DNA from: Specibacter cremeus
GTDB lineage: Bacteria > Actinomycetota > Actinomycetes > Actinomycetales > Micrococcaceae
Assembly: GCF_003946885.1 (NCBI RefSeq)
Contig: NZ_RWKQ01000035.1
Span: 1-48,256, forward strand
Reading direction: 5' to 3'
Length of the DNA stretch: 48,256 nucleotides
Positions 1 to 48,256 of the stretch are shown here, piece by piece. The notes under the pieces were generated by a model, which had not been told where the DNA came from, did not search any database, and saw only the letters and a program-made list of their open reading frames with translations. Each line of letters opens with the position of its first letter. Position 1 is the stretch's first letter. The position numbers and the translations under genes are program-made.

Positions 1-60
1 TGGCCGGGACATGCAAGCCAGTCTTCCGCAACCTCACCAAAGTCGCAGGATGACACGCCG

Positions 61-1026
61 TCAAAGAACCTGACCAGTTACAACGATTGTTCCTTCCGGC
101 AACAGTCGCAAAGAAGAGTTTTGGAGGGCATATTCGGCGATGTGATCGATCGAATCGGTCAGATGCGTGGATTTGATGTCCTTCGGGCTGAACCATGGGA
201 CATTCCCATCCCAGAGTGAGGGTTCCGACTTTGACGGAGTCCCGCCACTGTAGAGATGGCCGATCTCCGACAGGGGGACAGTTTCGTATCCGAGCTCATT
301 CTGTACTGGATCCCCAAACATCGAGTGGAAGATGGACTGGGTCAGGGCGTCGAGGTGAACCAGGGCTTCGCGGCGCTGGGTGCGGAGGTGGTCGGCCTTG
401 TCCAGGATGGCGGCGATCCGGCGCTGGTCGGGGAGGGGTGGGAGGGGGATTTGAAGCTGCGAGGCACGCTTCAAGTTCAAGTTGGAGATGTTCGTGGTCT
501 GGTTCCCGAAACTGCGAAGCGTTTCTTGAATAGGATCCGAAGTAAACCACCGGTAAAGGTACCTCGGGTCCACGGCCGAAGGGAAAGCCCTCAAAACTGT
601 GACGAAGCCTCCGAAAGTGGCGGGTCTTTGAAGCTCGGGAATCCAGCAGGCTTTGCCCACTAGATTCCAGCTGTTGGCGCTGGAGATGAGAATGTCCCCG
701 ACCTGCAATTGCTGATCTGCCCGCTTCATGAAGGATCGCGGGACGGACCATACATCCGTTGTGTCGAGCAACGACTGCACATTCTTGGTACGCATGCAGT
801 CAATATTCTCGCCATTTGCAAGTTCGAGATCTGTGGGCTTAAAAGTGATCCCTCGGATGAACGAAGCAACATCGCCAAGGCGCACCACGGGGGTCTCGAC
901 AGGCTTCGTCTCGACAGGCTCGACCACCGCTTGGGTTTCGACAGGCTCGACAGGCTCGGTCTCGACGGGTTCGATCACCGGGGTCTCGACGGGCTCGACC
1001 ACCGGGTTTGGGTCAACCACCGTCAC
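61..1026 (-). CDS. hsdS: Type I restriction enzyme specificity subunit HsdS, truncated (probable frameshift)
   Basis: DNA-recognition subunit that would direct HsdM (and HsdR, not in the window) to a bipartite target. The GTG at 1026 overlaps the hsdM stop as GTGA, giving 321 residues; intact HsdS is usually near 400. Residues 1 to about 40 are repeat-encoded (PVVEPVET copies). The first target-recognition domain begins near RLGDVASFIRG and is followed by the central conserved PLPPLPDQRRIAAIL segment. The second domain opens normally (SGGTPSKSEPSLWDGNVPWF) but stops after GTIVVTGQVL. In this family the run is typically VVxRSGxL; one extra base near 73-76 would restore an RSG-like reading. Function as a full two-domain subunit is therefore doubtful; a half-subunit acting as a dimer is possible. 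The family is clear; the frameshift is inference. Confidence 0.85.
   Translation of the reverse strand: MTVVDPNPVVEPVETPVIEPVETEPVEPVETQAVVEPVETKPVETPVVRLGDVASFIRGITFKPTDLELANGENIDCMRTKNVQSLLDTTDVWSVPRSFMKRADQQLQVGDILISSANSWNLVGKACWIPELQRPATFGGFVTVLRAFPSAVDPRYLYRWFTSDPIQETLRSFGNQTTNISNLNLKRASQLQIPLPPLPDQRRIAAILDKADHLRTQRREALVHLDALTQSIFHSMFGDPVQNELGYETVPLSEIGHLYSGGTPSKSEPSLWDGNVPWFSPKDIKSTHLTDSIDHIAEYALQNSSLRLLPEGTIVVTGQVL
890..1006. repeat. Cluster of degenerate 24-bp VEPVET repeats inside the hsdS start
   Basis: Several imperfect copies of a unit beginning GGTCTCGACGGGCTCGAC and ending CACCGG lie head to tail or with spacers. Read on the minus strand in the hsdS frame they give PVVEPVETP, VIEPVETE, PVEPVETQ, VVEPVETK. 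The same unit occurs at 6878-6925 and 47005-47100. Here it adds about 40 residues between the hsdM stop codon and the first conserved HsdS residues. Confidence 0.85.
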
Positions 1027-2519
1027 TTCAACAGCTCCCGCAGTTCGGCCATGCCAGACAGGATGGACGCTTCGAGGGTATCTAACTCGCCCAGGATCTC
1101 CTCGGGCGACTTGTGGTCCACCTCGTCGTATTCGATCTCCTTGTAGCGGTTGAGCGACAGGTCGTAGTCGTTGGCCTCGATCTCCGCCCGCGGCACACAG
1201 AACGACTGGTCCGTGCGCGCCCGGGTGAGCTCCGCCGTCGTGCGCTGGGACCAGCGGGTCAGCACGTCGTCCAGGTCGGAGGAGCCGAGCGGCGTGCGCT
1301 TGTCGTCGAGCGAGAAACCGTCGCTCTTCACGTCGTAGAACCAGACGTTCTCCGTGCCGCCGGCGTTCGTTTTCGTGAAGAACAGGATCGCGGTCGAGAC
1401 TCCGGCGTACGGCTTGAACACGCCGGATGGGAGCTTGACGACGGCGTCGAGCTTGTGGCCGTCGACGATGATCCTGCGCAGTTCCTTGTGCGCCTTCGTG
1501 GAGCCGAACAGCACCCCGTCCGGGACGATCACCGCCGCGCGGCCGCCCGGCCTGAGCAGGCGCAGGAACAGGGCCAGGAACAGTAGCTCCGTCTTCTTGG
1601 TCTTGACCAGGCTGAGCAGGTCCTTGGCCACGTTGTCGTAGTCCAGGCTGCCGGCGAACGGGGGATTGGCCAGGATGAGGTCGTACTTCTCCTCCTCCGT
1701 GCCATGCAGGTCCGCCAGCGAATCGCGGTACGTGACCTCCGGGTTCTCCACCCCGTGCAGCATCAGGTTCATGGCGCCGATGCGCAGCATGGTGTTGTCG
1801 AAGTCGAAGCCGTGGAACTGCTCCTGGTGGAAGAACTTCGCCGTTTCCGGGTTCGTCAGCAGCGTCTCGTTGTGCTCCTTCAGGTACGCGGCGGCCTGGA
1901 CCAGGAAGCCGCACGTGCCCGCCGCCGGATCGCAGATGGCCTCCAACGGCTGCGGCGCCTGCATCGTCACCATCAGGTCGATGATGTGCCGCGGCGTGCG
2001 GAACTGCCCGTTGGTGCCGGCCGTGGACAGCTTGGAAAGCATGTATTCGTACAGGTCGCCCTTGGTGTCCCTGCCGGACATGTCCATCTTGGAAATGATG
2101 TCCACCACCGTGCCGAGCACATTGGCCGTCGGGATGGTGAACCGGGCGCCCTCCAGGTGCTTCGTGTAGCTGGACGCCTCGCCGTTGCGCTGCGTGGGCA
2201 GCACGTCCCGCAGGAAGTCGAACATGCGGTCGCTGAACAACCGGAACATCTTGTCCTTGGACAGGTGCTCGAAGTTCTTCCAGCGCAGGTCGCTGAACGG
2301 CCGGCCGAGGTGGTCGTTGCCGATGGGGAACGGCGGGTTGCGGATCGGATCGCCTGTGCGGTTGGCCTGGTTCTCCAGCCGGGTCTGTTCCTCGTCCAGG
2401 CGCTTTAGGAACAGCAGATACGTGACCTGTTCGATGATCTCGATCGGGTTCGAGATGCCGCTGGTCCAGAACGTATTCCAGACCCTGTCTACCTGGGACT
2501 TGATTTCACCTGTGATCAC
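1023..2519 (-). CDS. hsdM: Type I restriction-modification DNA methyltransferase subunit HsdM
   Basis: N6-adenine methyltransferase subunit of a type I restriction-modification complex; it methylates host DNA using S-adenosylmethionine together with HsdS. The 498-residue product is of normal family length. An N-terminal helical HsdM_N domain (about residues 8-150) precedes the methylase core. Motif I is DPAAGTCGFL (197-206) and the catalytic motif IV is NPPF (285-288). The start is GTG at 2519; no Shine-Dalgarno sequence precedes it, but TAAACT lies six bases upstream, as expected for a leaderless transcript. The stop overlaps the hsdS start (GTGA), so the two are translationally coupled. hsdR is not seen and would lie beyond position 1 if present. 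Confidence 0.95.
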   Translation of the reverse strand: MITGEIKSQVDRVWNTFWTSGISNPIEIIEQVTYLLFLKRLDEEQTRLENQANRTGDPIRNPPFPIGNDHLGRPFSDLRWKNFEHLSKDKMFRLFSDRMFDFLRDVLPTQRNGEASSYTKHLEGARFTIPTANVLGTVVDIISKMDMSGRDTKGDLYEYMLSKLSTAGTNGQFRTPRHIIDLMVTMQAPQPLEAICDPAAGTCGFLVQAAAYLKEHNETLLTNPETAKFFHQEQFHGFDFDNTMLRIGAMNLMLHGVENPEVTYRDSLADLHGTEEEKYDLILANPPFAGSLDYDNVAKDLLSLVKTKKTELLFLALFLRLLRPGGRAAVIVPDGVLFGSTKAHKELRRIIVDGHKLDAVVKLPSGVFKPYAGVSTAILFFTKTNAGGTENVWFYDVKSDGFSLDDKRTPLGSSDLDDVLTRWSQRTTAELTRARTDQSFCVPRAEIEANDYDLSLNRYKEIEYDEVDHKSPEEILGELDTLEASILSGMAELRELLK

Positions 2520-2525
2520 CCTAGA

Positions 2526-2531
2526 AGTTTA
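2526..2531 (-). promoter_or_regulatory. Candidate -10 box for leaderless hsdM mRNA
   Basis: On the minus strand TAAACT is followed by exactly six bases and then the hsdM GTG. No convincing -35 box is visible. The missing Shine-Dalgarno sequence and the spacing agree with a leaderless actinobacterial promoter. Confidence 0.5.
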
Positions 2532-2670
2532 GGGGCCGGGTCAGACACGCCCCGCCACGGCTCGCATTCCCGGCAAAAACACAGCCTGTCACCAGAGAGC
2601 TCCGATCCTGTGCAAAGTTGCCGCGCGCACGATTGCACTACTCAAACTTTCCGGTGCAGGAGGCAGAACC

Positions 2671-2958
2671 ATGGACGCACACTCACGTGGAAAGCGGATC
2701 GCCGCCACAGTGACGGTCGTCGCGGCCGTCGGCAGCTTCGGCACGGCCGGCATCGGCGCCGCCGTGGCATACGCGCAGACCCCGACGGCCAAGGCCGCCA
2801 CAACACCGGCAACGTCAACACCAGCAACGTCAACGCCCGCCCCCTCGGCAACCTCGGGTGACACATCCGGCTCCGACCAGGGCGCCACGACCACGCCCGT
2901 GCTGCCCGGCAACGGTGACACCGGCGGCACGGTCCACGGAAGGTCGTCGGGGTCATGA
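2671..2958 (+). CDS. Small exported or membrane-anchored Thr/Ala/Pro-rich protein
   Basis: A 95-residue protein starting at ATG 2671 behind a GGAGG. Basic residues (RGKR, 6-9) precede a hydrophobic segment (about 10-35) ending AVAYAQT, which looks like a signal peptide or anchor. The rest is low-complexity Thr/Pro/Ser/Gly (TPATSTPATSTPAPS). Its stop overlaps the apbE start as ATGA, so it belongs to the electron-transport operon. In related actinobacterial operons this slot often holds an FMN-binding protein flavinylated by ApbE on an SGAT-like motif; here the only similar string is SDQGATTT (68-75), and the usual domain of about 90 residues is absent. Its function is unknown. Confidence 0.7.
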   Translation: MDAHSRGKRIAATVTVVAAVGSFGTAGIGAAVAYAQTPTAKAATTPATSTPATSTPAPSATSGDTSGSDQGATTTPVLPGNGDTGGTVHGRSSGS

Positions 2959-3914
2959 CCGCGTCCCGGGACTGGACCGTGTGGGGGCTGGCGGCGTCGG
3001 TGGTCGTCACCGAACCGGCCCGGCTCGGTGCGGCCGCGCGCCACGTCCAGGACCTGTGCGACGCCGTCGACGACTCCTGCTCCCGCTTCCGCCGCGACTC
3101 CGAGCTGTCCCGGCTCGCCCCCGTGCTGGCCGACGGCGTCGTCGTCAGCCCGCTGCTGGCGTACCTGGTCGAGCTGGCGCTGTGGGCCGCGGAGATGACC
3201 GACGGCGACGTCGACCCGACGCTCGGCAACGACCTGGCCGCGCTCGGCTACGACCGCGACCTCGCGAGCATCCCCGTGGACAGCATTCCAGTAGACCAGG
3301 CCGAGCCGGACGGCGCCCTGCTCACCCGGACGGCCTCACGGGGGGCGCCCGGCTGGCGGCGCGTCGGCATCGACGCCGGCGTGCTGACCGTCCCGGCCGA
3401 CGTCAGCCTGGACCTCGGCGCCACCGCGAAGGCCGCGACAGCCGACCTGGCCGCCCGGCAGATCGCCGACGCCCTGGGCTGCGGCGTGCTCGTCAGCCTC
3501 GGCGGCGACATCGCCACGGCCGGACCCGCCCCGGACGGCCTGTGGCAGGTGCTCGTCCAGGATCTCGACGACGACCCCGGGCAGTGCGTGGCGCTGCCGG
3601 CCGGCTGCGGCATGGCCACCTCCAGCACGTCCAAGCGGCGCTGGCACGGGCCCCGCGGCGCCGCCCACCACATCCTGGACCCCCGCTTCGGGCTGCCCGC
3701 CGACCCCGTCTGGCGCAGCGTCACCGTCGCGGCGGAATCGTGCCTGCGCGCCAACGCGTACAGCACGGCCGCGATCGTCAGGGGGCACGCCGCCGTTGAC
3801 TGGTTGCGCGCGGACGGCGTCAGCGCCCGCCTGGTTGACCAACGACGCCGGGTCGTCACCACCGGTGCCTGGCCCACGGGGTCTTCCCTCGCCGGGGCGG
3901 ACCCTCATGGATGA
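2955..3914 (+). CDS. apbE: FAD:protein FMN transferase (ApbE family)
   Basis: Transfers FMN from FAD to a Thr/Ser of an acceptor flavoprotein, with Mg2+ as cofactor. The 319-residue product carries the family landmarks in order: a short Ser/Arg-rich start (SRFRRDSELSRL, 43-54), DLGATAKA (153-160, usually LGAIAKG), SLGGDIATAG (181-190), MATSST (220-225) and HILDPRFG (239-246). No lipoprotein signal is seen, so the enzyme appears cytoplasmic or is exported in an unrecognised way. It starts inside the stop of the upstream small protein (ATGA) and overlaps the next gene by 8 bp, so it is coupled on both sides. No classical FMN-binding acceptor gene is present in this operon. Confidence 0.9.
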   Translation: MTASRDWTVWGLAASVVVTEPARLGAAARHVQDLCDAVDDSCSRFRRDSELSRLAPVLADGVVVSPLLAYLVELALWAAEMTDGDVDPTLGNDLAALGYDRDLASIPVDSIPVDQAEPDGALLTRTASRGAPGWRRVGIDAGVLTVPADVSLDLGATAKAATADLAARQIADALGCGVLVSLGGDIATAGPAPDGLWQVLVQDLDDDPGQCVALPAGCGMATSSTSKRRWHGPRGAAHHILDPRFGLPADPVWRSVTVAAESCLRANAYSTAAIVRGHAAVDWLRADGVSARLVDQRRRVVTTGAWPTGSSLAGADPHG

Positions 3915-4464
3915 GGTGCTGTGGGCGGCCGGGAGGGCCGGCGGCTTCGTGGCCCTCGCCCTGTTCACGTGCACCGTCCTGCTCGGCATCCTCAACCGCT
4001 CGGGCCGGCCGGTGGCGGGCGTGCCCCGGTTCTCGCTGACCCTGATCCACCGCAACGTGTCCCTGCTGGCGCTCGTGTTCCTGGCGCTGCACGTCGGGAC
4101 GCTGCTGCTGGACCCGTTCGCGAAGCTCACGCTCACCGACGTCGTCGTGCCGTTCCTGGGCCACTACCGGCCCTTCTGGCAGGGACTGGGCACCGTCGCG
4201 CTCGACCTGGCCATCGCCGTCGTCCTCACCAGCCTGCTGCGGCACCGGCTCGGGTACCGGGCCTTCCGGCTGGTCCACTGGCTGTCCTACGCGCTGTGGC
4301 CGGTCGCCGTGGCGCACGGGATCGGCAACGGCACCGACGGGTTCAACGGCTGGTTCCTGGGCGCGACCGTCGTGGCCGTGGTCCTGGTGCTCGCGGCCGT
4401 GGCGTGGCGGCTGTCTGCCGGGTTTGTGGAATCGGCGCGGCTCCGGCAGGGGAGCGCGTCATGA
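3907..4464 (+). CDS. Ferric-reductase-like transmembrane haem protein
   Basis: A 185-residue integral membrane protein with about five or six hydrophobic segments and conserved-looking histidines (H48, H62, H124, H137) placed to bind b-type haem, as in the ferric reductase-like transmembrane domain family. It probably carries electrons across the cytoplasmic membrane. The start ATG at 3907 lies within the last codons of apbE (8-bp overlap) and the stop overlaps the next start as ATGA; a longer reading upstream would run through apbE in another frame and is rejected. Its partners are the downstream NuoF-like flavoprotein and ferredoxin, suggesting NAD(P)H to ferredoxin/flavin to haem transfer. 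The terminal acceptor is unknown. Confidence 0.88.
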   Translation: MDEVLWAAGRAGGFVALALFTCTVLLGILNRSGRPVAGVPRFSLTLIHRNVSLLALVFLALHVGTLLLDPFAKLTLTDVVVPFLGHYRPFWQGLGTVALDLAIAVVLTSLLRHRLGYRAFRLVHWLSYALWPVAVAHGIGNGTDGFNGWFLGATVVAVVLVLAAVAWRLSAGFVESARLRQGSAS

Positions 4465-5630
4465 GCCAGGCCACGATGACTTCCGCGGTCCATCCCGGCT
4501 CCGTGCTCGGACCCAACCGGCTGTTCGCCGCCGGGCAACACGCCGGGCATGCCGGCCACGTGGCCGCCTATGGGCCGCTCCGGGTGGACGCGCTGGGCAC
4601 CGTGTTCATCGAACGGTTGCAGGAGTCCGGGCTGGCCGGGCGTGGCGGGGCCGGGTTCGCCACGTGGCGGAAGTTCGCCGCGCACGGGCGTGACAGGCCC
4701 GTGGTGGTGGCCAACGGCGCCGAGGGCGAACCGCTCAGCTGCAAGGACGCCACGCTCTTGGCACACGCGCCACACCTGGTCATCGACGGGCTGCTGGTGG
4801 CCGGGGCGGTGCTGTCCGCGAAGCGGCTCGTGCTGTACGCGGGCGCCGGATCCCTTCCGGCCCTGGCGTCGGCGCTCGCGGACCGGCCCGACGCCGGAGC
4901 GGTGCGGCTCGTCGAGGCGCCCGACACGTTCCTGGCCGGGGAGACGAGCGCCGTCGCCAACGTCCTGGCCGGCGGCCCGCCGATCCCGCTGGACCGCGTC
5001 ACCGCATCGCGCACCCGGCCGACGCTGGTGCAGAATGTCGAGACCCTGGCCCAGGTGGCGCTGATCGCCCGCTACGGGCCGGCCTGGTTCCGTTCCGCGG
5101 GGACAGCTTCGGATCCGGGCACCCGGCTCGTCACGGTCAGCGGCGACGTGCCGTCCTCGCAGGTGCTCGAGGTCGCCGGCGGGGCCGCCGTCGGGGACGT
5201 GCTGCACGTGGCGGGCGTGGGATCCGGCGTCTCGGCCGTGCTCGTGGGCGGCTACCACGGGCAGTGGGTGCGATCGGCGTCGGCCCCCGTGACGCCGGGC
5301 GCCGGCGTGCTCATGGTGCTGGGGTCCGGGCGCTGCGGCCTCGTCGCGACGGCGCAGATCACCGCCTACCTGGCCGCGCAGTCCGCCCGCCAATGCGGCC
5401 CGTGCCGGTTCGGCCTGCCGGCGCTCGCCGACGCGATGGGCCGGCTGGCGGACCGGGACCCGGATCCCGGGCTGCCGGCGGAACTGGCATCGCTCGGTGC
5501 GTTGGTGTCGGGGCGCGGCGCGTGCCACCACCCGGACGGGACGGTCCGGCTGGTGGCCAGCGCCCTGGACGCGTTCGGCGCCGAGACCCTCCGGCACCTG
5601 GCCGGGACCTGTGTGGAGGACGAATCATGA
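4461..5630 (+). CDS. NuoF-like NADH dehydrogenase subunit (FMN, SLBB, Fe-S domains)
   Basis: A 389-residue soluble flavoprotein related to complex I subunit NuoF, probably oxidising NAD(P)H and passing electrons to the adjacent ferredoxin. GRGGAGF (60-66) is the NADH/FMN-binding glycine loop and NGAEGEP (85-91) also matches NuoF. A ubiquitin-like SLBB region follows around 220-285. The C-terminal Fe-S region has QCGPCRFG (C312, C315) and C355; NuoF normally has CxxCxxC plus a later Cys, and the first of these is Ala here (A309), so the cluster may be ligated differently. ATG 4461 overlaps the previous stop (ATGA) and its own stop overlaps the ferredoxin start (ATGA). Confidence 0.9.
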   Translation: MSQATMTSAVHPGSVLGPNRLFAAGQHAGHAGHVAAYGPLRVDALGTVFIERLQESGLAGRGGAGFATWRKFAAHGRDRPVVVANGAEGEPLSCKDATLLAHAPHLVIDGLLVAGAVLSAKRLVLYAGAGSLPALASALADRPDAGAVRLVEAPDTFLAGETSAVANVLAGGPPIPLDRVTASRTRPTLVQNVETLAQVALIARYGPAWFRSAGTASDPGTRLVTVSGDVPSSQVLEVAGGAAVGDVLHVAGVGSGVSAVLVGGYHGQWVRSASAPVTPGAGVLMVLGSGRCGLVATAQITAYLAAQSARQCGPCRFGLPALADAMGRLADRDPDPGLPAELASLGALVSGRGACHHPDGTVRLVASALDAFGAETLRHLAGTCVEDES

Positions 5631-5860
5631 GTTCCGGTACCGTCCTGCACATCGACTGGACCCGATGCGACGGCCGGGGGCTGTGCACCGAACTGCTCCC
5701 GCACCGGTTGGGCCGCGACCCGTGGGGGTACCCGCTGGCGCTGGACGCGGACTCGGACCCCACAAATGTGCCGTTGGCGGCCGCCGACCTGGATGCGGCG
5801 CGGGACGCCATCCGCCTGTGCCCGATGCTCGCCCTGCGCCTGGCGCATTCGACGCGTTGA
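5627..5860 (+). CDS. Small single-cluster ferredoxin
   Basis: A 77-residue ferredoxin with C14, C20 and C65-P66. The C-x5-C...CP pattern fits single-cluster [3Fe-4S] or three-Cys [4Fe-4S] actinobacterial ferredoxins, such as those serving cytochromes P450. It is too short for a two-cluster protein. The ATG at 5627 overlaps the stop of the NuoF-like gene as ATGA. It is probably the electron acceptor or donor of that flavoprotein and the last gene of the operon: a 27-bp-armed palindrome begins just before its stop codon. Confidence 0.88.
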   Translation: MSSGTVLHIDWTRCDGRGLCTELLPHRLGRDPWGYPLALDADSDPTNVPLAAADLDAARDAIRLCPMLALRLAHSTR

Positions 5861-5918
5861 TTCTTCGGCAATTGTGGGTGCGCGAGCCCGCCACCCACAA
5901 TCGCCGAAGAATCAACGC
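5854..5918. terminator. Long palindrome overlapping the ferredoxin stop codon
   Basis: Arms 5854-5880 and 5892-5918 (27 nt each) are complementary with a single mismatch around an 11-nt loop. The left arm begins GCGTTGATTCTTCGGC. It lies between convergent genes, so it could terminate both transcripts; no U-tract is present. A mobile REP-like origin is the alternative. Confidence 0.6.
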
Positions 5919-5933
5919 CTGCGAAAGATGCTC

Positions 5934-5983
5934 CCGCTTCCGCGTTCTGCCACCGGTCTACCGGTCGCAGAAAGCGGAAGCGG
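5934..5983. terminator. Second intergenic hairpin before fpg
   Basis: Arms 5934-5950 (CCGCTTCCGCGTTCTGC) and 5967-5983 pair with one mismatch around a 16-nt loop that carries ACCGGT twice. It sits 20 bp from the fpg stop and probably serves the minus-strand transcript as a terminator or 3'-end stabiliser. Confidence 0.55.
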
Positions 5984-6003
5984 TGGCAGAAGTCGTGGCA
6001 CAC

Positions 6004-6864
6004 CTACTTCAGCAGGCGCGAGAGCAGCCGGTCGGCAAGGACCCTCCCGCCTGTTTGGCAGGTCGGGCAGTACTGCAGCGACGAGTCGGCGAAGATCACC
6101 TGGAGCACCGTGTCCCCGCAGACCGGGCACGGCTGGCCGGCGCGGCCGTGCACGCGCATGCCCGCCCGTTTCGCGTCCTTCAAGGCGGCAGCCGGCTTGC
6201 CGCCGGCCGCCTCGACCGCCGCGGCCAGCGTTGATCGCATCGACTCATAGAGCCGGGTGACGGCGTCGCCGTCCAGGTTGGCGGCGATCGCGAACGGGGA
6301 CAGCCGTGCGGCGTGCAGGATCTCGTCACTGTAGGCGTTCCCGATGCCGGCCAGGTTCGACTGGTCCCGCAGGACGCCCTTGATCTGGGCGCGATGGGCG
6401 GCCAGCAGCGTGGCCAGATCGTCACGGGTGAATCCGGCCGACAGCGGGTCCGGGCCGAGCCGGGCGATGCCCGGAACCTCGTCCGGGACGGGCGCCAGGT
6501 AGATGGCCAGGCTCTTGCGTGTGCCGGCCTCGGTCAGGTCGAAGCCCGAGCCATGGTCGAGGACGAACCGGGCTGCCAGCGGACCCTTTCCCGGGCGCGC
6601 AGGAGCGGCCGGAACGGCGTCGTACCAGCGCAGCCAGCCGGCCTTGGCGAGGTGGAACACAAGGTGGACGCCGTCGGCATCCACGTCCAGGAACTTCCCG
6701 TGCCGGGCCACTGCGGTGACGGTTCGTCCGGCCAGCCGGTCCGCCGGGATCGTGGCGGTCTTCAGCGCCGCGAACGAGACCACAGTGAGGCGCCGGACGG
6801 TCTGGCCCACCAGCTTGCCGCGGAGGAAGAGGGCCAGGCCCTCGACCTCGGGCAGCTCAGGCAT
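6004..6864 (-). CDS. Fpg/Nei-family DNA glycosylase/AP lyase
   Basis: Base-excision repair enzyme that removes oxidised bases and cuts the abasic site. The mature N-terminus would be PELPEVEG: P2 (Schiff base) and E3 are present, as is the beta-hairpin lysine K57 in RHGKFLD. The helix-two-turn-helix includes QSNLAGIGNAYSDEIL (165-180). A C-terminal zinc finger has C243, C246, C263 and C266. The phosphate-binding arginine of the zinc-finger hairpin, normally five residues before the third Cys, is serine here (S258), so substrate range or activity may differ. Length (286) is typical. The ATG lies inside the end of the upstream glyoxalase gene (8-bp overlap). Whether it is Fpg-like or Nei-like cannot be settled from sequence. 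Confidence 0.9.
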   Translation of the reverse strand: MPELPEVEGLALFLRGKLVGQTVRRLTVVSFAALKTATIPADRLAGRTVTAVARHGKFLDVDADGVHLVFHLAKAGWLRWYDAVPAAPARPGKGPLAARFVLDHGSGFDLTEAGTRKSLAIYLAPVPDEVPGIARLGPDPLSAGFTRDDLATLLAAHRAQIKGVLRDQSNLAGIGNAYSDEILHAARLSPFAIAANLDGDAVTRLYESMRSTLAAAVEAAGGKPAAALKDAKRAGMRVHGRAGQPCPVCGDTVLQVIFADSSLQYCPTCQTGGRVLADRLLSRLLK

Positions 6865-7294
6865 CGTGGGGCTCGGGGGTCTCGACGAGCTCGACCACCG
6901 GGGTCTCGACGGGCTCGACCACCGGATCGGCCCACGAGGGCCGCGGGATCAGGCAGAACGGATGGCCGGCCGGATCGGCGAAGACCCGCGAACGGGCGTC
7001 GTCAGCCGAAAGCCGCGTGGCACCCAGGGCGAGGACGCATGGTTCGGCCGCGTCGACGTCGTCGACCATGACATCCAGATGGACCTGCTGCGGATACGCC
7101 GGGTCCGGCCAGCGCGGCGGCACGTGGTCGGGGGCGAGTTGGAACGCCAGCCCGGAACTGCGCTCATCCGATGCGACCACCACCCAATCCGCCGAGCGGT
7201 ACGTGACGGGGCGGCCCAACAACTCGGAGTAGAACCTGGCCAACGCCAACGGGTCCGGACAGTCGATCACCACATGGTGCATGCGCCCGATCAT
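6857..7294 (-). CDS. Glyoxalase/bleomycin-resistance (VOC) family protein
   Basis: A 145-residue VOC-fold protein: HHVVIDCPDPLALARFY near the start, a central VHLDVMVDD (71-79) and FADPAGHPFCLIP (105-117) near the end are the usual landmarks. Members bind metal or small molecules; the substrate is unknown. The start ATG 7294 is chosen because TAGGCT lies seven bases upstream, as for a leaderless mRNA, and because homology begins there. The C-terminus (about 124-140, PVVEPVETPVVELVETP) is not part of the fold and is encoded by two 24-bp repeats. The gene overlaps the downstream glycosylase start by 8 bp, so the two are co-translated. Confidence 0.85.
   Translation of the reverse strand: MIGRMHHVVIDCPDPLALARFYSELLGRPVTYRSADWVVVASDERSSGLAFQLAPDHVPPRWPDPAYPQQVHLDVMVDDVDAAEPCVLALGATRLSADDARSRVFADPAGHPFCLIPRPSWADPVVEPVETPVVELVETPEPHDA
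6878..6925. repeat. Two 24-bp VEPVET/GLDGLDHR repeats at the glyoxalase 3' end
   Basis: Two adjacent units, 6878-6901 and 6902-6925, differ by one base (GACGAGCTCGAC versus GACGGGCTCGAC). They lie within the last codons of the VOC gene in the same relative orientation as the hsdS copies and add residues without breaking the frame. Confidence 0.9.
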
Positions 7295-7431
7295 GGCGGC
7301 CAGCCTACCCGTGCGGTCGAACCCCGGAAACCCCTGAAACTTTACCGGGACCTTACAGAAACCAGACCTGAGCGTCACGCCCCGGTCCTACCCTGATCCA
7401 CAACGCATCCTTTTCGGCCCGGGAGGCTGAC

Positions 7432-8994
7432 ATGAAGCATCGGAAACCCCGTCGGCACGGGTCGAACCACGGGCGGATGCGGACCCTCGCCCTCCTTGCC
7501 GCGGCGGCCCTGATGCTTGCCGGGTGCACGGCGCCGGTGACGCCCGCGCCGGCACCGCCGTCGTCAGGAACCGGCTCAAGTACAGCAACCGGCAGCGCAA
7601 CCGCGGAGGCCAATGCCGGCATCCACAAGATCAAGCACGTCGTGGTGATCATGCAGGAGAACGGGTCGTTCGACGAATACTTCGGCACGTTCCCCGGCGC
7701 CGACGGCATCCCGACCGCCAACGGCAAGCCGTCCGTCTGCGAACCCGCAAACAGTGGCCAGCCCTGCGTGGCGCCGTTCGTCGACCACGCCGACATCAAC
7801 GGCGGCGGCCCGCACGGGCAGTCGAACGCCACCGCGGACACCGACGGCGGCAAGATGGACGGGTTCGTCCGGCAGGCCGAGGCGGCCCGGAAGGGCTGCC
7901 AGGATCCGAACAACCCGGCCTGCGCGAACTCGGCCACGCCCGACGTCATGGGTTACCACGTGCAAAGTGACATCCCGAACTATTGGGCGTACGCCTCCAA
8001 CTTCGTGCTGCAGGACCACATGTTCGAGCCCAACGCGTCCTGGAGCCTGCCATCGCACCTGTTCGAGGTCTCCGAATGGTCCGCGCACTGCACCCAGCAC
8101 GGCAACCCGGCCAGCTGCACCAACGCCCTGCAGAGCCCCGGCACACCCCAGCACCAGGGGCTGCCGGGCAAGGCGATCAAGGCCCCGAACGGCTCCGGCC
8201 CGATCTACGCCTGGACCGACCTGACCTACCTGCTGCACAAGGACAACGTGTCCTGGGGCTACTACGTGGTGGCCGGGACCGAGCCGGACTGCGAGAACAG
8301 CGCCGCCATCTCCTGCGCGCCCGTGAAGCAGAACGCGAAGACGCCCGGCATCTGGAACCCGCTGCCATACTTCGACACGGTCCGTGCGGACGGCCAGGAG
8401 GGCAATATCCAGTCGGTGGACAAGTACTACGCGGCCGCCAAGGCCGGGACGCTGCCGGCCGTCAGCTGGGTGGTGCCGTCCGGGGCCATCAGCGAGCACC
8501 CGCCCGCACCGGTGAGTTACGGCCAGTCCTACGTGACCGGCCTGGTCAACGCCGTCATGGCCGGCCCCGACTGGGACTCCACCGCCATCTTCCTGTCCTG
8601 GGACGACTGGGGCGGTTTCTACGACAACGTCGTGCCGCCCACCGTGGATCAGAACGGCTACGGGCTGCGGGTGCCCGGGATCGTGATCAGCGCCTACGCG
8701 CGGAAGGGATACGTCGACCACCAGACGCTGTCCTTCGACGCCTACGACAAGTTCATCGAGGACGACTTCCTCGGCGGGCAGCGGCTGGACCCGCGCACCG
8801 ACGGCCGGCCGGACCCGCGCCCGGACGTCCGCGAGAACGCGGCCGTGCTGGGCAACCTGGTTGCCGACTTCGACTTCACCCAGGCCCCGCGGGCACCGCT
8901 GCTGCTGCCGGTTCATCCAACGACCACGCTGACCGGGACGCCCGCGCCGGCCAAGCTGACGGCGGCGCAGAAGGCCGGGGACGCCGACGGCTGA
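7432..8994 (+). CDS. Phospholipase C / acid phosphatase-family lipoprotein
   Basis: Surface-anchored phosphoesterase of the family containing bacterial phospholipase C and AcpA. The 520-residue precursor has a basic start, a hydrophobic stretch and a lipobox ending LAGC, with C32 as the lipidated residue, then a Ser/Thr/Pro linker. The catalytic domain opens with [16 protein letters not shown] and continues with [14 protein letters not shown] and [14 protein letters not shown], all family hallmarks. It may release phosphate from lipids or phosphomonoesters outside the cell; the substrate is not determined. The start at 7432 follows GGGAGG. It stands alone, divergent from the glyoxalase gene across a 137-bp gap. 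Confidence 0.92.
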
Positions 8995-9043
8995 CCCGGC
9001 TGGGGATTGCCCGTGAATCCGGCGTCCACGCAGAAAGTCGGCG

Positions 9044-9049
9044 TAAAAT
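9044..9049 (+). promoter_or_regulatory. Candidate -10 box for leaderless acyltransferase mRNA
   Basis: TAAAAT is separated by six bases from the GTG at 9056, where no Shine-Dalgarno sequence is visible. This fits a leaderless promoter; the -35 is poor. Confidence 0.5.
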
Positions 9050-9055
9050 CGGCCC

Positions 9056-10183
9056 GTGCGCGATGCACCCGCCACCGTCCACGCCGGCACCCTCCCGGCG
9101 GCGGGGGAGGCACGGCTGGCGCAGGTCGACCGGATCAAGATCGCCCTGACCGTCGGGGTCATCTGCGCCCACGCGTCCATCACCTACGGGGCCATCGGGT
9201 CCTGGTTCTACCACGAGCCGACGGCCGGCCAACCCCTCCGCGCCGTCCTGGACATCCCGCTGGCGTTCGGCGAACTGTTCGGCATGGGCCTGTTCTTCTT
9301 CCTGGCCGGCGCGTTCACCCCGGCGTCGTTCGCCCGCAAGGGCCGCACCCGCTTCCTGCGCGACCGGTGGCTGCGCCTCGGCGTCCCGTTCACCGTGTTC
9401 GTGCTCGTCGTGGTGCCCCTGATCCAGTGGTCCGTCTCGCTGTTGGGGCCGCACGGCTCCCTCCCGGCCGCGTGGCTGGCGGAGCTGGGCTACCTCGACT
9501 CCGGCCCGCTGTGGTTCGTCGGGGTCCTACTGGTGTATTCCACCGTGTACGCGCTGCTTGCCGGTCGCCGGCCAGTACGACGGCGGTTCCGCCTCCCAGC
9601 GGTCCTGGCCGTTTGCGCCGTGGGCGTCGCCACGGCGTCGTTCGTCCTGCGCCTGTGGTTCCCGGTGGACTCGTTCCAGCTGTTCGCCGCCCATGTGTGG
9701 CAATGGGGCCAATGCGCCGGGCTGTTCATGCTGGGCCTCCACGCCGGGCGGCACGGCTGGTTCAATGACGTCCCGCGGGCGCTGCGACGCACCTGTGCCG
9801 GCGTGCTCGTTGCCGGGCTGGCCGGCGTCGTCGCCCTGCTCATGCTCTTCAGCAGCGACCTGACGCCGCTGGCCGGCGGGTGGCACTGGGAATCCCTCGT
9901 GGTGGCGTTGCTCGAAGGGGCCGTGTCGGTGGCGGCCGCCGTCGTCGTGGTGAGCGCCGTCCCCGGCGGGCCGCCGTCGCCCGTCACCCGGTTCGCCGCG
10001 CGGGCCGCCTACCCGGCGTACATCGTCCAGGCGCCCGTGTTGGTCGGCATCGCGCTCGCCTTGCGGCCCTTGGCGCTCTCGGGCGGGGTGAAGCTGGCGA
10101 TCCTGGCGCCGACCGCCGTCGTCGGCAGCTTTGCCGTGGCCGCGGCGCTGCTGGCCATCCCGGTGCTGCGGCGGATCCTGTAG
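9056..10183 (+). CDS. Acyltransferase family 3 integral membrane protein
   Basis: A 375-residue multi-pass membrane protein (about ten hydrophobic segments) of the acyltransferase-3/OafA family, which moves acyl groups onto extracellular carbohydrates, lipids or antibiotics. The N-terminal DRIKIALTVGVICAHASITY carries the conserved His after the first membrane helix; FGMGLFFFLAGAFTP and the basic RTRFLRDRWLRLGVPF are also family features. The acceptor is unknown. GTG 9056 is chosen for the TAAAAT box six bases upstream. It is a single gene following the phospholipase-like lipoprotein on the same strand; joint regulation is not indicated. Confidence 0.88.
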   Translation: MRDAPATVHAGTLPAAGEARLAQVDRIKIALTVGVICAHASITYGAIGSWFYHEPTAGQPLRAVLDIPLAFGELFGMGLFFFLAGAFTPASFARKGRTRFLRDRWLRLGVPFTVFVLVVVPLIQWSVSLLGPHGSLPAAWLAELGYLDSGPLWFVGVLLVYSTVYALLAGRRPVRRRFRLPAVLAVCAVGVATASFVLRLWFPVDSFQLFAAHVWQWGQCAGLFMLGLHAGRHGWFNDVPRALRRTCAGVLVAGLAGVVALLMLFSSDLTPLAGGWHWESLVVALLEGAVSVAAAVVVVSAVPGGPPSPVTRFAARAAYPAYIVQAPVLVGIALALRPLALSGGVKLAILAPTAVVGSFAVAAALLAIPVLRRIL

Positions 10184-10331
10184 GGGCGGCCGCTACCGCA
10201 CGGACTTCTTCAGCGGGGAAGTCCTCACATGTGCCTGCGACGACGCGGGCGGCGAGGACGCCGGGGAGAGCTGGATTCCCTGGTTGCACATGCACCGGAT
10301 CCGTCGCAGCTACTCGTGGATTGTGTTCGCG

Positions 10332-10363
10332 CCGTTCCGTAGACCGGTCGACTTGCGGAACGG
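10332..10363. terminator. Hairpin between acyltransferase and antitoxin genes
   Basis: CCGTTCCG (10332-10339) and CGGAACGG (10356-10363) are perfectly complementary. A weaker GGACTTC/GAAGTCC stem lies at 10202-10224. The genes are convergent, so either could end transcription. Confidence 0.35.
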
Positions 10364-10372
10364 CTACGGGAG

Positions 10373-10648
10373 TCAGGCGTGCAGTTTGTCGCTGAACCGT
10401 TGTCGAGCCGCCTGGCGGGAAACGCCCAAGGCGATCGCGATTTGGTTCCATGACCTTCCGTGCGCCCGGGCGACCTCGATGCACTCCCGCAACCGCACCT
10501 TGTCTGTGCGAACCGCTTCGGAGGCGGCTGCAATCTGGCGCAGGTCGTCAGCATGATCCACTTGGGCGGTTGAAGGATCGAGGGCGTCAGCCAAGTCTTC
10601 GAACCGGCTCGCTGCCTTATTAATCTCATCTTCGGTATGTCGCATCAT
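10373..10648 (-). CDS. HTH-type antitoxin-like protein
   Basis: A 91-residue protein ending in a helix-turn-helix: RSWNQIAIALGVSRQAARQR (about 66-85). The N-terminal half is acidic and helical (DEINKAASRFEDLADALD). It follows the broken toxin-like gene by 11 bp and has the strong ribosome-binding site AGGGAGGTGACG; two consecutive ATGs (10648, 10645) could start it. In actinobacteria this HTH type commonly sits directly downstream of a small toxin gene and represses the shared promoter, matching the palindrome at 10890-10905. With the toxin frame broken it may survive as a solitary regulator. The family assignment is moderate. Confidence 0.7.
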   Translation of the reverse strand: MMRHTEDEINKAASRFEDLADALDPSTAQVDHADDLRQIAAASEAVRTDKVRLRECIEVARAHGRSWNQIAIALGVSRQAARQRFSDKLHA

Positions 10649-10659
10649 CGTCACCTCCC

Positions 10660-10886
10660 TCAAAGGAATCTGTAGAACTTTGGCCGTAAATGCATGGCGT
10701 GGATGACCACTGGATCGTCGCCCGCAATGTCGAGAACCCCGATTTCCAACAAGGCTCCTTCTTCGGCCGGTCCTATGAGCATGGTAAGTTCCTCGTCCAT
10801 GGCGATCCGGCGTATCGCGAAGCGAACAGCATGCCGGATGTCCGGTTCGGAAACGCCATGCTTCCACGCGGGGCACCAATCCGCAT
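10660..10886 (-). pseudogene. Toxin-like gene with broken frame, upstream of the HTH antitoxin
   Basis: One minus-strand frame gives a coherent protein end: KHGVSEPDIRHAVRFAIR, then DEELTMLIGP, GALLEIGVLD, VVIHAMHLRPKFYRFL and a stop. This resembles small toxins that pair with HTH antitoxins. That frame has no start codon before an internal Met at 10800. A good start (MRIGAP, ATG 10886, with a promoter ideally placed for leaderless translation) is in another frame; one extra base near 10865-10875 would join them as MRIGAP-x-KHGV. The interval is 227 nt, one short of a multiple of three. A sequencing error is the alternative to a true mutation. Confidence 0.6.
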
Positions 10887-10889
10887 ATA

Positions 10890-10921
10890 GACAACATATC
10901 TTGTCTGACGATACGGGTCAA
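10890..10921 (-). promoter_or_regulatory. Promoter with overlapping palindromic operator for the toxin-antitoxin pair
   Basis: On the minus strand TTGACC (10921-10916), a 17-bp spacer and TATGTT (10898-10893) form a good promoter whose start would fall close to the ATG at 10886. A 16-bp palindrome, GACAACATATCTTGTC on the plus strand (10890-10905, 14 of 16 positions symmetric), covers the -10 box. An autorepressing antitoxin would fit here. Confidence 0.55.
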
Positions 10922-11349
10922 CGGGTGATCGTCCAGGTGAGGATCCCCTTTCGGCCACCACATTGCATGGCTTACGATGCCGAGCACAAGAGGCGAATCC
11001 ACCGTCGATAGGGCCGTCGAAGATCTTCATCCGTGCCGGTGACTTGGTCGTCCGACTGCATAACTATGCAGGTAGAAGCGGCTCGGCATCCCGTGGAATG
11101 CCGCCAGGAGCCGTTTTGGGGCACGGCCTGTCACGACAATCCTGTTGCCGCCAGTGGCCGCAATGCCCGATACGGGTGGCATGCTCGGGGTTCGCCCGCT
11201 CAGTCGGGGGTGGCCCGCTTATTCGGTGCTGCCCACCCCCGAATGTACGGGTCGGGCCCGAACATGCCGCCCATCCCTGAACGTGCGCCCCACGCCGTCC
11301 CGACGTGCCAGTGAATCCTGGCGCCTGAACTCGTCCAGGACTCTGTCAC
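10922..11349. other. Stretch without a recognisable gene
   Basis: No frame on either strand shows a recognisable domain, ribosome-binding site or codon bias that sets it apart. A small palindrome TGCATA-AC-TATGCA lies near 11057-11070. The stretch sits between toxin-antitoxin debris and an HTH remnant, so it may be decayed coding sequence. Confidence 0.5.
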
Positions 11350-11460
11350 CACGCGACGGTAAGTCCCCACCTTGTGATCCTTGATCTTTCTCGATTCCAA
11401 CAGCTTGACCAGGTAAGGCCGGGAAACGTGCAGCACATCCGCCGCCTGTGGGGTGGGGGA
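11350..11460 (-). pseudogene. Remnant of an excisionase-type HTH antitoxin gene
   Basis: A 37-codon minus-strand frame reads PQAADVLHVSRPYLVKLLES and then HKVGTYRRV, closely resembling the MerR/excisionase-like DNA-binding core of antitoxins paired with PIN toxins. No start codon is in frame upstream (a stop intervenes) and homology ends at YRRV, where the full protein should continue. It is a fragment only. Confidence 0.5.
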
Positions 11461-11623
11461 CCAGCATCACCTTTGTCCTGGCATTCTCCACGTTTCGCCC
11501 CAATCGAATCAAACGAAACAGACGAATCATTTGAAACGCGCGGCCCGTTGACTCCCGCCGCCGTCAGGGCAACACTGGGTCACACGGCGCCGAATGGCCC
11601 AACCCCCACGGGAGGATCAAACC

Positions 11624-12253
11624 ATGAAATTGACTGTGCACACCTTTGTCACCCTGGACGGCGTGATGCAGGGGCCCGGCGGCGCGGAGGAGGACACCAG
11701 CGACGGGTTCGACCGGGGCGGGTGGCTGGTGCCGCTGGCCGACGAATGGTTCGGCGGCATTGTCAACGGCTGGTTCGCCCAGGCCGAGGCCATCCTGCTT
11801 GGGCGCACCACCTACGAGGCCATGTACCCGTACTGGAGCACCGTGACGGACCCGGACAACCCCGTGGCGACATCGTTGAACCACCTGCCCAAGTACGTGG
11901 TGACCAGCGGTGGCGACCTGGCCTGGCCGAACTCCGTCCAGCTGGACGGCGATCCGGTGAAGACCGTCGCCGCACTCAAGGACCAACCCGGCGGCGAGCT
12001 TCAAGTGCACGGCAGCCACCAACTCGTTCGCGCCCTGCACGATGCGGGCCTCATCGATGAGTACCGGTTGCTGGTCTTCCCCGTCGTCGTGGGCAAGGGC
12101 AAGCGGCTGTTCGAGACGGGCGCGGCCCCCTCCGGCTTCACCGTGGTCTCGGCCGAGACCTCGCCCGCCGGCCTGGTCAGCCTGTATCTGCGCCCCGCAC
12201 CGTTCCGGGCCGGCACCGTCGCCGTCGAGGACGGGAAGGAAACCACACTTTAG
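11624..12253 (+). CDS. Dihydrofolate reductase/RibD C-terminal-fold protein
   Basis: A 209-residue protein of the RibD_C/DHFR-like family: an N-terminal MKLTVHTFVTLDGVMQGPGG, LLGRTTYEAMYPYW in the nucleotide-binding region (around residues 60-73), and the C-terminal DEYRLLVFPVVVGKGKRLFE. Such stand-alone proteins are probable NADPH-dependent reductases of unknown substrate; a role in riboflavin synthesis is not implied. ATG 11624 is preceded at good distance by GGGAGG; an upstream ATG at 11594 lacks such a site. A perfect 17-bp-stem hairpin ends the transcript. Confidence 0.88.
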   Translation: MKLTVHTFVTLDGVMQGPGGAEEDTSDGFDRGGWLVPLADEWFGGIVNGWFAQAEAILLGRTTYEAMYPYWSTVTDPDNPVATSLNHLPKYVVTSGGDLAWPNSVQLDGDPVKTVAALKDQPGGELQVHGSHQLVRALHDAGLIDEYRLLVFPVVVGKGKRLFETGAAPSGFTVVSAETSPAGLVSLYLRPAPFRAGTVAVEDGKETTL

Positions 12254-12260
12254 CCACGCG

Positions 12261-12303
12261 GACGACGGCGGCCGCGCACCCAAGGCGCGCGGCCGCCGTC
12301 GTC
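12261..12303. terminator. Bidirectional terminator between convergent genes
   Basis: GACGACGGCGGCCGCGC (12261-12277) and its perfect complement (12287-12303) enclose a 9-nt loop between the DHFR-like gene and the polyol operon, which converge here. A very similar stem (GACGACGGCGGCGAC) is used at 36090-36136. Confidence 0.8.
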
Positions 12304-12327
12304 CCTCAACTACGCCAGTCCAACAAC

Positions 12328-13077
12328 CTAGATGCTGGCGTACCCGCCGTCGATCAGAATGTTCTCGCCGGTGATCATGCCCGCGTTCTCGCCGGCCAGG
12401 TACGCGATCAACGCCGCGACCTCCTCCGGCTGGGCGAACCGGCCGGCCGGGATCAGCTTCTTCATGTCCTCGCCCTTCTGCCCGGCCCAGGCCGCCTTGC
12501 CCAGCGGCGTCTCCACCACGGTGGGGGAGACGGCGTTCACGGTCACCCCGGACGGCGCCCACTCCAGCGACAGCACGCGCGTCATGCCCAGGATGCCGGC
12601 CTTGCTGGCGCAGTACGCCACGTGCTGGTCCAGGCCGATCACGCTGGCCTGCGACGCCAGGTTGATGATGCGCCCGTACCCCTTGGCCGTCATGACCCGC
12701 CCGGCCGCCTGCGCCATCTTGAAACTGGCCGTCAGGTTCACGTTGATGGTCGCATCCCACATCCGGTCGGACAATTCCAGCGCCTTGTCCAGCAACGCGA
12801 CGCCGGCCGAGTTGACCAGGATGTCGACCGTGCCGGCGACGCGCACGGCCTCGTCGATCGCCTCGGCGGCCGCGCCGGGCGCGGTCAGGTCCTTGGCGAT
12901 GCCGTGGTGGCCGGTGCCCGGCATCGCGGCCATGGCGTCGGCCACCGCCTCGTTCAGGTCCACGCCCACCACGCGGGCGCCGCGCTCGGCGAAGTAGTGC
13001 GCCACCGCGTTGCCGATGCCGCTGGCCGCGCCGGTGATGACGGCGACCCTGCCGGAGAATTCCTCGTTCATGGTCAT
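12328..13077 (-). CDS. SDR polyol dehydrogenase, probable D-threitol dehydrogenase
   Basis: Classical 249-residue short-chain dehydrogenase: TGAASGIG (15-22) binds NAD, and the catalytic set S142, Y155, K159 is in place (YCASK). Its operon mates (RpiB-type isomerase, DhaK-DhaL kinase, MFS carrier, SorC-type regulator) match the tetritol pathway described in Mycobacterium smegmatis, where DthD oxidises D-threitol to D-erythrulose; that substrate is inferred from context. GolD-like D-arabitol dehydrogenases are the main alternative. The start ATG 13077 overlaps the stop of the isomerase gene (ATGA); the second ATG at 13071 is possible. It is the last gene of the operon before a strong terminator. 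Confidence 0.85.
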
Positions 13078-13535
13078 GCCTCGTAACTGCTGATGGCGTT
13101 GACCTTCTCGGCCGACGCGCTGGATGGGTTGAAGGTGTAGGTGAGCCATTCGGCGACCAGCCGCCGGGCCAGTTCGATGCCCACCACGCGCTGGCCCATG
13201 CACAGGACCTGCGCGTCGTTGCTGAGCACGGAGCGTTCCACGGAGAACGAGTCGTGCGCGGTGACGGCACGGATGCCCTTCACCTTGTTCGCGGCGATGG
13301 CCACGCCCAGCCCGGTGCCGCACAGCAGCAACGCCCGGTCCGCCTGCCCGTCGGCCACCATCGTGGCCGCCTTCACGGCCACATGGGGGTAGGGGGTGTG
13401 ACCGTCCGCGTCGACCCCGACGTCGGCGACCAGCTGCACGCGCGGGTTCGCGGCCAGGTCCTGTTTCAGGATCTCCTTGTACTCGTACGCGGCGTCATCG
13501 CAGCCGATGACGATCCGCAAGGTGTCGTCGCCCAT
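13074..13535 (-). CDS. RpiB-type sugar-phosphate isomerase, probable erythrulose-4-phosphate isomerase
   Basis: A 153-residue RpiB/LacAB-family isomerase that interconverts aldose and ketose phosphates. It has [13 protein letters not shown] near the N-terminus and the active-site [15 protein letters not shown] around C72; ITAHD-type HDSFSVERS follows. In the mycobacterial tetritol pathway the homologue DerI converts D-erythrulose 4-phosphate to D-erythrose 4-phosphate, feeding the pentose phosphate pathway. The kinase directly upstream and the dehydrogenase directly downstream support that role here, while ribose-5-phosphate isomerase activity cannot be excluded. The start lies 2 bp after the kinase stop, and the stop overlaps the dehydrogenase start. 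Confidence 0.85.
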
Positions 13536-13537
13536 GG

Positions 13538-15304
13538 TCAGGCCCCTTCGTGTTGCAGCTCGTGGTGGGATTCGTTGTTCAGCGAGCACAGGCCGGTGAC
13601 GATCAGTGCCAGCGAGGTGGCGCCCGCGTCGGGCGTGCCCACGCTCTTCTCGGCCAGCGGGCGGGCGCGGCCCAGCTTCGGCCTGAGCCCGGCCGTGGCG
13701 GTGGCCGCCTCGACCGCGGCCCGTGCGGCGCCCGACCAGGCCCGGGCGAACGGGGTGCCGCGCCCGACGGCGGCACGCAGCTCGTCGACGAACGGCACCA
13801 GGGCGTCCACCAGGGTCTTGTCGCCGGGCTTCGCCCGGCCGAGGTCGGTGATGGCGCCGGCGAACGCGTCTGCGGCCGCGGTGAAGTCGGCCGCCGTGTA
13901 GCGGTCGCGGTCGTCCGTCAGCGAGGCGGCGGCCCCCTCCAACGCGGCCCCCCACAGCACGCCCGAGGTGCCGCCGGCCTGCTCGGCCCACGCCCCGCCG
14001 GCCCGGTGCAGCAGCCACGCCCCGCCGGGCGCCCGGGTCTCGGAGGCGTCTCCGGCCTCGGCTGCCGCGAGCGCCGCCGTCAGCGCCGCGTCGATGCCGC
14101 GCACCATGCCGCGGCCGTGGTCGCCGTCGCCGGCAACCGCGTCGATGTCGCCCAGGGACTTCTCATGCTCGTGCAGCGTGCGGCGCATGGTGGCCAGCCC
14201 GTCGAGGACCAGCCGGCCCAGGGCGCGCGCGGCCGCGGTAGCCGGCGGCGCCGTCTCCGTCTCGGCCGTGTCCTGGTCCGCGGCCTCCGCGGGGGAGAGC
14301 AGCCCGGCCGTGGCGGCCTTCTGCTTGCGGTACGCCGGGGTGTAGGCGTCGGCCGTCCAGTACGTCTCCAGTTCCTCGTCAAGCCACATGAGCGTCAGCG
14401 AGCAGCCGCCCATGTCCAGGCTGGTGACCAGCTCGCCTACCTCCACGTCCACCGGTTCCAGCCCGGCGGAGGCCAGCTCGGAGGCGACCGTGTTCCACAG
14501 CAGGAACAGCTCCTCGTACTTCGTGGTGCCCAGCCCGTTGAGGATCACGCCCACGCGCTTCCCCGCCCGCTCCGGCGCTTCCTTCAGCAGCGAGCGCACC
14601 AGGGTGGCGCCCAGTTCCTGCGCGCTCGGCAGCGCCTCGTCGCGGATGCCCGGCTCGCCGTGGATGCCCAGGCCCAGGCCCAGATGGCCTTCCGGGACGG
14701 TGAACAGCGGCCCCTGCGCGCCCGGCATGGTGCAGCCGGAGAACGCGACGCCCAGCGTGCGGGTGGCGGCGTTCGCGGCCCGCCCGATCCGCTCCACCCC
14801 GTCAAGGTCCAGCCCGGCCGCGGCGGCCGCGCCCATGGCCTTGAACACCGTGAAGTCCCCGGCGATGCCGCGGCGCTTGTCCTCCTCCGGCGCGGAGGCG
14901 ATGTCATCGGTGACCACGACGATGCGCGTGTCGATGCCCTCCTTGCGCAGCCGCTCCGCCGCGATGCCGAAGTTCATGGTGTCCCCGGCGTAGTTGCCGA
15001 ACGAGAGGATCACGCCGCGGCCTTGGTCGGCGGCCTTCGCCACCGAGTACACCTGCGCGGCGGACGGGGAGGTGAAGATGTTGCCCACGACGGCGCCGCT
15101 GGCCAGGCCGGGCCCCACCAGTCCGCAGAACGCGGGGTAGTGGCCGGAGCCGCCGCCGATGACGACGGCCACCTGGGGCCCGGACGCGTCCGGCAGGGCG
15201 ACGGCCCCGCCGGGCACGCCGCGCAACCGGTCGGCGTAGAGGGACAGGAACCCGGCGAACTGCTCGTCGGCGAACTCGGCCGGGTCGTTGAAGATCTTGG
15301 TCAT
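13538..15304 (-). CDS. DhaK-DhaL fused kinase, probable D-erythrulose kinase
   Basis: A 588-residue ATP-dependent kinase of the dihydroxyacetone kinase family. The DhaK half (about 1-330) has [10 protein letters not shown] (50-59), [10 protein letters not shown] and H215 in GLGIHGEPG, the residue that binds the keto substrate covalently. The DhaL half (about 355-588) has the Mg-ATP motif [16 protein letters not shown] (385-400) and ends with a DAGATSLAL segment. Alone it could be dihydroxyacetone kinase; next to an RpiB-type isomerase and an SDR it matches DerK, which phosphorylates D-erythrulose. The linker between the halves (about 335-355, [12 protein letters not shown]) is acidic. It begins 27 bp downstream of the transporter gene. 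Confidence 0.88.
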
Positions 15305-15331
15305 GGCAACTGCTCCAAGTGCTGGTATGGG

Positions 15332-16636
15332 TTAGTGGTGGCGGGCGCCGGGGGCATCCCCGGGGACCTTGAGGAAGGACGTGAGCGCGAAGGCCACGCC
15401 GTAGAGGAGGACGAAGGCCCACACGACGCCGGTGTTCCCGCCCCACGGCAGCACGACGGCGACGACGGCGGCCCCGAGGAACGCGGCACCGCCGGCGGCG
15501 GTGGTGTACATGGCCATGGCCGCACCCTTGTGGGCCGGGGTCAGCGCGGGGATGATCGCGCCCATCGGCACGAAGCCGGCCAGCATGATGCCGAACACGA
15601 CGCCGGCCAGCACGGAGAGCCAGTAGCCCCAGGTGGAGCCGGGGGCGACCAGGTGGGGGACGTACCACCAGGCCAGCAGGCCGATCGCGGAGCCGACGAC
15701 GCCGAACCAGCGCACGGTGCGCTGCCAGCCCCACCTGTCGCCGATCGCCCCGAAGAAGGCGTTGAACAGGACGTTCGAGGCGTAGACGATGACGGTCATC
15801 ATCAGCCATTGGGTCTGGGTCCAGCCCAGCTCGCCGCCGATCACGGCCGGCAGGATGACGAACATGCCGTACTGCGGGGCGGTGTTGATCAGGCGCACCA
15901 GGAAGCCCATGAGCACCCGCGGTTCGCGGCCGAGCAGCCGCACCCCGCCGGTCAGGACGTGGGCGGCGGATTCCCCGGCCGGGGCCAGGCGACGGCGTCC
16001 GAGCGGCTCGCGCACACCGAACCAGGCGACCAGGAACCCGGTTGCGACCAGGACGGCGGAGGCCGCCATGGTGGTCGCCTCGCCGGCGTCGCCGCCACCG
16101 AAGAGGGGGATGAAGATCAGCGCGAACAGGGAGCCGAGGGTCGGCAGCCCGCCGGTGAACATGACGTAGAACCAGCCCACGGCCGTCCCGTTGCGCTTGC
16201 GCGGCACGACCGTGTTGATCCAGACGAGGAACGCGAACGCGAACAGCGGGTAGCCGAAGCCGCGGAAGAAGTAGGCGGCGACGATGCCGGGGGTGAAGTC
16301 CGCATTCATGCTCAGCAGGAACAGGGCCTCGAACCCGATCCAGACGGCGCAGCCGAGTGCCATCACGCGCCGGGGTCCGAACAGGTCGGACAGGGCGCCC
16401 GAAAGGTACGAGGCGACGAGCACGGCGACACCATACATCGTGATGATGGTGGGCGCCAGAGCGGCCGCCCCGCCCAGCGCGTGGGCCATGTGCGGGGCGA
16501 TGAAGTTCGACTCGACACCGTTGCCGGTCATGAAGATCAGCACGCCGAGGAATCCCCAGCGCAGCGAATGCGGGATGCCGATCCGGTCCAGCCGGGTCTC
16601 GGCGACCGTGGCCGGCCGGGTGAGCAGTGTGGTCAT
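15332..16636 (-). CDS. MFS transporter of the polyol operon
   Basis: A 434-residue, 12-segment major facilitator protein, first gene of the operon and the likely importer of the polyol. Membrane segments run from about LRWGFLGVLIFMTGNGVE to LPWGGNTGVVWAFVLLYG; the signature loop ALSDLFGPRRVMALG follows the second segment. The start ATG 16636 has AAAGG nearby upstream, and the hydrophobic N-terminus fits; a longer reading enters the regulatory region. Substrate specificity is inferred only from the dehydrogenase, isomerase and kinase downstream. A SorC-type regulator is divergently transcribed across a 283-bp region with matching palindromes. Confidence 0.87.
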   Translation of the reverse strand: MTTLLTRPATVAETRLDRIGIPHSLRWGFLGVLIFMTGNGVESNFIAPHMAHALGGAAALAPTIITMYGVAVLVASYLSGALSDLFGPRRVMALGCAVWIGFEALFLLSMNADFTPGIVAAYFFRGFGYPLFAFAFLVWINTVVPRKRNGTAVGWFYVMFTGGLPTLGSLFALIFIPLFGGGDAGEATTMAASAVLVATGFLVAWFGVREPLGRRRLAPAGESAAHVLTGGVRLLGREPRVLMGFLVRLINTAPQYGMFVILPAVIGGELGWTQTQWLMMTVIVYASNVLFNAFFGAIGDRWGWQRTVRWFGVVGSAIGLLAWWYVPHLVAPGSTWGYWLSVLAGVVFGIMLAGFVPMGAIIPALTPAHKGAAMAMYTTAAGGAAFLGAAVVAVVLPWGGNTGVVWAFVLLYGVAFALTSFLKVPGDAPGARHH

Positions 16637-16694
16637 GGGAAACGCCTTTGTTCTGATGGGTGGATCGTGGCGGGCCAGGTGCCCGCATTGTCGT

Positions 16695-16706
16695 GAACAA
16701 GTGTTC
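16695..16706. promoter_or_regulatory. Auxiliary SorC-type operator candidate
   Basis: GAACAAGTGTTC (10 of 12 positions symmetric) repeats the GAACA/TGTTC half-sites of the main palindrome, about 60 bp before the MFS start. Confidence 0.4.
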
Positions 16707-16800
16707 CGGCAATCATGGCCATTGAGCTGGGTCGTCCGATCATAGTTCGCTCGCTCCGGCTGTGTGGGCCACGTCATCAACAATTCCAGTGTCGCCAGTG

Positions 16801-16858
16801 TGTGAACAAATGTCAAGAACAAAATTTCTCGAGATTGAATCGTGAAATTTTGTTCACA
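16801..16858. promoter_or_regulatory. Nested inverted repeats, probable SorC-type operator
   Basis: GAACAAAATTTC (16817-16828) is perfectly repeated in inverse at 16844-16855; outside it TGTGAACAAA (16801-16810) pairs with TTTGTTCACA (16849-16858). These AT-rich palindromes stand out from the GC-rich surroundings and lie between the divergent transporter and regulator genes. SorC/DeoR-type sugar-responsive tetramers typically bind such arrays. Confidence 0.65.
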
Positions 16859-16919
16859 GGGGGCCGGTGGCGACTACCATGGAGGGAGTGATTCGAGACC
16901 CGGCAGGGAGGGGCATGTG

Positions 16920-17894
16920 GTGAGTGCGACGACCGGCGACGTGGGTCGCCCGGAGAGCAGGTTTGCCCCCGAGGTGTTGTACGAGGCCGCCCGCATGTAC
17001 TACATGGAGGACGCCAACCAGGCCGCCATCGCGGCGGCCATGAAGGTCTCCCGCCCCACGGTCAGCCGGCTGCTGACCGAGGCGCGCCGGATCGGCATGG
17101 TCCGCATCGAGGTGCTCCCCCCGGCGCAGACGGCCTCGGACGCGCTCGCGGCCGAGCTGGCCTCGGCCTTGGGCGTGGACAAGGCCTACCTGGCGGAAGG
17201 CGACCTCGCCAACCGGATCGGCCCCGGCTTCGCCCCGATGGTCGGCGTGGCGTTGCGCGAGATGGGGCTGATGCCGGGTGACGTGTTGCTGGCGGCGTCC
17301 GGGCGGACGTTGTACGAGCTCAGCCGGTCGGAGCTGCCCCAGCTGCCCGGCGTCGTCGTCGTCCCCACCGTCGGGGGACAGGCCGAGCCGGAGCCGTGGC
17401 ACCAGACCAACGAGATTGCCCGGGCCGTGGCCGAGCGCACCGGTGCGCACCCGGCGTTCGTGTGGGCGCAGGCGCTGCCCACGGCCGAGATGTTTCAGAT
17501 GCTCCAACGCGACCCGGACTTCCAGCGGATCCAGCGGCTCTGGGCCAGCGCCAAGGGCGCGGTGGTCGGCGTCGGCGCCCCGCCCACCACCCGCGGCTCC
17601 ATCTCCCGCTTCATCCCGCGCGAGGACAACTCCCTCGCCCGCGCCGCCGGTGACGTCTGCCTGAACTTCTTCGACCTCGACGGCAACGAGGTCCGGTTCC
17701 CGGGCAGCGAGTACATGGTCGGCATTCGCCCCGCGGCGCTGCAGGCCATTCCGCACTCGGTCGCCGTGGCGGCCGGACAGGACAAGGTCGGCAGCATCGT
17801 CGGCGGCGCCCGTGCACGCCTGTTCAAGCGGCTCGTCACGGACACCCGGACCGCGCGGTCGGTGCTGGACCTCCTGGCGGACGCCGCGGCCTGA
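16920..17894 (+). CDS. SorC-type sugar-binding transcriptional regulator (polyol operon)
   Basis: A 324-residue regulator: an N-terminal HTH (ANQAAIAAAMKVSRPTVSRL) is followed by the SorC/DeoR-type effector domain, related to sugar-phosphate-binding isomerases. It includes DVLLAASGRTLYELSRS, VVVVPTVGGQ and GSIVGGARARLFKRLVTD near the end. Expected to sense a phosphorylated intermediate such as erythrulose phosphate and to control the divergent MFS-kinase-isomerase-dehydrogenase operon. GTG 16920 is chosen for the GGGAGGGG seven bases upstream; the GTG at 16917 and a longer GTG start at 16842 are possible but the latter lies inside the operator. The stop codon sits in a strong hairpin. Confidence 0.87.
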   Translation: MSATTGDVGRPESRFAPEVLYEAARMYYMEDANQAAIAAAMKVSRPTVSRLLTEARRIGMVRIEVLPPAQTASDALAAELASALGVDKAYLAEGDLANRIGPGFAPMVGVALREMGLMPGDVLLAASGRTLYELSRSELPQLPGVVVVPTVGGQAEPEPWHQTNEIARAVAERTGAHPAFVWAQALPTAEMFQMLQRDPDFQRIQRLWASAKGAVVGVGAPPTTRGSISRFIPREDNSLARAAGDVCLNFFDLDGNEVRFPGSEYMVGIRPAALQAIPHSVAVAAGQDKVGSIVGGARARLFKRLVTDTRTARSVLDLLADAAA

Positions 17895-17914
17895 ACCGGC
17901 CGGCGTCCGCCAGG
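17873..17914. terminator. Hairpin spanning the end of the SorC-type gene
   Basis: CCTGGCGGACGCCG (17873-17886) and its perfect complement (17901-17914) enclose the regulator's stop codon, between convergent genes. It is likely a terminator; the left arm is coding. Confidence 0.65.
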
Positions 17915-17925
17915 TCCCCGGGCCC

Positions 17926-18987
17926 CTACTGCTTGCGCTGCCCGGGCAGGTTCTCGAAGGCGATGTCGCCGCTTTGCAGGTTGGCGTCGACGAGGGCCGG
18001 CAGCTGCGCCAGGAACGCGGCCTGCCCGGTGACGACGTTGGCCAGGGCGGCATCCACGTTCTTGGTGGTGATGGCCGGCATGATGTACTTCGGTGTCGCC
18101 TGGACCTTCTCGCCCTTGGCCAGCTTGGCCGCGACCGCCAGGCCCGCGGTCATCTCCACGGTGCCGTGCTGCAGCGAGGTGCCGATGAACTCGCCGCTCT
18201 TGACGGCCTTCAGCCCGTCCTCGATGCCGTCGATGCCGACGATCTTCACCCCGGTCCGGCCGGCCTCCTTCAGCGCCTGCAGCGCGCCCAGGCCCATGTC
18301 GTCGTTCTCGGCGATGACGCCGTCGATCTGCGGGCCGAACGCGGAGATCCAGTTCTTCATCTTGTTGACGGCCTCGTCCCGCTTCCAGTTCGCCGTGTCC
18401 TTGGCCAGCACCTTCATGCCGGGGTGTGCGGCCAGGACCTTGTCGATGCCGGCGCCGCGGTCCAGCTGGCCGGAGCTGCCCTTGGGTCCCTCGAGGATGA
18501 CCACGTTGCCCTTGCCGCCGAGCGCGTCGGCCATCATGGTGGCCTCCTGCACGCCGGCGGCGACGTCGTCGGGCTGCACGGAGCCGGCCAGCTGGTTGTT
18601 CTTCAGCGACGAGTTGACGTCGATGACGGGGATCCCGGCCGCCTTCGCCGCGGCGATCTGCGGCTGCAGCGAGCCGGCCTGGACGGGGTTGACCAGTATG
18701 GCGCCCACGTGCTGGTTGATGAACTGGTCCATCTGGTTGGCCTGCGTGGCCACGTCCAGATTGGCCGAGTTCCACAGCATGTTGATGTTGTTCGCCTTGG
18801 CGTAGGCCTCCATACCCTGTTTGCCCTGCGTGACGAACGAGGACATGTCGTACACGGTGACGCCGACGGTGACGGCTTTCCCGCCCGCCGCGTTGCCGGC
18901 CGAGGTGTCGCCCATGCCGCAGGCGGCCAGGGTGAGGGCGGTGGCGACGGCGAGTCCGGCGCCGAGAAGTGAGGTGCGTGTTTTCAT
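17926..18987 (-). CDS. ABC sugar-binding lipoprotein (RbsB-like)
   Basis: A 353-residue periplasmic-binding-protein-like lipoprotein; the lipobox ends LAAC at C23. The mature part is a ribose-type (peripla_BP_4) domain, with [21 protein letters not shown] in the second lobe and [20 protein letters not shown] after it. It delivers a sugar or polyol to the adjacent permease and ATPase. AAGGAG stands six bases before the ATG. It is the last gene of the ATPase-permease-binding protein operon, 35 bp after the permease. Pentose, pentitol or tetritol are all possible ligands given the surrounding kinases. Confidence 0.9.
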
Positions 18988-19022
18988 GGGTGGCTCCTTG
19001 ATGGTGGTGGGGGGTGAGGGGG

Positions 19023-20045
19023 TCAGTGGGCCCGGCGCTTGGCGGCCCAGACGTCGATGCCGACGGCGAAGACGATCAGCACGCCCTTGATGACGTCCTG
19101 CCAGTACGACGGCACGATCAGCAGGTCGAGCCCGTTGTTGAGGGTTTGGATCAGCAGCAGGCCGATGGCGGTGCCCAGCACGGTGCCGCGCCCGCCCATG
19201 AGGCTGGCCCCGCCGATCACGACGGCGGCGATCGCGTCGAGCTCGTAGCCTTGGCCCAGGTTGGGGGCGCCAGAGATGACGCGGGAGGCGAGCATGAGCC
19301 CGGAGACGCCGGCCAGTGCGCCGCTGACCGTGTAGACGCTGAACAGGATGCGCCGGGACTTCACGCCGGCGATCTCCGCGGCCAGCCGGTTGCCGCCGAC
19401 CGCATAGACGCGCATCCCGTAGGACGTGCGGCGCATGATGACGGCGAAGCCGGCCACGCACAGGATCATGAGCAGCACCGGCACCTTCAGCCCCAGCACC
19501 TCGGTGTTCGCGATGGCCCCGAAGCTGTCCGGCAGCCCGTTGATGGGCGCGCCGCCGCCGATCACGTAGGCCATGCCGGAGGCGGCGGTGAGCATGCCGA
19601 GGGTGGCGATGAACGGCGGCACGTTCAGCCGGCTGACCACCAGGCCGTTGACGGCCCCGGCCGCCAGTCCGACGACGACGGCGGTCACCACGGTGAGCGC
19701 GATGTTGCCGTTGGTGGCGGAGGCGACGTACGCGGAGGCCATGGCGCTGGCGGCGATGACGCTGCCCACGGACAGGTCGATGCCGCCGGTCAGGATGACC
19801 AGGGTCTGGCCGAGTGCGATGAGCGCGAACGGGGCGGCGGCGATGAGGATCGTGGCCAGGTTGTCGACGGTGCCGAACCGGGCGCTCTTGTAGAGGAAGA
19901 ACGCCACGATGAGCAGCATGATGACGACCATGGCATGCCGGACGGCCAGCCCCTGCAGGGACTTCCAGCCGAACCGGGTCGGCGCCGGCGCCGCTGCCAT
20001 CACGATCGCGGGCGGTTCAAGGGTGGTGGTGGGGTCAGTGCTCAT
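19023..20045 (-). CDS. ABC sugar permease (RbsC-like)
   Basis: A 340-residue membrane permease of the ribose/xylose family (BPD_transp_2) with 8-10 hydrophobic segments and the diagnostic [20 protein letters not shown] around residues 80-100. It forms the channel of the importer encoded by the three-gene operon. Its ATG (20045) overlaps the end of the ATPase gene by 11 bp, indicating translational coupling. A proline/alanine-rich cytoplasmic N-terminus of about 30 residues precedes the first membrane segment. Confidence 0.92.
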
Positions 20046-21639
20046 GGGACTTCGTGTCTTTCTGGGTGGACGCGTCCAGGCCGGAGGCCAGCCGGAAGAT
20101 CGTCTCGGGTGCGGAGGGGAGGGCCAGGGCGGCCCGGTCGAGTTCGCCGGCGACCGTGAGGTCGCGCAGCACGAAGGCCCGGTGGGCGAGGCTGAGGATC
20201 TCCGGCATGTCGCTGGAGGCCATGATCACGGCCATGCCCCGGGCGGCCAGGTCGACGATGATGCGGTAGATCTCGCTGCGGGCGCCGACGTCCACGCCGC
20301 GGGTCGGCTCGTCCAGCAGCAGCACGTCGACGGGGCCGGTGAGCCAGCGGCCGAAGACCACCTTCTGCTGGTTGCCGCCGGAGAGCGTCTCCATGCTCTG
20401 GCCGAGCCCGCGGCTTTTCAGCCGCAGGTCCGCCAGCACGCCGCCCACGGCGCCGGTGCGCTTGCGGTTGTTGATCCACCCGGCCGTGCTGAAATCGGCG
20501 ATGCGTGGCAGCGAGGCGTTGTCCAGCACGTTCATCGACAGCACGGCGCCGGCGCCCTTGCGGTCCTCCGGGACCAGCGCCACGCGGGCGCCGATCGCGG
20601 CGGCCGGGTTGCCGGCCGGCAGCGGTTTCCCATGGACGACGACGGCGCCGCCCCGGGCGCGACGCATGCCGAAGATGCTTTCCAGCAGTTCGGTGCGCCC
20701 GGCGCCGACCAGCCCGGCCAACCCGAGGATCTCACCGCGGCGCACCTGCAGCGAGACCGGGGCGCGGCCCTCGGCCAGGACCAGGTCCCGGACCGCCAGC
20801 ACCACGTCCTCGCCGTGCGGGGCCGGCTCCGGGAACATGTCCTCGAGTTCGCGGCCGATCATGGCGGTGACGATGTCGTCGTCGGACAGCTCGGCCAGCG
20901 GCCTGTCCTCGACGAGGGCGCCGTCGCGCAGCACGACGACGCGGTCGGCCATGGCGCGGATCTCCTCCATCTTGTGGGTGGTGAAGAGCATGGCCACGCC
21001 CTGGTCGCGCAGCGTACGGACCACACCGTAGAGGCGCTCGACCTCCTGTTCGGCGATGGCGCTGGTCGGTTCGTCCAGCAGCAGGATCCTGGCGCCACGG
21101 CCGGTGGCCTTGACGATCTCGATGATCTGCCGGATGCCGACCGGCAGGGACCCCATCCGGACCGACGGGTCCAGGTCGAGCCCGAACGCGGCCAGGTCCC
21201 GGCGCGCGGAACGGATCATGGCCCGCCGGTCCAGCAACCCGAGCGGGGCGAGGGGTTCGCGGCCCACGAACAGGTTCTCGTAGACCGTCATGTCCGGGAT
21301 CGAGGCCAGCTCCTGCGGCACGATGGCCACGCCCAGCCGGTGGGCGGCTTGGATGTCGCCGGCGGCCAGGCGCTCGCCGCGCACCGAGACGTGCCCGGCG
21401 TCGGGGCGGTACTGGCCGGAGGCGATCTTCATCAGTGTGGACTTGCCGGCCCCGTTCTCGCCGGCCAGCGCCGTCACGGTGCCGGCCTCCAGTGCCAGGG
21501 AGATGCCCTTCAGGACCGGGATGCCGCCGAAGCCGATCCGGATGTCCGTGCATTCGAGGATGCCGGGGGAGGCGCCCCCGGCGACGGGCGGCGCATCGGT
21601 GCGTACCGCCGTCGTACGTGGTTGTGTGTCAGCTGCCAA
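20035..21639 (-). CDS. ABC sugar transporter ATPase, two domains (RbsA-like)
   Basis: A 534-residue ATPase with two nucleotide-binding halves, as in RbsA/XylG. The first half has GENGAGKSTLMK (Walker A) and ILLLDEPTSA (Walker B); the second has the degenerate GLVGAGRTELLE in place of Walker A, then ETLSGGNQQKVVFGRWL and VLLLDEPTRGVD. This asymmetry is normal for the family. It is the first gene of the operon. The TTG start at 21639 is preferred because AAGGAG lies ten bases upstream and no ATG fits. It is divergent from a second SorC-type regulator across a region holding palindromes. Confidence 0.92.
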   Translation of the reverse strand: MAADTQPRTTAVRTDAPPVAGGASPGILECTDIRIGFGGIPVLKGISLALEAGTVTALAGENGAGKSTLMKIASGQYRPDAGHVSVRGERLAAGDIQAAHRLGVAIVPQELASIPDMTVYENLFVGREPLAPLGLLDRRAMIRSARRDLAAFGLDLDPSVRMGSLPVGIRQIIEIVKATGRGARILLLDEPTSAIAEQEVERLYGVVRTLRDQGVAMLFTTHKMEEIRAMADRVVVLRDGALVEDRPLAELSDDDIVTAMIGRELEDMFPEPAPHGEDVVLAVRDLVLAEGRAPVSLQVRRGEILGLAGLVGAGRTELLESIFGMRRARGGAVVVHGKPLPAGNPAAAIGARVALVPEDRKGAGAVLSMNVLDNASLPRIADFSTAGWINNRKRTGAVGGVLADLRLKSRGLGQSMETLSGGNQQKVVFGRWLTGPVDVLLLDEPTRGVDVGARSEIYRIIVDLAARGMAVIMASSDMPEILSLAHRAFVLRDLTVAGELDRAALALPSAPETIFRLASGLDASTQKDTKSHEH

Positions 21640-21728
21640 AACCCGTCAGCTCCTTCGCGTTCCTGGGGTGACCAATCGTCGTTGAGGGCCCTGCCGGAGT
21701 TCCCACCCTCCGCCAGCCACTTTCGAGT

Positions 21729-21775
21729 ATGAGTCAGATCTCATCATATGTGCAATAATAATGCTCATATGAGCA
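21729..21775. promoter_or_regulatory. Palindromic operator region for the ABC operon and second SorC-type gene
   Basis: TGCTCATATGAGCA (21762-21775) is a perfect 14-bp palindrome. ATGAG-TCAGAT-CTCAT (21729-21744) repeats its TGAG/CTCA half-sites, and CATATG lies between them. Minus-strand TTGCAC followed after 17 bp by TCATAC may be the ATPase promoter. The arrangement suggests cooperative regulator binding. Confidence 0.55.
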
Positions 21776-21835
21776 CACCGATTTTCAATGGGCCGCCGTG
21801 TGGAGCCTGTGCGGCTGGCAGGGAAGAATGGGCGC

Positions 21836-22780
21836 ATGAGAAGAGAACAGCCCGGCCCGGACGCCTTGGTGCGCAGCGCGTACATCGCGCACCGGCACTT
21901 CGTGGAGGGCCGGACCCGCATCGAGATCGCCGAGGAGACCGGGCTGAGCCGGTTCAAGGTGGGGCGGGTGCTGGATGAGGCGGTGTCCTCCGGGCTGGTG
22001 ACGTTCCAGATCGCCAGCCCGTCGGGCATCGACCTGGACCTGTCGATCAAGTTGACGCGCGCATTCACGCTGGACCGTGCCGTCGCCGTCAACGTGCCCT
22101 CTGAGCAGCCGGAGGTGATGCAGCAGTACCTCGGCGGCACCGCCGCGGACCTGGTCACGGAGATCCTGACCGACGACGACGTGTTCGGGCTGACCTCGGG
22201 GCGGACGATCAACGCGCTGGCGCGCGCCTTGAAGACGCTGCCGTCGTGCGAGGTGGTCCAGCTGGCCGGCATCGCCGGGCCCATCCAGGAGACCGGCATC
22301 GAGACGATCCGCCGGGTCAGTGCCATCGCGGGGGTGCGGCCGTGGACCATTTACGCGCCTCTAGTCGCCAGCATGGCCTCCACCGCCGAGGGCCTGCTGC
22401 AGCAGCCTGAGATCCGCGACACGTTCGCGCAGTTCGCCCGCGTGAGCGTCGCCGTGGTCGCCGTCGGCAGCTGGAATCCGGCGGATTCGCAGATGATGCA
22501 GAACCCGGCGCTGGGCGCCGAGGACCGGGACAAGCTGGTCGCCCGCGGCGTGCGGGCGGAGGTCGGCGCGACCCTGGTGGGCGACGGCGGGGAGATCATC
22601 CACGACCTGGACAACCGCTGCCTGGCCATCCCCGAGGCGCAGCTGCGCCGCATCCCCCAGGTGATCGCCGTCGCCGGCGGCGCCGCCAAGACGGAGGCGA
22701 TCCGCGCCGTGCTGGCCTCCGGGCTGGTGCATTCCCTCGTCACGGACGCCGCGACCGCGCGGCGCCTGATCGGGGCGTAG
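21836..22780 (+). CDS. Second SorC-type sugar-binding transcriptional regulator
   Basis: A 314-residue regulator with an N-terminal HTH (TRIEIAEETGLSRFKVGRVL) and a SorC/DeoR effector domain (DDVFGLTSGRTINALARAL; VIAVAGGAAKTEAIRAVLAS near the C-terminus). It likely responds to the sugar or sugar phosphate handled by the ABC importer and downstream kinase. The ATG at 21836 fits the start of homology; an ATG at 21788 would add 16 residues without similarity. It is followed after 7 bp by the FGGY kinase gene, so they form one transcript, and is divergent from the ABC operon. It differs clearly in sequence from the SorC-type protein at 16920. Confidence 0.87.
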   Translation: MRREQPGPDALVRSAYIAHRHFVEGRTRIEIAEETGLSRFKVGRVLDEAVSSGLVTFQIASPSGIDLDLSIKLTRAFTLDRAVAVNVPSEQPEVMQQYLGGTAADLVTEILTDDDVFGLTSGRTINALARALKTLPSCEVVQLAGIAGPIQETGIETIRRVSAIAGVRPWTIYAPLVASMASTAEGLLQQPEIRDTFAQFARVSVAVVAVGSWNPADSQMMQNPALGAEDRDKLVARGVRAEVGATLVGDGGEIIHDLDNRCLAIPEAQLRRIPQVIAVAGGAAKTEAIRAVLASGLVHSLVTDAATARRLIGA

Positions 22781-22787
22781 GCGTCCC

Positions 22788-24179
22788 ATGGCCGGCCGGA
22801 CCACCGTGGCGGGGATCGACTCGTCGACGCAGAACTGCAAGATCCTGCACGTGGACGCCGCGACCGGGCGGGTGCTGGACGCTTCCAGCGCCCCGCACCC
22901 GGACGGGACGGCCGTGGACCCGGAACGCTGGTGGGAGGCGTACACCGCCGCGGCCCCGGTGTTCGACGGGGTCGCCGCGCTCTCGGTCAGCGCCCAGCAG
23001 TACGGCATGGTCGCCTTGGATGCGGCCGGCGAACCGGTGATCGACGCGCTGCTGTGGAACGACACGCGCAGCGCGGACCAGGCGCGCCGGCTCGTGGCCG
23101 CAGACGGCGCGGCCACGTGGGCGTCCGCGCTGGGCGTGGTGCCGACGGCGTCGACCACCGTGTCGAAGCTGCTGTGGCTGGCCGAGACCCATCCGGAGCG
23201 GGCCGCCCGGGTGCGCCGGGTCCTGTTGCCGCATGACTGGCTCACGTGGCGGATCCTGGGCCCGGACGCCGAGCCGGTCACGGACCGCAGTGACGCCTCC
23301 GGCACGGGCTACTACTCGCTGCGCGAGGAGGCGTACCGGGGAGACCTGCTGGCGCGGGCGCTGGGCCACGTGCCGGCGGTGCCGCGCGTGCTGGGGCCGG
23401 CGGAGCGGGCCGGGAGCACGGCGGCGGGCGTGGTGGTGGGCGCCGGTTGCGGGGACAACGCCGGGGCCGCGCTGGGGTTGGGCCTGGCCGAGGGCGAGGT
23501 GGCCGTCTCGATCGGCACCAGCGCCACGATCTTCGCCCCGCTGCCCGGGCCCGTGCCGGACCCGAGCGGCTACATCGCCTCGCTGGCCGACGCGGCCGGC
23601 AAGCACCTGGCGCTGATGTCGGCCATCAACGGCGCGCGGACCATTGTGGCCTCGGCCCGGATGCTCGGCGTCCCGCTGGCCGACTTCGATCGGCTGGCGG
23701 GGGCGGGGCCGGCCGACGCCGGGGGACTGATCCTGCTACCGTACCTGGACGGGGAGCACAGGCCGGCGCTGCCGGAGGCGACCGGCACCCTGGCCGGGCT
23801 GACCCGGGCCAACATGACGGCCGAGAACGTGGCCCGGGCCACCATCCTGGGCATGCTGTGCGGTCTGTCCGAGTCGCTGGAGATGCTGCGTGCCCGCGGG
23901 GTCGCGGCGTCCCGGGTGGTGCTGGTGGGTGGCGGCGCCCGGAGCACGTCGCTGCAGGCCGCGGCGGCCGACGTGCTGGACGCCGAGATCGTGGTGCCGG
24001 AGCCGCGCGAGTACGCGGCGCTGGGCGCGGCCCGGCAGGCGGCATGGGCGCTGACCGGCGAGTTGCCGGTGTGGCCGCGCCGGGTCGAGCGGGAGTACCT
24101 GCCCTCCACGTCACGGGCGTGGGCCGACGAGGTCAAGGGCCGGTTCACGGTCGCGCGCGAGCGGTACCACTACCCGTAG
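22788..24179 (+). CDS. FGGY-family carbohydrate kinase (xylulokinase-like)
   Basis: A 463-residue two-domain kinase. The N-terminal domain begins TVAGIDSSTQNCKILHVD with the FGGY phosphate loop; LSVSAQQYGMVALD and LLWNDTRSADQARRL resemble xylulokinases. The C-terminal domain has VAVSIGTSATIF, LPYLDGEHRP and VLVGGGARSTSLQ, followed by EYAALGAARQAAW. It phosphorylates a ketose or polyol using ATP; D-xylulose is the best guess, but ribulokinase or erythritol-kinase activity cannot be excluded from sequence. It is co-transcribed with the SorC-type gene 7 bp upstream and divergent from the ABC importer that probably brings in its substrate or precursor. Confidence 0.88.
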   Translation: MAGRTTVAGIDSSTQNCKILHVDAATGRVLDASSAPHPDGTAVDPERWWEAYTAAAPVFDGVAALSVSAQQYGMVALDAAGEPVIDALLWNDTRSADQARRLVAADGAATWASALGVVPTASTTVSKLLWLAETHPERAARVRRVLLPHDWLTWRILGPDAEPVTDRSDASGTGYYSLREEAYRGDLLARALGHVPAVPRVLGPAERAGSTAAGVVVGAGCGDNAGAALGLGLAEGEVAVSIGTSATIFAPLPGPVPDPSGYIASLADAAGKHLALMSAINGARTIVASARMLGVPLADFDRLAGAGPADAGGLILLPYLDGEHRPALPEATGTLAGLTRANMTAENVARATILGMLCGLSESLEMLRARGVAASRVVLVGGGARSTSLQAAAADVLDAEIVVPEPREYAALGAARQAAWALTGELPVWPRRVEREYLPSTSRAWADEVKGRFTVARERYHYP

Positions 24180-24244
24180 CCGGCGGCACGCGGTCGTTCG
24201 CAGGCGAAACCGACCAACCCTTGCCAACGAGGGAGGCTGTTGGT

Positions 24245-24272
24245 ACCGTTACGTAATCGATTACGTAACGGT
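24245..24272. promoter_or_regulatory. Perfect 28-bp palindrome, probable LacI-family operator
   Basis: Each half reads ACCGTTACGTAATC from the outside to the central TCGA axis, with no mismatch over 28 bp. The core TAATCGATTA has the central CG typical of LacI-family operators. It lies 123 bp before the first residue of the downstream MFS protein. A related AATCGATTACG precedes the lacI gene at the other end of this operon. Confidence 0.75.
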
Positions 24273-24341
24273 GATCACACGGTTTCAATGTTCCACTTAT
24301 GGTGCAAGTGTGCTCCCACCGTCCTACAAGGAGGTAGCAAG

Positions 24342-24398
24342 TTGCGTTCAAATTCGTCCCCGCTTGATCGCCGTGGCCATGGTGAGGTCCAGGCATGA
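24342..24398 (+). CDS. Possible 18-codon upstream ORF coupled to the MFS gene
   Basis: AAGGAGG (24328-24334) stands seven bases before a TTG that opens an 18-codon frame (MRSNSSPLDRRGHGEVQA). Its TGA overlaps the MFS start codon as ATGA, while the MFS gene itself has only a weak ribosome-binding site. It may be a leader peptide that delivers ribosomes to the transporter start. No homology is claimed. Confidence 0.4.
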   Translation: MRSNSSPLDRRGHGEVQA

Positions 24399-25774
24399 GT
24401 ACCGCATCGATTCCGTCGAGCGCCACCCCGGCGATGTCGGCCGCGCTCCTGCGCAAGATCACGCGCAAGCTGATTCCGTTCCTGGTCATCATTTACCTGG
24501 TTGCCTACATCGATCGCAGCAACGTGGGCATCGCCAAGCTGTCCATGCAGGGTGATATCGGACTGTCGAACGCTGCGTATGGTCTAGGCGCCGGGTTGTT
24601 CTTCATCGGCTACTTCTTCTTCGAGGTTCCCAGTAACTTGGCCATCGTCAGGTTTGGGCCGCGACGGTGGTTTGCTCGAATCATGATCACCTGGGGCGTC
24701 ATTCTGATGCTGACGTTCCTGACACAGAACGACTGGTCCTTCTACATGTTCCGATTCCTCTTGGGTGCAGCCGAGGCCGGACTCATGCCTGGCCTAATCT
24801 ATTACCTGGCGAATTGGTTTCCGTTCCAGCACCGTGCCCGCATGATCGGCCTGCTCATGTTTGGCAATCCGATTGCCGTCATCGTGGGCGCGCCGTTGTC
24901 GGCCTGGATCCTCGATTCAACGCATGGATTCTTGAACCTGGCAGGGTGGCAGTGGATGTTCATCCTGACGGGCCTTCCCGCTGTGGTGTTGGCGTTCGTA
25001 TTGCTCGCCTATCTTCCGGATTCGCCCGCGACCGCCAAGTGGCTGAGCGACGAGGAACGTTCCGCCGTGCTCGCGTCAGTGGCCGGCAGCAATGCGGGAA
25101 CGACCGAGCATGGCAACCCGCTCAAGGCACTGAAGGACAAACGTGTCTTGTTCCTGAGCGCATTCTGGCTCGCCTTCCCCGTCGCCACCTTGGGCCTGCA
25201 ACTCTGGCTGCCGACGATCGTGTCCAATTTCGAATCCAGCAAGACCCTGACCGGTTTTATCACGGCGATCCCGTACGTTTTCGTGATCCTGGCACTCTGG
25301 TACTGGCCGCGTCGTTCGCAACGGAAGGGCGAGCTGTACTGGCACATGGCGTTGCCCGCACTGCTGGGGGCCGTGGCCTTCATGCTCGTGGGCACCACGC
25401 ACAATCCGTTCCTACAGATGGGGTTCATCACGGTGGCCGCGGTCGGGCTCATGGCCGGCCAGCCCATCCTCCTCTCCCTCCCCACCAAAGTCCTGTCCGC
25501 CTCGACACTCGCGGTCGGCATCGCCTGCGTCAATTCGATCGGAAACCTGGGCGGGTTCATCGGACCGTTCGCGGTCGGCATGATCACGGACGCGACCGGG
25601 AGCGTCCTGCCCGCGATGTATTTCCTCGCAGCCTGGCTGGTCTATGCCGCCGGCATGGCACTCGTCGCCAAGCGAGTTCTTGGCGACAGGAGCCCACAAG
25701 AACTTCCCGCAGCCGTCGGAGTCACGGTGAGCCCGCGAGGCTCCACGGCGACCAGCAACAGCGAATCGAGGTAG
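24395..25774 (+). CDS. MFS transporter, anion:cation symporter (ACS) type
   Basis: A 459-residue, 12-segment transporter resembling the ACS family, whose members import tartrate, glucarate, galactarate, gluconate and similar anions. KLIPFLVIIYLVAYIDRSNV in segment 1 and FFEVPSNLAIVRFGPRRW after segment 2 are family features. The C-terminal tail (VTVSPRGSTATSNSESR) is Ser-rich and cytoplasmic. It is the first gene of a four-gene catabolic operon and lies downstream of the 28-bp palindrome. Third codon positions are visibly richer in A/T than in neighbouring operons, suggesting acquisition. The start ATG 24395 overlaps the small ORF; Met14 is an alternative. Confidence 0.88.
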   Translation: MSTASIPSSATPAMSAALLRKITRKLIPFLVIIYLVAYIDRSNVGIAKLSMQGDIGLSNAAYGLGAGLFFIGYFFFEVPSNLAIVRFGPRRWFARIMITWGVILMLTFLTQNDWSFYMFRFLLGAAEAGLMPGLIYYLANWFPFQHRARMIGLLMFGNPIAVIVGAPLSAWILDSTHGFLNLAGWQWMFILTGLPAVVLAFVLLAYLPDSPATAKWLSDEERSAVLASVAGSNAGTTEHGNPLKALKDKRVLFLSAFWLAFPVATLGLQLWLPTIVSNFESSKTLTGFITAIPYVFVILALWYWPRRSQRKGELYWHMALPALLGAVAFMLVGTTHNPFLQMGFITVAAVGLMAGQPILLSLPTKVLSASTLAVGIACVNSIGNLGGFIGPFAVGMITDATGSVLPAMYFLAAWLVYAAGMALVAKRVLGDRSPQELPAAVGVTVSPRGSTATSNSESR

Positions 25775-25853
25775 CACACGAACTGATCATGCGTCATTGA
25801 ACCCGAATCCGACATCGAACAAATTTTCAACGCCAACCAAGGAGAAAACCACC

Positions 25854-26714
25854 ATGGCTGCCCACAACCCTGCTGATTTCCACGGACTATTCCCGGCCGC
25901 TCCCACCATCCTGGTCGACGGTGAATCCCTCGACGAGGACGCCCAGCGCCGCCTGTTCCGGGCCAACGCCGACGCCGGCGCATCAGGATTTTGGATGTTC
26001 GGCTCCGGCGGTGAGGGGCTGACCCTCGACGACTCCACCCGTCGCCGCGCCCTGGAGATCCTTTTTGATGAACTCGGAAACGACTTTCCGGTCATCGCGG
26101 GCATCAGCGCAGACGGGACGAAGCGGACGAAGGAACGATGGGAACCGATCGCCGATCTGCCCGTCAAGGGCGTCTTCGCCGTCCCGCCCATCTACTACGG
26201 CTACAGCCAGGAGGAGCTGTACGGCTACTTCGTCTCCCTCATCGAGATGACGGGCAAACCCGTCTTCCCGTATCACAATCCGTTCTTCACCAAGAATCGT
26301 CTCTCAATCGACACGATGCTGCGCCTGGCACGCACGGACGGCATCGCGGGCACCAAGGACTCGACCACGCAGATCGCTGAAACGCAGCGGCTCATCTGGG
26401 AGACCCCGGACGATTTCATCGTCTTCCAGGGCCAGGAAGAGCTGATCGCGGTGAGCCTGGCCCTCGGCGCCACGTCCATCGTCTCGGTCGTCAGCGCTTC
26501 CAACCCTGCCCTTTTTGTGGACCTGATTCAGACGGCCAAGTCGGGTGACCTCGACTCGGCTTGGAAGAAGCAGCGCGAGGTCAACGCCTACTTGGCCGAG
26601 ATCGGCACTGCAACAGCGGTCAATGAGGGCGAGTTCATCGGCGCGGTCAAGCGGCGTCTGGCTCGGGACGGGTTCGGCTCCGGTCTGCTGACAGCCCCTT
26701 GGGTGACGGCATGA
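25854..26714 (+). CDS. DapA/NanA-family aldolase or dehydratase
   Basis: A 286-residue class I (Schiff-base) lyase/hydrolyase of the dihydrodipicolinate synthase family. The substrate loop is GSGGEGLTL (usually GTTGE), the catalytic tyrosine lies in FPYHNP, and the Schiff-base lysine is in GIAGTKDST. Such enzymes act on 2-keto acids (pyruvate aldol donors, 4-deoxy-5-ketoglucarate dehydratases, keto-deoxy sugar acid aldolases). The operon context of an ACS transporter and an HpcH-type aldolase suggests a sugar-acid intermediate rather than lysine synthesis. ATG 25854 has AAGGAG upstream; an earlier ATG (25797) lacks one. It overlaps the next gene by ATGA. Confidence 0.85.
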   Translation: MAAHNPADFHGLFPAAPTILVDGESLDEDAQRRLFRANADAGASGFWMFGSGGEGLTLDDSTRRRALEILFDELGNDFPVIAGISADGTKRTKERWEPIADLPVKGVFAVPPIYYGYSQEELYGYFVSLIEMTGKPVFPYHNPFFTKNRLSIDTMLRLARTDGIAGTKDSTTQIAETQRLIWETPDDFIVFQGQEELIAVSLALGATSIVSVVSASNPALFVDLIQTAKSGDLDSAWKKQREVNAYLAEIGTATAVNEGEFIGAVKRRLARDGFGSGLLTAPWVTA

Positions 26715-27550
26715 CCTCGAACGCGGTGCGCACAGCCCTTGACGCCCGCGAGGCGATCTTCGGCACTTTCGTGATGGAATTCGCGACCCCCGGTGTCGCA
26801 CCCTTGGCGGCGGCCGGCGGCGCCCGCTTCATCTTCTGGGACCTTCAGCACACCGGCTGGCCTTTGGAGAAGATCGCGGCCGGCATGGCCAACACCCGTG
26901 GCCTGGACATCGTGCCAGGGGTTCGTGTGCCGGCGCCGGAGCCGTGGCTCATCGGGGCCGCACTCGACCTGGGAGCGAAACTCATCATGGTGCCCGCGGT
27001 CGACGACGCCGAAACGGCACGCGCCATCGTCGATGCCGCCCGCTATCCACTGGCTGGGCACCGTGCGGTGACGTTCAACTTCGTCGCGGACAGATACACC
27101 CCACCACAGGATGCGGCCGCCGCCTTGCAGGCCGCCAACGATGAGGTCGTCGTCTTCGTCCAGATCGAAACCGCAGAAGGCCTCGCCAACGTCGATGACA
27201 TTGCCACGGTCGATGGGATCGACGTGCTCTGGGTGGGCGACAACGACCTTGCCGCTTCCCTGGGCGTCCCGGGCGACTTTGACAACCCGATCTACCTTGA
27301 CGCCTTGGAACGAGTCGCGCAAGCGGCCGCCAAGGCCGGCAAGTACGCCGGATTCACTACCGCGAGCGACGTTGTCGCGGCCGAGATGCTCGATCGGGGC
27401 TACCACATCTTGGCATTTGGGAACGACATCAAAATCTTCCAGGCCGCCGTGGCGTCGGGCATCACCGGCTTCACGCGCGCCCTGGAGACACGGATCGCTG
27501 CCGCGACAGACACCAACACGACGAATGGAAGGACACCCATCAATGCCTAA
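26711..27550 (+). CDS. HpcH/HpaI-family (2-keto-3-deoxy acid) aldolase
   Basis: A 279-residue metal-dependent class II aldolase of the HpcH/HpaI/GarL family, which splits 2-keto-3-deoxy acids into pyruvate or oxaloacetate plus an aldehyde. The N-terminal FIFWDLQHTGW corresponds to the usual active-site EH segment, with Gln in place of Glu but His kept. FVQIETAEGLANVDDIA carries the metal-binding Glu, and WVGDNDLAASLG the metal-binding Asp (usually GPADL). The substitutions suggest a diverged substrate. ATG 26711 overlaps the preceding stop (ATGA), and the stop overlaps the SDR gene by 8 bp. Confidence 0.85.
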   Translation: MTSNAVRTALDAREAIFGTFVMEFATPGVAPLAAAGGARFIFWDLQHTGWPLEKIAAGMANTRGLDIVPGVRVPAPEPWLIGAALDLGAKLIMVPAVDDAETARAIVDAARYPLAGHRAVTFNFVADRYTPPQDAAAALQAANDEVVVFVQIETAEGLANVDDIATVDGIDVLWVGDNDLAASLGVPGDFDNPIYLDALERVAQAAAKAGKYAGFTTASDVVAAEMLDRGYHILAFGNDIKIFQAAVASGITGFTRALETRIAAATDTNTTNGRTPINA

Positions 27551-28262
27551 GCAAGACTTGAATGGCAAGGTCGCCCTGATCACGGGGGCGAACTCCGGTA
27601 TCGGCCGAGCCATCGCGGAACGACTCTCGACGAACGGCGTCAAGGTCGCCCTGGCAGCGAGAACCGCCGACAACCTGGGCATCGAGGACTCGTTGTCCCG
27701 CTCCGTGGATGTGAGGGACTTGACCGACGTCGAGGCGTTCGCCCACGAGACGGCCGAGCGATTCGGGAGGATCGATATCCTTGTTGCCAACGCCGGCGTC
27801 GGCCACATGGGCGAGTTCCTCGGCGTCCCGGCCCAGCGCGTCCAAGAAATGATCGAAACGAACTTCGCCGGCACGGTGAATGCCGTCCGTGCAGCGCTAC
27901 CGCACCTGCTCAAGAATGACACCGGCGACATCCTGGCCGTCGCTTCCGAAGCCGGTCGAAGGGGGCTGCCCTACGAGGCCGCATACAGCGCCTCGAAGTT
28001 CGGACAGGTGGGATTCATCAAGGCCATGGATCATGAACTCCGGTCCAAGGGAATTCGGGCCACGAACCTGTGCCCGGGCGGCGTTGCAACGAATTTCGCC
28101 GTCGGTGAGGGACGGGGCCGGGAGGAGGGGTCGCCGGTCCTTGACGCCATGATGCAGGCGGAGGACATCGCGGACCTCGCCGAGTTTGTCCTCACGCGCC
28201 CGGCGCGATACCGAATTCTGGAGGTCGCGCTGCGCAGCATGAGCGAATCAAGCTGGGGATAG
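27543..28262 (+). CDS. SDR-family oxidoreductase of the LacI-controlled operon
   Basis: A 239-residue classical short-chain dehydrogenase: VALITGANSGIGRAIAERL gives the dinucleotide-binding motif, LVANAGVGHMG the NAG motif, and YSASK the catalytic Tyr-Lys pair with a Ser in ILAVASEAG. It probably oxidises or reduces a hydroxyl of the compound degraded by the two aldolase-type enzymes upstream. The start lies within the last codons of the aldolase gene. The stop codon (28260-28262) directly abuts the stop of the convergent lacI gene with no base between them. Confidence 0.85.
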   Translation: MPKQDLNGKVALITGANSGIGRAIAERLSTNGVKVALAARTADNLGIEDSLSRSVDVRDLTDVEAFAHETAERFGRIDILVANAGVGHMGEFLGVPAQRVQEMIETNFAGTVNAVRAALPHLLKNDTGDILAVASEAGRRGLPYEAAYSASKFGQVGFIKAMDHELRSKGIRATNLCPGGVATNFAVGEGRGREEGSPVLDAMMQAEDIADLAEFVLTRPARYRILEVALRSMSESSWG

Positions 28263-29267
28263 TCACCGATCCGCTGAGCTGCCGGCCGTGGAGTGCCTGA
28301 TCACAAGCGTGCACGGGAATCCATCGGTCGGCAGCTCAAGCCGGGTGCCCTCCACCTTGGCCGCCACGGCCTCGGCCAAGTCATCCAACGGCTGCTGAAT
28401 ACTCGTTATCTGGGCGACCGCGGCCAAACGGGTGTTGTCAAAGCCGACAATCGCGACATCCTCGGGAACGGAATACCCGCGCTCGCGCAGCGCCATCTGC
28501 ATCGACACGGCAATGAGGTCGCTCGTCGTCACCACGGCATCCATGCCATCGGCGTGCCTGTCCAGCCATTCGTGCGGAACTTCATCCGCATCGCCAACCG
28601 TTTCACGCAAGATCCGTGTCGAGGCCCCCGGGTCAATGTCCTTGGTGAGTTCCAAGAACCACCGAAGGCGTTCTTCCGAAGTTGAAACGCCGGCGTCATA
28701 GCCGGCGAAGGCGAACCGGGTCCGGCCCAACTGGCGCATATGATTCAGCGCCAGTTCCACCGACTGCCTGTGGTTCACGCCCACATAGGCCGCATCGTTT
28801 CCGGCCTGACGGTCGACTTGAACCACGGTGACACTTCGCAGGGCTTCCTGGATCGCGGTGCGCGACTCGACTTGGTCCACGGGGCTGATGATCAATGAGT
28901 CCACCCGCCGGTCCAGGAGGGCCCTAATCCTCTGGGCCTCCACGCCGACGGAGCCCTGGGAGTCGGCCAGGAGCAGGCCAAGGCCACCAGCCTGGAGTCG
29001 CACTTCGATTGCTTGGATCAATGCCGGGAAGAACGGGTTCAGGAGATTTGGGACCAGAAGCCCAACCGTGTCGGTTCGCTGGCTTCGCAAGGATCTGGCA
29101 ATGGAATTGCCCCTGTACCCGAGCTCGCTTGCCACCCTGAAAATCCGTTGTGTGACGTCCTCCCCAGCCCCGCCCTGCCCTGAGAAGACACGGGAAACGG
29201 TAGCCGTGGACACGCCTACGGCATCGGCCACCGTGCGGATGGTGACGCGCTGCTTGTCGTTTCTCAT
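28263..29267 (-). CDS. LacI-family transcriptional repressor
   Basis: A 334-residue regulator with the N-terminal LacI HTH (VTIRTVADAVGVSTATVSRV) and hinge (YRGNSIARSLRSQRT), followed by a periplasmic-binding-protein-like effector domain (VGLLVPNLLNPFFPALIQAI; DVAIVGFDNTRLAAVAQITS). It is probably the local repressor of the adjacent operon: a perfect 28-bp palindrome lies upstream of the transporter gene and a related site lies upstream of this gene. The ligand is unknown but should be an intermediate of the sugar-acid-like pathway. It is convergent with, and abuts, the SDR gene. Confidence 0.9.
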   Translation of the reverse strand: MRNDKQRVTIRTVADAVGVSTATVSRVFSGQGGAGEDVTQRIFRVASELGYRGNSIARSLRSQRTDTVGLLVPNLLNPFFPALIQAIEVRLQAGGLGLLLADSQGSVGVEAQRIRALLDRRVDSLIISPVDQVESRTAIQEALRSVTVVQVDRQAGNDAAYVGVNHRQSVELALNHMRQLGRTRFAFAGYDAGVSTSEERLRWFLELTKDIDPGASTRILRETVGDADEVPHEWLDRHADGMDAVVTTSDLIAVSMQMALRERGYSVPEDVAIVGFDNTRLAAVAQITSIQQPLDDLAEAVAAKVEGTRLELPTDGFPCTLVIRHSTAGSSADR

Positions 29268-29292
29268 GCCCCTCCCTAGGATTCACAGCCTA

Positions 29293-29312
29293 CCGACTCA
29301 ATCGATTACGCA
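29293..29312 (-). promoter_or_regulatory. Partial copy of the LacI-family operator before lacI
   Basis: CAATCGATTACG (29299-29310) matches one half and the centre of the 28-bp palindrome at 24245-24272, and ACCG occurs close to its expected outer position. It lies about 35 bp from the lacI start, consistent with autoregulation. Confidence 0.55.
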
Positions 29313-29779
29313 CATGCTGTGAGGGCGGGATTTTGGAAGTTTGTTCCCTGGTTTTCGAGGCCGGCCCAATCACCTCGGGAATGGCCATCTATCATGGTGC
29401 CGTTCTGTCGGGATGGCTACCGGGCGGGTAGGGACTGTCGGATCCAGCGCTCGTTTATCGACGCGAGGTGTCGGGAAGGGGTGTTCTACCGGCGTGTCGG
29501 GGCAATTCGAGCGCTGCTTCCGTGGCGCCGGATCGCCTTGGAGCCATCGCCGGAGTGCGGATCGGTGCCGACTTCCCTCGCGAGAGCACAGCCCAGGGAC
29601 CTGGGCCAATGTCGCAACTGTGGGCTGCCGGACCTTGACAATCGCGTTCGGCCACGCGGCGATCCGCACGAGCGGGGCCCGAGGATGGCTACCCACGCTC
29701 GGGAGATTCGCGGATGCGCTGATAGGTGGCGTGGAGAGGCTGGTCGCCGAGGCCGCGGCGCGCTGACGGGGGCCTGTCC
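29313..29779. other. Stretch without a recognisable gene
   Basis: Open frames exist on both strands (for example 29341-29766 plus) but none shows a known domain, a ribosome-binding site or typical codon pattern. It separates the intact lacI from a broken lacI and is probably decayed DNA. Confidence 0.5.
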
Positions 29780-30221
29780 TCACAGCGTCGGCGGCCGCCT
29801 GCTGGACGCCCGTTCGATGAGATGCGTCGGGATCACCTCGAACCGCGGGTCTCCGTCGTCGCCGGCCAGCCGGTCCAGCACGATCCGGGTGGCGAGCGCC
29901 CATGCGGTCGGGATCGTGGGCCACCAGCGTGGCGCCGAGGACGTCGGCCAGGTCGAAGTCGTCGAAGCCGACCAGCGCCTGCAGGGCCCCGATCGTGATG
30001 CGGTTGTTCGTCGTGACCAGGGCCGTCGGCGGCAGCGGACCGGACACCAGGTCCAGCACCGCATCCCGCGCGGCGGTGGCGTCGTGCGAGTCGGCCCGCA
30101 CGAACCTCTCCCCATCAGTGATCCCGGCATCCTGCAACGCAGCCGCGAACCCCGCCGCGCCTTCCACCTGCGTGGAGAGCCGGCGCAGGTCCCCGACCAG
30201 GCCGATGCTGGCCCGGGCGTG
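29780..30221 (-). pseudogene. Broken LacI-family regulator (C-terminal part only)
   Basis: The minus strand encodes the effector-domain end of a LacI-type protein in two frames: ARASIGLVGDLRRLSTQVEG through ALQALVGFDDFDLADVLGAT and VAHDPDRMG in one, then LATRIVLDRLAGDDGDPRFE and VIPTHLIERASSR in another. The switch is near 29890-29905, where GDRMG-type text would normally run straight into LATRIV. The HTH half is absent: a stop lies just upstream and the promoter of the next gene begins there. It is a truncated and frameshifted remnant. Confidence 0.75.
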
Positions 30222-30289
30222 TCACATACCGGCGAGTAGTATTCAGGGCTGGCAAGGTGGACCCATACCCGTCGTCCAAGGAGGATCCC

Positions 30290-31066
30290 GTGAACGCTCG
30301 AGACAACACCAACCGCCGGCTCAAGGAAGTCCTGGACATCATGGCCGCGGGGTCGTGGGCCGACGAAAAACCGGGCGGCGGGGCCGTGCTGGCCGAGGCC
30401 GCTGCCCGGGTGCCCTTCACGCCGGAGGAGGCCGAACTGCTCAGCGGCGGCATCCCGCGCGGTCACAAGACCCTCACCGCGGCCACGGCCCAGCTCGTCA
30501 AGGCCGGTTGGATGCTCAAGGGCCGCGGCGGCTGGACCATCACCGAGGACGGGCTGCGGGCCACGGTCGCGTTTCCCACGGTGGCCGAGCTGGCGGCGGC
30601 GCTCGCCGCCGGGACGCCCGTGCCGGAGGGCACGCCGCTGCCGGCCAAGCCCGCTGAGGCAAAGACATCAGCCAAGAAGACCCCCCGGAAACCTGCCGCC
30701 AAGAAGCCGGCCGCGCGCGCGAAGGCGACGGAGGCACCCGCCGCGGCAGCCGCCGTCGTCCGCGGAGAGCAGCCGGCGTCCGTGGCGATCGCCGGCGACT
30801 TCGGCACCCTGCTGGGCGCGCCGGCCGACTGGGAACCGGCGCACGAGCAGGTGCAGATGCGCCTGGACGAGTCGGCCCAAGCCTGGATCCTGACCGCCGA
30901 ACTGCCATCCGGTTTTTACAAGTACAAGGCGGTGGTGAACGGGTCGTGGCACGAGAATTACGGCGCGTTCGGCGTGCGCGATGGCGCCGACCATGAGTTC
31001 GCGCACGACGGCGGTCCGGTCACCTTCCGCTACGACCACGCCACCCACGACGTGCTGCGCGCCTGA
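30290..31066 (+). CDS. Winged-helix-like protein fused to a pullulanase X25-type starch module
   Basis: A 258-residue protein in three parts. Residues 1-105 look like a winged-helix or helical DNA-binding domain (GHKTLTAATAQLVKAGWMLK, GRGGWTITEDGLRATVAF). Residues 112-158 are a Lys/Ala/Pro linker (KKTPRKPAAKKPAAR) like those of nucleic-acid-binding proteins. Residues 162-255 closely resemble the X25 module of bacterial pullulanases: SVAIAGDFG, DWEP, GFYKYKAVVNGSWHENYG and VTFRYDHATHDV. There is no signal peptide and no glycosidase domain, so it appears cytoplasmic. The GTG start follows AAGGAGG at five bases. It could be a glycan-sensing regulator, but this is inference. Confidence 0.75.
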   Translation: MNARDNTNRRLKEVLDIMAAGSWADEKPGGGAVLAEAAARVPFTPEEAELLSGGIPRGHKTLTAATAQLVKAGWMLKGRGGWTITEDGLRATVAFPTVAELAAALAAGTPVPEGTPLPAKPAEAKTSAKKTPRKPAAKKPAARAKATEAPAAAAAVVRGEQPASVAIAGDFGTLLGAPADWEPAHEQVQMRLDESAQAWILTAELPSGFYKYKAVVNGSWHENYGAFGVRDGADHEFAHDGGPVTFRYDHATHDVLRA

Positions 31067-31133
31067 CCCTCGACGCCCCCGCCGCGGCGGCCTAGGCTGA
31101 AGGCAACAGCCGCCCTTCTGCAGGAAGCCCGTC

Positions 31134-32174
31134 ATGGACGCCATCGCGTTGACCGACACCCTGCGCCGGCCATTGCGGGACCTGCGGATCTCCGTGACGG
31201 ACCGGTGCAACTTCCGCTGCGTGTACTGCATGCCCAAGGAGATCTTCGGCCGCGATTTCGTCTTCATGCCCCGGGACCAGCTGCTCACGTTCGAGGAGAT
31301 CGCACGGCTGGCCGGCATCGCCGTGGCGCACGGCGTGCACAAGATCCGGCTCACGGGTGGTGAACCGCTGCTGCGCAAGGACCTTGAGGAACTGGTGCGC
31401 ATGCTGGCCGGGCTGCGAACCCCGGACGGCGAGGCGCCGGATCTGGCCCTGACCACGAACGGCTCCGTGCTGGCGCAAAAGGCGCAGGCGCTCAAGGACG
31501 CCGGACTGAACCGGGTGACGGTGTCGCTGGACTCGATCCGGGACGCCACGTTCCAGGCCATGAACGACGTCGCCTACCCGGTGGCCAAGGTGTTGCACGC
31601 CATCGACACGGCGCACGAGGCCGGGCTGGGGCCGGTGAAGGTCAACATGGTGGTCAAGCGCGGCCAGAACGACGGCGACATCCTCGCCACGGCCCGGCAT
31701 TTCCGCGGCACGCCGTACATCCTGCGCTTCATCGAGTACATGGACGTCGGCGCCACGAATGGCTGGAAGATGGACCAGGTGGTGCCGTCCGCCGAGATCC
31801 TCGAGCGCATCAACGAAACCTTCCCGCTGGAACCGCTGGCGCCCCAGTACCGTGGCGAGACGTCCCGGCGCTGGCGGTACGCCGACGGGGCGGGCGAGAT
31901 CGGCGTGATCTCCAGCGTCACCCGGGCGTTCTGCCAGGGCTGCACGCGCGCCCGGCTGTCCGCCGACGGCAAGCTGTTCACGTGCCTGTTCGCCACCTCC
32001 GGGACGGACCTGCGGGCATTGCTGCGCGGTGGCGCGTCCGACGACGAGCTCACGGTTGCCCTCCGCGCGCTGTGGGGTGCCCGGACGGATCGGTACTCGG
32101 AGCTGCGCAGCTCCCAGACACCGGAACTGGGTGGGGCGTCGCACCGCATCGAGATGTCGTACATCGGCGGCTGA
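31134..32174 (+). CDS. moaA: GTP 3',8-cyclase MoaA (molybdenum cofactor synthesis)
   Basis: Radical-SAM enzyme that starts molybdopterin synthesis by converting GTP to 3',8-cyclo-7,8-dihydro-GTP. The 346-residue protein has the SAM cluster motif CNFRCVYC (C25, C29, C32), the [14 protein letters not shown] segment and the C-terminal second-cluster region [19 protein letters not shown] with three Cys. It ends YIGG, matching the functionally important C-terminal Gly-Gly of MoaA. No other moa gene is in the window, but a molybdopterin oxidoreductase lies 0.9 kb downstream, which would need the cofactor. AGGAAG precedes the ATG. Confidence 0.95.
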
Positions 32175-32177
32175 CGG

Positions 32178-32206
32178 TGTACCACTTTTTTTGCCGGTGG
32201 TACACT
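32178..32206 (+). promoter_or_regulatory. Operator and leaderless promoter of the VapBC-type pair
   Basis: GTGTACCAC (32178-32186) and GTGGTACAC (32197-32205) are perfect inverted repeats. TACACT (32201-32206) is a -10 box overlapping the right arm and lies six bases from the ATG at 32213, so the mRNA is probably leaderless. The antitoxin, or the complex, would bind here. Confidence 0.6.
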
Positions 32207-32212
32207 TGACGC

Positions 32213-32482
32213 ATGCCAACCACGCGGCCACGACACCAGATAACGGAAACGGACAAGATCGCTCGCGCACTCGATGAGGCATCGCGCCTGTGGCCCGAAC
32301 TGCATGGAAATCGGGCAAAGCTTCTGGTCCGGCTCGTGGAAGAGGGCTATTCGGCCGTCGCCTCGCGCCGTCACGATGCGACGTCGGCCAGGCGCGCGGC
32401 CCTGGCTGAAATCTCGGGAGCATTGACCGAAGCCTACGGCGAGGGCTACATTGCCGCGCTCCACGCGGAGTGGCCCGCGTGA
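32213..32482 (+). CDS. VapB-type antitoxin of a PIN-domain toxin
   Basis: An 89-residue protein starting MPTTRPRHQITETDKIARAL, an actinobacterial antitoxin type found before PIN-domain toxins. The N-terminal half is probably the DNA-binding and dimerisation part (ITETDKIARALDEA), and the C-terminal helices (ARRAALAEISGALTEAYGEG) would wrap the toxin. There is no Shine-Dalgarno sequence; TACACT six bases before the ATG indicates a leaderless start. The stop overlaps the toxin start as GTGA, so the toxin is made only with the antitoxin. A palindrome over the promoter suggests autoregulation. Confidence 0.8.
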   Translation: MPTTRPRHQITETDKIARALDEASRLWPELHGNRAKLLVRLVEEGYSAVASRRHDATSARRAALAEISGALTEAYGEGYIAALHAEWPA

Positions 32483-32862
32483 TCGTCCTCGACGCCAGCG
32501 TGATCATCGCCCTGCTGGACGGGCAAGACGCATTCCATGAGCAATCGCGGCGGCTGTTGGACGCACTTGCCGGTGAGGAATGGGTGGTGAACGCGATGAC
32601 GCTGGCCGAAGTCATGGTGGGGCCGGCTCGCGCGGGCCAACTCGAAGCAGTGTCGACGGCCGTGGACCGGATGAACCTGCGGACCGATCCACTGGATGCG
32701 GCATCTGTGCCTCGACTCGCGCAACTACGGGCGGCGACGTCCCTGACGGTGCCCGACTGCTGCGTCCTGTTGACGGCTGAAAAGCTCCACTGCGCACTGG
32801 CGACGTTCGATCGACGGCTCGCCAAGGCTGCCCGGGCGCGCGGTGTGGAGGTTCACGAGTGA
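32479..32862 (+). CDS. PIN-domain ribonuclease toxin (VapC family)
   Basis: A 127-residue PIN-domain protein, expected to be a Mg2+-dependent RNase that cuts specific RNAs when released from the antitoxin. The acidic residues of the active site are present: Asp in the opening VIVLDASVIIALL, Glu in AMTLAEVMVGP, Asp in TVPDCCVLLTAEK and Asp in ATFDRRLAKAAR, so it should be catalytically competent. The GTG at 32479 is chosen because it overlaps the antitoxin stop (GTGA) and gives the usual VapC start; a GTG at 32470 is possible. Confidence 0.88.
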   Translation: MIVLDASVIIALLDGQDAFHEQSRRLLDALAGEEWVVNAMTLAEVMVGPARAGQLEAVSTAVDRMNLRTDPLDAASVPRLAQLRAATSLTVPDCCVLLTAEKLHCALATFDRRLAKAARARGVEVHE

Positions 32863-32878
32863 TCCGACCCACCCTGCA

Positions 32879-32937
32879 TGGATGTAATCCACATCACTTT
32901 CCGGCCCGTTGCCTTTGGCAATGACTGCTGATATACC
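32879..32937 (+). promoter_or_regulatory. Candidate promoter and small palindromes before the molybdopterin oxidoreductase
   Basis: TTGCCT (32909-32914), a 17-bp spacer and TATACC (32932-32937) form a plausible promoter, leaving a leader of about 125 nt. Two small palindromes are near it: TGGAT-GTA-ATCCA (32879-32891) and TTGCC-TTT-GGCAA (32909-32921, over the -35). Regulation is likely but the factor is unknown. Confidence 0.4.
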
Positions 32938-33068
32938 GAAAAGAGCCCGTTAGTTCACACGCCGCCGTGCGGCAAGCCGCGGGTGCTTGACCACGGAGGC
33001 GCCCTGGGTCCGGATCGGCCGGCAACCGCGTTTCATTCCGGAGCCCTGCCGGAAGAAGGTCGCACCGC

Positions 33069-35381
33069 ATGAACAGCAACAAGCCGCCAGTCCAGGACGT
33101 CACCGACGCCGACATGCGGGTCACGCACCCGAAGAAATCGGCCGCCGGACTGACCAGCCTCACGGTGTCCATCCCCATGGCCCTGTCCGAGATGGGCCTC
33201 GGGCGCACCATCAAGACCCTCGCCGCCATGAACCAGAAGGACGGCTTCGACTGCATGAGCTGCGCCTGGCCGGACCCGCCGGACCGGAAGATCGCCGAAT
33301 TCTGCGAAAACGGGGCGAAAGCCGTCGCCTGGGAGGCGGACCCGCTGAAGATCCCGTCCACGTTCTGGGCGGAAAACACCGTTTCCTCGCTGCGGGACCG
33401 CACCGAATACTGGCTGGGGCAGCAGGGCCGGTTCGTCGAGCCGCTCTACAAGGCCGCTGGCCAGGACCACTACCAGCCGGTGAGCTGGGACGACGCGTTC
33501 GGTATCATCGCCAGGGAACTGAACGCGCTGGACTCCCCGAACCAGGCCACGTTCTACACGAGCGGGCGCACCAGCAACGAGGCCGCGTTCGAATACCAGC
33601 TGTTCGCCCGCGCGTTCGGCACCAACAACCTGCCCGACTGCTCCAACATGTGCCACGAATCCACCGGTGCCGCCATGGGGGAGACCATCGGCGTGGGCAA
33701 GTCCGCCGTCTCCTATACCGACTTCGCCAAGGCCGACCTGATCATCATCATGGGCCAGAACCCGGGCACCTGCCACCCGCGCATGCTCACCGCGCTCGAG
33801 GAGGCCAAGCGCGCCGGGGCGTCCATCGTGGCCGTCAACCCGCTGCCGGAGGCCGGGCTCATCAACTTCCGCAACCCGCAACGGCCCCGCGGCCTCGTCG
33901 GCAGGGGCACCGACCTGGCCGACCAGTTCCTGCAGATCCGCCTCGCCGGCGACATGGCCCTCCTGCAGGCCGTGTCCAAGCGCGTGTTCGAGGCCGAGGA
34001 CGCCGCCCCCGGCACCGTCCTGGACCATGCGTTCCTCGATGAGCACTGCCAGGGCCTGGCGGAGTTCAAGGATCACGTCGCCACGCTCGACGAGGCGGAG
34101 GTCCTCGCGGCCACCGGGCTGCGGAGCGCGGAGATCGACGAGCTCGCCGCACGGTACCTGAAGGCCGACAAGGTCATCATCACGTGGGCCATGGGCCTGA
34201 CCCAGCACAAGAAGGCCGTGCCCACCATCAAGGAGATCGTCAACCTGCTGCTGCTGCGCGGCAACATCGGCAAGCCGGGCGCCGGGCCCTCACCCATCCG
34301 CGGGCACTCCAACGTGCAGGGCGACCGGACCATGGGCATATGGGAGCAGATGCCACCGGCCTTCCTGGACGGTCTGCAAATGGAATTCGGCTTCGACCCG
34401 CCCCGTGAGCCGGGCCTCGACGTCGTCGAGAGCATCCGCGCCATGCGTGACGGAAAACTCAAGGTCCTGTTCGCGCTCGGCGGCAACCTGGTCTCCGCCG
34501 TCTCCGACACGTCCGTCGCCGAGGCGGCGCTGCAGAACCTCAAGCTCTCCGTCCAGGTGTCCACGAAACTGAACAGGTCGCACGCGTTCGTGGGGGAGCA
34601 GGCGCTCATCCTGCCGACGCTGGGCCGCAGCGAAATCGACCTGCAGGCCGCCGGCCCGCAGTTCGTCACCGTCGAGGACACCGTCTGCGCCGTCCACGCC
34701 TCGGCCGGCCGCGTGCAACCCATCTCCGCCACGGCGCTGTCCGAGGTGGCGATCATCAGCCGGCTGGCACGGGCCGTGCTCGGCGATGACCACCCGGTCG
34801 ACTGGGCCGGCTTCGAGGCCGACTACGACAGCATCAGGGAGCACATCGCCCACGTCTGCGCCGGTTGCGAGGACTACAACGAAAAGGTGCGCCGGCCCGG
34901 CGGGTTCGTGCTGCCGCACCCGCCGCGCGACAGCCGCACGTTCCCGACCGCCACCGGCAAGGCCATGATCACGGTCAACGAGCTGGAGACCATCCACGTC
35001 CCGGACGGCCGGCTGCTGCTGCAGAGCGTGCGTTCCCACGACCAGTTCAACACGACCATGTACACGCTCAACGACCGGTACCGCGGCGTGAAGAAGGGCC
35101 GGCACGTGCTGTTCGTCAACCCCGACGACCTGAAGGAGCTGGGCCTGTCCGACGGCGACTACGTCGACGTGCACGGCGAGGCCGCCGACGGCACCGACCG
35201 GGTACTGCGCCAGCAGCGCATCATCAGCTATCCGACGTCGCGCGGCTGCGTCGCCGCCTACTTCCCCGAGGCCAACGTGCTGGTGTCCCTCGACGACACC
35301 GCGGAGGTGAGCAACACGCCCGTCTCCAAGTCCGTCGTCGTGCGCCTGGAACGCGCCGAAGCCCCGGCGTTCGCCCACTGA
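33069..35381 (+). CDS. FdhF/YdeP-family molybdopterin oxidoreductase
   Basis: A 770-residue bis-molybdopterin-type oxidoreductase of the YdeP branch, related to formate dehydrogenase H. The N-terminal region has DCMSCAWPDPP (residues 61-71) rather than the full four-Cys ferredoxin-like motif of FdhF. The segment NLPDCSNMCHESTGAAMGET holds the probable molybdenum-ligand Cys. IIIMGQNPGTCHPRML, IRGHSNVQGDRTMG and the C-terminal SVRSHDQFNTTMYTLNDRYR are cofactor-binding landmarks of the family. The physiological substrate of YdeP-type proteins is not settled; formate is a guess. A small membrane protein gene follows. moaA upstream fits the need for molybdenum cofactor. Confidence 0.9.
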   Translation: MNSNKPPVQDVTDADMRVTHPKKSAAGLTSLTVSIPMALSEMGLGRTIKTLAAMNQKDGFDCMSCAWPDPPDRKIAEFCENGAKAVAWEADPLKIPSTFWAENTVSSLRDRTEYWLGQQGRFVEPLYKAAGQDHYQPVSWDDAFGIIARELNALDSPNQATFYTSGRTSNEAAFEYQLFARAFGTNNLPDCSNMCHESTGAAMGETIGVGKSAVSYTDFAKADLIIIMGQNPGTCHPRMLTALEEAKRAGASIVAVNPLPEAGLINFRNPQRPRGLVGRGTDLADQFLQIRLAGDMALLQAVSKRVFEAEDAAPGTVLDHAFLDEHCQGLAEFKDHVATLDEAEVLAATGLRSAEIDELAARYLKADKVIITWAMGLTQHKKAVPTIKEIVNLLLLRGNIGKPGAGPSPIRGHSNVQGDRTMGIWEQMPPAFLDGLQMEFGFDPPREPGLDVVESIRAMRDGKLKVLFALGGNLVSAVSDTSVAEAALQNLKLSVQVSTKLNRSHAFVGEQALILPTLGRSEIDLQAAGPQFVTVEDTVCAVHASAGRVQPISATALSEVAIISRLARAVLGDDHPVDWAGFEADYDSIREHIAHVCAGCEDYNEKVRRPGGFVLPHPPRDSRTFPTATGKAMITVNELETIHVPDGRLLLQSVRSHDQFNTTMYTLNDRYRGVKKGRHVLFVNPDDLKELGLSDGDYVDVHGEAADGTDRVLRQQRIISYPTSRGCVAAYFPEANVLVSLDDTAEVSNTPVSKSVVVRLERAEAPAFAH

Positions 35382-35493
35382 CCACCCGGTACGGGCCCAG
35401 GAAGGAGGCCCGGCCTACACACTTGCCCGCGGTTCCATCATTCGCACCCAGTGAGTTCACATTGGTTTGTTCACACTGAAAAGGATCATGGAC

Positions 35494-36078
35494 ATGAACA
35501 TGGTGTTTGAGGCCTCGGCATTCGTACCGATCGGCCTCGGGTTTTTCGGTCTCGGCACGGGCTACCTGATCTACGGCCCGCAGGAACTGTTTCACTGGCC
35601 CAAGCGGGATGAGGCGGTGGACCGGTCAACCGGTGTTTGGGGCATCTGGATGCCGGGCTTCTGCCAACTGCTGACGGGCATCTACCTGTTCGTCGGCATG
35701 ACCTGGTTCCAGGTGTTCAAGGCGGCGCCGCTGTACATGGCCGCGCTCGCGTTCTCCGCGTACGGCATCCACTGGTTCGCGCTCGGCTACAACCGCTGGC
35801 AGCGCAGCGATCCGCGCCCCAACGCGGGCATGTCCGTGGCCTTCACCGTCATCTCCGTGCTGGGGCTGGTGGTGTTCTTCCTGGCTGGCGACTGGCCCGT
35901 CGGGCTGCTGTTCTGCGGGCTGACGCTCATCTATGTCAGCGACTTCTTCCACAGCATCGGCATGGCCTGGGGTGAACGCGCTCTCGGGTTCTGGCACCTG
36001 GCCACGGGCCTGTGGCTGATGTACCTGACGTTCGCCACCGGCCTCAACCTGGCCTCGGGCATGCACCTGCCGCTGTAG
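35494..36078 (+). CDS. Six-segment integral membrane protein following the YdeP-type enzyme
   Basis: A 194-residue, very hydrophobic protein with about six membrane segments, from FVPIGLGFFGLGTGYLIYG to LWLMYLTFATGLNLASG. Trp and His residues recur near segment ends (FHWPK, YGIHWFALGYNRW, SDFFHS, GFWHLATGLW). The size and layout resemble small-solute channels or carriers of the AmiS/UreI or GPR1/FUN34/YaaH kind, but their diagnostic motifs are not seen, so the family is left open. ATG 35494 is chosen because AAAAGGA stands eight bases upstream; ATG 35488 is too close. It lies 112 bp after the oxidoreductase on the same strand and probably shares its transcript. Confidence 0.6.
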   Translation: MNMVFEASAFVPIGLGFFGLGTGYLIYGPQELFHWPKRDEAVDRSTGVWGIWMPGFCQLLTGIYLFVGMTWFQVFKAAPLYMAALAFSAYGIHWFALGYNRWQRSDPRPNAGMSVAFTVISVLGLVVFFLAGDWPVGLLFCGLTLIYVSDFFHSIGMAWGERALGFWHLATGLWLMYLTFATGLNLASGMHLPL

Positions 36079-36089
36079 AGGCGGTGATG

Positions 36090-36136
36090 GACGACGGCGG
36101 CGACTCGCCCACGGCGGGCGGGTCGCCGCCGTCGTC
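36090..36136. terminator. Bidirectional terminator after the membrane protein gene
   Basis: GACGACGGCGGCGACTCGCC and its near-perfect complement (one mismatch) form 21-nt arms, 36090-36110 and 36116-36136, around a 5-nt loop between convergent genes. The stem resembles that at 12261-12303. Confidence 0.8.
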
Positions 36137-36144
36137 GTCCGGGC

Positions 36145-37308
36145 TCAGCCGGTCCACTCGCCCATGGCGCAGGCCGCCGCCAGCACGTCCAGGTACGGCG
36201 CCAGGTCGAAGCCCTGCGCCGCCACCCACACGTCGTCGTAGTACGTCTGCCCGTACCGGGCGCCGCCGTCGCACAACAGTGTCACGATGCTGCCGGTGCG
36301 CCCGGCCGCGCGCATCTCACAGACCAGCCGCAGCGCCGCGTACAGGTTGGTGCCCGTGGACCCGCCGGCACACAGCCCGGTGTGCCGCTGCAGGAACCGG
36401 GTCGCGGCCAGCGACGCGGCGTCCGGGACGCCCATCATCCGGTCCACGACGTCCGGCTGGAAGCTGGGCTCCATGCGCGGCCGGCCGATGCCCTCGATCC
36501 GCGACCCGCCGCCGGTGGCGCCAGGATCGTGACCGGCCCAGCCGGCCAGGAACGCGGAATTCTCCGGGTCCGCCACGCAGAGGCTGGTGGGGTGGCCCTG
36601 GTAGCGGATGTACCGGCCGATCGTCGCGCTCGTCCCGCCGGTGCCGGCGCCCACCACGATCCACTCGGGCAGCGGGTGCCGTTCGGCGCGCAGCTGGGCG
36701 AAGATCGACTCGGCGATGTTGTTGTTGCCGCGCCAGTCCGTGGCCCGTTCGGCGAACGTGAACTGGTCCATGTAGTGCCCGCCGAGTTCCGCGGCCAGCC
36801 GGCTCGACTCGTCGTAGATCGACACGGCATCGCCCACCAGGTGGCAGTGGCCGCCGTACGCCTCGATGGCGGCGATCTTCTCCGGGCTGGTCCGGCGCGG
36901 GATGACGGCCACGAACGGCAGGCCGATGAGCCGGGCAAAGTACGCCTCGCTGATGGCCGTCGACCCGCTGGAGGCCTCCACGATCGTGGACTCCGCATGG
37001 ATGAGGTCGTTGCACAGCCCGTACAGGAACAGCGACCGCGCCAGCCGGTGCTTGAGGCTGCCGGTCGGGTGCGTGGATTCGTCCTTCAGGTACAGGTCGA
37101 TGCCCCACTCGGCCGGCAGCGGGAACTGCAACAGGTGCGTGTCGGCGGAGCGGACGCCGTCGGCCTTGACCCGGCGGATGGCCTCGGTCAGCCACGCGCG
37201 CTTTGCCGGGTCGGTCCGGTCCACATCGACAAGTCCGACGACGGCGGGCCGGGGTTGCGCCGTCGGCGCGCCGGCGTCGGGGTTGGCGGCGGGGGTGGCT
37301 GCACTCAT
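36145..37308 (-). CDS. PLP-dependent L-cysteine desulfhydrase (Cds1-like)
   Basis: A 387-residue fold-type II PLP enzyme of the cysteine synthase superfamily, best resembling mycobacterial Cds1, which turns L-cysteine into pyruvate, ammonia and hydrogen sulfide. The PLP lysine lies in [37 protein letters not shown] binds the substrate carboxylate; [18 protein letters not shown] is the phosphate-binding loop. An Ala/Pro-rich N-terminus of about 25 residues precedes homology. AAGGAG lies at the right distance before ATG 37308. The gene is divergent from a CoA-transferase across a region with an octamer repeat. Cysteine synthase activity is the alternative. Confidence 0.85.
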
Positions 37309-37636
37309 GGCTGCTCCTTGGAAGTGGGCGGGGTCCGGAACCGGCCGGCCCGTGACGATGGAGTTCGTTCCGGACGCTGCCGTTGCGCACGAGTGTGAAG
37401 CGTATCAAACCGATCCCACGGTCCCTGGGGTCTTGGGGTCTTGGGGTCTTGGGGTCTTGGGGGCCGCCAGGCGGGCCCGGGGCACGTCCGCCGGCACCTG
37501 GGCGCGTGAAAGCCACAGTTCGTCGCGGAGGCCCACCCACGGTGGCACGGAACGGCCGTTGTCGTCTGGCCCACGGGCTACAGTGGTGTGGGCGACACTC
37601 GAGGATGGGGGTCGCGACCAAGGGAAGGGCCCGCAC
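37309..37636. other. Divergent intergenic region of cds1-like and CoA-transferase genes
   Basis: 328 bp without a gene. It holds the promoters of both flanking genes (none with clear consensus boxes) and the GGGGTCTT tandem array listed separately. AAGGGAAGGG lies just before the CoA-transferase GTG. Confidence 0.5.
37427..37458. repeat. Tandem octamer array (GGGGTCTT) x4
   Basis: Four exact head-to-tail GGGGTCTT units, preceded by a partial one and followed by GGGGG. The array lies between two divergent promoters, where copy-number change could alter spacing. Length eight means it would also shift any frame crossing it. Confidence 0.85.
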
Positions 37637-39148
37637 GTGCACGATCGAATCCGGAACGCAGGACTGCTGGAACGCCGGATGTCGGCCGAACAGGCGGCCG
37701 CGCTGATCAAGCCGGGGATGACGGTGGCGATGAGCGGCTTCACGGGGGCCGGCTACCCGAAGGCGGTGCCGCAGGCGCTGGCAAGCCTGATGGAGGCCGA
37801 ACACGGAGCCGGGAACGAGTTCCAGATCAAGGTCCTCACCGGCGCGTCCACGGCGCCGGAGCTCGACGGCGTGCTGGCGAAGGTGGGCGGCATGCAGCTG
37901 CGCCTGCCCTACATGTCGGACCCGAGCCTGCGCAAGCGAATCAACGACGGCGACCTCGACTACATGGACATCCATCTCAGCCATGTGGCCCAACACGCCT
38001 GGTTCGGCTTCTACGGCGACGTGGACGTGGCCGTGATCGAGGTGGTGGGCGTGCTGGAGGACGGCCGGCTCATCCCGTCGTCGTCCGTGGGCAACAACAA
38101 GACGTGGCTGGAGATGGCGGACAAGGTCATCATCGAGGTCAACGCGCAGCAGTCGCCCGGGCTGGAGGGCATGCATGACATCTACTACGGCACGGCCCTG
38201 CCGCCGCACCGCAAGCCGATCCCGCTGCTGGCCCCGGAGGACCGGATCGGCGTGCCGTACCTGCACGTGGACCCGGACAAGATCATCGCCGTCGTCGAGA
38301 CGGACGCGCCGGACCGGCTGTCCGCGTTCGCCGCCCCGGACGCGGCCTCCCGGCAGATCGCCGGCCACCTGCTGGACTTCTTCGCCCACGAGATCGACCA
38401 CGGCCGGTTGACCGGGACATTGCTGCCGCTGCAGTCCGGTGTGGGCAATGTCGCCAACGCCGTGCTGGCGGGCCTGGCCGACGGTGGCTACCGCGGGCTG
38501 CGCGCGTTCACCGAGGTCATCCAGGACGGCATGTTGGAGCTGATCAAGAATGGCACGCTGGCGTTCGCATCCGCCACGTCGTTCTCGCTCAGCGAGGCCG
38601 GCATCGCCGAATTCAACGCGAACGTCGACTTCTACCGGGAACGGATCGTGCTGCGCCCGCAGGAGATCTCCAACCACCCGGAACTGGTGCGCCGGCTCGG
38701 CTGCATCGCCATGAACGGGATGATCGAGGCGGACATCTACGGCAACGTGAACTCCACGCACGTGGCCGGGTCGCACATGATGAACGGCATCGGCGGGTCC
38801 GGCGACTTCGCCCGCAATGGCTTCCTGTCCGTGTTCATGTCCCCGAGCACGGCCAAGGGCGGCAGGATCTCCGGGATCGTGCCGATGGCCAGCCACGTGG
38901 ACCACACCGAGCACGACACCATGGTCATCGTCACCGAGCAGGGCCTGGCGGACCTGCGCGGCCTGGCGCCCAAGCAACGCGCGCGGCTCATCATGGAACG
39001 CTGCGCCCACCCGGACTTCCGGCCCATGCTGGAGGACTACTTCGAACGGGCGTCCCGCGAGAGCTACGGCAAGCACACCCCGCACCTGATGGGGGAGGCG
39101 TTGTCCTGGCACCAGCGCTACATCGATACGGGGGACATGCGCCCGTAG
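37637..39148 (+). CDS. Acetyl-CoA hydrolase / succinyl-CoA:acetate CoA-transferase family protein
   Basis: A 503-residue class I CoA-transferase, the usual length for AarC/Cat1-type enzymes that move CoA between succinate or propionate and acetate. MTVAMSGFTGAGYPKAVPQA opens the first domain. LQSGVGNVANAVLAGLADGG and AFTEVIQDGMLELIKNG follow, the Glu of TEVIQD matching the catalytic Glu that forms the glutamyl-CoA thioester. VAGSHMMNGIGGSGDFARNG and TEQGLADLRGLAPKQRA complete the family pattern. The GTG start at 37637 fits the ribosome-binding site and the start of homology; the frame is open far upstream but that part is non-coding. It stands alone, divergent from the cds1-like gene. Confidence 0.9.
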   Translation: MHDRIRNAGLLERRMSAEQAAALIKPGMTVAMSGFTGAGYPKAVPQALASLMEAEHGAGNEFQIKVLTGASTAPELDGVLAKVGGMQLRLPYMSDPSLRKRINDGDLDYMDIHLSHVAQHAWFGFYGDVDVAVIEVVGVLEDGRLIPSSSVGNNKTWLEMADKVIIEVNAQQSPGLEGMHDIYYGTALPPHRKPIPLLAPEDRIGVPYLHVDPDKIIAVVETDAPDRLSAFAAPDAASRQIAGHLLDFFAHEIDHGRLTGTLLPLQSGVGNVANAVLAGLADGGYRGLRAFTEVIQDGMLELIKNGTLAFASATSFSLSEAGIAEFNANVDFYRERIVLRPQEISNHPELVRRLGCIAMNGMIEADIYGNVNSTHVAGSHMMNGIGGSGDFARNGFLSVFMSPSTAKGGRISGIVPMASHVDHTEHDTMVIVTEQGLADLRGLAPKQRARLIMERCAHPDFRPMLEDYFERASRESYGKHTPHLMGEALSWHQRYIDTGDMRP

Positions 39149-39182
39149 CGCTTGCCCCCGGCGGGGAGGCGAGAACGCCCGG

Positions 39183-39848
39183 TCACCCCTCCACGAGGTG
39201 GCGGTAGTGGCTGCGGCGGGACGGGGGAATCAGCGACTGCAGAACGAGCGCGGTCTGCGCCCTGATAAACGTCTCGACCGAGTATTTCGGTTCGAAGTGC
39301 CAGGCCTTGAGCGCCCACGCGTGGGCGAGCATCATCAGGTCGTAGGTGACCAAATCGGGGTCCGCGCTCCGGATGATGCCGCGTGCCATGCCGGCCTCGA
39401 CGGCGTCGCGCAGGGGTGCCGACGTCTCGACCTCCAGTTCCTTGATCTGCTCCAGGCCGGCATGGTCGAGGGTACGGCTCTCCCGATAGGTCAGCAGTAC
39501 GGCGTCCCGGTTCTCGTCGACTATCTCGGTGTACCGGCGGAATCCGGCGGCCAGGCGTTCGACCGGATCGTCCCCCACGGCGTCCATGGCGGGCCGGAGC
39601 TGGTCCCGGAACGAGTTGAGGATGTCCAGCACGGCGGCAAGGAGGATCTCCTCCTTGCCGCCAAAATAGGTGTACAGCAACCCGACACTGACCGACGCCT
39701 CGTTCGCGAGCGCCTGCATCGACATCTCGTGAAAGCCCGTGCGTTGCATCACGGCGACCGCAGCGTCGAGGACCTGGCGGCGCCGGGCGTCACGGCGCAG
39801 GGACCGCACGGCCTCCTCCATCTCGGAAATTGACTCGGCCAGGCTCAT
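39183..39848 (-). CDS. TetR-family transcriptional regulator of the acyl-CoA operon
   Basis: A 221-residue TetR-type repressor with an N-terminal HTH (MSMQALANEASVSVGLLYTYFGGKEEILLAAV) split by the usual turn, and a helical C-terminal ligand domain. The ATG at 39848 is chosen because AAAGGAG stands six bases upstream; a GTG at 39866 lies before that site. It is the last gene of a run with an acyl-CoA dehydrogenase, enoyl-CoA hydratase and SDR on the same strand, so an acyl-CoA ligand is likely. The palindrome ATTCAT-n5-ATGAAT next to the operon's -10 box is its probable target. Confidence 0.88.
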   Translation of the reverse strand: MSLAESISEMEEAVRSLRRDARRRQVLDAAVAVMQRTGFHEMSMQALANEASVSVGLLYTYFGGKEEILLAAVLDILNSFRDQLRPAMDAVGDDPVERLAAGFRRYTEIVDENRDAVLLTYRESRTLDHAGLEQIKELEVETSAPLRDAVEAGMARGIIRSADPDLVTYDLMMLAHAWALKAWHFEPKYSVETFIRAQTALVLQSLIPPSRRSHYRHLVEG

Positions 39849-39894
39849 CGTCCGCTCCTTTGCCACCTGTCACCATCCGCCCGGCCGCGGTGGC

Positions 39895-41034
39895 TCAGCC
39901 GATGAGGTCGCGGGCGATCAGTTCCTTGAGGATCTCCGTAGTGCCACCATAGATCGTTTGCGCGCGGGCATCGACAAAGGCGCGGGAAATCGGGTATTCC
40001 CGCATGTATCCGTAGCCGCCGTACAGTTGCAGGCATCGGTCCGCCACCCGGAACTGGAGTTCGGTGGTCCACCACTTCACGCGGGCGGCCCGGGCGGCGC
40101 TCAGTTCACCGGCGAGGTGTTCGCGAACGCAGTCATCGACGTAGGCGCGCGCGGCGTCGAGCTCCGTTGCCAGTTCGGCAATGACCGTGTGCGTCTGTTG
40201 GAAATCGCCGATCCGCTGCCCAAACGCCGTCCGTTCACGGATGTACCGCAGCGTCCCGGCCAACACTCCCTCGGCGGCAGCGACGGCCCCCACCGCGAGC
40301 GAGAGCCGCTCTTGGGGGAGGTTGTGCACCAGCTGGAAGAAGCCTTCGCCTTCAAGGCCCAGGCGATGCGTCGCCGGGACGCGGGCGTCGCGGAAGCTCA
40401 ATTCGCTGGTGTCCTGCGCGTGCAGGCCGATCTTGTCCAGATTGCGTCCCCGCGCGAATCCGGGTGTGCCGGCCTCGACGGCGAGCAACGTCAGACCGTG
40501 GTGCGGTTCCGGCGAGGTCCGTACGGCAACGACGAACAGGTCGGCATTCTGGCCGTTGGAGATGAAGGTCTTGCTGCCGTTGACAACATAGTGTTCACCG
40601 TCCCGCACGGCACTGGTGCGGATGCCGGCCAGGTCGCTGCCGGCGCCCGGCTCGGTCATGGCGATCGCCAGCAGCGATTCGCCGGTGACGACGCGCGGGA
40701 GCCATCGGGACTTCTGTTCAGCCCGTGCCAGACCGGTCAGGTACGGCAAGACCACATCGTTTTGCAACGCGAACGCCAGGCCGAGGGCCACGGCCCCGAC
40801 CCGGTTGGTCTCCTCGATGACAATGGCGTTGTAGCGGAAGTCGTCGACCCCGGGTCCGCCGTATTCTTCCGGTACCGATAGGCCAAGCAGGCCGAGGCTG
40901 CCGGCCTGGACAAAGAACGCCCGGTCGATTCGCCGATTTCGTTCCCAGCGGTCCAATTGGGGCACGACGTCGCGGGCAAGGAAGCGGCGCATCATGGCGC
41001 GGAACGCGACGTGTTCGGGGCCCTGGTCCAGCAT
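39895..41034 (-). CDS. Acyl-CoA dehydrogenase
   Basis: A 379-residue FAD enzyme that introduces the alpha,beta double bond into acyl-CoA, passing electrons to ETF. Standard landmarks are LAIAMTEPGAGSDLAGIRTS (FAD/substrate loop), VNGSKTFISNGQNADLFVV, TAFGQRIGDFQQTHTVIAEL and the C-terminal LQLYGGYGYMREYPISRAF followed by RAQTIYGGTTEILKELIAR. The usual catalytic base in the YGGTTEI segment is Glu, which is present. It follows the enoyl-CoA hydratase by 17 bp. Chain length and branching of the substrate are not predictable here. Confidence 0.92.
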   Translation of the reverse strand: MLDQGPEHVAFRAMMRRFLARDVVPQLDRWERNRRIDRAFFVQAGSLGLLGLSVPEEYGGPGVDDFRYNAIVIEETNRVGAVALGLAFALQNDVVLPYLTGLARAEQKSRWLPRVVTGESLLAIAMTEPGAGSDLAGIRTSAVRDGEHYVVNGSKTFISNGQNADLFVVAVRTSPEPHHGLTLLAVEAGTPGFARGRNLDKIGLHAQDTSELSFRDARVPATHRLGLEGEGFFQLVHNLPQERLSLAVGAVAAAEGVLAGTLRYIRERTAFGQRIGDFQQTHTVIAELATELDAARAYVDDCVREHLAGELSAARAARVKWWTTELQFRVADRCLQLYGGYGYMREYPISRAFVDARAQTIYGGTTEILKELIARDLIG

Positions 41035-41051
41035 GGCCTGCTCCCGCGTTC

Positions 41052-41858
41052 TCAGCCGGCCCGCGCCGCGGACGGAAACCGGGGGGCTCGCTTCTCCCGC
41101 AGGGCCGCGGCGCCCTCGGCCACATCGGGTCCGAGGAAGGTGAGCATTTCGTAGGCGGCTGACTGGTCGAAGATCGGCCCGGCACTTCGAAGCCAATTGT
41201 TCAGTGCCCGCTTCGTCCACCGGATGGCAAGCTGTGATCCGGTGGCCAGTTCGTTCGCGATTCCCAGGGCCGTCTCGAGCACCCGGTCCCGCGGGATGGC
41301 CAGGCTCACCAGGCCGATCCTCTCGGCCTCGGCGCCCGTGAGCATCTCGCCGGTCAGCAAGTAGTAGCGTGCCTTCGCCATCCCCACCAGCAGGGGCCAG
41401 ATCATCGCCGCATGGTCTCCAGCGGCGACGCCGAGCTTCACATGGCCGTCGCCCAGCCGGGCGTCCTCGGCGCAGACGCAGATGTCCGCCAGCAACGCCA
41501 CGACCAGCCCGGCGCCGACAGCCACCCCGTTGACGGCCGACACAATGGGCTTTTCACAGTTGATGACGTTGTAGGCCAGATCGCTCATCTCCGAGAGCAT
41601 GTGCGCCACGCGGGCATGGTCCCCAGCCATCCGCTGCACCATGGCCAGATCGCCGCCGGCGCAGAACGCCTTGCCGGCGCCCGTGACGACGGCCACCCGG
41701 GTTCCGGGGTCGTCGGACACCTCCCGCCAGACCCGTGCCAATTCGCCGTGCATCCGCTCGTCGGTGGCGTTGTAGGCTGCCGGCCGGTTCAAGGTGACCA
41801 GCAGGACGCCGTCATCGTGGCGGGTGAACGCAAGGTGCTTGTACTGGGTGAAATCCAT
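41052..41858 (-). CDS. Enoyl-CoA hydratase/isomerase family protein
   Basis: A 268-residue crotonase-fold protein. [20 protein letters not shown] forms the first half of the oxyanion hole, [20 protein letters not shown] the second, and [20 protein letters not shown] is the family signature after it. One of the two usual catalytic Glu positions reads [13 protein letters not shown] (Gly/Asp in place of the common PExGL), so it may be a variant hydratase, hydrolase or decarboxylase. It lies between the SDR (22 bp upstream) and acyl-CoA dehydrogenase genes, which together would cover successive steps of an acyl-CoA degradation. Confidence 0.88.
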
Positions 41859-41880
41859 GGCCCCACTGGTCGCTTCCGTG

Positions 41881-42612
41881 TCATCCTGCCATCGTCAGTC
41901 CGCCGCTGACGCTGAGCACCTGGCCGGTCACGAATGACGCCGCGTCGGAGGTGAAGAACAGGGCAGCCGAAGCGACCTCCTCGGGCCGGGCCAGGCGGCG
42001 GAACGGCACGGCCCGGATCAGCGCCTCACGGAGTTTCTCCGGCTGCGCGGCGAAGAACGGCGTGTCCGTGGGTCCCGGACAGACGCAGTTGACGGTGATC
42101 GCATGCCGGGCCATCTCCCGGGCCAGGGATTTGCTCAAGGCGATGACCCCTCCCTTGGCGCCGGCGTAGACCGCCTCACCCGCGCTGCCGACCCGGCCCG
42201 CATCGCTGGCCACGTTGACGATCCTGCCGCCGTGGCCGGCGTCGATCATGCCCGTCAGGAAGGCGCCACAGATGTTGACGGGGCCCAGGAAGTTGATCGC
42301 GACGACGGCGTTGATGAAGTCCGCGGTTGCCGCCAGGAACGGTGCCGCGCGGTCCCATCCGGCCGCGTTGACCACGATGTCGGGGCATCCCATCCCAGCC
42401 GTGACGCCGTCGCGCAACCCGTCCACGGATGCCCGGTCCGTGACGTCGACCAGGTAGGGGGTGATCAGGTTCGGCGCGGTCGCGGCCGTCGCCTCGGCCG
42501 CGGGCAGGTTGAGGTCGGCCGCCGCGACCCGGCAGCCGCCGGCGGCCAGGCCCGTGGCGATGGCCCGGCCGATCCCGGACCCGGCGCCTGTGACAAGGGC
42601 GACATGCGGCAT
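41881..42612 (-). CDS. SDR-family dehydrogenase of the acyl-CoA operon
   Basis: A 243-residue classical SDR: VALVTGAGSGIGRAIATGL near the N-terminus, IVVNAAGWDRA for the NAG position, the catalytic Tyr-x3-Lys in YAGAKGG and a Ser in VASDAGRVG, and FVTGQVLSVSGG at the C-terminus. YAGAK replaces the usual YxASK, keeping both catalytic residues. In this context it could be a 3-hydroxyacyl-CoA dehydrogenase or related hydroxyacid dehydrogenase. It is the first gene of the operon, with a clear promoter and a TetR-type palindrome immediately upstream. Confidence 0.87.
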   Translation of the reverse strand: MPHVALVTGAGSGIGRAIATGLAAGGCRVAAADLNLPAAEATAATAPNLITPYLVDVTDRASVDGLRDGVTAGMGCPDIVVNAAGWDRAAPFLAATADFINAVVAINFLGPVNICGAFLTGMIDAGHGGRIVNVASDAGRVGSAGEAVYAGAKGGVIALSKSLAREMARHAITVNCVCPGPTDTPFFAAQPEKLREALIRAVPFRRLARPEEVASAALFFTSDAASFVTGQVLSVSGGLTMAG

Positions 42613-42640
42613 GACCCACCACCCGGCAGACTGACGATTG

Positions 42641-42684
42641 ATTCATTCACTATGAATTATCGTTCATTTTAGCGGCGGGTTCAA
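42641..42684 (-). promoter_or_regulatory. Promoter with TetR-type operator for the acyl-CoA operon
   Basis: On the minus strand TTGAAC (42684-42679), a 17-bp spacer and GATAAT (42661-42656) form one of the best promoters in the window. ATTCAT-TCACT-ATGAAT (42641-42657) is a perfect inverted repeat overlapping the -10 and start site, suited to repression by the TetR protein encoded at the operon's end. Confidence 0.65.
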
Positions 42685-42691
42685 GAGCCGG

Positions 42692-42774
42692 CCGTTCTGC
42701 GCACGGTACGGGTTGCTACGCTGCGCAGGAGGCCACACTGCGCAATGTTCGGCCCCGAACGGTGCGCAGAACGG
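42692..42774. repeat. Perfect 13-bp inverted repeat with 57-bp spacer
   Basis: CCGTTCTGCGCAC (42692-42704) and GTGCGCAGAACGG (42762-42774) are exact complements, and CTGCGCA-type strings recur between them (near 42721 and 42748). They lie beside a truncated DUF222 gene and may mark an old mobile insertion or a regulatory cluster. Confidence 0.6.
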
Positions 42775-42862
42775 CGGGCAGTTCCACGCTTCCGGCGCGG
42801 CCAGCCCGAGCAGCGCGGTCTCCGCGAACGAGTTTGTCGGTGGGTGGGTGTTCCATGAAGAT

Positions 42863-43282
42863 ATGGGTATTCCGGGTGGCTCCGGGGGACGGGGCAGAGG
42901 ATCCAGCGGCAGTGGATCGAACGGTGAGGGTGTCGGCACGCCGCGAGGTGTGGCGGCGGTCGTGGCCGCGGTGAGTGTGCCGGTGGTTTCCCGGTTTGAC
43001 CCGGTGGCCGAGCGCCGCCGGGGCGAGTCGGTGGTGGCGACGGCGCGGGCGGCCCGTGATGACGCGGTGGAGGCGTTGGCGGCGGTGGCCCGGCTGGAGG
43101 CGCAGGTGGCGGCGTGCAGGGCGGCCGTGGTGGAGCGTTTGGATGCCGTGGCCCGGGTGGAGGCGGCGGTGGCGTGCGCGGGTTTACGCACTGGTGGACG
43201 CACAGAAGACAAGACAATGGGTTCTCGAACCCATCAACGTGCAGGCACTCGCGTGCAGGGACAGGCGACTTCACTGGCATGA
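42863..43282 (+). pseudogene. 5' remnant of a DUF222/HNH endonuclease-type gene
   Basis: A Gly/Ser-rich start (MGIPGGSGGRGRGSSGSGSN) leads into a helical segment rich in repeats of the type AVARLEAQVAACRAAVVERL and DAVARVEAAVA, characteristic of the N-terminus of DUF222 proteins with a C-terminal HNH nuclease, common and multi-copy in Arthrobacter-like genomes. The similarity ends near 43180 and the frame stops at 43282; the remainder of the usual 400-500 residues is missing. Codons prefer G at third positions, unlike the C-rich neighbours. It is a fragment. Confidence 0.5.
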
Positions 43283-43321
43283 GGCCAGGGGTGCGGGGAG
43301 CCTGAGGGCTGTTTTGTGACG

Positions 43322-43386
43322 CCGCGTGACCCCGCGTGACCTAGGGTTTCCGGGCGATTGAAGGCGCCCGGCGGCTTCCCTAGCGT
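43322..43386 (+). promoter_or_regulatory. Promoter of the SsuABC-like operon with paired CCGCRTGA boxes
   Basis: CCGCGTGA occurs at 43322-43329 and 43332-43339. TTGAAG (43358-43363), 17 bp and TAGCGT (43381-43386) make the promoter, and an ATG follows six bases later. CCGGGCG/CGCCCGG (43350-43371) flank the -35. The same layout recurs before cysG at 46432-46497. Confidence 0.65.
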
Positions 43387-43392
43387 TGTCGC

Positions 43393-43467
43393 ATGACCAC
43401 TTTGGGACTGCCCGCCACGACGTATCGCCGGACGCGCACCACCACGCGGCGATGTCGCGCAGCCTGA
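43393..43467 (+). CDS. Leaderless 24-codon leader ORF of the SsuABC-like operon
   Basis: ATG 43393 lies exactly six bases after the TAGCGT -10 box and opens a 24-residue frame, MTTLGLPATTYRRTRTTTRR followed by CRAA and TGA. It is Thr/Arg-rich with one Cys (residue 21) close to the stop. It ends 36 bp before the binding-protein gene. Leaderless, Cys-containing short ORFs act as cysteine-responsive attenuators of sulfur operons in mycobacteria; there the Cys codons are clustered, so a single Cys makes the analogy tentative. Confidence 0.5.
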   Translation: MTTLGLPATTYRRTRTTTRRCRAA

Positions 43468-43503
43468 CCACTGCCCGCATCCGCCGAACCCCAAGGACCC
43501 CCC

Positions 43504-44664
43504 ATGCCCCAGCACAACCCAGACAATGAACCCCTGGCCACCACCCGCATCGTCGCCGGCCAGAAACCGCAGCGCCCGACCAAGGCCCGCAAACGCGGAC
43601 TGGAGATCGCCGCCGTCGCCGGCCTCGTGGTGCTCATCGGCGCCGGTGCCGCCGTCGCCTCGGTCACCTCGCAATCGCACGACGCCGTGGCGGCGCAACC
43701 CACGCCGGCAGCGAGCCTGAGGCTGGGCTACTTCGGCAACGTCACCCACGCCCCCGCCCTCGTCGGGCTGCAGGAGGGCCTCTTCGCCAAGGCATTGGGC
43801 GGCACGACGCTGAGCACGGAGGTGTTCAACGCCGGCCCGGCCGCCATCGAGGCGCTGAACGCCGGCGCCATCGACGCCGCCTACGTCGGGCCCAACCCGG
43901 CCATCAACTCCTACGTCAAGAGCCACGGCGACTCGATCCGCATCGTCGCCGGTGCCACCGCCGGCGGCGCCCAGCTCGTCGTCAAGCCGACCATCACCAC
44001 GGCCGCGCAGCTCTTGGGCAAGGTGCTCGCCTCCCCGCAGCTCGGCGGCACCCAGGACGTGGCGCTGCGCTCCTGGCTGGCCGACCAGGGTTTCAAGACC
44101 ACCCCCGGCGGCGGGGGAGACGTCACCATCAACCCCACCGACAACGCCCAGACACTGCGCCTGTTCCAGGACGGCAAGCTCGACGGCGCCTGGCTTCCGG
44201 AACCGTGGGCGTCCCGCCTCGTGCTGCAGGCCGGGGCCAAGGTCCTGGTCAACGAGGGGGACCTGTGGGCGAAGGGCCAGTTCAGCACCACCGTGCTGAT
44301 CGTGAACAAGTCCTACCTGGACGCCCACCCGCAGACCGTCCAGGCGCTGCTGGCCGGCCACGTTCAGGCCGTCACCTGGCTGAACACGCACCAGGACCAG
44401 ACCGCGAAGGTCATCAACGCCGGCCTCGCCACGGCCGCCGGCAAGCCGCTGGCGGATAATGTGATCGCCCGCTCGCTGACCGAACTGAAGTTCTCCGCCG
44501 ACCCGCTCGCCGTCACGTTCCCGACCCTGTTGGCGCACGGGGTCAAGGCCGGCGTCACGAAACAGGCCGACATAAACGGCATCTTCGACCTGACCCCGCT
44601 GAACGCGGCGCTGCGCCAGGCCGGGCAGCCCACGGTGAACGCGGCCGGGCTGGGGACGAACTAG
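43504..44664 (+). CDS. ABC substrate-binding protein, SsuA/TauA (sulfonate/nitrate) family
   Basis: A 386-residue exported binding protein of the NMT1/SsuA/TauA fold. A 30-residue basic cytoplasmic N-terminus (ending TKARKRG) precedes a hydrophobic segment (EIAAVAGLVVLIGAGAAVAS); no lipobox Cys is seen, so it is cleaved or membrane-anchored. The mature domain starts LRLGYFGNVTHAPALVGLQE, with PAAIEALNAGAIDAAYVGPN typical of the family. It probably captures an alkanesulfonate, taurine, sulfate ester or nitrate-like anion; siroheme synthase downstream makes a sulfur or nitrate compound plausible. AAGGA precedes ATG 43504. The stop overlaps the ATPase start by one base (TAGTG). Confidence 0.88.
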   Translation: MPQHNPDNEPLATTRIVAGQKPQRPTKARKRGLEIAAVAGLVVLIGAGAAVASVTSQSHDAVAAQPTPAASLRLGYFGNVTHAPALVGLQEGLFAKALGGTTLSTEVFNAGPAAIEALNAGAIDAAYVGPNPAINSYVKSHGDSIRIVAGATAGGAQLVVKPTITTAAQLLGKVLASPQLGGTQDVALRSWLADQGFKTTPGGGGDVTINPTDNAQTLRLFQDGKLDGAWLPEPWASRLVLQAGAKVLVNEGDLWAKGQFSTTVLIVNKSYLDAHPQTVQALLAGHVQAVTWLNTHQDQTAKVINAGLATAAGKPLADNVIARSLTELKFSADPLAVTFPTLLAHGVKAGVTKQADINGIFDLTPLNAALRQAGQPTVNAAGLGTN

Positions 44665-45476
44665 TGAGCGCCCCCGCAGCCCAGGCCGCGACAGCGGCAA
44701 ATCCAGCCCAGGCCGCCCCCACCCGTGCTGCGGCCGGCGACGCGCGCCGGGCACCCGCCGTCGTGCTCGACTCGGTGGGCAAGCGCTTCGGCGCGGGCGC
44801 GCCCGTGCTCGACGGCGTCAACGCGACCATCCGGCAGGGCGAGTTCGTGGCGCTGCTGGGCGCGTCGGGCTGCGGGAAATCGACCCTGCTGAACATCATC
44901 GCCGGGCTGGACACGCCCACCGCGGGGGCGCTCGAGGTGCCCGCGGACGGCGCCGCGTTCATGTTCCAGGACTCCGCGCTGTTCCCGTGGCGCAGCGCCC
45001 GGGGCAACATCGAGCTGGCGCTGAAGCTGCGCGGGCTCGACAAGTCGCAACGGCGCGAACGGGCCGACGAACTGCTGGACCTGGTGCACCTGGGCCACGC
45101 GGCGGACAAGCGCCCGCACGAATTGTCCGGCGGGATGCGCCAGCGCGTGGCCCTGGCGCGGTCGTTGGCGCAGGAGAAGCCGCTGCTGCTCATGGACGAA
45201 CCGTTCGCCGCGCTCGACGCGATCACCCGCGACCTGCTGCACGACGAACTGGAACGGGTGTGGCGCGAAACCGGGCGGACCATCATCTTCGTCACGCACA
45301 ACGTGCGCGAGGCCGTCCGGCTCGGCCAGCGCGTCCTGCTGCTGTCCTCCCGGCCCGGCCGCGTCGTGGCCGAATGGGACGTCAGCGAGGCACACCGGAC
45401 CAATGCGGGCGCCGCCGGCGAGCTGACGGCCGCCATCACCGCCAGACTGCGCGAGGAGATCCGCCGCCATGCCTGA
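44664..45476 (+). CDS. ABC transporter ATPase, SsuB/TauB family
   Basis: A 270-residue ATPase: Walker A GASGCGKST, Q-loop in MFQDSALFPWRSA, signature LSGGMRQRVALARSLAQEKP and Walker B LLLMDEPFAALDAITRD, followed by the H-loop VTHNVREAVRLG. The LFPWRSA wording is typical of nitrate/sulfonate/taurine importers. An Ala-rich N-terminus of about 30 residues precedes the domain. GTG 44664 shares its G with the preceding stop, and the gene overlaps the permease start by 8 bp, so all three genes are coupled. Confidence 0.92.
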   Translation: MSAPAAQAATAANPAQAAPTRAAAGDARRAPAVVLDSVGKRFGAGAPVLDGVNATIRQGEFVALLGASGCGKSTLLNIIAGLDTPTAGALEVPADGAAFMFQDSALFPWRSARGNIELALKLRGLDKSQRRERADELLDLVHLGHAADKRPHELSGGMRQRVALARSLAQEKPLLLMDEPFAALDAITRDLLHDELERVWRETGRTIIFVTHNVREAVRLGQRVLLLSSRPGRVVAEWDVSEAHRTNAGAAGELTAAITARLREEIRRHA

Positions 45477-46410
45477 AACAGCACTGCCTCAAACAGCACT
45501 GCCTGAAACAGCACTGCCTCAAACCATCACGGCCCCGGCCCTGAAGAGCGGCACGCCTGAGGAGCTGCGCTCGCTGGAGGCCGGGCTCGATTCGCTGCAA
45601 TCCGACGCGGGTGTTCGCCGCGGCATCGAATGGTCGCGTCTGCTGCTGCCGCTGGGCGCCCTCGTGGTGCTCGTGCTGGCCTGGCAGCTGTACGTGTCCC
45701 TGGGCTTCCGGCGCCGCGACCTGGTGCCCGGTCCGCTGGACGTGTTCGGTTCGCTCGGCACCCTGTGGGACGAGGGCAAGATCCAGGAGGCCGTCCTCAC
45801 GTCGCTGCAGCGCGGACTGATCGGCTTCGCCATCAGCGTCGCCGTGGCCACACCCATCGGGTTGCTGCTGGCCCAGGCGAAACCGCTGCGCCGGGCGTTC
45901 GGGCCGCTGATCTCCGGGTTGCAGGTGCTGCCATCGGTCGCGTGGGTGCCGGCCGCCATCATCTGGTTCGGGCTCACCGACGCCACCGTGTTCTTCGTGG
46001 TGCTCATGGGCGCCATCCCATCCATCATCAACGGGCTGATCGCCGGCGTCGACCAGATCCCGCCGCAATACCGGCGCGTCGGCCACGTGCTCGGCGCGTC
46101 CCGGCTCGAGATGGCCCTGCACGTGGTGCTGCCCGCCGCATTGCCCGGCTACGTGGCCGGCCTCAAGCAGGGCTGGGCGTTCTCATGGCGTTCGCTCATG
46201 GCGGCGGAGATCATCGTCATCGGCGGCACGCTCGGGTTCGGCCTGGGCTCGCTGCTCGAACAGGGTCGCCAACTGGCCGACATGGGCATGGTCATGTCCG
46301 CGATCCTGACCATCCTGTTCGTCGGCATCGCGGTGGAACTGCTGGTCTTCGCCCCGGTCGAGAAGCGCCTGCTGCGCGGCCGCGGCCTGCTCGCCGGCAG
46401 CACGCGCTGA
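45469..46410 (+). CDS. ABC transporter permease, SsuC/TauC family
   Basis: A 313-residue membrane permease with about six hydrophobic segments. The EAA-type loop reads GASRLEMALHVVLPAALPGY, and ISGLQVLPSVAWVPAAIIWF is typical of SsuC/TauC/NrtB permeases. The first 20 residues (MPETALPQTALPETALPQTI) are encoded by a 15-bp tandem repeat and look unstructured. ATG 45469 lies within the end of the ATPase gene. It ends 93 bp before cysG, which has its own promoter. Confidence 0.9.
   Translation: MPETALPQTALPETALPQTITAPALKSGTPEELRSLEAGLDSLQSDAGVRRGIEWSRLLLPLGALVVLVLAWQLYVSLGFRRRDLVPGPLDVFGSLGTLWDEGKIQEAVLTSLQRGLIGFAISVAVATPIGLLLAQAKPLRRAFGPLISGLQVLPSVAWVPAAIIWFGLTDATVFFVVLMGAIPSIINGLIAGVDQIPPQYRRVGHVLGASRLEMALHVVLPAALPGYVAGLKQGWAFSWRSLMAAEIIVIGGTLGFGLGSLLEQGRQLADMGMVMSAILTILFVGIAVELLVFAPVEKRLLRGRGLLAGSTR
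45472..45525. repeat. 15-bp tandem repeat at the permease N-terminus
   Basis: CCTGAAACAGCACTG (45472-45486), CCTCAAACAGCACTG (45487-45501), CCTGAAACAGCACTG (45502-45516) and a partial fourth unit. It is in frame (PETAL/PQTAL) and covers the ATPase stop codon in the first unit. Confidence 0.9.
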
Positions 46411-46431
46411 CGGTGACCGCCGAATGTGTCC

Positions 46432-46497
46432 CCGCATGACGCCGCGTGAACCGGTGTTGCGGGGTCATTGATCGCGGCAACACCCCCTACCTAAGGT
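46432..46497 (+). promoter_or_regulatory. cysG promoter with paired CCGCRTGA boxes, leaderless
   Basis: CCGCATGA (46432-46439) and CCGCGTGA (46442-46449), TTGATC (46468-46473), 18 bp and TAAGGT (46492-46497), then six bases to ATG 46504. GGTGTTGC/GCAACACC (46453-46484) flank the -35. Positions relative to the start match those at 43322-43386 within one base. Confidence 0.65.
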
Positions 46498-46503
46498 TTT
46501 TTC

Positions 46504-47859
46504 ATGGCAATTGTGGATCTGTACCCGACGTCGCTGCGGCTGCTCGGCCGGCCCACCCTCGTGGTGGGCGGCGGCCGTGTCGCGGCCCGGCGTGCCCGCG
46601 GCCTGCTCGACGCCGGCGCGCGCGTCACGCTGGTGGCGCCGGAGCTCTCCGCCGAGGCGCGTGAGCTGCTCGGCCTGCTGGCCTGGCGGCAGCGCGAATA
46701 CGAGCCGGGCGACCTCGACGTGCCCTGGTTCGTCGTCACGGCCACCGGCTCCGCGGACGTGGACAACCGTGTCGCCGCCGACGCCGAGGCCCGCCGCCTG
46801 TGGTGCGTGAACGCCGCCGACGCGGACGGCTCCACCGCCTGGACGCCCGCCGTCGCCACGGTGGATGACGTGAAGATCGCCGTCAACGCCGGCGGGGACC
46901 CGCGCCGTGCCATCGCCATCCGCAACGCCGTCGCCCTTTCCCTGGAGACAGGCGAGCTGCCGGTGCGGCGGAGCAAGCCGGTGATTGAGGCTGGGGAAAT
47001 CCGGGGTCTCGACGGGCTCGACCACCGGGGTCTCGACGGGCTCGACCACCGGGGTCTCGACGGGCTCGACCACCGGGGTCTCGACGGGCTCGACCACCGG
47101 GGATCCGTCGCACTGGTCGGCGGCGGGCCCGGCGACCCGGAATTGATCACCGTGCGCGGCCGGCGGCTGCTGGCCCAGGCCGACGTCGTGGTCGCCGACC
47201 GGCTCGGCCCCCGCGACCTGCTGGCCGGGCTGGACCCGGACGTGCGCGTCATCGAGGTCGGCAAGACGCCCGGCCACCACCCCGTCCCGCAACAGGAGAT
47301 CAACGAGATCCTGGTCCGCGAGGCCCGGGCCGGCAACCGCGTGGTCCGGCTCAAGGGCGGGGACCCGTACGTGCTCGGCCGCGGCGGTGAGGAGGCGATC
47401 TTCTGCCGCGCGAACGGCGTGGACGTCGAGGTGGTCCCCGGCGTCACGTCCGCCGTGTCCGTCCCGGCCGCCGCCGGCATCCCCGTCACGCACCGCGGCC
47501 TGGCCAAGGCGTTCACGCTGATCAGCGGCCATGAGGAACTTGAACACGTCCCGTCTGGCAGCGACCACACGGTGGTGCTGCTCATGGGCGTCGGCACACT
47601 GAACCGGTCCATGCCCATCCTGGCGGCGGCCGGGCGCGGCGCTGACTGCCCCGTCGCCATCATCGAGAACGGGTTCGCGCCCGACCAGCGCGTCACGATC
47701 GGCACCCTCGGGACCATCGTGGCGCAGGCCCAGGCGGCGCGCGTGCGCAACCCGGCCGTCGTCGTCGTCGGCGACGTGGTGCGCGTGAGCCCGCTGGCGC
47801 CGCCGGAACTGGCCACCGGGTACTACGGCACCCGGGAAACCGTCAGCCAACTGCCCTAG
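46504..47859 (+). CDS. cysG: Siroheme synthase (precorrin-2 dehydrogenase / uroporphyrinogen-III C-methyltransferase)
   Basis: A 451-residue bifunctional enzyme making siroheme precursors for sulfite and nitrite reductases. The N-terminal CysG-B part (1-160) has LVVGGGRVAARRARGLLDAG (19-38) for NAD binding and carries out precorrin-2 oxidation; the middle dimerisation region of E. coli CysG is absent or shortened. The C-terminal SUMT part (201-440) has VALVGGGPGDPELITVRG, VVRLKGGDPYVLGRGGEE and GVTSAVSVPAAAGIPVTHRG. Between them residues 168-199 are four GLDGLDHR copies from a 24-bp repeat inserted in frame. The ATG at 46504 has no Shine-Dalgarno sequence; TAAGGT six bases upstream indicates a leaderless start. 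Confidence 0.92.
   Translation: MAIVDLYPTSLRLLGRPTLVVGGGRVAARRARGLLDAGARVTLVAPELSAEARELLGLLAWRQREYEPGDLDVPWFVVTATGSADVDNRVAADAEARRLWCVNAADADGSTAWTPAVATVDDVKIAVNAGGDPRRAIAIRNAVALSLETGELPVRRSKPVIEAGEIRGLDGLDHRGLDGLDHRGLDGLDHRGLDGLDHRGSVALVGGGPGDPELITVRGRRLLAQADVVVADRLGPRDLLAGLDPDVRVIEVGKTPGHHPVPQQEINEILVREARAGNRVVRLKGGDPYVLGRGGEEAIFCRANGVDVEVVPGVTSAVSVPAAAGIPVTHRGLAKAFTLISGHEELEHVPSGSDHTVVLLMGVGTLNRSMPILAAAGRGADCPVAIIENGFAPDQRVTIGTLGTIVAQAQAARVRNPAVVVVGDVVRVSPLAPPELATGYYGTRETVSQLP
47005..47100. repeat. Four exact 24-bp repeats in frame within cysG
   Basis: Four identical units (47005-47028, 47029-47052, 47053-47076, 47077-47100), each starting GGTCTCGACGGGCTCGAC and ending CACCGG. They encode GLDGLDHR four times as a linker between the two CysG enzyme halves. 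The same unit appears on the other coding strand as VVEPVETP in hsdS and the glyoxalase gene. Confidence 0.95.
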
Positions 47860-47882
47860 AATTGTCCAAACCCCCTTTTCCC

Positions 47883-48256
47883 ATGACAGAAATGAGCACA
47901 CCCGTGTCCACTGCCATCCCCACCCCTGTTGGAGCCACTGTTGGATCCGCCGAGCGCCCCCTGCGTGTGGCCGTTATTGGTTCGGGTCCGGCGGGGGTGT
48001 ATGCCGCGGACCTGTTGACGAAGTCGCAGGAGGTGGCGGATGGGTTGTCGGTGAGTATTGACCTGTTTGACCGGTATCCGGCGCCGTATGGGTTGATCCG
48101 GTATGGGGTGGCGCCGGATCATCCGCGGATCAAGGGGATCGTGGGCGCGTTGCACAAGGTGTTGGACCGGGGTGATATCCGGTTTTTCGGCAATGTGGCG
48201 TACGGGGTGGATTTGTCGTTGGCGGATTTGCGGGCCCACTATGATGCGGTGGTCTT
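47883..48256 (+). CDS. fprA: Ferredoxin-NADP reductase (FprA-like), 3' end outside the window
   Basis: The partial frame begins MTEMSTPV (ATG 47883, with 47892 as an alternative) and runs to the window edge without a stop. After about 30 linker residues, LRVAVIGSGPAGVYAADLLT is the FAD-binding GxGxxG motif, and IDLFDRYPAPYGLIRYGVAP and DHPRIKGIVGAL match FprA/adrenodoxin-reductase-type enzymes. It would supply reduced ferredoxin, fitting a siroheme-dependent sulfite or nitrite reductase expected beyond the window. TAGAAT (47857-47862), made partly of the cysG stop codon, may be its -10. Third positions favour G and T (gtt, ggt, gtg), unlike cysG. Confidence 0.85.
   Translation, partial: MTEMSTPVSTAIPTPVGATVGSAERPLRVAVIGSGPAGVYAADLLTKSQEVADGLSVSIDLFDRYPAPYGLIRYGVAPDHPRIKGIVGALHKVLDRGDIRFFGNVAYGVDLSLADLRAHYDAVV

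Follow-up and report, generated by a model that had tools for sequence, protein, structure and literature searches.

The 3' part of the window, i.e. of the whole stretch of 48,256 nucleotides that was analysed, carries genes for sulfonate uptake and siroheme synthesis, both preceded by a repeat array and a predicted promoter. The features are as follows:

43316-43350, + strand: putative ssu operator, boxes GTGAC 43316-43320, GTGAC 43326-43330, GTGAC 43336-43340, GTTTC 43346-43350
43358-43386, + strand: predicted ssu core promoter, -35 TTGAAG at 43358, -10 TAGCGT at 43381-43386
43393-43467, + strand: leader ORF MTTLGLPATTYRRTRTTTRRCRAA, 24 codons, ATG at the predicted mRNA 5' end, CGA TGT (Arg-Cys) at 43450-43455
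43504-44664, + strand: ssuA-like sulfonate ABC substrate-binding protein (TIGR01728 above cut-off), start behind AAGGA
44664-45476, + strand: ssuB-like ABC ATPase (PF00005)
45469-46410, + strand: ssuC-like ABC permease (PF00528; NCBIfam matches all below cut-off)
46426-46460, + strand: putative cysG operator, boxes GTGTC 46426-46430, ATGAC 46436-46440, GTGAA 46446-46450, GTTGC 46456-46460
46468-46497, + strand: predicted cysG core promoter, -35 TTGATC at 46468, -10 TAAGGT at 46492-46497, ATG at 46504, predicted leaderless
46504-47859, + strand: cysG, siroheme synthase (precorrin-2 dehydrogenase and uroporphyrinogen-III methyltransferase; TIGR01469, TIGR01470 above cut-off)
47862-48256, + strand: 5' part of an Fpr-like NADPH-ferredoxin reductase gene that runs off the contig, named after the homologue of relatives

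For the ssuB-like ATPase the best NCBIfam models were taurine/nitrate-type ATPases, none above cut-off among the matches listed. The Fpr-like fragment gave only generic matches of the glutamate-synthase small-subunit type; a full-length homologue, named by eye, lies 3' of cysG in relatives. Known RNA elements were not found in the window at gathering thresholds.

A preliminary description of this DNA had reported paired CCGCRTGA boxes at a 10-bp step before ssu and cysG, followed at nearly identical spacing by a TTG of the -35, a TAnnnT -10 and an ATG six bases further. These elements can be read directly: the pattern scan found the exact pairs CCGCRTGANNCCGCRTGA at 43322-43339 and 46432-46449, the TTG lies at 43358 and 46468 and the ATG at 43393 and 46504, and the two promoters are offset by 3110 bp (boxes, -35) or 3111 bp (-10, ATG). 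The suggested genome scan for the pair had a mixed outcome. The exact pair is specific, with two matches in the whole 4.31-Mb own genome, both of them the window sites, and none for the reversed control pattern, but with up to two mismatches the matches drop to chance level (12 versus 17 for the control). The sir promoter is missed even at two mismatches, and the literal pair was rejected as the motif. The exact pair was present in only 5 of 98 genomes, the own included, and the three cases outside the genus lie inside a coding frame (L013), without a recognised sulfur gene (L014) and at ssuA (L015).

Judged from the base pattern, the CCGCRTGA pair is part of a longer element, namely four direct repeats with the core GTGAM in 10-bp steps. 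In the window promoters this array ends 7 bp before the -35 and places box 1 at 77 or 78 nt from the ATG. The core information of boxes 1 to 4 amounts to 8.1, 5.9, 9.1 and 5.5 bits; boxes 1 and 3 are strong and boxes 2 and 4 weak, hence the array can be viewed as two 20-bp units. Model R2 matches at 43313-43361 (E 5.5e-10), where the three-box pattern also matches, and at 46423-46471 (E 1.4e-10), both being training sites.

When the own genome was scanned with R2, three strong sites emerged, cysG (2.2e-9), ssu (8.6e-9) and sir (3.2e-7), the next one following at 0.14. The third array precedes sir-cysHDN on contig C2; the sir promoter there has a poor -35. Matches at the sir, cysG and ssu promoters were obtained in all 23 same-genus genomes, a count that describes occupancy and not independent detection, since most of these sites were training sites. 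The model R1, built from ssu and cysG sites only, gave no match at E up to 1 on 23 sir loci, because the even-numbered sir boxes read RTTGC. The link of the ssu/cysG operator to sir is instead based on spacing and on a period test, in which 21 sir upstream regions were scored with a box matrix derived solely from ssu and cysG sites. Period 10 gave a mean of 11.1 against a null of -16.7 (sd 6.8), i.e. 4.1 sd, the next best among periods 6 to 14 was 11 at 1.4 sd, and 22 control windows 700 nt away were flat. The distance from box 1 to the ATG is 76-80 nt at the genus ssu and cysG promoters and 77-79 nt in 21 sir promoters. Two of 28 genus ssu sites deviate, the second site of G005 with a 9-bp step and the second site of G020 with the -35 one base nearer, and these two were left out of the models. 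Furthermore, the array occurs at divergent promoters between a PF13454 protein and an amino-acid ABC transporter (closest: cystine); G006, G011, G013 and G014 have it at either promoter, and in G007 and G012 one of the two has it clearly.

The promoters of sulfite reductase and cysDN, which the preliminary description had named for inspection, are thus preceded by the array in the own genome and in the genus genomes; the nitrite reductase promoter named along with them is not, as the nirB-cobA-nnaR stretch of the own genome (L261) is without an R2 site. Once the motif is taken as the four-box array, it is neither absent from other assimilation promoters nor scattered, the two outcomes that had been named as speaking against the proposal. 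The promoters for sulfite reductase/cysHDN, for siroheme synthesis and for the uptake of sulfur sources share this operator, as is required of a sulfur-assimilation regulon.

Similar arrays were observed beyond the genus. In a second genus of the family, four sir promoters reached 6.5 sd at period 10, against 1.9 sd for the next best period, and R2 E values of 1.4e-6 to 2.7e-5. One R2 match at cysG (L299, E 3.9e-6) and one at sir (L306, E 1.9e-5) fall outside training and pattern choice; in the genus of L306, cysG has no array. In other genera and families, arrays precede ssu, sir, cysG, O-acetylhomoserine sulfhydrylase and a flavin monooxygenase, while none was seen in the sir upstream regions looked at in families f7, f8, f13 and f14. 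A strict triple-GTGAC pattern was found in 34 of 396 genomes of the order compared with 19 for the reversed control, a modest excess with the control count made by eye, and outside the order the 21 loci looked at had no sulfur context. Several weak R1 sites (L136-L141, L143, L144, L147-L150) were judged to be chance, lying inside coding frames or without sulfur context. An NMT1/SsuA-like protein (L145, R2 E 9e-4) and a luciferase-like monooxygenase (L146, by eye) are possible regulon members.

Regarding the core promoters, the TAnnnT ends 6-7 nt 5' of the ATG in the 27 genus ssu promoters measured out of 28 (G015, which starts with TTG, was left out) and 6-8 nt 5' of it in all 22 genus cysG promoters measured. 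A sigma-70 consensus scan reported no promoter at the ssu core promoter site. The inverted repeats around the -35 that had been described for both promoters do exist, with 8-nt arms at cysG and 7-nt arms at ssu, but they are not kept: arms of at least 7 nt were found in only 3 of 50 genus promoters scored, two of these in the own genome, and the inverted repeat was dismissed as part of the regulatory site.

The ATG six bases after the -10 is likewise present at both promoters, but at ssu it opens a 24-codon ORF and not ssuA. CGATGT is in frame in 12 of the 13 leaders that contain it. The in-frame Arg-Cys pair is found in 8 of 12 separate genus leader ORFs and in all four leaders read in other genera, whereas the leaders of G005 (second site), G010, G013 and G015 are without a Cys codon. 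Where present, Cys codons number one to three, with a single one in the own leader, and do not form a longer run, and eight leader peptides searched in NCBIfam belonged to no named leader-peptide family. Actinobacterial cysteine leader peptides are described as similar short ORFs with Cys codons near the stop, without an obvious terminator, but with a Cys run and a place before cys operons (PMC1262725), whereas here the ORF precedes ssuA and often has a single Arg-Cys. Some mycobacterial ones are described on leaderless mRNAs (PMC4633059). The ssu mRNA would begin at the leader-ORF ATG, and Arg-Cys codons near its stop would couple ssuA expression to cysteine supply, which suggests a second, cysteine-coupled control layer at ssu.

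Collectively, our data show that a four-box 10-bp direct repeat is placed at a fixed position upstream of the predicted -35 of sir-cysHDN, ssuABC and cysG-fpr and is kept in the genus, and that further sulfur genes are preceded by the array in other families of the order. The co-regulation of sulfonate uptake and siroheme synthesis, one half of the earlier proposal of a single activator over both, is strongly supported by these comparisons, because all 23 genus genomes retain the operator at the two promoters and sir-cysHDN has it too. The other half is less firm, as we infer from the operator position that the factor would act as an activator. We assign a probability of about 0.78 to the reading in which one activator of sulfur assimilation uses the arrays as its operator. 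This protein would read the DNA with one unit per helical turn, and its units would line up head to tail over the boxes on a single face of the helix. Under a shortage of reduced sulfur it would contact RNA polymerase at the weak -35 and jointly induce uptake, sulfite reduction and the supply of siroheme. In enterobacteria, the LysR-type CysB likewise induces both the uptake of sulfur sources and their reduction, but its operators are dyad sites in contrast to the direct-repeat array seen here. To our knowledge, head-to-tail arrays with strict 10-bp phasing are an unusual operator geometry. Neither an operator of this type nor the control of sulfate and sulfonate assimilation in this actinobacterial order was found described in the open-access literature, most subscription papers being outside this scope.

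Regarding the nature of the factor, an OmpR/PhoB-type regulator with one subunit per 10 bp is a tentative possibility. The OmpR/PhoB family uses tandem direct repeats beside the -35, with which the arrangement here agrees, and 13 Trans_reg_C matches were found in the own genome, 12 of them above cut-off. GlnR and PhoP also bind tandem direct repeats upstream of the promoter, but these have 11 bp, whereas 10 bp is found here and 11 is unsupported (1.4 sd versus 4.1 sd in the sir upstream regions). One Trans_reg_C match lies in a HemD-like protein (by eye) behind nirB-cobA, an NnaR-like HemD-OmpR protein that could sense siroheme precursors. As described in PMC6277429, NnaR is an actinobacterial activator of siroheme-enzyme genes with a half-site containing GTGA and mycobacterial targets with leaderless-transcript features. 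However, its motif given there is a degenerate palindrome, CTCAC-N16-GTGAG, near a GlnR box; it occurs in none of the 73 sites here, which are direct repeats, and no R2 site was found at the own nirB locus. The NnaR-like protein is disfavoured as the factor.

It appears improbable that the arrays serve the AraC-family protein (DUF6597 plus HTH_18) whose gene neighbours ssuA in several relatives and whose two helix-turn-helix units per monomer would read a strong and a weak box. The two 20-bp units would fit two tandem monomers, the gene directly precedes an ssu operator in G002, G004, G007, G012, G014 and G016, with the AraC domain found, and a match of some kind at E 1e-5 exists in 19 of 23 genus genomes. 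Nevertheless, arrays occur in all 23 genomes and the neighbour does not. A close and unbroken copy (E below 1e-100) is present in only eight, in two of which (G006, G013) it lies elsewhere in the genome; matches are absent from G005, G010, G020 and G021, weak (1e-17 or worse) in G001, G003, G008, G009, G015 and G022, and of only 29-36% identity in G000, G017 and G019, while the copies of G018 and G011 are truncated and broken, respectively. With none or a weak match in 10 of 23 genomes and a remote one in three more, this neighbour was rejected as the general factor; a different AraC protein could be the factor. No consistent regulator gene was found beside the arrays of other genomes when the ORF lists of 11 of 15 wide stretches were read by eye (L297, L300, L302 and L305 left out). 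GntR genes lie some kb from the arrays in L296 and L298.

A ROK-type activator related to CysR/SsuR of Corynebacterium glutamicum is similarly improbable. As described in PMC2580772, these regulators form an activator layer over the same functions, sulfate reduction and sulfonate use, with activating sites 3 bp upstream of the -35, but their operator is an inverted repeat with a TGAAtnnAAt half, unlike the four direct repeats at 10 bp here, and the half-site pattern TGAA[AT]NNAA occurs in 0 of 73 sites on either strand. Finally, the repeats might decorate the promoters or reflect a chance resemblance within GC-rich DNA, with no factor devoted to them. The chance-level two-mismatch pairs and the behaviour of the triple pattern within and outside the order could be quoted for this view, but it is very improbable given the exact 10-bp phase, the fixed promoter distance, the conservation and the concentration on sulfur genes.

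Returning to the single sulfur-assimilation activator, we lean slightly towards the wider view that an undescribed master activator for the acquisition of sulfur is common to several families of the order. It would act on four 10-bp boxes in head-to-tail order, two of them strong and two weak, at promoters predicted to be leaderless, and at ssu it would be paired with a leaderless Arg-Cys leader ORF. If true, transcription initiation at ssu would read the sulfur status and the first translated codons the cysteine supply. The operator is sharply defined with dozens of orthologous examples, hence the factor should be findable by pull-down and its regulon predictable.

The sulfonate uptake genes ssuABC and the siroheme synthase gene cysG, at the end of the window, are each preceded by an array of direct-repeat boxes (core GTGAM) upstream of the -35 element, and judged from sequence conservation this array is the operator of a sulfur regulon. 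The window represents the entire contig C29 of the 4.31 Mb genome (98 contigs), and its end region is organized as follows:

43316-43350: array before ssuA
43504-46410: ssuA-ssuB-ssuC
46426-46460: array before cysG
46504-47859: cysG, after ssuC
after cysG: start of an Fpr-like gene, interrupted by the contig end

The cysG and ssuA loci were gathered from 23 genomes of the genus, and the alignment of 22 cysG and 28 ssu promoters revealed that the conserved unit consists of four boxes at 10-bp steps rather than two, with the consensus RTGTC-GTGAC-GTGAA-GTAAC at cysG and GTGAC-GTGAA-GTGAC-GYGTC at ssu. These are followed in order by TTG at -35, TAnnnT and ATG, with 7 bp between box 4 and the -35 element in the window. 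The second ssu sites of G005 (one 9-bp step) and G020 (-35 one base nearer) were excluded from the models. Information content is 8.1 and 9.1 bits in boxes 1 and 3, and 5.9 and 5.5 bits in boxes 2 and 4; the boxes form two 20-bp units. If the promoters are indeed leaderless, as predicted, transcription begins downstream of the boxes, which would hence be DNA sites, not RNA. A further array is found between ssuA and ssuB in five genomes (G003:C1:2978796, G004:C35:41389, G011:C1:1031260, G013:C72:308370, G014:C1:3826398). In other members of the genus this position is taken by a second ssuA under an operator of its own, and the extra array is perhaps a remnant of a lost second ssuA copy.

The preliminary description had proposed common control of ssu and cysG through two CCGCRTGA boxes 10 bp apart. 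The exact pair matches twice in the genome, both times at these promoters (reversed control 0), and the spacings between boxes and promoter elements and the offsets between the two promoters, read from the sequence, agree with its figures. Allowing 2 mismatches, the pair is not commoner than its reversed control (12 versus 17 matches), and the CCGC part is not conserved across the ssu and cysG promoters of the genus. The inverted repeat described around the -35 element has arms of at least 7 nt in 3 of 50 promoters, two of them from this genome, to which it is essentially restricted. The observation is genuine and its main conclusion of common control is right, although the motif was too narrow.

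The sulfite reductase promoter, also named there as a place to look, carries the boxes GTGAC-RTTGC-GTGAA-GTTGC at the same place as ssu and cysG. The gene sir is the first of sir-cysH-cysD-cysN, and the array was seen in the 21 genomes whose sir upstream regions were read, including our own, with 77-79 nt from box 1 to the ATG; G001 and G022 were removed by a filter, and both were matched by the model R2. A test independent of sir used a single-box matrix from the ssu and cysG sites, which was slid over the 21 sir upstream regions at periods 6 to 14. Period 10 alone was prominent (11.1 versus -16.7, sd 6.8), and control windows were flat. Speaking against this extension, the R1 model, with a training set of 46 complete sites from ssu and cysG, did not detect the sir sites at all. 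R2 was trained on 73 sites from sir, cysG, ssu and a divergent locus; it matches the sir, cysG and ssu promoters in 23 of 23 genus genomes, the majority of these being training sites, and finds three strong sites in our own genome, the next best having an E value of 0.14.

The clearest R2 sites outside this cluster belong to the two sides of the divergent locus, in six genomes (L131-L135, L303; relatives, not our own genome); R1, which was not trained on it, gave E values of 5e-4 to 0.5 there. The proteins of G014 were scanned and those of other genomes named by eye:

Side 1: PF13454 FAD/NAD(P) protein and acetyltransferase
Side 2: amino-acid ABC transporter, closest model cystine permease, below cut-off

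In G011 the ABC transporter is followed by luciferase-like proteins (by eye). Sulfur operators stand on both sides in several genomes, and the locus looks like an undescribed cluster for organosulfur use.

Beyond the genus, R2 matched the sir promoters of five genomes from another genus in the same family (E 1.4e-6 to 1.7e-3). The sir survey took loci from the best 30 of 103 order genomes with sir, one being our own; among the other 29, family f19 has sir behind arrays (R2 E 1e-4 to 0.04, six loci), for example four perfect GTGAC boxes in G179, and several families (f7, f8, f13, f14) have no array at sir. An exact triple GTGAC matches in 34 of 396 order genomes; the reversed control matches in 19, a figure counted by eye. 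Many of the individual matches are therefore due to chance. Of the 34 genomes 30 yielded loci and four did not; 21 of the 30 were read in context, two were already known (ssu of G000 and sir of G179), and the other seven are mostly simple repeats. Eight matches stand at clear sulfur genes:

ssuA: G000, G028, G058 (by eye or ssu match)
sir: G179, G278 (by eye or sir match)
O-acetylhomoserine sulfhydrylase: G356 (NCBIfam-confirmed), G111 (by eye)
NtaA/DmoA-type flavin monooxygenase: G298 (NCBIfam-confirmed)

Six further matches precede an MFS transporter, with an NtaA/DmoA-type monooxygenase as neighbour in L296 and a MetQ-like lipoprotein in L292. This conserved transporter, found behind the array in two other families (L296 8338-8363, L297 9164-9205, L298 9221-9247, L292 9215-9256), is a candidate for the import of a sulfur compound. 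None of the other nine matches read has an evident sulfur context; a metF-like gene is present in G233, 200 nt off on the opposite strand. Across the class, 38 of 394 genomes match, and none of the 21 loci read from beyond the order had a recognised sulfur context, hence the array in its strict form looks confined to the order; degenerate forms may occur elsewhere.

Regarding the binding factor, the two 20-bp units would suit AraC-type monomers with two reading heads, OmpR-type subunit pairs or another head-to-tail binder. An AraC gene adjoins ssuA in some relatives; it is absent, remote or broken in others retaining the array, and was rejected as the general factor. None of the array sites read in context precedes a regulator gene. 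The published CysR/SsuR site has another shape than the array and was not found in the 73 sites. The same applies to the published NnaR site, and the gene of an NnaR-like protein (HemD-like/Trans_reg_C) stands in a row behind nirB and a second cobA (L261 5683-10331, contig C89 of our own genome), a locus without array.

The promoter-proximal ATG at the 28 genus ssu sites opens a separate short ORF in 12 and runs into ssuA in 16. Nine of these 12 separate leaders contain CGATGT, eight of them in frame as Arg-Cys (exception G010), and four leaders of other genera also have it in frame (in total 12 of 13); our own leader peptide is MTTLGLPATTYRRTRTTTRRCRAA. Cys leader peptides before cys operons of Actinobacteria are described in PMC1262725 and PMC4633059. 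The stretch from leader to ssuA looks C-rich and G-poor, a composition that would fit a Rho-type mechanism. Several relatives have a conserved gene of roughly 340 aa upstream of ssuA, relA/spoT-like as judged by eye alone (G006: L081 3952-4971, L081 reversed; similar ORFs in G003, G004, G009, G012); in the window no such gene adjoins ssuA.

Repeats were also observed inside the genes. In cysG, a 24-bp unit is repeated 4.2 times in perfect tandem at 47001-47102, giving in-frame RGLDGLDH repeats between the two enzyme domains. The unit includes a GTCGAGCCCGTCGAGACC-type sequence, which recurs near 907-999 and 6878-6919 (10 window matches versus 0.15 expected, at most 3 mismatches), and coding stretches resembling the repeat are present elsewhere in the genome. 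A 15-bp tandem repeat in the first codons of ssuC (45470-45524) encodes ALPQT/ALPET-type repeats at the protein N-terminus.

In kind, the system belongs to an already known sort. Relative to the searchable literature its operator is new, and the factor acting on the array, which is probably activating, is probably new as well.
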